Source of the DNA: Verrucomicrobiia bacterium
GTDB lineage: Bacteria; Verrucomicrobiota; Verrucomicrobiia; JADLBR01
Reading direction: 5' to 3'
DNA: 38,462 nucleotides
Assembly: GCA_020847615.1 (NCBI GenBank)
Contig: JADLBR010000319.1
Location: forward strand, 1-38,462
This document shows, piece after piece, positions 1-38,462 of the stretch (position 1 is its first letter; each line of letters starts with the position of its first letter). The notes beneath the pieces are model-generated. The model made no database searches. It was not told the origin of the DNA and was given only the letters and a program-made list of their open reading frames with translations. A program made the translations under genes and the position numbers.

Positions 1-129
1 GCATCCGAGGAGACGCTCATCGCCGAGGTCGACCCGGCCCACCTGGAGGACATCCGCCGCAACTGGCCCTTCCTCCGCGACCGCCGCATCGACGCCTACG
101 GCGATATCACCCGCCGCATGATCGATTAG
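1..129 (+). CDS. aguB: N-carbamoylputrescine amidase, C-terminal end (partial)
   Basis: Only the last 42 codons are in the window, ending at TAG. The tail contains NWPFLRDRRIDAYGDITRR, which closely matches the C-terminal signature of bacterial N-carbamoylputrescine amidases of the carbon-nitrogen hydrolase (nitrilase) family. These cytoplasmic enzymes convert N-carbamoylputrescine to putrescine, CO2 and ammonia in the agmatine route to polyamines. The Glu-Lys-Cys catalytic residues lie upstream of the window and cannot be checked. The gene converges on the UbiD-family gene, whose stop codon is 23 bases away. A different amidase of the same superfamily is possible, but the WPFLRDRR-YGD tail is distinctive. 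Confidence 0.8.
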   Translation, partial: ASEETLIAEVDPAHLEDIRRNWPFLRDRRIDAYGDITRRMID

Positions 130-152
130 GGGGCGGACCGGCTACCGCCGCC

Positions 153-1631
153 TTATCGCAGCCGCGCCACGATCGCCGCCACGCGTTCGGTGACTTCCTT
201 GGGCATGGAGAGTTCCCTGGGCCAGCCGCGGCGGTAGCCCTCGCCGGGGAGTTTCGTGGTGGCGTCGATGCCCATGTGGGAGCCGATGTTGGGCTCGGTG
301 GGGGCGTGGTCGAGGCTGTCGCAGGGCCCCTTCGTGAAGATCGTGTCGCGCTCGGGGTCGACGTTCGCGCACAGGTGGAAGAGGACGTCGGACGTGTCGT
401 GGACATTCACGTGGGCGTCGACGGCCACGATGATCTTGGAGAACATCATCTGCCCCATGCCCCAGAGGCCGTGCATGATCTTGAAGGCCTGGTAGGGGTA
501 CTGCTTCTTGATGCTGACGAAGACGAGGTTGTGGAAGACGCCCTCGGCCGGCAGCGCGATGTCCACGATCTCGGGGAAGTTCATGCGGAAGACCGGCATG
601 AAGATGCGGACCGATGCGGTGCCCAGGTAGAAGTCCTCCATCGGGGGCTTGCCGACGATCGTGGCCGGGTAGACGGCGTCGCGGCGGTGGGTGATGGCGG
701 TGACGTGGAAGACGGGATACTTATCCACGGGCGTGTAGAAGCCGGTGTGGTCGCCGAAGGGCCCCTCGTCGCGGGGGGGCTCGGCGGGATCGACGTAGCC
801 CTCGATCACGAAATCGGAGTCGGCGGGCACCTCGAGGTCGCAGGTCTCGCACCGCACGAGGGCGGGGGACTTGCGGCGCAGGAATCCGGCCAGGAGGATC
901 TCGTCGAGGCCATCGGGCATGGGCGCGGTGGCGGCGAAGGTGTAGATCGGGTCGCCGCCGAGGCAGACGGCCACGGGCATCCGCTCGCCGCGCTCATAGT
1001 ATCGCCGCCCGTGGCGGGCGCCGACCTTGTGGAGCTGCCAGTGCATGCCGGTCGTGGTCCCGTCGAAGACCTGCATGCGGTACATGCCGATGTTGCGCTC
1101 GCCGGTGTCGGGGTCGCGCGTGTGCACGTTGGGCAGCGTGATGAATGGCCCGCCGTCCTCGGGCCAGCACTTCAGCACGGGCAACCCCGACAGGTCGAGG
1201 CCGCCGCCCGCGCCATCCATCCGGCGGATGACCTCCTTGCACGGGCCGGTGCCGGCGCGCGTGGGCCGGGCGTGCACCACGCCGAAGCCTCGCCTGAGCA
1301 ATTCCCATCCCTCCGCCAGCGAGCGCGGCGGCTTGGCCTTGAGCAAGAACGCCATCTCGTCGGCGACCTCGTCGGGCGTCCGCCCGCCCAGCACGCGCCG
1401 CATGCGCTCCGCCGAGCCAAACAGGTTGATGCCCACGGGGAAGTTTGAGCGGTCCCCCCGGGGCAGGGTCGCGTTCTCGAAGAGGAGCGCCCTTCCCCCG
1501 CCCGGCGATTTCATGGCCGCGTCGGCGACCGCCGTGACCTCGAGCTCGCAGGAGACCGCCTCCCGCACGCGCAGCAGTTCGCCGGCGCGGTCCAGTTCGT
1601 CGACAAAGGCGCGGATTCCGTCGAAGGCCAC
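153..1631 (-). CDS. UbiD family decarboxylase
   Basis: This is a 492-residue protein of the UbiD family, cytoplasmic enzymes that use prenylated FMN for reversible decarboxylation of aromatic or unsaturated acids. Visible family signatures include GTTTGMHWQLHK, the acidic segment VPADSDFVIEGYVDP that carries conserved Glu residues, GPFGDHTGFYTP, and PMEDFYLG near the C-terminal third. The open frame extends upstream to an ATG at 1832, but that part lies inside the GH88-like gene and resembles nothing. The GTG at 1631 gives the usual family length and sits 32 bases after the GH88-like stop, so it is preferred; no good Shine-Dalgarno is visible. The role may be in menaquinone or ubiquinone synthesis or aromatic acid metabolism; no UbiX is in the window to decide. 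Confidence 0.9.
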   Translation of the reverse strand: MAFDGIRAFVDELDRAGELLRVREAVSCELEVTAVADAAMKSPGGGRALLFENATLPRGDRSNFPVGINLFGSAERMRRVLGGRTPDEVADEMAFLLKAKPPRSLAEGWELLRRGFGVVHARPTRAGTGPCKEVIRRMDGAGGGLDLSGLPVLKCWPEDGGPFITLPNVHTRDPDTGERNIGMYRMQVFDGTTTGMHWQLHKVGARHGRRYYERGERMPVAVCLGGDPIYTFAATAPMPDGLDEILLAGFLRRKSPALVRCETCDLEVPADSDFVIEGYVDPAEPPRDEGPFGDHTGFYTPVDKYPVFHVTAITHRRDAVYPATIVGKPPMEDFYLGTASVRIFMPVFRMNFPEIVDIALPAEGVFHNLVFVSIKKQYPYQAFKIMHGLWGMGQMMFSKIIVAVDAHVNVHDTSDVLFHLCANVDPERDTIFTKGPCDSLDHAPTEPNIGSHMGIDATTKLPGEGYRRGWPRELSMPKEVTERVAAIVARLR

Positions 1632-1663
1632 GGACGCAAGGGTCGATCGCGACCCGCCCGGTG

Positions 1664-3052
1664 TCAAGAGGCGGACGGCTCGAGATAGAACTTCGGGTAG
1701 GGTCCCCCGTGGGCGGCCCGCCCGATGAGGAGGCACAGCTCGCGGAAGTGGTAGTCGCCCCACATGGACGATTCGCCGCAGGGGACGCGGTGGCCCGTCG
1801 GGAGCGCGTCCCAGGCCTTGGGGCGGAAGCACACCGAGTGCAGCAGGAGGCCCTGGTGATCGGGCGAGGTGCTCAGGTAGGGCTTGTCCAGCAGCGTGTC
1901 CGCGACCGTCAGGCCCGCGTGGTAATACCGCCGCCCGCCCTCGTGGTCATTGCGCGACATCAGGTAGTGCCCCAGGCGCAGCAGCGCCTGGGCCGCGATC
2001 GCCGCCGCCGAGCTGTCCACCGGCTCGTGCTCGTTGAACGGGTCGGCGGGCCGGGAGAGGTAATCCCCCATGCGCGCCAGCCCCGGCGCGCCCGTGTCCC
2101 AGTAGGGCACCCCGTCGAGCGCCGAATGGAACAGGTAGAAATCGCTCGTCGCCTTGGCCGTGACCAGGAATTCCCGCGCCACCTCGCGCTTGCCCCCGAA
2201 CCCCGCGAGCTCGGCGTCGGGCAGCGACTCGATGAACTCGAGCAGCTCGGCGAACCCGAGCATGACCCATCCCAGGCCGCGCGTCCACGTGGAGAACGGA
2301 GAGTAACCCTGCTGCGTGCTGGGGCAGCGGTACCTCCCATCCTTCGTGTTGAATATCGACTCGTGGGCGACCCTCCCCCGCACGTCGTACAGGTCGCGGC
2401 CCTCCCCGAAATACACGTTGTGGCGCGCGGTGTTGCGCGCGTGCTGGAGCAGCCGCTCCAGGAGCGAGATCGACACGTCGCCCTCGGTGAGCAGCCGCTG
2501 GCCCAGCTGGTGCGCCAGCGCCAGCGCCCGGCACGAGCGGATCGTGTCGGCGAACAGCGAGTGGGGGCCGTTGAGCGAGTGGATGAAGCCCGTGCCGTCC
2601 GACACCGTCGACCAGCGCGAGGCCTGCACCGCCCCCGAGACCCGCATCGCCAGCTCGTAGAAACGCCGCTCCCATGGCGCCTCCGGCACCCGGCCCTCGC
2701 CCATCAGCCTCAGGAGGGTGCCGAACGTGCTCACGTTGTTGAAGCCGTGGTCGTCGGCCCCGAGGTGCGTCAGGTGGGACAGCATCCGCTCCAGCGTCCG
2801 CGATCGCCCCAGCTCGAGGAATCGCGCGTCGCCCGTCGCGTCGAACTGCAGCAGCGCCGAGCCATACTGGAACCCGCGGGTCCAGTCCGCCCACTCGCGC
2901 GGCACGAAGCGCCCGCGCTCCGTGAAGACCGGGGGTCCCTTCGAGTGATCGTACAGGCTCTCGATCTCCAGGATCTTCTCCTCGGACAACTCCCAGAGCC
3001 GATCGATCTTCTTGCGCAGCGCCCCCGGGTTGAGTTGGTAGTTGATCCTCAT
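1664..3052 (-). CDS. GH88-like unsaturated glucuronyl hydrolase
   Basis: This 462-residue protein resembles GH88-type (alpha/alpha)6-barrel hydrolases, which remove the unsaturated uronic acid left at oligosaccharide ends by polysaccharide lyases. Matching segments are YSPFSTWTRGLGWVMLGFAE and the C-terminal GESSMWGDYHFRELCLL. The aspartates expected for catalysis have good candidates at D100/D101 (ADDHGFNN) and D169 (SLFADTIRS). No signal peptide is visible, so it probably acts in the cytoplasm on imported oligosaccharides. It lies 32 bases upstream of the UbiD-family gene on the same strand and could be cotranscribed with it, although the functions are unrelated. GH105 is a close alternative. 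The substrate cannot be read from sequence. Confidence 0.8.
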   Translation of the reverse strand: MRINYQLNPGALRKKIDRLWELSEEKILEIESLYDHSKGPPVFTERGRFVPREWADWTRGFQYGSALLQFDATGDARFLELGRSRTLERMLSHLTHLGADDHGFNNVSTFGTLLRLMGEGRVPEAPWERRFYELAMRVSGAVQASRWSTVSDGTGFIHSLNGPHSLFADTIRSCRALALAHQLGQRLLTEGDVSISLLERLLQHARNTARHNVYFGEGRDLYDVRGRVAHESIFNTKDGRYRCPSTQQGYSPFSTWTRGLGWVMLGFAELLEFIESLPDAELAGFGGKREVAREFLVTAKATSDFYLFHSALDGVPYWDTGAPGLARMGDYLSRPADPFNEHEPVDSSAAAIAAQALLRLGHYLMSRNDHEGGRRYYHAGLTVADTLLDKPYLSTSPDHQGLLLHSVCFRPKAWDALPTGHRVPCGESSMWGDYHFRELCLLIGRAAHGGPYPKFYLEPSAS

Positions 3053-3107
3053 GAGCGCCGCAGCCTAGCAGGAGGCGGGGCCGCCGTCCATCCCGGGCGC
3101 GACGCCA

Positions 3108-3923
3108 TCACTCCGGAAGTGCCACGACCTCGATGCCCTTGATCGGGGCCGTCAGGAAACGCCGGGCCACCCTCTCGAACTGCGCGGGCCGGTCGGTCAG
3201 GTAGATGTCGATGCCGCACCCGCCGCCGGGGGGCGCGGCCAACCCGAGGGCACCGAGCCTCCCGGCCACGTGCGCGGCGCACGTGGTCGCCGAATCCACC
3301 AGCGCGACCCCCTCGCCGGCGACCTCGCGCAGCGCGGGCTTGAGCAGCGGATAGTGCGTGCACGCGAGCACCAGCGTGTCGATGTCTTCCCGGAGCATGG
3401 GGCCCAGGTATTCCGCCAGCACCTGTCGGGTCACCGGATGCTCCAGCCATCCCTCTTCTACCAGCGGCACCAGCAGCGGGGTGGCGCGGGGCACGATATG
3501 CGCGCCGGGCCGCCGGGCCGCGATGGCGCGCTGGTAGGCCTCGCTGCCGATCGTCCCGGCGGTCCCGATGAGCCCGATCCTCCCGTTGCGCGTGCGGCCC
3601 AGCGCCGCCTCGACGCCCGGCTCCAGCACCCCGATCACGGGCACCTCTAGCGCGGCCTCGAGCGCCGGCAGGGCGAACGCCGTGGCCGTGTTGCACGCCA
3701 CCACGACGGCCTTCACGCCGCGACCCAAGAGGAACGCGGCATCCTGCCTCGCGAAACGGGCGACGGTCTCCGGCGACTTGTTGCCGTAGGGCACGCGCGC
3801 GGTGTCCCCCAGATACACGATCCGCTCGTCGGGCAGCAGTTCCGCGATGGCCTGCACCACGGTCAGGCCCCCGATGCCCGAATCAAAAACTCCGAGTGGG
3901 GCCTCCGCCCGTTGCGCGCTCAT
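3108..3923 (-). CDS. murI: Glutamate racemase
   Basis: MurI interconverts L- and D-glutamate, supplying D-Glu for peptidoglycan. All key segments of the Asp/Glu racemase fold are present: GVFDSGIGGLTVV with the acidic residue D14, YLGDTARVPYGNKS, VVACNTATA with the first catalytic Cys (C77), and LACTHYPLL with the second (C188). The 271-residue length is usual. The start at 3923 (MSAQRAEAPLG) is chosen because it lies just before the first strand; an ATG at 3977 would add 18 residues unlike the family. Transcription diverges from the TPR gene, and the shared region holds an 11-bp inverted repeat. Confidence 0.95.
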   Translation of the reverse strand: MSAQRAEAPLGVFDSGIGGLTVVQAIAELLPDERIVYLGDTARVPYGNKSPETVARFARQDAAFLLGRGVKAVVVACNTATAFALPALEAALEVPVIGVLEPGVEAALGRTRNGRIGLIGTAGTIGSEAYQRAIAARRPGAHIVPRATPLLVPLVEEGWLEHPVTRQVLAEYLGPMLREDIDTLVLACTHYPLLKPALREVAGEGVALVDSATTCAAHVAGRLGALGLAAPPGGGCGIDIYLTDRPAQFERVARRFLTAPIKGIEVVALPE

Positions 3924-3962
3924 GGGTCGTGGGAAAAACAAAAAATAACCTCCCGCATCCCG

Positions 3963-4008
3963 CGCTGTCACGCGCATTCAATGCCCGGCGGCGACGGGCG
4001 TGACAGCG
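3963..4008. repeat. 11-bp perfect inverted repeat between murI and the TPR gene
   Basis: CGCTGTCACGC (3963-3973) is repeated in perfect inverse as GCGTGACAGCG (3998-4008), with 24 bases between. It lies in the divergent region between murI and the TPR-protein gene, just upstream of a TTGACG box. It could be an operator for a dimeric regulator or a weak hairpin. Function is inference. Confidence 0.5.
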
Positions 4009-4013
4009 GGCGC

Positions 4014-4042
4014 TTGACGGGGCGTCGCTTCTCGTCTCTCAT
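4014..4042 (+). promoter_or_regulatory. Possible sigma-70-like promoter for the TPR gene
   Basis: TTGACG (4014-4019) is followed after 17 bases by TCTCAT (4037-4042). This is a good -35 match and a modest -10 match, about 60 bases upstream of the chosen start at 4102. In GC-rich DNA such matches occur by chance, so this is a candidate only. Confidence 0.3.
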
Positions 4043-4101
4043 TGAACCCGCGTGTCGGGTGCAACCCCGGAGGGGACGGCCGTCGCGCGGCGGAGAGACA
4101 T

Positions 4102-5817
4102 ATGCTGTCACCAAGGATGATGCGGCAAGTGCGGAAGTGGTTCTGGCCCTTCATCATAGTCCTTTTCTGCGCCGGCGGCGTGGGGTTCTTTCTGGCATTG
4201 GGGTGGCTGAAACCCCAGTACCACAAAGTCCGCGCCGCCATGTACAACGACAGCGCGCGGAAGTTCTTGGAGCAGGGGGACAAGGAGTCGGCCCGCATCC
4301 AGTTGCAGAATTCCCTGCGCCATGACCCCGACCGTGCCGATACGTGGTCGATGTGGGCCGAGGTCCTGAGGGAACAGGGCGACAAGCAGTACCTGTTTTT
4401 CTTGGCCAAGGCCTACGAGCTCAATTCGAGCGACGAGAAGTCCGCCATCGCCGCCCTGCGGGCCTGCGTCGAGAATCGCCGCGCCGACATCGCCAACCTG
4501 CTGCTCCAGAAGATCCTCAAGACGTTTCCCAACAATCCCGAGGTCTGGCATCTCACGGGCGTGCTGTTCCTGTCGCAGCAGCGCTATCCCGAGGGATATC
4601 AGGCGCTGAACAAGGCGAAGGAGTTGGCCCCCGATGACCAGCGCATCCAGGTCTCGATCGCCACGCTCGAATTGGTGTCCAGCGACCCGGCCATCTCGAA
4701 GCGCGGGCGCGAGAAGCTGGAGCAGCTCAGGGACAAGCCAGAGTTCTTCGCCGCGGCGACGCAGTCGCTCGCCGAGGCCACCTCGGTGCAAGATCCCGCC
4801 GCCGCCGTGAAACTCTGGGAGGAGGTCATCGCCAAATCCCCCGACAACTGGGCCGCCCGGCTCAGGCGCCTCGATCTCCGCAGGAAGATCGAGCCAAACT
4901 CCTCCGAGGTCGAGATCGAGATCCTCTGGAAAATCGCCAAGACGGCGCCCCAGAGGCGCGACCTCATCGTGCGAACGGGCTCGTGGCTGGGCCCCGAGGC
5001 CGCCGTGCGGCGACTCGAGTTCCTGGACCCCGCCGAGCGCGACCAGCCCGAGACGCGCCTCATCGAGCTGGCGGTCTTCGCCTCGCAGAATCGCTGGGAA
5101 GAGGCCGCGGAATTGGCGCGGTCCGAGACCAAGAAGGTGGGCACCCCCGAGCAGCTCCTGAATTTCTGGCTCTGGCTGTGCCGGGCGCAGTTCCAGGTCA
5201 ACGACTCCTCGAGCGCCCGCGTGACGGTGCGCAGCGCGGTGCAGCTGGTGGGCAACGACCACCAGCTCGCCTTCCGGGCCGGGGACACGCTGGAGCGCTG
5301 GAACATGTCTGAGCAGGCCCTCGAGTTCTACGCCATCGCCGAGACCTCGACGACCCGGCTCAAGTTGCTCGCGCTGACCCGCAGCCTCCGCATCCACGAG
5401 CGGCAGCGGGACACCGACAAGATGCTCGAGTGCTATGACAAGATGCTGGCCGTCTTGCCGGGCAACCTGGTGATCAAGAACAACACCGCCGCCCTGCTGC
5501 TGCTGGGCAACAAGGATCTCGAGCGCGCGATGGGTCTCGCCAAGGAGGTCTACGAGCAGAAGCCGGACGAGATCAACGTCGCCGACACGTACGCCCGGGC
5601 CCTCGCGCTCAACGGCCGGGTTCAGGAGGCCGTGGCGGTCTATGCGAAGATGCCGGTGGACGCGTTCAAGCAGAGCGCGATCCGGCTCCATTACGCGGAC
5701 GCGCTCCGGTTGGCCGGGCGCGTCGCGGAAGCCAAGCAGCAGGTGGCCGATCTCGACCCCCAGTCCCTGTTGCCCAAGGAGCAGGACGTCCTCAAGCGCA
5801 TCAAGATTGCCGACTGA
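4102..5817 (+). CDS. Membrane-anchored tetratricopeptide-repeat protein
   Basis: This 571-residue protein has one N-terminal membrane segment (about residues 13-35, WFWPFIIVLFCAGGVGFF) and then a long helical region with TPR-like repeats. Examples are ARKFLEQGDKESARIQLQNS near residue 50, a unit around EVWHLTGVLFLSQQRYPEGY, and C-terminal units around NNTAALLLLGNKDLERAM and TYARALALNGRVQEAVAVY. The start at 4102 is preferred to an upstream ATG at 4042 because GGAGAG sits four bases before it and the membrane segment follows directly. It is probably anchored in the inner membrane with the repeats outside the cytoplasm, as a scaffold for protein contacts. It looks like TPR proteins of exopolysaccharide or protein-export systems, but no such genes are adjacent, so the role is unknown. 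Confidence 0.8.
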   Translation: MLSPRMMRQVRKWFWPFIIVLFCAGGVGFFLALGWLKPQYHKVRAAMYNDSARKFLEQGDKESARIQLQNSLRHDPDRADTWSMWAEVLREQGDKQYLFFLAKAYELNSSDEKSAIAALRACVENRRADIANLLLQKILKTFPNNPEVWHLTGVLFLSQQRYPEGYQALNKAKELAPDDQRIQVSIATLELVSSDPAISKRGREKLEQLRDKPEFFAAATQSLAEATSVQDPAAAVKLWEEVIAKSPDNWAARLRRLDLRRKIEPNSSEVEIEILWKIAKTAPQRRDLIVRTGSWLGPEAAVRRLEFLDPAERDQPETRLIELAVFASQNRWEEAAELARSETKKVGTPEQLLNFWLWLCRAQFQVNDSSSARVTVRSAVQLVGNDHQLAFRAGDTLERWNMSEQALEFYAIAETSTTRLKLLALTRSLRIHERQRDTDKMLECYDKMLAVLPGNLVIKNNTAALLLLGNKDLERAMGLAKEVYEQKPDEINVADTYARALALNGRVQEAVAVYAKMPVDAFKQSAIRLHYADALRLAGRVAEAKQQVADLDPQSLLPKEQDVLKRIKIAD

Positions 5818-5847
5818 GCGGGCTCGCCTCGTGGCGCGCGCATCCCA

Positions 5848-6909
5848 GTGAAGACCCCACGCATCGCATCCCCCGCCGATGCCCGGCAGGACATCGCGTG
5901 GATGCGTCGCGCCCTCGCGCTGGCGAGGCATGGGGTGGGCCTGACGTCCCCCAACCCCGCCGTTGGGGCGGTGCTGGTCAGGGCGGGCCGGCTGATCGGA
6001 CGGGGGTGGCATCGGCGGGCGGGCGGCGCCCACGCGGAGATCGAGGCCCTTGCCGATGCCCGCCGCCGCGGGTCCTCCGTGCGGGGCGCGACCCTCTATG
6101 TGACCCTCGAGCCATGCTCGACCCGCGGACGGACACCGCCCTGCACCGATGCGATCATCGCGGCCGGCGTGCGCCGCGTGGTATTTGGCGCGACCGATCC
6201 CAACCCCCGGCACCGGGGGCGCGCCCGACGCATCCTCGAGCGCGGGGGGATCGCGGTCACCGGCGGGGTGCTGGCCGAAGAATGCGCCGCGCTCAACCGC
6301 GCCTTTGGCCGGTGGATCACCACCGGCCGACCGTGGGTGATCGCCAAGATAGCCATGAGCGCCGATGGCCGCATCGCGCCGCCCCCGGGCCAATCGCGCA
6401 GGATCACCTCGGCGCCCGCGCTGCGCCGCGCGCACGAACTGCGCCGCTGGGCCGATGCCATCGTCGTCGGTGCCGCGACGGTCCGGGCCGATGACCCGGC
6501 CTTGACCGTGCGGCTCTGCCACCGCGCGCGACTGAAGCCCCAGCCCCTCCGCGTGGTCATGACCCGGTCCGGTCGCCTCCCGCGCACGGCGCGCCTCTTG
6601 ACCGACGCCCTCAGGGACCGGACCCTGATCTATCGGAACCGCCCCTGGCGCGCGGTTCTGGAGGATCTGGGCCGCCGCGGCGTCACCGCCGTCCTGCTCG
6701 AGGGCGGGGGAAAACTCCTCGCCTCGGCATTCGATGCCGGCTGTGTGGATGAGATCGCTTTTTTCATCGCCCCGCGCATCCTCGGGGGACCCGCGCTGGC
6801 GATCGGCGCGGGGGGCTTTCTGGGCCGCGGCTTTTCGGTGCGCGACATGCGCGTCTCGCGGCTCGGGCCCGACGTGCTACTGGAGGGTTATGTTCACAGG
6901 GCTGGTTGA
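5848..6909 (+). CDS. ribD: Bifunctional riboflavin biosynthesis deaminase/reductase
   Basis: RibD carries out two steps of riboflavin synthesis: deamination of the pyrimidine formed from GTP, then reduction of its ribosyl side chain. The N-terminal zinc deaminase domain (about 10-150) shows HAE (H62, E64) and EPCSTRGRTPPCT with zinc cysteines C90 and C99. The reductase domain (about 155-353) shows IAKIAMSADGRIAPP, GAATVRADDPALTVR and VLLEGGGKL. The start is a GTG at 5848, 30 bases after the TPR gene; no better start is visible before the first conserved helix. The 353-residue length is normal. The gene overlaps ribE by 20 bases, implying translational coupling. No FMN riboswitch was recognised upstream. 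Confidence 0.95.
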   Translation: MKTPRIASPADARQDIAWMRRALALARHGVGLTSPNPAVGAVLVRAGRLIGRGWHRRAGGAHAEIEALADARRRGSSVRGATLYVTLEPCSTRGRTPPCTDAIIAAGVRRVVFGATDPNPRHRGRARRILERGGIAVTGGVLAEECAALNRAFGRWITTGRPWVIAKIAMSADGRIAPPPGQSRRITSAPALRRAHELRRWADAIVVGAATVRADDPALTVRLCHRARLKPQPLRVVMTRSGRLPRTARLLTDALRDRTLIYRNRPWRAVLEDLGRRGVTAVLLEGGGKLLASAFDAGCVDEIAFFIAPRILGGPALAIGAGGFLGRGFSVRDMRVSRLGPDVLLEGYVHRAG

Positions 6910-7504
6910 AGGCATCGGCAGAATCGAATCGCTGGAGCGCCTGGCGTCCGGCACCCGGCTGATCGTCGATGCCGGGCGCATTGCGGATGGCCTGCGGGAG
7001 GGCGACAGCGTCGCCGTCAACGGCTGCTGCCTGACCGTCGTCGCGCGGGACACCGGGCGGCTGTGCTTCGACGTCTTGGCGGAGACCCTCCGCAGGACCA
7101 ACCTCGGCGACGTCCGGCCCGGCGGGGCCGTCAACCTCGAGCGCGCCCTGGCCGCGGACGCGCGCCTCGGGGGACACTTCGTCAGCGGCCATATCGACGT
7201 CGCCGCGCCGATCCTTCGCTGGGAGCCGAGCGGGCCCGACTGGGTGCTCGACGTCGCCATCCCCGAGGGCGGCGACCGCTATGTCGTCGAAAAAGGCAGC
7301 GCCGCCATCGATGGCATAAGCCTGACCATCGCGGCCGCCGAGCGGGGGCTCATGCGCTTCTGGATCATACCCCACACCCGCGAGGTCACCGCGCTGGCCG
7401 AGCGCCGCGCCGGCGACCGCGTCAACCTCGAATTCGACATACTGGCCAAGTACGTGGAAAAAATCTTGGCCTGCCGCTCCGATCCGCCGATAAAGGGGGG
7501 GTGA
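6890..7504 (+). CDS. ribE: Riboflavin synthase, alpha subunit
   Basis: This 204-residue protein dismutates two 6,7-dimethyl-8-ribityllumazine molecules to riboflavin. It opens with the family's invariant-type start MFTGLVEGIG and has the two lumazine-binding barrels in tandem: the first with GDSVAVNGCCLTVV and GGHFVSGHID, the second with AAIDGISLTI and IIPHTREVTAL. The ATG at 6890 lies inside the end of ribD, with GGAGG just upstream. Its stop overlaps the GTG of the zinc-ribbon gene. ribBA and ribH are not in the window, so the pathway is split in this genome. Confidence 0.95.
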   Translation: MFTGLVEGIGRIESLERLASGTRLIVDAGRIADGLREGDSVAVNGCCLTVVARDTGRLCFDVLAETLRRTNLGDVRPGGAVNLERALAADARLGGHFVSGHIDVAAPILRWEPSGPDWVLDVAIPEGGDRYVVEKGSAAIDGISLTIAAAERGLMRFWIIPHTREVTALAERRAGDRVNLEFDILAKYVEKILACRSDPPIKGG

Positions 7505-8220
7505 CAGAAAAGGCCGATGCGCTGAAGAACCTCCTCGTCCTGCAGGACCGGGATCGCCGCGTGCGGGAGCTGCAGCGCCAGCTCAAGGCGCTCCCCAGAG
7601 AGAAAGAAGCGCTGGATGCCCGCATCAAGGACCGCGGCGCCGCCCTCCAGCAGCACCGCCTCGAGGCCCAGCGCATCGAGACCCAGCGCAAGGAGCTCGA
7701 TCTCGAGGTCCAGTCGCACAAGCAGCAGATCGCCAAGTACAGGGGGCAGCAACTCCAGACTCGCAAGAACGACGAGTACGCCGCCCTGGGGCACGAGATC
7801 GAGCGCGCCGAGAAACGCATCATCGAGATCGAGGACCGCGAGCTGGAGCTGATGGAGAAGTTCGATGCCGCCCAGAAGGCCGTGGCCTCCGAGGCGGCCC
7901 AGGTCGCGGAGTTCGAGAAGGCCGTCCGCGCGCAGATCGCCGACGTGGAGCGCAAGCTCAAGGCGGTGGAATCCCAGATCGCGGAGGCGGAGGCGGAGCG
8001 GGAGGGCGCCCGTTCCTCCGTGCCGACGGACATCCTCAAGCGCTACCAGCGCATCCTGGACCACCGGGGCGACGCGGCGCTGGTCCCGCTGGTCCATGGC
8101 ACGACGTGCGGCGGGTGCCACATGAAGGTCACCTCGCAGACCGCCCTGGACGTGAAGGCCGCGCGAGGCATCGTCGCCTGCGAGAACTGCGGGCGCATCC
8201 TCTACGATCCCGGGGAGTAG
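7501..8220 (+). CDS. CdsZ-type C4 zinc-ribbon coiled-coil protein
   Basis: This 239-residue protein has a long charged coiled coil (about 15-175, rich in Glu, Lys, Arg and Gln) followed by a zinc ribbon with two cysteine pairs, CGGC (C203, C206) and CENC (C227, C230). That is the architecture of the zf-RING_7 (DUF164) family, which includes chlamydial CdsZ and similar proteins in many bacteria. The open frame runs further upstream inside ribE, but the GTG at 7501 is chosen: it overlaps the ribE stop as GTGA and follows a purine-rich AAAGGGGG. The molecular role is poorly defined; members have been linked to secretion and ribosome-associated contexts. Coupling to ribE suggests constant low-level expression rather than a riboflavin function. 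Confidence 0.9.
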   Translation: MTEKADALKNLLVLQDRDRRVRELQRQLKALPREKEALDARIKDRGAALQQHRLEAQRIETQRKELDLEVQSHKQQIAKYRGQQLQTRKNDEYAALGHEIERAEKRIIEIEDRELELMEKFDAAQKAVASEAAQVAEFEKAVRAQIADVERKLKAVESQIAEAEAEREGARSSVPTDILKRYQRILDHRGDAALVPLVHGTTCGGCHMKVTSQTALDVKAARGIVACENCGRILYDPGE

Positions 8221-8273
8221 CGCGACCCGATCCCCGCCGGCCATCCGCCCCGTTGCCCGAAAGGCTCATCATC

Positions 8274-8516
8274 ATGGACCCAGAGATCCACGGCCACGAG
8301 GTCATGCGGATGATGGTGGACAGCGGGGCGGAATACACCCGCGCGAGCCTGCGCCAGGCCATCATCGCGCGATTCGGCGCGGGGGCGCGATTCCGCACCT
8401 GCTCCGCGGAGGGCATGACCGCCGACCAGCTCATCGATTTCCTCGGCGCCCGGGGGAAGTTCGTGGACTGCGGCGCGGGCTTCTCCACCTCGCCCGATAA
8501 GATCTGCGACCACTGA
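8274..8516 (+). CDS. YecH-like small metal-binding family protein (DUF2492)
   Basis: This 80-residue protein matches the YecH family almost end to end: IHGHEVMRMM near the N-terminus, SLRQAIIARFGAGARFRTCS in the middle, EGMTADQLIDFL, and a C-terminal KICDH. Conserved His and Cys residues (H6, H8, C43, the Cys of VDCG and of KICDH) suggest metal binding, but the function is not established. The start at 8274 has AAAGG nine bases upstream; the upstream open frame is a shadow of the zinc-ribbon gene. It sits 53 bases after that gene and converges on the first yjbQ-type gene. Confidence 0.88.
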   Translation: MDPEIHGHEVMRMMVDSGAEYTRASLRQAIIARFGAGARFRTCSAEGMTADQLIDFLGARGKFVDCGAGFSTSPDKICDH

Positions 8517-8648
8517 GAACCCAAGATGTCGCTGCGTTCGCCGGACCGTGGCAACGATCCCCGGCAGCTGCCGGTCCAGGTGGGCCACATCGGAAATGCC
8601 CGGGGCCGAACGCGTGAGCGCCTGGCCAAGCGCCCGGGCCGCGTGGCC

Positions 8649-9071
8649 CTATGGCTCCCCGACGACCGCCACGGAAATGGTCCGACGGTGGGGGGCCCGC
8701 CGGTGCTCGAACAGGAAGATGCCCTGCCACGTGCCGAGGCACAGGCGGCCGGCCTCGACCGGGATGTTCTCCGAAGTGCGGGTGAGCGCCATCCGTATGT
8801 GCGCGGGCATGTCGTCGGGTCCCTCCAGGTCGTGCGCGAACCACGTCGCCCCATCCGGCACCAGCCGCCCGAAGAAAGTCTCCAGATCCTCGCGCGCCGT
8901 GGCGTCCGCGTTCTCGAAGATGACCAGGCTGGCGCTGGTGTGCGCGACGAAAACGGTGGCGACGCCCGTCCGCACGCCGCTGCGGCCCACGACCTCGCCG
9001 ATCTGCCCCGTGATCTCGTAGGTGCCCCGGCCGCGGGTGGCGACGGAGAACGTCTCTGCGTGTGCGGCCAT
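8649..9071 (-). CDS. yjbQ: YjbQ/UPF0047 family protein (first copy)
   Basis: This 140-residue protein follows E. coli YjbQ closely: HTSASLVIFENADATARED, HDLEGPDDMPAHIRMALT and LGTWQGIFLFEHR. YjbQ proteins form trimers with His-rich sites; a weak thiamine-phosphate synthase activity has been described for the family, but the physiological role is uncertain. The ATG at 9071 gives the family length; upstream frame belongs to the murA shadow. It starts 11 bases after murA ends on the same strand, so the two are probably one transcript. A second member lies on the other side of murA at 10475. Confidence 0.9.
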   Translation of the reverse strand: MAAHAETFSVATRGRGTYEITGQIGEVVGRSGVRTGVATVFVAHTSASLVIFENADATAREDLETFFGRLVPDGATWFAHDLEGPDDMPAHIRMALTRTSENIPVEAGRLCLGTWQGIFLFEHRRAPHRRTISVAVVGEP

Positions 9072-9082
9072 GGCCGGACCCC

Positions 9083-10384
9083 TCAGGCGATTCGCTCGAT
9101 CCGCGCCCCCAGGCCGCGCAGCCGCTCGTCGATCCGCGTGAACCCGCGGTCGATCTGATCGACGTTCTGGATCTCCGACTCGCCCTCCGCGCACAGCGCC
9201 GCGATCAGCATCGCCATGCCCGCGCGGATGTCCGGGCTCGCCACCCTCGCGCCGCGGAGCCGCTCCTTCCCGATGACCACCGCCCGGTGCGGGTCGCACA
9301 GCACGATCCGCGCCCCCATCTGGATCAGGTTGTCGACAAAGAACAGCCGCGACTCGAACATCTTCTCGTGGATCAGGACCGTGCCCCTGCACTGGGTCGC
9401 GGTGACGAGGGTGACCGAGGTCATGTCGGCGGGAAAACCCGGCCAGGGCGCGTCATCGAACTCCGGTATGGCCCCGCCCTGGTCCGGCCTGACCTCCATC
9501 GTTTGCCCCCGGGGCACGTACAGCGCGCCGTCCTGCTCGACGGTCTTGATGCCCAGCCTGTCGTAGTTGAACCGGATCATGCGCAGGTCCTCGAAGATCG
9601 CGTCCTCGATGACGAGGTCGCCGCCCGTGACGGCCGCCAGCGCGATGAAGCTGCCCACCTCGAGGTAGTCCGGCCCCACGCGGTGCTCTGCGCCCCGGAG
9701 CGAATCGACGCCCTCGATGCGCAGGAGGTTGGTGCCCACCCCGTCGATCCGCGCGCCCATGCGCTCCAGCATGCGGCATAGGCCCTGCACGTGCGGTTCG
9801 CTCGCCGCGTTGCGGAGCACGGTCTCGCCCTTGGCCAGCACGGCCGCCGAGATGATGTTCTCCGTGGCGGTGACGGACGCCTCGTCCAGAAGGATGTCCG
9901 CGCCCTCGAGGCCGTCGGTCTCGAGGAGATACCCGAATGGCAGGGCCTCGATCTTGGCCCCGAGGGCCTGGAACCCGAGAAGGTGCGTGTCCAGGCGCCT
10001 GCGCCCGATGCGGTCGCCGCCCGGCTTCGGCAGGATGGCGCGCCCCGTGCGGGCCAGCAGCGGGCCGGCGAGCGTGACCGAGCCCCGCAGCTTTCCGGCG
10101 AGGTCGAGCGGCACGTCGGAATCGGGCGGGGCCGCGCAGGTCACCCGCAGCCGCGAGTTGCCATCGAGGCGCTCGACGGTGACGCCCAGCGACTCCAGCA
10201 ACTGCAGCATGACCCGCACGTCGTGGATGTCCGGGACGTTGTCCAGGACCACGGGTTCCCCCGTCAGGATGCTCGCGGCCAGGATCGGCAGCGCCTCATT
10301 CTTGTTCCCCTGCGGGCGTATCCGCCCGCAGAGCGGCTTGCCCCCGACCACCCGAAACGACTCCCGGCGCACTCCCTCGGCCAT
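9083..10384 (-). CDS. murA: UDP-N-acetylglucosamine 1-carboxyvinyltransferase with Asp at the catalytic Cys position
   Basis: MurA transfers enolpyruvate from phosphoenolpyruvate to UDP-GlcNAc, the first committed step of peptidoglycan synthesis. The protein has the usual length (433 residues from ATG 10384; an ATG at 10393 adds three). It shows the N-terminal [11 protein letters not shown] lysine segment, repeated EPSP-synthase-like folds, and a C-terminal [15 protein letters not shown]. The loop that normally reads PGGC reads [14 protein letters not shown] here, so Cys is replaced by Asp (D124 from the chosen start). The same change occurs naturally in mycobacterial and chlamydial MurA and makes the enzyme insensitive to fosfomycin. 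The gene is followed by a yjbQ-type gene. Confidence 0.93.
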
Positions 10385-10439
10385 GACGCGCATTCTTGCC
10401 CGTCCCGCGGGCCGGGTCGAGGCTCAAAATCGGAACGGG

Positions 10440-10467
10440 TTGAAACGCCCCGCCGGGATCCTATAAA
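10440..10467 (+). promoter_or_regulatory. Sigma-70-like promoter, possibly giving a leaderless transcript
   Basis: TTGAAA (10440-10445) and TATAAA (10462-10467) are 16 bases apart, a close match to a housekeeping promoter and rare in DNA this GC-rich. The ATG of the second yjbQ-type gene begins at 10475, so transcription would start at or within a base or two of it. The AAAGG that looks like a Shine-Dalgarno (10465-10469) overlaps the -10 box. Confidence 0.5.
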
Positions 10468-10474
10468 GGTCCGC

Positions 10475-10891
10475 ATGAAATCCCATCGCAAGGAACTCTG
10501 GTTTCAGGTGCCATCCCGCCGGGCGCTGCTCAACATCACCCCGCAGGTCGAGGAGGCCGTCCGCGCCAGCGGCGTGACGGAGGGGCTGGCCCTCGTGAAC
10601 GCGATGCACATCACCGCCAGCGTCTTCATCAACGATGACGAATCTGGGCTGCACCAGGATTTCGAGGATTGGCTCGAGAGGCTCGCCCCCGAGAAGCCCT
10701 ACTCGCAGTACCGCCACAACGGCGCGGAGGATAATGCCGACGCGCACCTCAAGCGCACCATCATGGGGCGCGAGGTGGTCGTGGCCATCACCGGCGGTCG
10801 GCTGGACCTCGGCCCCTGGGAGCAGATCTTCTACGGCGAGTTCGACGGCAAGCGCCGCAAGCGCGCGCTGGTCAAGATCATCGGGGAGTGA
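10475..10891 (+). CDS. YjbQ/UPF0047 family protein (second copy)
   Basis: This 138-residue protein is a diverged member of the same family as the gene at 8649. Shared features are [23 protein letters not shown], a [20 protein letters not shown] segment and [16 protein letters not shown]. It belongs to the subgroup with GPWEQI rather than GTWQGI. The ATG at 10475 is preceded by a strong promoter-like sequence only eight bases away; the longer upstream frame is a shadow of murA. It diverges from murA and is followed 10-30 bases later by the SDR gene on the same strand, so those two may be cotranscribed. Function is unknown. Confidence 0.9.
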
Positions 10892-10922
10892 GGCGCCCGT
10901 GGTGTCCAAGGCCGAAAGGGGA

Positions 10923-11603
10923 ATGCGTCGCCAGATTGTCCTCACGGGGGCGACGCGGGGCTGTGGGCGGGCGCTGGCGCGGGCGTTCGCGGCGGAGGGG
11001 CACACCGTCGTCGGCTGCGGGCGCACCCGCGCGGCCGTCGACGAATTGCGCGGGGCCCTGGGCGGGCCGCACCGCTTTGACGCGGTCGACGTGTCCGATT
11101 CGGCGGCCGTCGCGGCCTGGGCGACCTCCGTCCTGGAGACGCACGGCGCGCCCGACCTGCTGGTCAACAATGCCGCCATCATCGCCCGCAATGCGCCCCT
11201 GTGGGAGGTCCCGGCCGACGAGTTTGGCGCCGTCATCGACGTGAACATCAAGGGCGTGGCCCACGTCATCCGCGCGTTCGTACCCGCCATGGTGGCGGCA
11301 GGGCGGGGCGTCATCGTGAACATCAGCTCGGGCTGGGGGCGCTCCGTGGCGCCCGAGGTCGCGCCCTACTGCGCCACGAAGTGGGCCATCGAGGGCATGA
11401 CCAAGGCGCTCGCCGAGGAATTGCCCAGGGGCATGGCCGCGATCCCGCTCAACCCCGGCATCATCGACACCGACATGCTCCGCACTTGCTGGGCCGATGG
11501 CGCGGCCTCATTCCCGAAGCCCGAGGCATGGGCCCGGCGCGCCGCGCCCTTCATCCTGCGCCTCGGACCGTCCGACAATGGAAAATCGCTCAGCGTGAGT
11601 TGA
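10923..11603 (+). CDS. Short-chain dehydrogenase/reductase
   Basis: This is a classical SDR of 226 residues. It has the nucleotide-binding TGATRGCGRALA, the NNAAI strand, the catalytic Ser in NISSG, YCATK for the Tyr-Lys pair, and NPGIIDTDML after the active site. The substrate cannot be predicted; cofactor preference is also open. An in-frame GTG at 10902 is an alternative start adding seven residues; the ATG at 10923 lies directly before the first strand. It follows the second yjbQ-type gene closely. Downstream, a small GGCGGC/GCCGCC hairpin (11630-11646) lies between it and the convergent pseudogene. Confidence 0.88.
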   Translation: MRRQIVLTGATRGCGRALARAFAAEGHTVVGCGRTRAAVDELRGALGGPHRFDAVDVSDSAAVAAWATSVLETHGAPDLLVNNAAIIARNAPLWEVPADEFGAVIDVNIKGVAHVIRAFVPAMVAAGRGVIVNISSGWGRSVAPEVAPYCATKWAIEGMTKALAEELPRGMAAIPLNPGIIDTDMLRTCWADGAASFPKPEAWARRAAPFILRLGPSDNGKSLSVS

Positions 11604-11684
11604 AAATATGGCAGAAACCATGAGGCTCTGGCGGCCCAATGCCGCCGCGTTCGGGCACGAAAATTTTCCCGCGTCTGGGGTGAT

Positions 11685-12634
11685 CTATTCGATGACGACG
11701 CAGCTCATGACGGGAAAATCTGGCACGTCGAAGACGGTCCGCCGATCGATGGTCTTTGCCGTCAGGGGTGCCCCCGTGACCGCATCGAAGGCGCGGGCGA
11801 CGTCGCCATGCCCCGCGTCCAGTTCGATCGTGACTCCCGCGCAGGCCGGGGGAGCGGTGCCCGCGGGAATCCCCGGGCCCTCGCGCGACGACCGGAACCA
11901 GCCGAAGGCGTTGACGAGGCAGACGGCGGTCCGCCCGGAACCGGGCTCGCGATAGAACACCGCGTGCCAGTTGGGCGTCGTTGATCGTGGCGACAGGCAC
12001 ATGTTCCTCCTTCATGGCCTCGAACGCGCCCAAGATCGGCGCAGACAGCTCGGTCCAGAGGGCTCGGGGGTCGGCGATGCGCGCATCGCGCGGCCGCTCG
12101 CCCACGTGGATGAGGGCATGCCTGATGACGCGCGCGCGCGCGAGGCGAGGTGAGACCTTGGCGCCAAGGGCATAGGACGGTTCATAGATCTTGAGCGCCC
12201 CGGCCCGGAGCTCGGTGGAGCGCCGCTCCCTCAGGCCCTCGGGATGGATCGAGGCGATGCATCCATAGGCAACCGAGGCCGCGGCCGAGAAAAGCGCCTC
12301 CTGTTCCGTCCGCGTTGGAGGGATCCACATCAGGGGCGGCCTGCCATCGCACGAGTCCCGCGTGAAACTCCAGCCCAGCGCGTTTTGCGCGTCGTACTCG
12401 GGAATCGCGAAAGTCGCACCCATGAAACCCTGCCGCCTCGAGCTCCCCTCCACGCCTGCTGCCGCGGGCGCGCGCCGCGGGTGCGGCCAATTTCAGGAGC
12501 CATCCCACCGCCAGCGATCTATTCTCCAGAATCACGGGCACCATTTTTCCCGCCCATGGCCCCGCGTCGATGAGATTCTCGCCAGCGGGAATGCGCCGCC
12601 CGCGGATGCGCGGGTGGGCCCATGCGTGTCTCAA
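11685..12634 (-). pseudogene. Decayed glycosidase-like gene with frameshifts and an internal deletion
   Basis: Related protein-like segments continue across three reading frames. A possible 5' part (about 12634-12460, GENLIDAGPWAGKMVPVILE) is followed in a second frame (about 12430-11980) by IPEYDAQNALGWSFTRD, SCDGRPPLMWIPP, AYGCIASIHPEGLRE and PILGAFEAMKEEHVPVATIN. A third frame (about 11975-11685) gives NWHAVFYREPGSGRTAVCLVNAFGWF and ends DFPVMSCVVIE with a stop. The middle part resembles the start of a beta-galactosidase trimerisation-type domain and the last part a C-terminal beta domain. About 100 residues that should lie between them are missing. I read this as a dead gene for a GH42-like protein. 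Sequencing error could explain one frameshift but not the missing segment. Confidence 0.65.
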
Positions 12635-12780
12635 ATTCTCCGGCCCGCGCTATGCATCCCATATGATCCCTGGCGATGAGCGCGGCAGACTGGACACGAT
12701 GTGCGCCATGGCCGTCACCGCACCACCGGGAGGCTGCGTGTGCCTCAGGCTCACGAGTATCCAAGAGTGAGGGCGCGCGG

Positions 12781-14349
12781 ATGAGCCCCCAAGACCTCCG
12801 CGCGCGCCGCGCGCCGGCGCGGGCCTTTCTGCTGGCGCTGCTCGCAGTCGCTCCCGCGCTTTCCCGCGCGGCCACCCCCGATCATCCCAACATACTCCTC
12901 ATCTGCATCGACGACCTGCGGCCCGTTCTCGGTTGTTACGGCGGCGCGGCGAAGACCCCGCACATGGACAAGTTCGCCGGGGAATCCGTCGTATTCCGTC
13001 GCCACTATGTCCAGTTCCCCTCCTGCGGCCCATCGCGCGCCAGCATGCTTGGCGGACGACGACCAGATTCGCTGGGCGTCTATGGCAACAGCGGCACGGA
13101 CATCGTCGCGCAAGACCCGGAGCACATGCCGACCCTGCCGATGCTCTTCAAACGGAACGGCTACACCACGCTCAGTTTCGGCAAGGTGTATCACAGCAAG
13201 GGCGCAAGCCCCGGCTGCGGCTGGTCGGAGCCCCCGTGGCACCCGCCGAATTGGGCCTGCTACGTCAATTTTAAGGAGCGGGAACGCAAGAAGAAGGAAG
13301 GCTGGGAATGGCGGCCCGCCATGGAGATCTACGACGGCCCCGACTCCCTCCATGGCGACTACCAGACCGCCGACCGCGTGATCGCGGCACTGGAGGCGCA
13401 CCGCGATGGCCCTTTCTTTATCGCGGCCGGTTTCTATAAGCCGCACCTCCCCTTCGTGGCACCAAAACGATTCTGGGACCTCTACGGCCCAGACGAGATC
13501 CGGGCAGTCGAGCCCGTTCGTCGCGCCGAGGGCGCAGCCGACTATGGATACGCCTTCCGGGAGATATGCTCCTACGGCGACAATTGCGGCAAGATGTTCA
13601 CGCCGGACGCCATGCCCACCGCCAGGCAAACGCTTGATCTGATACACGCCTACCACGCCGCCACGAGCTTCACCGACTCACACGTGGGTCGCCTTCTGTC
13701 CAAAATCGACGAACTGGGCCTTCGCGAAAATACCGCCGTTGTCCTCTGGTCTGATCACGGCTTCCATCTCGGCGACCAGGCGCGCTGGGCGAAGTGGACG
13801 CAATTCGAGGCCGATATGCGGTCCCCGCTAGTGATCCGCCTGCCGGGGAAGTCCGCACCAGCCCGCGGGACGGACGCGCTCGTCGAGAGCGTGGACATCT
13901 ACCCCACCATCACGTCCATCGCGGGCCTCGCAGCCCCCCCGCATCTGGAGGGCATCAGCCTCCTGCCCTTGATCCGCGGGGAGGTCGACCAGGTGAAGCA
14001 GTTTGCCCGAAGCCAAGTGGCCGGCCTTCAGGCCAATGGCCACCTCATGGCGTACTCCCTGAGGACGCCAGGGTACCGCTATGTCGAATGGCGCGACCGA
14101 ATGCGGCAAAATCAGCTCGTGTGCCGCGAGTTGTATGACCTCGCTTCCGTCGGGCACGAACTCAAGAACCTGGCCGAGGACCCCGGCCAGGAGATGATAG
14201 TGGAACAGCACCACCGGCTGGTCCTCGACGGCTACGCCTCGCTGCAGCGGGATGCGCAACGGCCGCAGGCCAAGCGACAGAAAAAGAGGGCCGGGGCCTC
14301 GACTGCCCCCGAACCCCAACAGCCTCCCAACGAGATCGCCCACCCATGA
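12781..14349 (+). CDS. Secreted sulfatase, iduronate-2-sulfatase-like (S1_7 type)
   Basis: This 522-residue type I sulfatase has a signal peptide (about 1-31, AFLLALLAVAPALSRAA). Metal-binding ICIDD (D44, D45) and the formylglycine site SCGPSRASMLGG (C82 to be oxidised) are present, as are SDHGFHLGDQ and WAKWTQFEADMRSPLVIR. The latter pattern is typical of iduronate-2-sulfatase-like members. It should hydrolyse sulfate esters of polysaccharides outside the cytoplasm and needs a formylglycine-generating enzyme, not in the window. The ATG at 12781 begins the signal peptide; an in-frame ATG at 12676 would bury it. The C-terminus ends in a Lys/Arg- and Pro-rich tail. The stop overlaps the next gene's start as ATGA. 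Confidence 0.92.
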   Translation: MSPQDLRARRAPARAFLLALLAVAPALSRAATPDHPNILLICIDDLRPVLGCYGGAAKTPHMDKFAGESVVFRRHYVQFPSCGPSRASMLGGRRPDSLGVYGNSGTDIVAQDPEHMPTLPMLFKRNGYTTLSFGKVYHSKGASPGCGWSEPPWHPPNWACYVNFKERERKKKEGWEWRPAMEIYDGPDSLHGDYQTADRVIAALEAHRDGPFFIAAGFYKPHLPFVAPKRFWDLYGPDEIRAVEPVRRAEGAADYGYAFREICSYGDNCGKMFTPDAMPTARQTLDLIHAYHAATSFTDSHVGRLLSKIDELGLRENTAVVLWSDHGFHLGDQARWAKWTQFEADMRSPLVIRLPGKSAPARGTDALVESVDIYPTITSIAGLAAPPHLEGISLLPLIRGEVDQVKQFARSQVAGLQANGHLMAYSLRTPGYRYVEWRDRMRQNQLVCRELYDLASVGHELKNLAEDPGQEMIVEQHHRLVLDGYASLQRDAQRPQAKRQKKRAGASTAPEPQQPPNEIAHP

Positions 14350-15836
14350 GAACGTTCCTGGCCGTCGCTTGTTTTCTCAACGCCTCCTGGTTTGCGTGGT
14401 CTGCCGCGGACAAGCCCGACGTCTTAGTGATCCTCACCGACCAGTGGAACCCGCGCCACGTGGGCTGGGACAACCCTGAGGTCCGCACGCCGAATATCGA
14501 CCGGATCGCTGGAGAGGGCATGATCTTCGACGCGTGCTACACGACTTCGCCGGTTTGCATGCCCGCGCGCGTCTCGCTCGTGACCGGCCTCTACCCGCAC
14601 AACCACGGCCACGCGCTGTGGAACAACGCCACCGGCTACTGCATGGCGCCCGAATCGGCGCCCATGTTCCGCGACATCCGGCGCGCGGGATACACCACGG
14701 CGCAGATCGGCAAACTGCACTGGAACTCGGGCGCGGCATGGAAAAGGGACTTCAAGGACGCCGGGGCGTATTACGAGGCGCTCGGACTCGACCAGGTCAT
14801 TGATATCTCGGGTCCGCCCGACTCGGAGAATGGGAGGGGCCCCTATTCCCAACGCATGCGGGAGATGGGCCTCCTGGGCGCGCTGGCTTCCGACCTCAAG
14901 CAGCGCTACCTGAACTGGGAGTTCGAGCCGCGCGTCAGCGTCGTGAAACCCGAGGATTATCACGACAGCTTTGTCACCGGCCTCGCCGCGGACTTCATCC
15001 GCGAGCAACCGAAGGACAAGCCCATGTGCCTCGTCGTCAGCCTGCATTCGCCACACCCGCCGCTCGATGCGCCGGGAGAGTTCGCGACGATGTATGACCC
15101 GGAAAAGCTCACCCTGCCAGCGAACGTGCCGGAGAGCTTCAAGCGAGAGCAAAGGACGCTCGACCGCTCGGAGGTGAAGCGGCTGCTGGCCAATTATCTC
15201 GGCAAGATCGCGCTGGTGGATCAGTGTGTCGGCAGGCTCGCCGAGGCGATGCGCGGACGCGGGACGTGGGATGACGCGCTCGTTATCGTCACCTCGGACC
15301 ACGGCGAGATGATGGGCGCGCACGGCCACCTGACCAAGGGCCGCTTCTACGAGGAATCCGGTCGGGTGCCGCTGGTGGTGCGGTGGCCCGGCCGCGTGAA
15401 GACGGGGCGCACCCCGGCCCTCGCGCAGATGATGGACGTGTACCCCACCATCGTCGAGGCCATCGGCGGCGAGATGGCGCCGGGCCGATTCGCGAGATCG
15501 CTGCTCCCGGTGGCGACGGGCAAGCGCGCGTCGGTCCGCGACCTCGTCATCGGCGAGATCGGCAAGGCGGCGCCGCTGGACATCATGGCCCGCGACGCGC
15601 GATTCAAGTACTGGGCCGATGGGGGCGACGAATTCCTCTTCGACATGCGAAACGACCCACTCGAGATGCGCAACCTCGCCGCCGACCCCGGGCACCGGGA
15701 AACGTTGGGGCAAATGCGGCAGAAACTCCTCTTGCACTTGCGCTCGACCCAGGTGAACTTCGGCGAGGGCTACACGGGCAAGGTCCACCGCATGCGCGAG
15801 GCCGAGGCAAAGAAGTCACCGGAGCGAACCCAATGA
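14346..15836 (+). CDS. Secreted sulfatase (type I)
   Basis: This 496-residue sulfatase has a signal peptide (about 1-20) followed by the strand VLVILTDQWN, the formylglycine site SPVCMPARVSLVTGLYP (C71), and SDHGEMMGAHGHLTKGRFYE. The site is of the CxPxR form with Ala in place of the more common Ser after Pro. It should remove sulfate from a glycan outside the cytoplasm. It starts inside the stop of the preceding sulfatase gene and its own stop overlaps the SGNH hydrolase start in the same ATGA way. The three are therefore probably made together at similar levels and act on the same polymer. Substrate position is unknown. Confidence 0.92.
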   Translation: MRTFLAVACFLNASWFAWSAADKPDVLVILTDQWNPRHVGWDNPEVRTPNIDRIAGEGMIFDACYTTSPVCMPARVSLVTGLYPHNHGHALWNNATGYCMAPESAPMFRDIRRAGYTTAQIGKLHWNSGAAWKRDFKDAGAYYEALGLDQVIDISGPPDSENGRGPYSQRMREMGLLGALASDLKQRYLNWEFEPRVSVVKPEDYHDSFVTGLAADFIREQPKDKPMCLVVSLHSPHPPLDAPGEFATMYDPEKLTLPANVPESFKREQRTLDRSEVKRLLANYLGKIALVDQCVGRLAEAMRGRGTWDDALVIVTSDHGEMMGAHGHLTKGRFYEESGRVPLVVRWPGRVKTGRTPALAQMMDVYPTIVEAIGGEMAPGRFARSLLPVATGKRASVRDLVIGEIGKAAPLDIMARDARFKYWADGGDEFLFDMRNDPLEMRNLAADPGHRETLGQMRQKLLLHLRSTQVNFGEGYTGKVHRMREAEAKKSPERTQ

Positions 15837-16834
15837 AAACGAACCCATCGAACCTGATCCTGGCGGCCCTCATCGGGTTGTTGCCCTGTCCGTCATGGTC
15901 GGAAGATGCGTCGCCTGCGCCGGGCGGGGACCGCGCCCGCCACGTCCTGTTCATCGGGAATAGCTTCACGGCCCGTCACAACCTGTCGCAGGTCGTCAAG
16001 GCGATGGCGGAGGCCGGGCAGCCCGGGCTGAGGTTCGAGGTGACGACCGTGATCTACGGCGGGCGCACGCTCAAGGACCACTGGCGGCTGGGCACGCAGA
16101 ACTTCGTTCGGCTGGCGAGCCTGACCGCGCCGGAGGAGCAGGCGACCATCCAGGCATTGCGCGACGCGATCGCCAAGGATCCCGGCGACAAGTACGCCCC
16201 CCCGGCGCTCGCGCGCCACTTGGAGTTGGCCAAGACCCTCGACCAGCCGAGGCCCAAGTGGGACATCGTCGTCCTCCAGTCCTATCGTGACGACCAGCCG
16301 GGGGCCCAGGCGCCGTACCACGAATACGCACCGAGGTTTGCCGAGTTGATCCGGGGGCAGGGCGCGCGCGTGGTCCTGTACGAGACGACGCCGGACTCCC
16401 AGAATGACAAACCGCTGACCGCGCCGCCGGACCCCGCCCCCGTTCTCGCGAAGGAGCGGGCCATCGCCTCGCTGGCGAAACGCATCGGCGCCACCGTGGT
16501 GCCCATGTCCATGGTGGCGCTGCACTGCCAGACCGCCCGCCCCGATCTGACGCTGCGCTTCGTGAACGATGCCCACTTGAATCAGACGATGGCCTACCTG
16601 ACCGCGTGCACCTTCTACGGGGCGCTCTTCGACCGCAGCCCGGAGGGTTTGCCGGTCGACGCGGTCACCGACATCCGCTGGCTCGATGATCGGCACCGCG
16701 ACAAGGATCGCGATGGCGGCCCCATCACCCGAACGTTTTCGGCGAAGGACCGCGCCGACCTCCAGCGCATCGCGTGGGAGGGCCTGAAGAAATTTCACGA
16801 ACTGGCGCCAGACGGACGGGATCGGGGGCCGTGA
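15833..16834 (+). CDS. Secreted SGNH-type hydrolase (DUF4886-like)
   Basis: This 333-residue protein has a signal peptide (about 1-22) and the start of an SGNH esterase fold, HVLFIGNSFTARHN, with candidate nucleophile S44. The closing catalytic pair fits NDAHLN (D246, H248), followed by YLTACTFYGALFDRSP. This pattern resembles DUF4886-like SGNH hydrolases. Such proteins often deacetylate or de-esterify polysaccharides; here it could remove acyl groups while the two coupled sulfatases remove sulfate. The ATG at 15833 overlaps the sulfatase stop; the longer frame upstream is a shadow. Activity is inferred from the fold and the operon. Confidence 0.82.
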   Translation: MKTNPSNLILAALIGLLPCPSWSEDASPAPGGDRARHVLFIGNSFTARHNLSQVVKAMAEAGQPGLRFEVTTVIYGGRTLKDHWRLGTQNFVRLASLTAPEEQATIQALRDAIAKDPGDKYAPPALARHLELAKTLDQPRPKWDIVVLQSYRDDQPGAQAPYHEYAPRFAELIRGQGARVVLYETTPDSQNDKPLTAPPDPAPVLAKERAIASLAKRIGATVVPMSMVALHCQTARPDLTLRFVNDAHLNQTMAYLTACTFYGALFDRSPEGLPVDAVTDIRWLDDRHRDKDRDGGPITRTFSAKDRADLQRIAWEGLKKFHELAPDGRDRGP

Positions 16835-16887
16835 CGGTGGCCATGAGTGGCTGGAGACGATCCCGGCACCATCAACCCAGACGACCC

Positions 16888-18639
16888 ATGAGATCCCCAC
16901 TCGCCCTAGGAATCGGTCGGACTTGGCCCGACAGATTCCTCTGGATATTTCACAGCCTGCTGGCTGTGAGATTCTGGGCCATCGCGCTCGCCGTCCTCCC
17001 GCTCTCCGCAGCCGACAACCGACCCAACCTCATCCTCTTCCTCATCGACGACCAGAATGCCGAGCAGATCGGCGCCTTCGGCGGGAAGACGTGGACACCC
17101 AACCTGGATCGGCTCGCGGCCGAGGGAATCCAATTCACGCGCGCGCACGTGAGCAGCGCGGTGTGCACGCCGTCGCGCTATTCGTGGATCACGGGCCGCT
17201 ACGCGGGCGCGTCGCACAGCAAGATCTACGGCGACGCCTGCGGCGGACCCGGGCGCCAGGGCTTCCCCAATTTCAACATGGCGCTCGAGCGGGACCGCCT
17301 GAACATCGGGCGCGTCCTGTCCGAGGCGGGCTACGTCACGGGCTTCACGGGCAAGTTTCACCTCGATTCCAAACTCGATTGGCCGGAGTTCTTCGGTGGC
17401 GAGAACGGTTTGAAGGAGATCCCGAAGACCGCCAAGGCCGGCCCCGAGACGAGCGCGATGTTCGCGCACAACGAGCGCGTCATGCGCCGCTACCTCCAGG
17501 CGGTGGGCTTCGCTTGGGCCAAGCACATCTACCCCGAGAACCTGCGCAAGCCCTACCACGAGCACAATCCCGAGTGGACCATCAGCGCCGCCATCGAGTT
17601 TATCGGGGAGAACAAGGACGTCCCCTTCTACCTGCACATCACGCCGACGCTCCTGCACGGCGGCGAGGGCTCGTGGCGCAATTCGATGGACTATCCGCTG
17701 GTGTCCGGCGAGGGGGAGTTGAAGGAACTGCCGGCGGTCATGACGCCGCGCGCGCAGTTGCTTCAGACCCTGAAGGACCATGGCCTTGACCCCGACGGCC
17801 CCGCCGCGGGCGAGGCATGGGTCGACGACGCCGTCGGCGCGGTCGTCAACAAGCTCAAGGCCCTCGGCATCGACAGGAGGACGCTCTTCCTCTTCGCGCC
17901 CGACCACGGGCGCGATGGCAAAGGCTCTCTCTTCCTCCACAACGGCACGCGCATCCCGATGCTCGCGCGCTGGCCCGAGCGCATCCCCGCCGGAACCGTC
18001 TGCGAGGAGTTGGTGCAGAACATCGACTGGGCGCCGACCTGCTTCGACATCGCCGGCGCCAAACCGCCCGACGGCTACCGCACCGACGGCCGCAGCCTCG
18101 CGCCGCTTTTCGCCACCGGCCAAGCGACGCCATGGCGCGACCACCTGTACTTTGAAATGGGCTACGCCCGAGCGGTCGCCACGAAGGACTGGAGCTATGT
18201 GGCGATCCGTTACCCGCGGGAGACGGTCGCGGCCATCCAGGGCGCCAGCCGCGACCGCCTCCCGCGCCTCATGAGCTACATCGGTCGCCTGGGCATCGGC
18301 GTCCGCGGCGCCGAACGCCCCGGCTTCTGGGATGCCGACCAGTTGTACGACCTCGGCGCGGACCCCGGGGAAATCCAGAACCTCGCCGCCGACCCCAAAC
18401 AGGCGGATCGGTTACGGCAGATGCGCGCGATGCTCGCCGCCGACGTGAAATCCATCGGTCGCCCCTTCGGCGAGTTCCTCCCCGGCGGCAATGCCGCCCC
18501 CCCGGGCCAAGTGGATATACAGATCGAGGAGGTCAAAAGTCTCGAGGTCAGCGGCAAGACCGTGGTCGATCCCGAGTCCGACACCCCGGCCCCAGCGAAG
18601 AAGGCCAAGCGCGCGCGCAAGAAAAACGCCGAAGAGTGA
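16888..18639 (+). CDS. Secreted sulfatase (type I) with uncertain N-terminus
   Basis: The mature protein is a type I sulfatase: LILFLIDDQNAEQIGAFGG supplies metal ligands, SSAVCTPSRYSWITG the formylglycine site (C93 from ATG 16888), and APDHGRDGKG the C-terminal metal site. It ends in a Lys/Arg-rich tail. From ATG 16888 the protein has 583 residues and an unusually long leader. Bases 16907-16942 and 16950-16969 of that leader are palindromes, one related to intergenic repeats elsewhere in the window. An in-frame GTG at 16966 gives VRFWAIALAVLPLSAAD, an ordinary signal peptide, and may be the true start (557 residues). Neither start has a clear Shine-Dalgarno. It follows the SGNH gene by 53 bases (131 from the GTG). 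Confidence 0.88.
   Translation: MRSPLALGIGRTWPDRFLWIFHSLLAVRFWAIALAVLPLSAADNRPNLILFLIDDQNAEQIGAFGGKTWTPNLDRLAAEGIQFTRAHVSSAVCTPSRYSWITGRYAGASHSKIYGDACGGPGRQGFPNFNMALERDRLNIGRVLSEAGYVTGFTGKFHLDSKLDWPEFFGGENGLKEIPKTAKAGPETSAMFAHNERVMRRYLQAVGFAWAKHIYPENLRKPYHEHNPEWTISAAIEFIGENKDVPFYLHITPTLLHGGEGSWRNSMDYPLVSGEGELKELPAVMTPRAQLLQTLKDHGLDPDGPAAGEAWVDDAVGAVVNKLKALGIDRRTLFLFAPDHGRDGKGSLFLHNGTRIPMLARWPERIPAGTVCEELVQNIDWAPTCFDIAGAKPPDGYRTDGRSLAPLFATGQATPWRDHLYFEMGYARAVATKDWSYVAIRYPRETVAAIQGASRDRLPRLMSYIGRLGIGVRGAERPGFWDADQLYDLGADPGEIQNLAADPKQADRLRQMRAMLAADVKSIGRPFGEFLPGGNAAPPGQVDIQIEEVKSLEVSGKTVVDPESDTPAPAKKAKRARKKNAEE
16907..16942. repeat. Palindrome of the GTCGGAC family at the 5' end of the third sulfatase gene
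   Basis: The left arm TAGGAATCGGTCGGAC (16907-16922) and right arm GCCCGACAGATTCCTC (16926-16941) are an imperfect inverted repeat with loop TTG. The left arm shares TAGGAAT and CGGAC with the palindrome at 26654-26688. Confidence 0.6.
16950..16969. repeat. Perfect 8-bp hairpin overlapping an alternative GTG start
   Basis: TCACAGCC (16950-16957) and GGCTGTGA (16962-16969) flank a four-base loop TGCT. The GTG at 16966, the alternative sulfatase start, lies in the right arm, so the hairpin could hide or expose that start in mRNA. Confidence 0.55.
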
Positions 18640-18659
18640 GGGGCGGGGAATGTGGGGGG

Positions 18660-18735
18660 CTGATCTTCGCTGATCTCTTCGCCGACCGTGTCCGCTGCTC
18701 CGTGCGTCGGCGAGAGTCCCATCAGCGCAGATCAG
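18660..18735. repeat. Imperfect inverted repeat with CTGAT and CGCTGAT motifs
   Basis: The arm at 18660-18686 (CTGATCTTCGCTGATCT then CTTCGCCGAC) is complementary, with a few gaps, to 18706-18735 (GTCGGCGAGA then CATCAGCGCAGATCAG). ATCAGCG occurs again directly after. It starts 21 bases after the third sulfatase gene and could act as its terminator, though there is no T-run. Confidence 0.6.
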
Positions 18736-18860
18736 CGTCGATCAGCGTTCCCTGGTGCGGTGTCTCGTTTGGTTCTGACACGTCCGCCGGGAGGGCCCGC
18801 GGCCTCGAGGGCCGGGTCGGCCGGGGCACCGCGCATGCTGGTGGCGCGCGGACGCCGGGG

Positions 18861-19073
18861 CGAGGTTGTCTCAAAATCGTCGATAGGCGGCGCCATGGAT
18901 TATGTGTCGCCGACCGCGTCGAGATCGCTTGAAAGGCGCAAGTGTCACTTGCGCACTCCGAAGGCATTCGCGCGCAGCGCCTTGGAGTGCGGCAGTCCCA
19001 CTGCCGCCTTTCAATGGAGATCGACGAACCTCTCGCGATGAGAAGTTTGATTGAAGGTTTTGAGACAACCTCG
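18861..19073. mobile_element. 213-bp non-coding element with 16-bp terminal inverted repeats (MITE-like)
   Basis: CGAGGTTGTCTCAAAA at 18861-18876 is repeated in perfect inverse at 19058-19073. There is no coding sequence between, only the cloverleaf palindrome at 18929-19014. Short length, matched ends and no transposase fit a miniature inverted-repeat element moved by an enzyme encoded elsewhere. No clear target-site duplication is visible. It is the middle of three palindromic blocks in the stretch 18640-19303, which has no gene. Confidence 0.6.
18929..19014. other. 86-base perfect cloverleaf-folding palindrome
   Basis: A 7-bp stem TTGAAAG (18929-18935) with CTTTCAA (19008-19014) encloses three adjacent arms with no unpaired bases at the junction. 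Arm A (18936-18954) pairs GCGCAAGT with ACTTGCGC around a three-base loop. Arm B (18955-18988) pairs ACTCCGAAGGC with GCCTTGGAGT, one bulged G, around a 13-base loop. Arm C (18989-19007) pairs GCGGCAGT with ACTGCCGC around a three-base loop. It is not a tRNA: arm loops are too short and there is no T-loop consensus or anticodon arm. Confidence 0.7.
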
Positions 19074-19090
19074 GGTCGGCGGCGCGCGCC

Positions 19091-19131
19091 TAGCAGCCTG
19101 TCGGACTTAGCCAAGTCCGACAAGGCTGCTA
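19091..19131. repeat. GTCGGAC-family hairpin with an 18-bp stem
   Basis: TAGCAGCCTGTCGGACTT (19091-19108) pairs with AAGTCCGACAAGGCTGCTA (19113-19131) with one bulged base and a four-base loop. It begins with TAG and ends with CTA, as does the copy at 26654-26688. It forms the left edge of a larger symmetrical block. Confidence 0.7.
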
Positions 19132-19135
19132 GAAA

Positions 19136-19263
19136 GCAAAACCGCCTTATTCCAAGGCAGTTATGATTGGCCAGACCCAGATGCGGCACCGTGCCTGAAC
19201 GACTGCAACGAATCGTGCTCTCGTTGCATAACTCCTTTGTTCGCAAATAGAAGGCGGTTTTGC
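19136..19263. repeat. 128-base structured inverted repeat between two GTCGGAC hairpins
   Basis: GCAAAACCGCCTT (19136-19148) is perfectly inverted at 19251-19263. Inside, CAAGGCAGTTATG is nearly inverted as CATAACTCCTTTG, and two small hairpins follow (GGCAC/GTGCC at 19185-19195; TGCAACGA/TCGTTGCA at 19204-19228). No open frame in it looks coding. It could be a transposon remnant, a miniature element or a structured RNA. Confidence 0.55.
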
Positions 19264-19266
19264 CAG

Positions 19267-19299
19267 AGGAGGCTGCCGGACAAAGTCCGACAGCCTCCT
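19267..19299. terminator. GTCGGAC-family hairpin, possible terminator of the pectate-lyase-like gene
   Basis: AGGAGGCTGCCGGAC (19267-19281) pairs with GTCCGACAGCCTCCT (19285-19299) with one mismatch and a three-base loop. It lies four bases past the stop of the pectate-lyase-like gene on the minus strand. There is no T-run, so a terminator role is inferred from stem strength and position only. Confidence 0.5.
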
Positions 19300-19303
19300 A
19301 GGC

Positions 19304-20623
19304 TCAGGGTTGCCTCGGGCGCGTGGCTTCGGGGACCTCGGACTCGGAGTGGATGATCTTCCCGCCGCCGGAGCGCGCCGCCTCGATGAGCCTGCGGTCG
19401 GTGGCATCGCGGTCCCAGGGGCGAGCGCCCGCATTCGCGAGCACCCACGCGGTGGTCTCGTGGGCCGGGCGCGCCTTGAGCCGCGGCGGCCACATGGGTG
19501 GGGAATCGATCAACCGCACACCATCGCCGCCACCGGCGGCGGTCGACCGAGGCCGTTCCGCTGAAGCGTCCGGATCGATCGGCAGGGCCGTGCCATCGGC
19601 GTCGAAGAAGAGGTTGTCGCGGAGGTGAAGGTCGCAGGGTCCCTTGGCGCCGATGAACGCGGTCCCGGGCGCGGTGCTGGGCCCCTTGCGCGCCACATTG
19701 CCGACGATGGCCATCGCGCCGCGCTGCCACTCGTGGCCCTCCCACTCCCCCTCGACGAGCGCGAAATGCATCGCCCGGCGGCCGGGGTTGTGGACGAGGT
19801 TGTTGACCACGACGCCGCGGGCACCGCCCTTGAAGAGCGGGTTGCGATCGTCGTTGCTGATATAGAGGTTGCCGATGATCGCGATATCGGTCGTGTTGTC
19901 GTGCACGAGCGATCCCTTCGAGTGCGGTCCCTTGCGATGGGTGGAGTCGTGAAGGCCCTCGCCAACGATGCAGTGGCTGAACGTGATGCGGTGCGAGGTG
20001 TTCTTGCGCCACTCGTCCGGCGTGTCCCCCTCGAAGCGCGGCCCGGAGGCGCTCAGGTTTTCATCGGTGGCCCACGTGATCGAGCAGTGATCGACGATCA
20101 CATCGTGCGCGCCGACGGTCGCCAGGCCGTCGATCTCCCAGCCGCTTTTCTTCGGGCGCCCGCCGGCGCCGGGACGGATCCGGATGTGCCGGACGATCAC
20201 ATCGTTCGTGGCGATCCCGATGCCGCCATTCACGAGCGTGATGCCCGGGCTCGGCGCCGTCTCGCCCGCGATCGTGACGCGCGGTTCCTTCACTTGAAGC
20301 GAATGCCCGCCAAGGTCGATCGTACCGGCGACCGCGAACGAGATGACGTGTGGGCCCTTTGCGGCCAGCGCCTCGGCGAGCGAGCCCGGCCCGCGCTCGG
20401 CAAGCGTGGTCACCGGGATGATCCGGCCGCCCTCGCCGCCGCGCGTCGCCGTCCATCCGGGCGGCACAACCCAGCGCTCCTTGGCGTCCGGTCCGAAGCA
20501 AGCGACGACCGCGCCGCATGCGAGGACGATCCCCGCGATCACGGCGGGAAAAGCGGGCCGAGAACCGGTGGCAACCGCAGCCGATGCGCCGGTCTTGGGT
20601 GAGGAGTTGCGCTCTGTCGTCAT
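19304..20623 (-). CDS. Exported pectate-lyase-like parallel beta-helix protein
   Basis: This 439-residue protein has an N-terminal hydrophobic segment (about 26-43) with Cys residues that could form a lipobox (VLAC), then a right-handed beta-helix of the PL1/pectate-lyase type. Characteristic stretches are VTIAGETAPSPGITL, NDVIVRHIRIRPGAG, HDVIVDHCSITWATDE, and the lower coil NLYISNDDRNPLFKGG followed by VVVNNLVHNPGRRAMHF. These fit pectate-lyase-like proteins of the PVC and Bacteroidetes groups. It would cleave an acidic polysaccharide by beta-elimination, producing the unsaturated ends that GH88-type enzymes remove. Catalytic residues could not be assigned with certainty. It diverges from the LVIVD lipoprotein gene across 182 bases that hold no convincing promoter. 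Confidence 0.85.
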   Translation of the reverse strand: MTTERNSSPKTGASAAVATGSRPAFPAVIAGIVLACGAVVACFGPDAKERWVVPPGWTATRGGEGGRIIPVTTLAERGPGSLAEALAAKGPHVISFAVAGTIDLGGHSLQVKEPRVTIAGETAPSPGITLVNGGIGIATNDVIVRHIRIRPGAGGRPKKSGWEIDGLATVGAHDVIVDHCSITWATDENLSASGPRFEGDTPDEWRKNTSHRITFSHCIVGEGLHDSTHRKGPHSKGSLVHDNTTDIAIIGNLYISNDDRNPLFKGGARGVVVNNLVHNPGRRAMHFALVEGEWEGHEWQRGAMAIVGNVARKGPSTAPGTAFIGAKGPCDLHLRDNLFFDADGTALPIDPDASAERPRSTAAGGGDGVRLIDSPPMWPPRLKARPAHETTAWVLANAGARPWDRDATDRRLIEAARSGGGKIIHSESEVPEATRPRQP

Positions 20624-20805
20624 GGGATGGGCCCGCTCCGATCAAAACTGCCTTGGGAGAGTGACCCCATAAAGAACATTCTCCGTCTCCTCGTGGACAA
20701 TCGCGTCTCGCGGTTGACGTCGGCGCATTCCCGATCGCGCATGTCAGGGCCCAGGGCGACCGATGAACCTCGCCTTGTGGGCCGGGGATGCGTTAGCCTC
20801 AATCA

Positions 20806-21861
20806 ATGTCGCCGCCGAAAAGGGAGAGGTTGCCCCCGACGAAACGGACCCCCTCCAGACCGATATCGATTCTCCGATTCGCGGGTGCCATTTTGGCTGG
20901 GTTGTTGGGTTGCGCGGCGGCCCCAGGGGCGACCGATGCCGAGAGCCCAAACATCGAGCTGGTCAAGACGCTCGATGCCAAGGGCGCGTTCGTGTCACTG
21001 GAGGGGAGAGCCCTCTTTTTGACCAGCGGGTTCAACACCAATGCCCAGCAGACTGGCTATTGGTTCGATATCGGGGAGAACCCGGGCTCTCCGGCGCCGG
21101 TGTCCGCATCGTTGCCCGCCGCCTGGCAGATGGCGGTCTCGGGCGACCACGCATTCGTCTGCGACTACACGAAGTTTCTGACGGTCTGCGAGATGCGCGA
21201 CCGCGAATTTCGGCAGGTGGCCAAGCTGCCGATGCCGTCGCAGACCGAGAACATCATCATCCGGGGAGCGTTCGCCTATATTGCCAACCACACGGCCGGT
21301 CTCACCATCGTGGACATCTCGTCGCCGTCGAGGCCGACGATCGTGGGCAATCTGAACCCCAAGATCGACTGTGATGCCGTGGCGCTGTCGGGAGACACCG
21401 CGATCCTCTACGGGCATTGGGAGAGCCGCCTCGTCTTTGCCGACATCCGCGATCCCGCGAACCCCCGCCAGGTCGGGGTCTTCCAGCACGACCCGAAGAC
21501 CTTCAACCAGGGCGAGATGGCCGTTGACAATGACCTTGCCTACTGCACCGCGGTGAATGGCCTCGTCATCGTCAATGTCGCCGACCCGGCGAACCCGAAA
21601 CTGGCAAGCGCGGTGCCCCTCGATGTGCCCACGACAGACGTGGCCGTCATGGACGGGATCGCATTCGTCGCATGCCGCGATGGGGTGCGCGTCTACGGGG
21701 TGCGCGATCCGGCGCTGCCGGTCGAAATGGGACACTACCCGTGCCCCGCGTCGCAGCTCGCGGTCCGGCGAGCCCATGCCGATTCCGGCACGGGCTACCA
21801 CATCTATGCGGCCAACAAGAGAGGACCGGCGATGGTATTGCGGTTTCATCGCCGCGAATAG
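20806..21861 (+). CDS. LVIVD-repeat beta-propeller lipoprotein
   Basis: This 351-residue protein has an N-terminal hydrophobic stretch ending in LLGC (C36), a plausible lipobox, so it is probably a surface or periplasmic lipoprotein. The rest is made of LVIVD-type repeats, for example AYIANHTAGLTIVDISSPSR, RLVFADIRDPANPRQVG, LVIVNVADPANPKLA and VRVYGVRDPALPVEMG. These build a beta-propeller used for binding rather than catalysis in most described cases. It lies between a lyase-like gene and a GH20/67-like gene in the carbohydrate region, so glycan or protein binding is likely but unproven. No catalytic motif is visible. Confidence 0.85.
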   Translation: MSPPKRERLPPTKRTPSRPISILRFAGAILAGLLGCAAAPGATDAESPNIELVKTLDAKGAFVSLEGRALFLTSGFNTNAQQTGYWFDIGENPGSPAPVSASLPAAWQMAVSGDHAFVCDYTKFLTVCEMRDREFRQVAKLPMPSQTENIIIRGAFAYIANHTAGLTIVDISSPSRPTIVGNLNPKIDCDAVALSGDTAILYGHWESRLVFADIRDPANPRQVGVFQHDPKTFNQGEMAVDNDLAYCTAVNGLVIVNVADPANPKLASAVPLDVPTTDVAVMDGIAFVACRDGVRVYGVRDPALPVEMGHYPCPASQLAVRRAHADSGTGYHIYAANKRGPAMVLRFHRRE

Positions 21862-21893
21862 GCGCGCCGCGTTCTGGCCGCTGGAGCCTTGCG

Positions 21894-24140
21894 CTACTTC
21901 TTGAATCCCGACTCAGTGCCCGAGCGCCGGATCTTGGACTCATCGATGTCCCCCGGCTGCCAGCGCCGCGCCATCGTCACGTCATCGAGGACCTTCGCGG
22001 CCTGGCCGGGGATATCGACGATCCCGGTGCGGTTGTAGAGCGCCGGCTGCACGTACTGGCGGGTGTACGCCGCGGCATAATCCTTCCAGTGGGCCAGTGC
22101 CGACTCGAGATGACGGATTGCCGAGGCCCTCCGTGCCTCGTCGCCGCTCTTGTCGAATAGGGCGAGTTCGCAGGCGCCGCGGATCTTCGCCGCGTAATAG
22201 CGACCGAGGTGCGCCATGGCCTCGATGTCGCCCAGCGTGGCCGCGTACTCCCTCGCGCCATCGGCCGAGGTGATGGTGGCCCGCCGCAAGTCCGGCAGGG
22301 CATCGAGGGCCTTCACCGCATTGCCGTCCAGCGTCGCGGCGATCTCCGGCGGCGTGGCGCCTTCCGGTTTCTGTTTGGCGAGTAGCCGGGCCCGCCACTC
22401 GATGATGTTGAGCACCCCCGCGCCGGGCATGGTGCCGCCCTCGATGAAATCGCGCACCGTGTAGAAGCCACTCTTCCTGCGGCACGCCTCGGGAAACCAT
22501 TTGATGTCGATGTCGCCCCAGAAGAAGCGGGTGATGTGCGGGAAGGTCTTCGAGGCGCTGGCCCACGCGGACGTGAGGGCGCCGACATCGGCCCCGGGGA
22601 ACCGGGCCCCCACGAGTCGCCCGAACGTTGCGGCGGGTAATTCCGGATCATATGCCAGCCGCCCCCACAGCGCGAATGAGAGCCATTGCTTCTGCATCAC
22701 CGTCTGTCGCGGGTTCCCCGGATCCTTGGACAGGAAATCCCTTCCCCAGGTGTAGCCGTCGGGTCCCATGTAAAATCCGGCGATCTTGTCTTCACCGGGG
22801 ATGGCCCTGATGAAGGCGCGGGCGTAATCCGCATCGGCCCACCGGAAGCTATAGATGTCGTCGTTGCGCACCGTCAGCCAACTGCGAAGCTCGGGCGAGA
22901 GAAGCGGGAGCAGTGGCCGGATCATGCCGGGATCGGGCACGGAGTACATGTGCGCGATGGCGTATTTGAAACTCAGGTCGAGTTGGCAGGGCAGCTCGGC
23001 AAACGCCTGCCGGATGTCGCCCAGCCCCGTCATGTGGAATCGATGGATGAGGCGGAACTCGCGCCCCGGGGTCGCCTTTAACGCGTCGCGGATGCCCTCC
23101 CCGTAAGTCTGCCAGAGCCACTGTTCCTTATCCCGGGCGCTCATCTCTTTGGGGAAACCCTCGCCGGCGGTGATCCCCATGCCCGCCAGCAAGGGATAGG
23201 TGGCGACGGTCTCGCGCGCGCTCGCGCGGAAATACGCGATGGTCCGCGGTGCCCGCTTGTCGTCCGTGATGCCATCCTTCCCCTCGGCGCCATACAGAAA
23301 GATGTTCCAGGTGAACCAGTAGACATCCACGCCGCGGTCCTTGGCCAACCGCATGACATCGCGCCAGAAGGCGATCTTCTCGTCGATGGTGATCCTCTTG
23401 ACCACCTCGTGGTCGGCGAGCATCTCGGGCCGGACAAAACCGTGCCCGGCGCCGCTGAAGTTCTCGTCCAACGCCGCCCTTGTCCGCCAGACATCATCGA
23501 GGGCCACGCTCGGGAACTCGCGCACCCTGACGATGCTGGGGAAGGGATGGAGGGACCACAGGGAGATGAGATTGTATCGGTGGCGCGCCATGTCGTCGAA
23601 CATCTCGCGCCAGAAGCCCATGCTCCACATTTCAGGGATGTTTGCCTGGGCGGCGTCGGCCGGATCGGAATAGGACGGCGTGCGCAGGTCGAGGGGGATG
23701 TTGAATTTGATGCCGCGCTGGGCGATGTGTGGCCGACGATCGGAATCCCGGATGCGATCGAGCGTGCCGGTGCGGATGGCCTCGGCGATGTCCAGGCCCC
23801 CATACATCAGGCCGGCGGCGTCGGCACCCAGGACGCGTATGACCGGCGCGCCACCGTCGCGCCCCACCCGGATCGCATAACCCTGTGGGACCCCGGCGAC
23901 CCCGTCCTGGCGCTCGATGGCCAACGAAATGCGAATCGCATCCGCGGGCGCCGACGAGAGACCCTCGGTCACCGCCAGCCCGCGCGCCTCTGCCTCCCGG
24001 CGGATCTCCGCCGCCGCGAACCTCGCCGGTCCGCTGTCCCCTGCCAGATCGATGACGACCCCGTCCCCGGCCAGGGCGTGATGCGATAGCACCGTAATCA
24101 GCACGAGGGAGAGGGGAGCGAACCGAATGCCGCCAAGCAT
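21894..24140 (-). CDS. Secreted GH20/GH67-like glycosidase family protein
   Basis: This 748-residue protein starts with a signal peptide (about 1-25, LSLVLITVLSHHALAG). An N-terminal domain (about 26-140, GPARFAAAEIRREAEARGLAV to GLMYGGLDIAEAI) resembles the small domain that precedes GH20 and GH67 barrels. A TIM-barrel-like region follows (about 145-530) with HIAQRGIKFNIPLD, YNLISLWSLHPFP, VDVYWFTWNIFLYG and GMGITAGEGFP. The last 200 residues are mainly helical. Alpha-glucuronidase-like activity is one possibility, but the catalytic residues were not identified, so the specificity is open. ATG 24140 is chosen because it starts the signal peptide. It converges on the LVIVD gene and diverges from the M14 peptidase gene. 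Confidence 0.75.
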   Translation of the reverse strand: MLGGIRFAPLSLVLITVLSHHALAGDGVVIDLAGDSGPARFAAAEIRREAEARGLAVTEGLSSAPADAIRISLAIERQDGVAGVPQGYAIRVGRDGGAPVIRVLGADAAGLMYGGLDIAEAIRTGTLDRIRDSDRRPHIAQRGIKFNIPLDLRTPSYSDPADAAQANIPEMWSMGFWREMFDDMARHRYNLISLWSLHPFPSIVRVREFPSVALDDVWRTRAALDENFSGAGHGFVRPEMLADHEVVKRITIDEKIAFWRDVMRLAKDRGVDVYWFTWNIFLYGAEGKDGITDDKRAPRTIAYFRASARETVATYPLLAGMGITAGEGFPKEMSARDKEQWLWQTYGEGIRDALKATPGREFRLIHRFHMTGLGDIRQAFAELPCQLDLSFKYAIAHMYSVPDPGMIRPLLPLLSPELRSWLTVRNDDIYSFRWADADYARAFIRAIPGEDKIAGFYMGPDGYTWGRDFLSKDPGNPRQTVMQKQWLSFALWGRLAYDPELPAATFGRLVGARFPGADVGALTSAWASASKTFPHITRFFWGDIDIKWFPEACRRKSGFYTVRDFIEGGTMPGAGVLNIIEWRARLLAKQKPEGATPPEIAATLDGNAVKALDALPDLRRATITSADGAREYAATLGDIEAMAHLGRYYAAKIRGACELALFDKSGDEARRASAIRHLESALAHWKDYAAAYTRQYVQPALYNRTGIVDIPGQAAKVLDDVTMARRWQPGDIDESKIRRSGTESGFKK

Positions 24141-24283
24141 GCGACGATCCAAGCGACCACCCACTCGGCGGTCGATCTCAAACGTCCGCGGGTTCCTCCG
24201 CGGGAATGTTCCGGCTCGATCTCCCCACGCCCAAAGGCAGCATACCCCCAAGGACTCTCGGTCGGGACGACGAGGATGTGGAT

Positions 24284-25648
24284 ATGAGGGTGGTTGTGAG
24301 TCGGGTCATGCCCTTCGCCCTGTTCCTGGCGCCATGGATCGCGCCCGGTGCGGAGGTCCGCATCGCCAGCGATTTCCCGGGCGGCAATATCGTAATCGAG
24401 AGGATCGAAGGGGATGACGTATTCGTCCACCAGGATCTCCGCGACACCAAGGGCGACTGGTTCTATTGGTACTTCGCGGTGCGCGGCGCACAGGGCCGCG
24501 AGCTGACATTCCATTTCACGAGAAGCCGGGCCATCGGACCGCTCGGGCCCGGCGTCAGCCGCGACGGGGGAAGGAGTTGGGCGTGGCTCGGCCGCAGGGG
24601 TTCACCCACGTCGTTCACCTGCGGCTTTGGCTCTGACGACACCGAGGTGCGGTTCAGCTTCGGCATGCCCTACCAGCACGCGGACCTGATGCGCTTTTTA
24701 GAAAGGCACGCGAAGAAACCGTGCCTGAAACGCGAGGTGTTGGGCAAGACGCGGAAAGGCAGGCCTGTCGACCTGCTGCGGATCGGACGTCCCGGCGCAA
24801 GGGCGAAGCACAAGGTGCTTGTCACCGCGCGCCACCACGCCTGCGAGATGATGGCGAGCTATGTCGCGGAGGGGTTGATCGATGCGTTCCTTGAGGATTC
24901 CGAGACCGGGCGATGGTTGCGGGAGCACGTCGATTGCGCCGTGGTCCCGATGGTGGACCTGGATGGCGTCGAGGACGGCGACCAGGGGAAGAACCGCCAA
25001 CCGCACGACCACAAGGCCGACTACCGGGGCACGAGCATCTACCCGGAGGTGGCGGCCCTGCGGAAGTTCCTGGCGGAATGGGCGGGCGGCCGACCCGACG
25101 TCGACATCGACCTGCACAACCCCGGCATCAACCACGACAGGATCTACACCCACGCGCTGCGCGCCGCGGTGGGCGAGGGACCCGAGTCACGCGCCCCGGA
25201 GAGGAAATTCCTGGAGACGCTGGAGGCCGTGCAGCGGGGCCCAATGAAATTTCGCCTCCAGGACTCGGTGGATTTCGCCGCGCGCATGGCCGCCAAATCG
25301 AAGACGGCGGAGGGCGAGGGCGCGACGCCTGGCGACAAGGTCCCGGGGACCATGGCGGGCAGTCGCGATGGCGAGGTGAACGCCGGGTTCGAGATCCCCT
25401 ACGCCCTCGTGGGCGACGTCCCCGTCACGCCCGACTCCGCGCGGGCCTTCGGGCACGACATCGCCCGGGCCCTGGTCGTCTCGGCCAATGGGATTCTGGG
25501 CGATTTGCCGGAGGCGGGAGCCTCGGCGCTGCATCCGTCCCCGACCGGCCAGGCCGAGGAGATCGCGGTCAGCCACCCCACCGCAACCAGACGCGAGCGG
25601 TTCGCTCTGCCCAAGGCCGGACACACGGCCCGGGTGATCATCGAGTGA
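24284..25648 (+). CDS. Secreted M14 family metallocarboxypeptidase
   Basis: This 454-residue protein has a signal peptide (about 1-23). An N-terminal beta-sandwich (about 25-135) resembles the domain before the catalytic domain in cytosolic carboxypeptidase-like proteins. The M14 zinc peptidase domain shows RHHACEMMA with zinc ligands H185 and E188, the third ligand in DIDLHNPG (H278), and GFEIPYA near the C-terminus as a candidate for the catalytic Glu. It should remove C-terminal residues from peptides outside the cytoplasm, perhaps from cell-wall or glycoprotein material. The ATG at 24284 begins the signal peptide; a longer frame to 24206 does not resemble a leader. The divergent gap to the GH20/67-like gene is 143 bases. 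Confidence 0.87.
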   Translation: MRVVVSRVMPFALFLAPWIAPGAEVRIASDFPGGNIVIERIEGDDVFVHQDLRDTKGDWFYWYFAVRGAQGRELTFHFTRSRAIGPLGPGVSRDGGRSWAWLGRRGSPTSFTCGFGSDDTEVRFSFGMPYQHADLMRFLERHAKKPCLKREVLGKTRKGRPVDLLRIGRPGARAKHKVLVTARHHACEMMASYVAEGLIDAFLEDSETGRWLREHVDCAVVPMVDLDGVEDGDQGKNRQPHDHKADYRGTSIYPEVAALRKFLAEWAGGRPDVDIDLHNPGINHDRIYTHALRAAVGEGPESRAPERKFLETLEAVQRGPMKFRLQDSVDFAARMAAKSKTAEGEGATPGDKVPGTMAGSRDGEVNAGFEIPYALVGDVPVTPDSARAFGHDIARALVVSANGILGDLPEAGASALHPSPTGQAEEIAVSHPTATRRERFALPKAGHTARVIIE

Positions 25649-25729
25649 GGTCCGTGACTGAGGCACGAAATCGAGACAGATTGAAGAAAACTGGCCAAAG
25701 GGAGGCAGGTCCTGTTCGATTATATAGCC

Positions 25730-26656
25730 ATGACGGAACATCCCATCCGATATTTTCTGCCGACATCGCGCGCCTTTGACGGAACCAAGCGCGTCCTTTT
25801 TCAACCATTTGAACTCGGGAAGTGGTTCGTTCTGGGGTTCAGCGCGTGGCTCGCCGGCTTGCTTGACGGGAATGGGGGCGGCGGTGGCACCGGCGTCGGG
25901 GGCGACCAGACGGATGGCGGTCCGGCGGAAAGCTTCCTTCGGGGGGTGGCCGATTGGGCGCAGCAGCACATGGGGATCGCGATCCTGATCGGGGCGGTGG
26001 TGCTGCTGGTCTTCATCGGTCTGGCGGTGCTGCTATTCTGGATCAGCTCGCGCGGCAAATTCATGTTTCTCGACAACGTGGTCCACAATCGGGCGAGGGT
26101 GAGGATTCCATGGAACCAGTTTCGCGCTCAGGGGAATTCGCTCTGCCTCTGGCGGCTGGTTTTCGCGGCGATCGCCATTTCCGCGGTCCTGATCGTCGTC
26201 GGGGCCTTCGCCGTGCCATGTGTCATGCTGCGCGATTCGCGGGGATGGCTCTTGGCGCTGGCGGGTTGTGGTATCGCGGGGACCCTGGCCCTTGTGCTGG
26301 CGCTCATCTACGTGGGCATCCTGCTTGAGGATTTCGTGATTCCGCTGATGTACCGGGATTCGCTCACCACGAATCAGGCTTGGGGGCGATTCCTCGCGGT
26401 GCACAGGTACTCGCCCGGCCACTTCGTGCGGTACGCGCTATGGAAAGTCGTCCTCGGAATAGCCGCGCTCGTCGCGATCGTCCTGGTGGGCATAGGAACG
26501 TGTGGCCTGGGGATTCTCCTGATGATCATCCCGTACATAGGGACCGTCTTCCTTCTTCCCGTCCCGGTCTTCTTCCGGTTTCTCGGGCCGGAGTTCCTGA
26601 GGCAATTCGGGGGCGACTGCGACATCTTGGATTCCGGGGCCGAGGCGGCGAAGTAG
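25730..26656 (+). CDS. Polytopic membrane protein of unknown function (DUF7544-like)
   Basis: This 308-residue protein has about six hydrophobic segments (roughly 31-45, 81-107, 141-164, 172-198, 238-258 and 260-282) and a Gly-rich loop at 48-64. The opening RYFLPTSRAFDGTKRVLFQPFELGKWF pattern, given here by its ends RYFLPTSRAF and FELGKWF, recalls DUF7544-type proteins. No catalytic or transport motif is visible. The start at 25730 has no clear Shine-Dalgarno at proper spacing. Its stop codon TAG (26654-26656) is the first three bases of a palindrome that also carries the stop of the convergent gene. Confidence 0.75.
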   Translation: MTEHPIRYFLPTSRAFDGTKRVLFQPFELGKWFVLGFSAWLAGLLDGNGGGGGTGVGGDQTDGGPAESFLRGVADWAQQHMGIAILIGAVVLLVFIGLAVLLFWISSRGKFMFLDNVVHNRARVRIPWNQFRAQGNSLCLWRLVFAAIAISAVLIVVGAFAVPCVMLRDSRGWLLALAGCGIAGTLALVLALIYVGILLEDFVIPLMYRDSLTTNQAWGRFLAVHRYSPGHFVRYALWKVVLGIAALVAIVLVGIGTCGLGILLMIIPYIGTVFLLPVPVFFRFLGPEFLRQFGGDCDILDSGAEAAK

Positions 26657-26688
26657 GAATTTGCCGGACGAGGTCCGACAAACTCCTA
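26654..26688. terminator. GTCGGAC-family hairpin carrying the stop codons of two convergent genes
   Basis: TAGGAATTTGCCGGAC (26654-26669) pairs with GTCCGACAAACTCCTA (26673-26688) with two mismatches and loop GAG. The first three bases are the stop of the plus-strand membrane protein gene, and the last three are the stop, on the minus strand, of the glycosidase remnant. Its place between convergent genes suggests a two-way terminator; there is no T-run. Confidence 0.6.
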
Positions 26689-27937
26689 GCGCTGCTTCGC
26701 TCGCGCTTCCATGTCCCCGTGGACTGAGGTGAGCGAACGGACCAGTTCCTCCCAAGGCCGCCCGTCGCTTCGGACGAGGCCGCGGTTGGCCTCGCGCTCG
26801 GGGCTGTCGAAGTCGCCATATATGAACCAGTGGGCGCCGACGATGTAGGGCTCGTTGAAGAAGTCCGCGGCGATATGGGCGGCCTGGCGCGCGCGGATGG
26901 CCTGGGTGGGAACCGCCTGCGGGAAGGACCAATCCAGGACCGCCTTCTTCTGCCCGTATAGCCCGCTATCCATCGCCGGCACGCTCCATTCGCCGACGAT
27001 GACTGGTTTGCCGGTGCGCCGCGCGACTTCCCGCAGGATCGCAAGCCCGCTGGGCCCGACGCCGGCCGCTTGGTTGTCGGGATACAGGTTGACGGCCACG
27101 AGGTCGTAGGCCGCGCAGAGGTCGATGTTGGGCAGCCAATGGGGCAGGCCGCCGAGGTTGTGGCGATTTGAGGCGATCAGGTGATCGGGGTCGGCCTCCC
27201 TCGTGACCCGCAGGGTGACGTCCACATAGCGCTGGTACAACCGCCGCGCGAAAGCGATGAAGTCCTCGTGCATCGGCCCGCGATCCAGCGGTGGCTCGGG
27301 CCGGGCGGCGGCCAGAGCCTCATAACTGGCGAAGGCCGTGCACCAGCGCGCGTTGAGGGACGATATCTGGGGATACTCTTCCCGAAGGAACTCGATCAGT
27401 GCGCGACCGCAGTGCGGGCTCCAGACGAAGCGGTGAAGGTCGTCGAAGCCAATCTCATTGTCCACGAACCACGCGACGAAGTCCGGGTCGCCGCGCACCA
27501 ACGATGCCTGATCTTCCGCACGTTTCCTGGCGGACGCTTCAAATCGCGGGTCGAACGGGTCGGGGAAACCGTGCTCGCCGTCCTTCTGCCGCCCGCGGCA
27601 GTCGGTGAGGAGGTCGAATTCGCCATGCCTGAGGCAGTCGTGGTAGTTCAGCACGGCGAATTGGGGCATGGTCGCCCGCCCCTGCTCCCGCAACTCCTGG
27701 TTGTATCGGGCATAGCGCCGCAGCGAGTGCCAGCCGGCGAGGCCGTTGAAGCCCCAGCCACGGCCCGACCACCAGCGCACGCCCGACTTTCGCCTCTTCG
27801 GCCACGCGGAATCCCGCGGCATCTTCCGGCGCGACTTTCCCCTCATCCAGCGTGAGCACCGTTTGCCAAGGTGCGGTGATCTTTTCGCCTGGAGGCAGCG
27901 GCAGCATTCCGGATTCGGGACCGCCTTCCCTCGCATC
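26686..27937 (-). pseudogene. Agarase-like glycosidase remnant, truncated and frameshifted
   Basis: The minus strand encodes a TIM-barrel glycosidase resembling beta-agarase-type proteins: GRGWGFNGLAGWHS, MPQFAVLNYHDCL, FPDPFDPRFEASARKRAEDQ, FVAWFVDNEIGFDD and VIVGEWSVPAMDSG. This part runs in one frame from about 27786 to the stop at 26686. The preceding N-terminal part (about 27937-27784, APWQTVLTLDEGKVAPEDAA to FRVAEEAKVG) is in another frame, fused in frame to the end of the metallo-beta-lactamase gene. Between RWW and GWGFN about 70 residues expected in such proteins are missing, and no leader remains. The longest clean product would start at ATG 27669 (327 residues) and lack the first barrel strand. 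It is probably non-functional. Confidence 0.65.
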
Positions 27938-28717
27938 GGTGGCCACCACTTGCCCGACGCCCAGCCTGACGAAACCGTCGCCAAATGCCTCCTTGAACAT
28001 GGCAATGGCCCTGTCGCCAGAGCAGTGGCTTGGACCGACCTTCCGCACACCGAGTGCTTTCAGTTCCCGGATCACGCCGTTCACCTCTTCCTCGGAATGC
28101 TTCAGGAGATGGAATCCGCCGAGGACCATGAATACGTCCCGCCGAAGTTCTTCCTTGGCCCGTTTGGTGATGGCCACGATCCCGGGATGTGCGCATCCGG
28201 TGACGATCACCAGCCCCTGCCCCGTCTCCAAGACCAGCGATTGTTCGACCGTCACCGGGCTCATCGTATGGCCCAGGACGAAAACGCCCTTGCAGACCTC
28301 CGCGGGTTGGTTGACGACGGTCACCGTCGCGGCCGCCGCTCCCACGTCGGACGCAAACGCCTCCGGCGTCCCGGCCGGCAGAAACACGGGAACGTCCCGG
28401 TTCTCCTTCAGAAACGGCAGGAGTCCGCCCGTGTGGTCCCCGTGATTGTGGGAAATCACAACCGATCGGACGTCCGTTGGGCGCACGCGCATCGCCTCGA
28501 GGTTGGCCAACAACAGGTCGCCTTTGCCTCCCGCATCAAACAGGATTGTCTTCTCTGGGCCCGTGACCACGCAGGCGAATCCCCAGTCGGAACGACATGC
28601 CGGGTCCGCCACGTAGTTGTCGTAGGCCACCTTGATCGTCAGCGAGGCCTCGGCGGCAAGGATGCCCGCCGCCGAGACCGCGAACCATCCGCATACCTTC
28701 GTGCTCCAGCGGGACAT
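27539..28717 (-). CDS. Exported metallo-beta-lactamase-fold hydrolase, C-terminus run into a glycosidase remnant
   Basis: The first 260 residues form a complete MBL-fold protein. A leader (about 1-23) is followed by SHNHGDHTGG with metal ligands H90, H92, D94 and H95, then VTGCAHPGIV, GGFHLLKHS and PSHCSGDRAIAMF. It resembles the dihydropteroate-synthase-like MBL group, whose substrates are poorly known. The frame does not stop at the natural end (about RLGVGQVVAT). It reads through about 50 residues belonging to an agarase-like gene and then out-of-frame sequence to 27539, giving 392 residues. The start at 28717 is fixed by AAGGAGG six bases upstream. It diverges from the fucosidase operon across 113 bases. 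Confidence 0.75.
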   Translation of the reverse strand: MSRWSTKVCGWFAVSAAGILAAEASLTIKVAYDNYVADPACRSDWGFACVVTGPEKTILFDAGGKGDLLLANLEAMRVRPTDVRSVVISHNHGDHTGGLLPFLKENRDVPVFLPAGTPEAFASDVGAAAATVTVVNQPAEVCKGVFVLGHTMSPVTVEQSLVLETGQGLVIVTGCAHPGIVAITKRAKEELRRDVFMVLGGFHLLKHSEEEVNGVIRELKALGVRKVGPSHCSGDRAIAMFKEAFGDGFVRLGVGQVVATDAREGGPESGMLPLPPGEKITAPWQTVLTLDEGKVAPEDAAGFRVAEEAKVGRALVVGPWLGLQRPRRLALAAALCPIQPGVAGAGAGDHAPIRRAELPRLPQAWRIRPPHRLPRAAEGRRARFPRPVRPAI

Positions 28718-28723
28718 TGCCGA

Positions 28724-28730
28724 CCTCCTT
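28724..28730 (-). promoter_or_regulatory. Shine-Dalgarno of the metallo-beta-lactamase gene
   Basis: AAGGAGG lies six bases before the ATG at 28717 on the minus strand. It is the strongest ribosome-binding site noticed in the window and decides this start over an in-frame ATG at 28771. Confidence 0.7.
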
Positions 28731-28830
28731 GCGAACGGGTTGTTCACGGCTTGCCGCGAGTCGTAGCACAACCCAATCTCTTCCCCAACCAGAAAGGACT
28801 GGCCCTCCTCGAGGAGAAAGGAAAGTCACC

Positions 28831-30279
28831 GTGAAACTGCAACGCGCCCGCACCCTCTTGACCGCCGCGCTCGTGCTCGGCGGATCGCATTTGCCCGCCG
28901 CCGAGCCGGCCAACCCCGGACGCGAGGCGCGCCTCGCGTGGTGGCACGAGGCAAAGTTCGGTATGTTCATTCACTGGGGCCTGTACTCGCACCTGGCCGG
29001 CGAGTGGAAGGGCGGGTATTACCAGGGCATCGGCGAGTGGATCATGTACAAGGCCCGCATACCCATCGCGGACTACGAGGGCGTCGCCAAGCGGTTCAAC
29101 CCGGTGAAGTTCGACGCCGACGCATGGGCGCAACTGGCGCAGGACGCGGGGATGCGATACCTCATCATCACCTCCAAGCACCACGACGGCTTCGCGATGT
29201 TCGGGTCGAAGGCCGACCGCTTCAACATCGTGGACGCGACGCCGTTCGGGCGAGACCCGGTGAAGGAACTCGCCGCCGCGTGCGCGAAGCGCGGCATCAA
29301 GTTCGGCGTCTATTATTCGCAGGCGCAGGACTGGTCGGCACCGGGAGGCGCGATCTGGAAAGGGCCGCACGAGGCCGATCCGGTCTGGGAGGTGCCGCAG
29401 TGGGACCCGCGGCAGAACGGCGACTTCGACACCTACTTCGACGCGAAGGCGCTCCCGCAGGTGCGCGAACTCTTGGGCAACTACGGCCCGATCTCCGTGA
29501 TGTGGTTCGACACGCCGCTCGGCGTCATGAACGTCGAGCGCGCCGCGAAGCTCCAGAAGGTCGTGCGCGACCTCCAGCCGGACTGCCTCATCAGCGGACG
29601 CCTCGGTGGGAAGTTTCAGAGCGACTACGATTCCGAGGGCGACAACGCCATCCCGAACCTCGCCCGCGCCGGCGCGTGGGAAACCCCCGCCACCCTGAAT
29701 CACACCTGGGGCTTCAAGAAACACGACCACCATTGGAAGACGCCCGCCAACGTCATTTTCAAACTCGTGGACATCGTCAGCAAGGGCGGCAACTACCTGC
29801 TCAATATCGGCCCCGACGGCGAGGGCGTCATCCCGCGGCCCAGCGCGGATACCCTCCTCGGCGTCGGCCGCTGGCTCAAGGTCAACGGCGAGGCGATCTA
29901 CGGCGCCGGGCGAACGCCGTTCGGCGAGGAATTTGGAACCCCCGCCAAAGCCTCGCAGGACAAGAGATCCGCACCGCCCGCCGAGTGGCGCTGTGAGTCC
30001 TGCGGGGCCACCCAGGCGCGCCCTCCGCAATTCGAGCCCCGCACCGAGTGGCGTTGCACCACGAAGCCCGGCATGCTCTACATCCACATCTTCCAATGGC
30101 CCGCCACCGGCCAGGTCGAGCTGCCGGCGGTGAAGGGGAAGATCACCAAGGCCTATCTGCTGACCGACCCGCAGAAGGCGGAACTGAAGGTGACCCAGAC
30201 GGAAACCGGTGTTTCCATCGCCCTGGCGGCCAAAGCGCCCGACCCGATCGCTTCAGTGGTTTGTCTGGAAGCCAAATGA
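28831..30279 (+). CDS. Secreted GH29 alpha-L-fucosidase
   Basis: This 482-residue protein removes alpha-linked L-fucose from glycan ends. It has a signal peptide (about 1-23) and the GH29 barrel with KFGMFIHWGLYS, ITSKHHDGFAMF, and VMWFDTPLG in which D227 fits the catalytic nucleophile. The usual WFDG is WFDT here. KGGNYLLNIGPDGEG closes the barrel, and a small C-terminal beta domain follows. The start is GTG 28831, with AAAGGAAAG upstream; the longer frame to 28717 covers the divergent promoter region and MBL gene start. Its stop overlaps the next start as ATGA, so it is coupled to the GH106-like gene. Retaining hydrolysis is family knowledge; the natural substrate is inference. Confidence 0.93.
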   Translation: MKLQRARTLLTAALVLGGSHLPAAEPANPGREARLAWWHEAKFGMFIHWGLYSHLAGEWKGGYYQGIGEWIMYKARIPIADYEGVAKRFNPVKFDADAWAQLAQDAGMRYLIITSKHHDGFAMFGSKADRFNIVDATPFGRDPVKELAAACAKRGIKFGVYYSQAQDWSAPGGAIWKGPHEADPVWEVPQWDPRQNGDFDTYFDAKALPQVRELLGNYGPISVMWFDTPLGVMNVERAAKLQKVVRDLQPDCLISGRLGGKFQSDYDSEGDNAIPNLARAGAWETPATLNHTWGFKKHDHHWKTPANVIFKLVDIVSKGGNYLLNIGPDGEGVIPRPSADTLLGVGRWLKVNGEAIYGAGRTPFGEEFGTPAKASQDKRSAPPAEWRCESCGATQARPPQFEPRTEWRCTTKPGMLYIHIFQWPATGQVELPAVKGKITKAYLLTDPQKAELKVTQTETGVSIALAAKAPDPIASVVCLEAK

Positions 30280-33200
30280 AGGGAACGAACCAGAAACACA
30301 TCCTCGCACTCCTCGCCGCTCAGCTCGTGGCGTCGCCAAGCGTGCCGCTCGCCGCGGGGACCGAGCCGACGGGGCCGGACGCGGCGATCAGCGCCCCCGC
30401 CAACGTCACCCCCATGCCGGCATGGGCCGTCGGCCAGGCCAACCGCTCGCCGGACCTCGACGCTTTGCCGGGATTTCAGAAACCACCGCCGGGATACGGC
30501 ACGGTGCCGTTCTTCTGGTGGCTCGGTGATCCGTTGACGAAGGAACGGCTCGGCTGGATCCTCGGGCAGATGGAGGGCATGGGCGTGTCGGGCTACCAGA
30601 TCAACTACGCCCACTCCGACAAGGGCGGACGCAGTTGGGGCCTGACGTATCCGAGCGAGCCTCCGCTGTTCTCCGAGGAATGGTGGAAACTGGCCGGCTG
30701 GTTCATGCGGGAGGCCAAGAAACAGGGCGCCGCCATCAGCCTCAGCGATTACACGCTCGGCTTCGGCCAAGGCTGGTGCGTGGACGAGATCCTGCGCGAG
30801 CACCCCGAGGTGACAGGCATGATCCTCAAGATGGGCAATGGCGGTCAGGTCAGCGCCGATAAGGTGCCCTGGTCGCTGAACCCGATGCACCCGATGTCGG
30901 GCAAGTGGTACGCCGAGAGATTCTTCGGCCAGTTCGAGCGCCGTTTCCCCGGCGAGGGCGGCAAGGGACTGAACTTCTTCTTTTCCGATGAGCTCGGCTT
31001 CGGCGTCGGCGGACGGATCTGGTCCGAGCGGTTCGCCGAAGAGTTCAGGAAACGCAAGGGCTACGACATCACGCCCGAACTGCCGGCGCTGTTCAAGGAC
31101 ACCGGGCCGCGGTCGCCAAAGGTCCGGCTCGACTACAATGATGTGCTCGTGGCGTTGAGCGAGGAATGCTTCTTCAAGCCCGTCTTCGACTGGCACCAGC
31201 AACGCGGCATGATCATGGGTTGCGACCACGGCGGGCGCGGCCGCAACGTCGTCGAGTTTGGCGACTATTTCCGCACCCAGCGCTGGAACCAGGGCCCCGG
31301 CGCCGACCAGCCGCGCCTCGGCAAGAACCTCATCAAGGCAAAGGTCGCCGCGTCCATCGCGCACCTGTACGAGCGCCCGCGCGTCTGGCTCGAAGGTTTT
31401 TACGGCAGCGGCTGGGGCACGACGTCGGCGGGCCTCGTGGACGCCACGTTCGCTAACTACGTGATGGGCTTCGATCTGCTCGGCCTGCACGGGATGTACT
31501 ACGCGACGCGCGGTGGCTGGTGGGAATGGGCGCCGCCCGACAACACCTTCCGGATGCCGTACTGGAAACACCTGCGCGGGTTCATGGGGTGCGTCCAACG
31601 CCTCAGCTACCTCCTCAGCCAAGGACACCACCGCTGCGACGTGGCGATCATCTACCCCGTCGCACCAATGGAGGCCGGCATGGGCGGCCCCGACGCCGTG
31701 AAGGCCGCCTTCACCACCGGCGAGCAGCTCTATGCCAGGGGCGTCGACTTCGACTTCATGGATTTCGAGTCGCTCGACCGGGCCAGGATCGCCGGGAACG
31801 AATTGCGCGTCGCCGGCGAAATCTACCGCGCCCTCATCCTGCCCGCGATGAAGGCCATCCGCCACTCGACGCTGAAGAAGGCCGTCGAATTCCACCGCGC
31901 CGGCGGCATCGTGCTGGCCATCGGCGCGTTGCCCGAAGCCAGCGACCGCATCGGCCGCGACGATCCCGAAGTCGTTGCGATGGCGAAGGAGATTGGCCTG
32001 ACCCAGGACGTCTTCGCCAAGCTCCCGCCGCGCGACTACGGGGGACCCGGCTACATCCAGCACCGCAGGCTCGGCCCGCGCGATCTCTACGCCATCTACA
32101 ACGCGCCGAAGGACGGCGAGGTCACCTTCCGCGCCACCGGCAAGGTCGAGTTATGGGACCCCTGGACCGGCTCGATCCGCCCGCTCCCCATCGCCTCGCA
32201 AACTGCCGCCGGCACCAGACTGAAACTCCCGCTGACCGAAAAGGAATTGCAGCTGATCGTCTTCAGCCCCGGCCAACCGGAGATCGCGCCCCCTTCATCC
32301 GGGTCACCGCCGACGGCGATCGCTGTCGAGGGGGATTGGGACTTCGAGTTGCAGCCGACCAGCGATAATCGTTTCGGCGATTTCCACTGGCCGCCGACAC
32401 CGGCCAAGATCGGCGCCGAAGTCCGACAGCTCTGGTATTGCGAGGGCGACAGCACCAACGGGACGTGGCGCAAGGTCACGTGTTCGTTCGGCCCGCAATT
32501 CACGAAGGACGGCAAGCCATACGAGATGTCGTGGCGCTGGGGGGTCGAGGGCGATCCCGGCCGCCAGGGCTATCACGGCTTGAAAGGGGAAGTGCACGAC
32601 GAGTTCCTCACCATCGGCAGACCAAGGCAGACCGCCACCGGCACCGCCTATGAGGCCGACGGCACCGGGACAACATTCTCGACAAGCATCCCCGCCCCGC
32701 GCGCGATGACCGCACGCGCCCTCGCCGGCGAACTGAAACCGTCGAGGGTCACGCTCAACGGCGAAATCGCAAACGGCGACACCCTCGAATTGAAGGCGGG
32801 CGCCAACGCCCTCGTGTTGCGGTACGACAGGCCGGGCCGCACCTATTTCGTCGTCGCGTCAGGGGAAATCCCGCCCGCGCCGGCAAACGCGCTGGCCGCG
32901 CGCTGGCACAACGATCCGAAAGTGCTGCCATTCGATGTGCGCGCCGACGAGGAGACACCGGTCGGCTGGTACCGGTTTGTTGCGCCGCCCGGATTCCGCG
33001 GCATGCGCATCACCGCGCGCGGCAAGGCGCAAGCATGGGCCGACGGCGTGCCGATGCCCCAATTCGCCCTGCAACATCCGGCGGCCAAGCCGGTCACGGT
33101 GTTCTTGCGCATCGAACAGGAACGCGGCTGCTACGCTGGTGCGGCGCTGCCTGAGTACATCCAGCTGGATTGCGGCCCCGGCCAGATGGCGCTGGGAGAC

Positions 33201-33527
33201 TGGTCGAAGATCGACGGATTGCTCAGCTATTCCGGCGGCGCGTGGTACCGGAAGACGGTGACGCTTCCTGCCGCAAGGCAGGTCATCCTGAAACTCGGCG
33301 AGGTGGTTGCCTCCGCCGAAGTGCGCGTGAACGGGAGAATTGCCGGCACCAGGGTCGCGCCGCCGTGGGAGTTGGACATCACGAGGCTCGCGGCTCCCGG
33401 CGAGAACCGGATCGAGGTGCTCGTCTGTAATACGCTGGCGAACCACTACACGACCATCCCGACGCGCTATCGCGGCGATACAACCTCCGGGCTGCTCGGC
33501 CCGGTCCGCATTGAGGTGACACCATGA
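30276..33527 (+). CDS. Large secreted GH106-like alpha-L-rhamnosidase
   Basis: This 1083-residue protein has a signal peptide (about 1-35). A GH106-type catalytic region starts at PPPGYGTVPFFWWLGDPL and continues with GMGVSGYQINYAHS, NFFFSDELGFGVGG and VWLEGFYGSGWGTT. The C-terminal 100 residues (about 985-1083) form a GH2-type sugar-binding jelly roll: WYRKTVTLPAARQVILKLGE, AEVRVNGRIAGTRVAPPWEL and ENRIEVLVCNTLANHY. GH106 enzymes release alpha-L-rhamnose from pectin, ulvan or other rhamnose-containing polymers. The ATG at 30276 overlaps the fucosidase stop, and its own stop overlaps the beta-helix gene start. Catalytic Glu residues were not assigned. A related uncharacterised family is possible. 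Confidence 0.82.
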   Translation: MKGTNQKHILALLAAQLVASPSVPLAAGTEPTGPDAAISAPANVTPMPAWAVGQANRSPDLDALPGFQKPPPGYGTVPFFWWLGDPLTKERLGWILGQMEGMGVSGYQINYAHSDKGGRSWGLTYPSEPPLFSEEWWKLAGWFMREAKKQGAAISLSDYTLGFGQGWCVDEILREHPEVTGMILKMGNGGQVSADKVPWSLNPMHPMSGKWYAERFFGQFERRFPGEGGKGLNFFFSDELGFGVGGRIWSERFAEEFRKRKGYDITPELPALFKDTGPRSPKVRLDYNDVLVALSEECFFKPVFDWHQQRGMIMGCDHGGRGRNVVEFGDYFRTQRWNQGPGADQPRLGKNLIKAKVAASIAHLYERPRVWLEGFYGSGWGTTSAGLVDATFANYVMGFDLLGLHGMYYATRGGWWEWAPPDNTFRMPYWKHLRGFMGCVQRLSYLLSQGHHRCDVAIIYPVAPMEAGMGGPDAVKAAFTTGEQLYARGVDFDFMDFESLDRARIAGNELRVAGEIYRALILPAMKAIRHSTLKKAVEFHRAGGIVLAIGALPEASDRIGRDDPEVVAMAKEIGLTQDVFAKLPPRDYGGPGYIQHRRLGPRDLYAIYNAPKDGEVTFRATGKVELWDPWTGSIRPLPIASQTAAGTRLKLPLTEKELQLIVFSPGQPEIAPPSSGSPPTAIAVEGDWDFELQPTSDNRFGDFHWPPTPAKIGAEVRQLWYCEGDSTNGTWRKVTCSFGPQFTKDGKPYEMSWRWGVEGDPGRQGYHGLKGEVHDEFLTIGRPRQTATGTAYEADGTGTTFSTSIPAPRAMTARALAGELKPSRVTLNGEIANGDTLELKAGANALVLRYDRPGRTYFVVASGEIPPAPANALAARWHNDPKVLPFDVRADEETPVGWYRFVAPPGFRGMRITARGKAQAWADGVPMPQFALQHPAAKPVTVFLRIEQERGCYAGAALPEYIQLDCGPGQMALGDWSKIDGLLSYSGGAWYRKTVTLPAARQVILKLGEVVASAEVRVNGRIAGTRVAPPWELDITRLAAPGENRIEVLVCNTLANHYTTIPTRYRGDTTSGLLGPVRIEVTP

Positions 33528-35800
33528 TCCTCGCGTTGATCCTGGGCGCAACGATCCACGTCAGCCCGGCGGGCGACGATGCGAATCCCGGGACGGCGGA
33601 TAGGCCGTTGCGGACATTCGTTGCGGCACAGCGGGCGAAGGCCGCGGAGGTCCTATTTCATGCCGGCACGTATTATCTGCCGGAGACGATAGCGCTGACG
33701 GCGGCGGATTCGGGCCGAGTCTTCGCCTCGGCGCCGGGCGAGAGGGTCATCCTCAGCGGAGGCAGCAAGCTCGACCTGGGGTGGGAGCCCCGCAAGGACG
33801 GCATCATGCAGGCCGCGACGCCGCCGGGGCTAACGATTGACCAGCTATTCGTCAACGGCCAACGCCAGATGATGGCGCGTTACCCGAATTACAGCCCGGG
33901 CGTCCGGCCGTACGGTGGCTACGCCGCCGATGCCTTCGGCACGGAGCGCGCGGCGCGCTGGAGCGACCCGGCGGGCGGGTTCATCCACGCGATGCACCGC
34001 GCGCACTGGGGCGGCTATCACTACCGGATCACCGGCAAGAGCGAGAAGGGCGAAATCACGCATGAGGGCGGCTGGCAGAACAACCGGCAGATGGGGATGC
34101 ACAAGGAACACCGGTTCGTGGAGAGCATCCTCGAGGAACTCGACGCGCCGGGCGAATGGTTCCACAGCGCGAAGACCGGCGCGCTCTATTATTTTCCACC
34201 AGAGGACGTGGACCTAAAGGCAGCGACGGTCGAGGTGGTGCGGCTGCGCCATCTGGTGGAGTTCAATGGCACGAGGGAGAAGCCGGTCCGCAACGTCACG
34301 CTGCGTGGCCTCGTGTTCCGCCACGCGGCGCGGACGTTCATGGATACGAGAGAACCGCTCCTGCGCAGCGACTGGACCATCTATCGGGGCGGCGCGGTGC
34401 TGTTCAACGGCGCGGAGGACTGCGCGCTCGCCGATTGCGATTTCGACCAGCTCGGCGGAAACGCGATCTTCGTCAGCGGATACAACCGCCGGATTCGAGT
34501 GGTTGGCTGCGACATCCACGACACCGGCGCGAGCGCGGTCGCGTTCGTCGGCGACCCGGAGGCCGTGCGCAACCCGCTCTTCGAATACGGCCAGCGCCAG
34601 AGCTACAGCAAGATCGACCGGACGCCCGGGCCGAAAACGGAAAACTATCCAGCCGATTGCCTCGTCGAGGACTGCCTCATCCACCGGATGGGCGTCGTCG
34701 AGAAACAGGCGACCGGTGTGGAACTGTCGATGGCGATGGGCGTCACCATCCGGCACTGCTCCATTTATGACGCCTCGCGCGCCGGCATCAACGTCAGCGA
34801 AGGCACGTTCGGCGGGCACGTCATCGAGTTCTGCGACGTGTTTGATACGGTGCTGGAGACGGGCGACCACGGCAGCTTCAACTCGTGGGGCCGCGACCGA
34901 TTCTGGGGGCTGAAGGACGCTCCCGCCGCCGAAATGCCGAGGCTCGCGCTGCTCGACGTGGTGAAACCCAACATCATCCGCAACAGCCGCTGGCGCTGCG
35001 ACCACGGCTGGGACGTGGACCTCGACGACGGCTCGTCGAACTACGAGATCTACAACAACGTTTTCCTCCGCGGCGGCCTGAAGCTCCGCGAAGGGTTCCA
35101 TCGCAGGGTCTGGAACAACATCGCCGTCAATGACTCGCTCCATCCGCACGTCTGGTATGAGAACAGCGGCGACGAGGTGACCCGCAACATCTGGATGGGC
35201 GCCTATCGGCCCGCCGTCATGAAGATCGCCAAATGGGGCAGGGAAGTGGACCGCAACCTCTTCGCCACCACCGACGCCGACCGCACCAAGTTCGCCGCCA
35301 ACGGCTGCGACGCGAACTCGCTCGTCGGCGACCCGCAATTCGTGGACGCCGCGCGCGGCGACTTTCGTGTCAGGGACGGCTCGCCCGCGCTGAAACTCGG
35401 CTTCGTGAACTTTCCGATGGATCAGTTTGGCGTGCGCTCGCCGCGCCTGCGGGCCATCGCGCGTGCGCCGGTGATCCCGGCTCTGCAATCGGGCGCAACC
35501 GAGAGTCGGACGACCAAGAGCGTCTGGCTGGGCGCCACCGTCAAGGACATCCAAGGCGAGGAGTACTCCGCCTTCGGCACCGTCAAGGAAGACGGTGGCA
35601 TCCACCTGCTGGATGTGCCGGCCGGATCGGCTCCGGCCACGGCCGGTCTGCGGGCAGGCGATCTCATCCAAGGCGTCAACGGCAAGCCCGTGCGCACCAG
35701 CGGGGAATTGATGGCCGCGATGAAGGCTGCGGGCGACAAGCCCGCGACGATCACCTTCATCCGCAACCAGGCAAAACAACAGACCACACTCACGCCGTAA
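33524..35800 (+). CDS. Beta-helix protein with C-terminal PDZ domain
   Basis: This 758-residue protein combines a right-handed parallel beta-helix with a C-terminal PDZ domain. The N-terminal HVSPAGDDANPGTADRPLRT is typical of beta-helix proteins that bind or cleave polysaccharides. Helix coils are seen in NVTLRGLVFRHAART, DCALADCDFDQLGGNAIFVSG and GVTIRHCSIYDASRAGINV. The PDZ part (about 665-758) shows GSAPATAGLRAGDLIQGVNG and KPATITFIRNQ. The leader is very short (about eight residues before HVSPAG) with no positive N-region, so export is uncertain. Its ATG overlaps the GH106-like stop. It could act on a uronate-rich chain or organise the operon's enzymes; activity is not established. Confidence 0.82.
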   Translation: MILALILGATIHVSPAGDDANPGTADRPLRTFVAAQRAKAAEVLFHAGTYYLPETIALTAADSGRVFASAPGERVILSGGSKLDLGWEPRKDGIMQAATPPGLTIDQLFVNGQRQMMARYPNYSPGVRPYGGYAADAFGTERAARWSDPAGGFIHAMHRAHWGGYHYRITGKSEKGEITHEGGWQNNRQMGMHKEHRFVESILEELDAPGEWFHSAKTGALYYFPPEDVDLKAATVEVVRLRHLVEFNGTREKPVRNVTLRGLVFRHAARTFMDTREPLLRSDWTIYRGGAVLFNGAEDCALADCDFDQLGGNAIFVSGYNRRIRVVGCDIHDTGASAVAFVGDPEAVRNPLFEYGQRQSYSKIDRTPGPKTENYPADCLVEDCLIHRMGVVEKQATGVELSMAMGVTIRHCSIYDASRAGINVSEGTFGGHVIEFCDVFDTVLETGDHGSFNSWGRDRFWGLKDAPAAEMPRLALLDVVKPNIIRNSRWRCDHGWDVDLDDGSSNYEIYNNVFLRGGLKLREGFHRRVWNNIAVNDSLHPHVWYENSGDEVTRNIWMGAYRPAVMKIAKWGREVDRNLFATTDADRTKFAANGCDANSLVGDPQFVDAARGDFRVRDGSPALKLGFVNFPMDQFGVRSPRLRAIARAPVIPALQSGATESRTTKSVWLGATVKDIQGEEYSAFGTVKEDGGIHLLDVPAGSAPATAGLRAGDLIQGVNGKPVRTSGELMAAMKAAGDKPATITFIRNQAKQQTTLTP

Positions 35801-35924
35801 CCGCCAACGAAGTGAAACTGTAGAAACAATGCCAGCGAGCGCGGCTCCCGCCGCATGTTGTCGCCATGAATCTCGCTGCGGATGATCGCCATTTGCAAAT
35901 GCCGGGCGTATAAGGTTGAGGCCA

Positions 35925-38108
35925 ATGCGCCATCAAGTGATCGGAATCCTATGGGTCAGCGCGGCCTGGGCGACGGTTGACCCCGCTCGAGAGGGTCACC
36001 CCCCATCGGGGGGGTTCACCGACTTCCCCGTCGTCGAGAATCTGCCGCTGTTTCAGCCCATCGAGGTCGATGGCCGCGAGGTCTCCATGTGGAATAGGAG
36101 GTACACGCTGGGTCCGGCGGGATGGATCCAGGCCATCGAAAGTTCGGGTAAGAAAATCCTGAAGGGCCCCATGGTGCTGGAGGGGAAGATCGGCAACGTT
36201 GAGATCGCACTGGCCCCAACGCTCCAATCCGTTGTCGAGAAGAGCGCCACCAGGGCTGTCTTCGTCACGGAATCCACGCAGGGACCAGCGGTCGCCACGG
36301 TCAAGACCATCGTCGAATCCGACGGCATGATCCGGTTCGTTGCCGACATCCGCGCCGACCAAGCGCTGCCATTCCAAGACATCCGAGTCCGTCTCCCGCT
36401 CGACGATGGGCATTTTCGGTATCTGCATTACGTCGCGGAGACCAAGATGAAATGCGACACGCAGGCCCTGCCTGAGGGAGAAGGGATCATCTGGGGCAGC
36501 CGGGATGTCCAGCGCCTATTTATCGACTCGAAACTGGAGCGCAAGAGCGACATCGATGGCTTCAAGCAGAACGCGAACGTCGTCAACTCGTTCGTTCCTT
36601 TGATCTGGATCGGTGATGCCGACGGCGGGATCGCCTGGTTCGCGGAATCGGACGAGGGTTGGCAAGACGCGCCGGGGAGATCCATCGTCGAGCTGACGAG
36701 AGCCGGCGGGATTCTGGAATTGCGGGTCAATTTCATCTCGGGCATGGCGCTCCGCGACAGCGCCCATCTCGATTTCGGTCTTCAGGTCACCCCGGTCAAG
36801 CCGCTGCCCGAAGGCTGGCGCGACTGGCAGCAGTACAACGGCGGGCGGATTCATGCGCGCGGGACGCCCGACTTCTCGTATTACGATTCCAGGATTCCCG
36901 ACGGCTCCGAGAAGGTGATCATCTTCGATCTGGATTTCATCGGCTTCGATACCGGGCGCCGCTTCGGCCGCCAGATCGCCGATCCTCAAAGGACAAGAGA
37001 AATCCTCCGGGGGCTCAAGGAGCGTCGCCGCAAGGTCCTCGCCTACATGACGCCGTCCAAGATCTCCCACGTGCAGGGAGTTTCAGAAGAGTGGGGGGAG
37101 TGGCGCCTGATTCCCGAGAAGACCATCGCGTGGAAGGCCGGCAAGAAGGGCGCGACGACCACGCACCATTTTCTGTGCCACAACGCGCCCGGCAACTACC
37201 TGAACCTGTTGGAATTTGCGGAACGACTCGTGAACGACTACGACATCGACGGGGTGTACGTCGACGTCCCGTTCTTCAATATGGGATGCATGGCGCCCGG
37301 CTGCTCGTACCGGCGGGCCGACGGCGCGCGCCAGCCAATCTTCAAAATCTCATTGATGAGGGACTTCTACAAGAAGCTGGCCGGCATCTTCGTGCGCCAC
37401 GGGAAGTACCCGCACGTGCTCGTGCACAACTCGACGCAGTTCGTGATTCCCGCGTTCGCGTTCTGTTGGGCGGGCAAGCCGGGCGAATTCATGGCGGAGA
37501 TCAATTACGAGCAGAATCACATGGACTACTTGCGGTCGCACCGGGCGAAAGCCATCGTGGAGTTCAATCCGCGCCCCTGGGGCCTGGTGCCATTCTGCAT
37601 GGACGACATCAAATTCACCCGGTATTCCACCCTGAACCCCAGGCAGTCGTTTTCCGAGCGCGACGCTTTCGAGGCGCACTGGAAGCGGCGCTATCTGGGC
37701 GTCCCGCTGCTGCACGATGGCCTCATCATGAACTGGTGCGCCACCCCGGAGTTCTCGTTCCCGATCTACAAGGCCCGCATGGACTTCGGGATCGGGGCTC
37801 CCGACGTCGAATTCCACGGGTATTGGGAGAACGACGCGCCGAAGGCGAGCGATCCCGAGGTGGCGGTGTCGTACTACACCCGACCGCGAAGCGTCATGAT
37901 GGTCCTCGGGAATTTCCGCGACTCGGATACCGAATGCGCGGTGAAATTGCCCCCCGCGATTCTGTCGAGGGTCGACGCCGGGGGGTTGGTCGATCCCATC
38001 TCCCGTGAAGCGGTGCCCGTGCGCGACGAGGGCATCGTGGTCCGCATCGGCCCGCAGCAGTGCCGCATTCTAGTCAACGCGCAAGAGACGGGGACCGCAG
38101 CCCCGTGA
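35925..38108 (+). CDS. Secreted glycosidase-like protein of an uncharacterised family
   Basis: This 727-residue protein has a signal peptide (about 1-17) and two parts. An N-terminal beta-rich domain (about 30-300) contains FAESDEGWQD. A TIM-barrel-like domain (about 310-620) contains VIIFDLDFIGFDTG, DYDIDGVYVDVPFFNMGC and HVLVHNSTQFVIPAFAF. The C-terminal 80 residues look like a small beta domain. The layout resembles putative glycoside hydrolases (DUF6067- or DUF6259-like) frequent in Planctomycetes and Lentisphaerae; no catalytic residue is assigned. ATG 35925 is preferred to an in-frame TTG at 35916 because TAAGG lies nine bases before it. It follows the fucosidase operon by 124 bases. 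Confidence 0.75.
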   Translation: MRHQVIGILWVSAAWATVDPAREGHPPSGGFTDFPVVENLPLFQPIEVDGREVSMWNRRYTLGPAGWIQAIESSGKKILKGPMVLEGKIGNVEIALAPTLQSVVEKSATRAVFVTESTQGPAVATVKTIVESDGMIRFVADIRADQALPFQDIRVRLPLDDGHFRYLHYVAETKMKCDTQALPEGEGIIWGSRDVQRLFIDSKLERKSDIDGFKQNANVVNSFVPLIWIGDADGGIAWFAESDEGWQDAPGRSIVELTRAGGILELRVNFISGMALRDSAHLDFGLQVTPVKPLPEGWRDWQQYNGGRIHARGTPDFSYYDSRIPDGSEKVIIFDLDFIGFDTGRRFGRQIADPQRTREILRGLKERRRKVLAYMTPSKISHVQGVSEEWGEWRLIPEKTIAWKAGKKGATTTHHFLCHNAPGNYLNLLEFAERLVNDYDIDGVYVDVPFFNMGCMAPGCSYRRADGARQPIFKISLMRDFYKKLAGIFVRHGKYPHVLVHNSTQFVIPAFAFCWAGKPGEFMAEINYEQNHMDYLRSHRAKAIVEFNPRPWGLVPFCMDDIKFTRYSTLNPRQSFSERDAFEAHWKRRYLGVPLLHDGLIMNWCATPEFSFPIYKARMDFGIGAPDVEFHGYWENDAPKASDPEVAVSYYTRPRSVMMVLGNFRDSDTECAVKLPPAILSRVDAGGLVDPISREAVPVRDEGIVVRIGPQQCRILVNAQETGTAAP

Positions 38109-38172
38109 GGTGGGCCCCCGTGGACGCCAACGCGCGCCCGATTTGAAGGAGATCGAAAAGACAGGAGCCGCT

Positions 38173-38462
38173 ATGAAAGACAACCCCAGATTCCGGACCT
38201 TGGCGCTGATCGCCCTGGCCCTGGCGCCGTGCGCGACCGCGAGTCCGAAGGCCGGTGCCCCGCCCGATCCCGCGGTCGTCGTGCGCGACCTCGCGCCCTT
38301 CCACGACGCCGCCCGCGCCCTGAAGAACCCGCACAAGGGCTGGTACCACCATTACCCCGACAACCACATCAGCAAGTACGAGATCGCGCGAGACGCGGAC
38401 CTGCTGGAGTTCCCCGGCATGGATCATCTCTACCTCCGTCTCGCGTGGGCCTACCTGGAACC
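38173..38462 (+). CDS. Secreted glycosidase-like protein, N-terminal end (partial)
   Basis: Only the first 96 codons are present; the window ends inside the gene. A signal peptide (about 1-23, RTLALIALALAPCATAS) is followed by NPHKGWYHHYPDNHISKY and FPGMDHLYLRLAWAYLEP. This opening is typical of secreted DUF4832- or GH42-like putative glycosidases that begin with an NPxKGW motif. The catalytic part is outside the window, so activity cannot be stated. AGGAG lies five bases before the ATG, 64 bases after the preceding gene, so the two are probably in one transcript. Confidence 0.8.
   Translation, partial: MKDNPRFRTLALIALALAPCATASPKAGAPPDPAVVVRDLAPFHDAARALKNPHKGWYHHYPDNHISKYEIARDADLLEFPGMDHLYLRLAWAYLE

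What the first reader, a model, noticed from the sequence alone, without database searches (positions are those of the whole stretch)
18861..19073. MITE-like element with a perfect cloverleaf core
16-bp perfect terminal inverted repeats enclose an 86-base block that folds as a four-way junction: a 7-bp closing stem and three abutting arms with 8, 10 and 8 pairs. The symmetry is far beyond chance and there is no tRNA signature. It could be a mobile element, a recombination or protein-binding site as cruciform DNA, or a structured RNA.
Basis: partly seen in the sequence, partly recalled or inferred. Interest (0 to 1): 0.68.

Follow-up and report, generated by a model that had tools for sequence, protein, structure and literature searches.

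The report
REP-pair cloverleaf inside an IS1182-type MITE
A 211-bp non-coding mobile element, with ends like those of IS1182-family transposons, sits in the loop of a palindromic repeat; its 'cloverleaf' core is an inverted pair of REP repeats whose relatives flank a REP-type transposase gene in the same genome, so each piece is of a known kind and only the nested combination is unusual.

Summary
The structure is real and correctly described: near-perfect 15-16 bp terminal repeats and an 86-nt core folding as a four-way junction (z about -9). The core is a tail-to-tail dimer of GGAG-tagged REP hairpins (REPIN-like). The REP family has 58 copies against 7 in a control scan of this genome; 32 distinct tail-to-tail dimers were found, and a heterodimer of the same two subtypes flanks a REP-associated tyrosine transposase (RAYT) on contig C189 of the same genome. 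Bertels & Rainey already drew this 'clover' fold of REPINs. The terminal repeats (GAGGYTGTCTCAAAA) are those of an IS1182-family element in Runella zeae and of ~200-bp MITEs in four phyla. In a same-genus genome such MITEs sit in the 4-nt loop of a GC-rich palindromic repeat and duplicate exactly that loop; the window copy fits (GGGC/GGGT), and an empty target lies 40 bp upstream. The full element occurs once per genome in two species (79% identical, different loci). Between these copies the fold is not better conserved than random (17 broken pairs against 19.7 +/- 2.2; one arm loses 3 of 8 uncompensated), so a selected RNA is not supported. Mobile-element reading right; new combination of known parts.

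The parts
18790..18821 (+). Empty copy of the target: GGAG + GC-rich hairpin GGCCCGCG-GCCT-CGAGGGCC + GGGTCGGC
   Evidence: same consensus GGGAGGGCCCGCGGCCTCGCGGGCCGGGTYGGC as 16 other empty copies and 18 reconstructed target sites in the genus
18843..18857 (+). Left stem of the palindrome into which the element is inserted (GGCGCGCGGACGCCG)
   Evidence: (I2), 74: with one TSD copy removed the flanks fold as a 13-bp hairpin (8+5) with 4-nt loop GGGC, -19.8 kcal/mol (DNA)
18858..18861 (+). Left target-site duplication / palindrome loop GGGC
18862..18876 (+). Left terminal inverted repeat GAGGTTGTCTCAAAA
   Evidence: IS1182-family end in Runella zeae is GAGGCTGTCTCAAAA
18929..18935 (+). 5' side of the 7-bp closing stem
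18936..18954 (-). Left REP hairpin, GCGCAAGT-type, in reverse orientation
18955..18959 (-). Tag of left REP (ACTCC, reverse complement of GGAGT); 5' strand of the middle arm
18960..18983 (.). 24-nt spacer between the two tags (rest of the middle arm and its loop)
   Evidence: the same 24-nt tag-to-tag spacing in other dimers of the same-genus genome (L248, L252, L254, L264; 25 nt in L260)
18984..18988 (+). Tag of right REP (GGAGT); 3' strand of the middle arm
18989..19007 (+). Right REP hairpin, GCGGCAGT-type
19008..19014 (+). 3' side of the closing stem
19058..19072 (-). Right terminal inverted repeat
19073..19076 (+). Right target-site duplication GGGT (one difference from GGGC)
19077..19090 (+). 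Right stem of the interrupted palindrome (CGGCGGCGCGCGCC)

Best explanation
The feature is a non-autonomous mobile element (MITE, 211 bp, 18862-19072) with IS1182-type ends, inserted into the 4-nt loop of a GC-rich palindromic repeat in the intergenic stretch between a sulfatase gene and a converging gene. SHOWN by sequence: the ends, the interrupted palindrome, a 4-bp duplication that equals the palindrome's loop (exact in sister insertions, 3 of 4 bases here), a homologue at another locus in a second species, and IS1182 transposons elsewhere with these ends. Its interior carries a tail-to-tail pair of GGAG-tagged REP hairpins; each REP folds on itself (arms 1 and 3), the two tags and spacer ends pair (arm 2) and the REP tails close the base, which is the 'clover' fold of a REPIN. 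SHOWN: REP family membership, many similar dimers, and a heterodimer of the same two subtypes next to a RAYT gene in the same genome. INFERRED: the MITE was moved by an IS1182-family DDE transposase that picks hairpins as targets; the REP pair was deposited or copied by the RAYT; the cloverleaf is a by-product of REP palindromy (a single-stranded-DNA recognition structure at most), not a selected RNA.
For: TIRs: 21 stretches with paired GAGGYTGTCTCARAA ends 165-195 bp apart in Chlorobi, Bacteroidota, Clostridia and Verrucomicrobiota; about 59 such ends in the same-genus genome and none of the reversed control pattern; the same ends bound an IS1182-family transposase gene in Runella zeae (left GAGGCTGTCTCAAAAG, right GAGGCCGTCTCAAAAG, several copies with different flanks). 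Insertion in loops: 19 of 36 candidate pairs have an exact 4-bp duplication, none at 5-9 bp; 18 reconstructed targets match the consensus of 17 empty copies, in both orientations. Mobility: full-length homologue in G001 with non-homologous flanks. REP core: 58 REP matches vs 7 control in the own genome, 43 vs 10 in G001; 118 of 125 distinct tag-anchored sequences carry at least 6 of 8 stem pairs vs 9 of 125 shuffled, with compensating changes at stem positions 5-8; 32 tail-to-tail dimers with spacings mostly 24/47/50-51/83; own-genome RAYT (L002:1594-2208, NCBIfam REP_Tyr_transpos E 1.9e-22) flanked by a GCGGCAGT/GCGCAAGT heterodimer and a further REP; two more RAYT loci of this layout in other genomes of the class.
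Against: Only one full copy per genome; the cognate IS (exact TIR) was not found in this genus, where the IS1182 elements seen have GAGTCTGTCGAAAAA ends (12 of 15 identical). The window duplication is imperfect (GGGC/GGGT). Some G001 copies share extended flanks or are nested, so the 18 sites are not 18 independent events. The Bacteroidota/Chlorobi copies show no 4-bp duplication. The RAYT scores 79.7 bits against a cut-off of 80. The tag is GGAG, not the canonical GTAG.
Confidence: 0.8

Rival explanations
1. A structured, functional RNA (or RNA control element at gene 3' ends) whose cloverleaf is selected.
For: Very stable fold (z about -9); closing stem, arm 2 and arm 3 remain pairable in the G001 homologue; convergent 3'-end location.
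Against: Arm 1 loses 3 of 8 pairs uncompensated; broken pairs 17 vs 19.7 +/- 2.2 expected (P 0.17), compensated 2 vs 1.4 (P 0.41); no Rfam match; a full alternative hairpin is about equally stable; one copy per genome.
Confidence: 0.06
2. The whole TIR element, not just the core, is moved by an HUH tyrosine transposase (a TIRtron/TIRYT-derived element); the TIRs are HUH substrates.
For: RAYT-like genes flanked by long TIRs are described (PMC3733652); the genus has several Y1-type transposase genes; REPs lie inside the element.
Against: The same TIRs bound a DDE IS1182 transposase in Runella zeae; a short staggered duplication is typical of DDE, not HUH, transposition (general knowledge); no Y1 gene examined was seen flanked by these TIRs.
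Confidence: 0.07
3. A passive mosaic: a REP pair inserted into a dead MITE relic, and nothing here has moved as a unit with the REP pair inside.
For: One copy per genome; REP dimers exist outside MITEs; the region is a mosaic of palindromes.
Against: The G001 copy has the same composite layout with different flanks (79% identity over 212 bp), so the composite moved, or was inherited at a since-rearranged locus, at least once.
Confidence: 0.2

Closest known systems
REPIN (REP doublet forming hairpins), Bertels & Rainey 2011, PMC3116915; GTAG-REP tail-tail dimers, Di Nocera et al. 2013, PMC3733652
   Same: Two short tagged palindromes in inverted orientation with a spacer, dispersed, with a RAYT gene flanked by the same REPs; the clover fold is named in Fig. 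S11 of PMC3116915; GTAG repeats are reported as abundant in the verrucomicrobium Opitutus terrae.
   Different: Tag is GGAG rather than GTAG; heterodimer of two REP subtypes; 24-nt spacer; sits inside a TIR element.
IS1182-family insertion sequences and IS1272 structure-dependent transposition (PMC5678879)
   Same: 16-bp-class TIRs, hairpin targets; the loop-only duplication seen here is pathway 'c' of the model drawn for IS1272.
   Different: IS1272 itself replaces the stem-loop without duplication; here the loop is duplicated and the element lacks a transposase gene.
IS elements that target REP sequences (IS1397, ISKpn1, ISPpu9, ISRm22 and others; Tobes & Pareja 2006, PMC1525189)
   Same: Insertion at a fixed position in a palindromic repeat; ISRm22 at the palindromy axis.
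   Different: Those are full ISs of the IS3, IS110, IS4, IS256 and IS5 families; here a MITE with IS1182-type ends in Verrucomicrobiota.
Anabaena variabilis GTAG-15 dimers inside long palindromes (PMC3733652)
   Same: REP dimers regularly nested inside a longer palindromic element.
   Different: The passage read does not tie that outer palindrome to an IS family.

Membership tests
REPIN / REP-RAYT system (core only) | Two REPs in inverted orientation with short spacer | tested here: met
REPIN / REP-RAYT system (core only) | REP hairpin next to a conserved tetranucleotide tag (GTAG type) | tested here: inconclusive
   Tag is consistently GGAG (GGAC in some relatives), not GTAG; 118/125 tag-anchored sequences carry the hairpin
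REPIN / REP-RAYT system (core only) | Dispersed, many copies | tested here: met
   58 vs 7 control in own genome, 43 vs 10 in G001; matches in 42 of 384 genomes of the class
REPIN / REP-RAYT system (core only) | RAYT gene flanked by the same REPs in the same genome | tested here: met
   L002 (G000:C189): heterodimer of the same two subtypes, RAYT ORF 1594-2208, further REP
REPIN / REP-RAYT system (core only) | Mobilised as single-stranded DNA by the RAYT | not testable with these tools
   Needs biochemistry
MITE with IS1182-type ends (whole element) | Short, TIR-bounded, without transposase gene | tested here: met
   211 bp
MITE with IS1182-type ends (whole element) | TIRs match those of an autonomous IS1182-family element | tested here: met
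   Runella zeae IS1182 ends GAGGCTGTCTCAAAA / GAGGCCGTCTCAAAA vs GAGGTTGTCTCAAAA
MITE with IS1182-type ends (whole element) | Autonomous partner with matching ends in the same genome | tested here: inconclusive
   IS1182 genes present, but with GAGTCTGTCGAAAAA ends; genome is a fragmented MAG
MITE with IS1182-type ends (whole element) | Target-site duplication | tested here: inconclusive
   GGGC/GGGT in the window (3 of 4); exact 4 bp in 19 of 36 candidate pairs of the set
MITE with IS1182-type ends (whole element) | Multiple copies in the genome | tested here: not met
   One copy in G000, one full copy in G001; other MITEs with the same TIRs are multicopy in G001. So the claim is MITE-type anatomy, not a multicopy MITE family in this genome
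Known structured RNA (Rfam) / tRNA-like | Match to a covariance model or tRNA model | tested here: not met
Selected structured RNA | Compensating changes in full-length homologues | tested here: not met
   (only two copies, low power)

The most novel reading that the evidence does not exclude
The element is a working composite: a MITE movable by an IS1182-type DDE transposase that carries a REPIN movable by a RAYT, and it lands in the loops of other palindromic repeats, so two unrelated transposases (double-strand DDE and single-strand HUH) drive one self-nesting population of hairpins; the clover-forming core would be kept because it is the RAYT-recognised fold. A sibling 184-bp MITE with the same TIRs in G001 also has a core of three abutting hairpins of unrelated sequence, which would fit.
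Probability: 0.12. Interest if true: 0.65.

Novelty: new variant of a known kind. Interest (0 to 1): 0.42.

Why it matters
It explains a striking cloverleaf without invoking a new RNA, ties a REP family with an unusual tag to a RAYT gene in a verrucomicrobial genome, and shows MITEs with IS1182-type ends that duplicate exactly the loop of a hairpin target, an outcome drawn as a possible branch of the IS1272 model. Such sites would let the hairpin-directed insertion model be tested directly.

Tried and rejected
tRNA and Rfam scans: nothing. TIR sought elsewhere in the own genome: only this pair. Plasmids and phages: no similar DNA. IMG/VR scan with the TIR: scattered single hits, no IS. First check of Y1 transposase genes found by Pfam PF01797 showed no GGAG REPs beside them; the REP-flanked RAYT was found only by tblastn of those proteins against all fetched loci. 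DDE_Tnp_1 search in the genus gave IS1182 elements with related but not identical ends. Orthologous empty site in G001: the nearest homologue of the downstream gene is only 45-52% identical and no sulfatase was found in the 4 kb fetched around it, so no syntenic test was possible. A first attempt to compare clover and long hairpin used wrong constraints and was discarded; one search replaces it. TIR text search in papers found nothing on an IS or MITE in the listed titles. Integron attC and tRNA-derived readings dropped for lack of their signatures (from general knowledge, not tested by model).

Full report
Observation. The element proper is 18862-19072 (211 bp, 15-bp TIRs GAGGTTGTCTCAAAA); the outer C/G pair belongs to a probable target duplication GGGC (18858-18861) / GGGT (19073-19076). 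It lies in the intergenic stretch between a sulfatase gene (16774-18639, Pfam Sulfatase) and a converging open frame on the minus strand (19304-20623).

What the core is. The two outer arms are members of one dispersed repeat family: a GGAG tag followed by a short GC-rich hairpin. A tag-anchored collection gave 125 distinct sequences, of which 118 carry at least 6 of 8 stem pairs (9 of 125 after shuffling), with exchange of pair types at stem positions 5-8. The own genome has 58 matches against 7 for the reversed pattern, G001 43 against 10; similar sequences occur in 42 of 384 genomes of the class. In the window two such REPs stand tail to tail, tags inside, 24 nt apart; the tags pair with each other to make the middle arm and the REP tails close the base. 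Thirty-two distinct tail-to-tail dimers were collected, with spacers clustering at 24, 47, 50-51 and 83 nt. On contig C189 of the same genome a heterodimer of the same two subtypes (GCGGCAGT and GCGCAAGT) and a further REP flank an open frame that matches NCBIfam's REP-associated tyrosine transposase (E 1.9e-22, 79.7 bits, cut-off 80); two other genomes of the class show the same layout. That is the layout of a REPIN with its RAYT. Bertels & Rainey (PMC3116915) already name a 'clover' configuration of REPINs beside the long hairpin. In the window the two are nearly equal in energy, because the two REPs differ in sequence and the long hairpin has mismatches.

What the outer element is. The whole 211-bp element has one homologue, in the same-genus genome G001 (79% identity, flanks not homologous). 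Paired GAGGYTGTCTCARAA ends about 200 bp apart occur in Chlorobi, Bacteroidota and Clostridia too, with unrelated interiors between phyla. In Runella zeae the same ends bound IS1182-family transposase genes. G001 has about 59 such ends (control 0). There the MITEs, mostly 184 bp, sit in the 4-nt loop of a GC-rich palindromic repeat, GGGAGGGCCCGCG-GCCT-CGCGGGCCGGGTYGGC, and the loop is present on both sides: 19 of 36 candidate pairs have an exact 4-bp duplication and none have 5-9 bp; 18 reconstructed targets match the consensus of 17 empty copies. Both orientations and several MITE types occur, and some insertions are nested in other elements, so there were several events, though probably fewer than 18. 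The window copy interrupts a palindrome (GGCGCGCGgaCGCCG / CGGCGgCGCGCGCC) at its GGGC loop, and about 40 bp upstream lies an empty copy of the target repeat (18790-18821). Loop-only duplication is one branch of the structure-dependent model drawn for IS1272, itself placed in the IS1182 family (PMC5678879).

Is the fold selected? Mapping the window fold on the G001 homologue gives 58 unchanged, 7 one-sided, 2 compensated and 17 broken pairs; random placement of the same 41 substitutions gives 19.7 +/- 2.2 broken and 1.4 compensated. The closing stem and arms 2 and 3 are intact or pairable, arm 1 loses 3 of 8 pairs. With two copies the test is weak, but it gives no support for a selected RNA. 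The compensating changes in REP stems belong to the REP family, whose hairpins are held to be transposase substrates (PMC3733652), not to this element.

What is shown and what is inferred. Shown: anatomy, family membership of core and ends, interrupted palindrome, homologue elsewhere, RAYT with matching REPs. Inferred: which enzyme moved the element (an exact-TIR IS1182 was not found in this genus; those present differ at 3 of 15 positions), the order of events, and whether the composite still moves. The genome is a 592-contig assembly, so absence of the partner IS is weak evidence.

Verdict. Ordinary parts in an unusual nest: a MITE with IS1182-type ends, in a hairpin loop, carrying a REPIN. 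New variant of known kinds; interest moderate.

Noticed in passing
window 19090-19301: A second MITE-like element abuts the first: ends CTAG-CAGCCTGTCGGACTT, CTAG on both sides; nearly the same end sequence bounds an IS1182-family transposase gene in the same-genus genome (L217).
   Followed up: partly
window 18659-18746: Another inverted repeat (GCTGATCTTCGCTGATCT / AGATCAGCGTCGATCAGC, 18-nt arms, 52 nt apart) in the same intergenic stretch.
   Followed up: no
L162:1499-1682 (G392:C43): The 184-bp sibling MITE with the same TIR type also has a core of three abutting hairpins (8, 6 and 8 bp) of unrelated sequence.
   Followed up: partly
L081-L101: In Bacteroidota and other phyla many of the ~200-bp MITEs have an A-tract before or a T-tract after the TIRs and no 4-bp duplication, as if the MITE had replaced the stem-loop of an intrinsic terminator.
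   Followed up: partly
L273, L278, L282, L286, L289 (Runella zeae): The IS1182 element ends are themselves followed by an inverted copy of the TIR, giving terminator-like hairpins at both IS ends.
   Followed up: no
L158-L197 (G392): MITEs nested within MITEs: outer elements contain the palindromic target that another copy has entered (for example L160 1204-1759 around 1360-1543).
   Followed up: partly
window 12676-18639: Three sulfatase-like open frames on the plus strand upstream of the element (only the third was checked against Pfam).
   Followed up: partly
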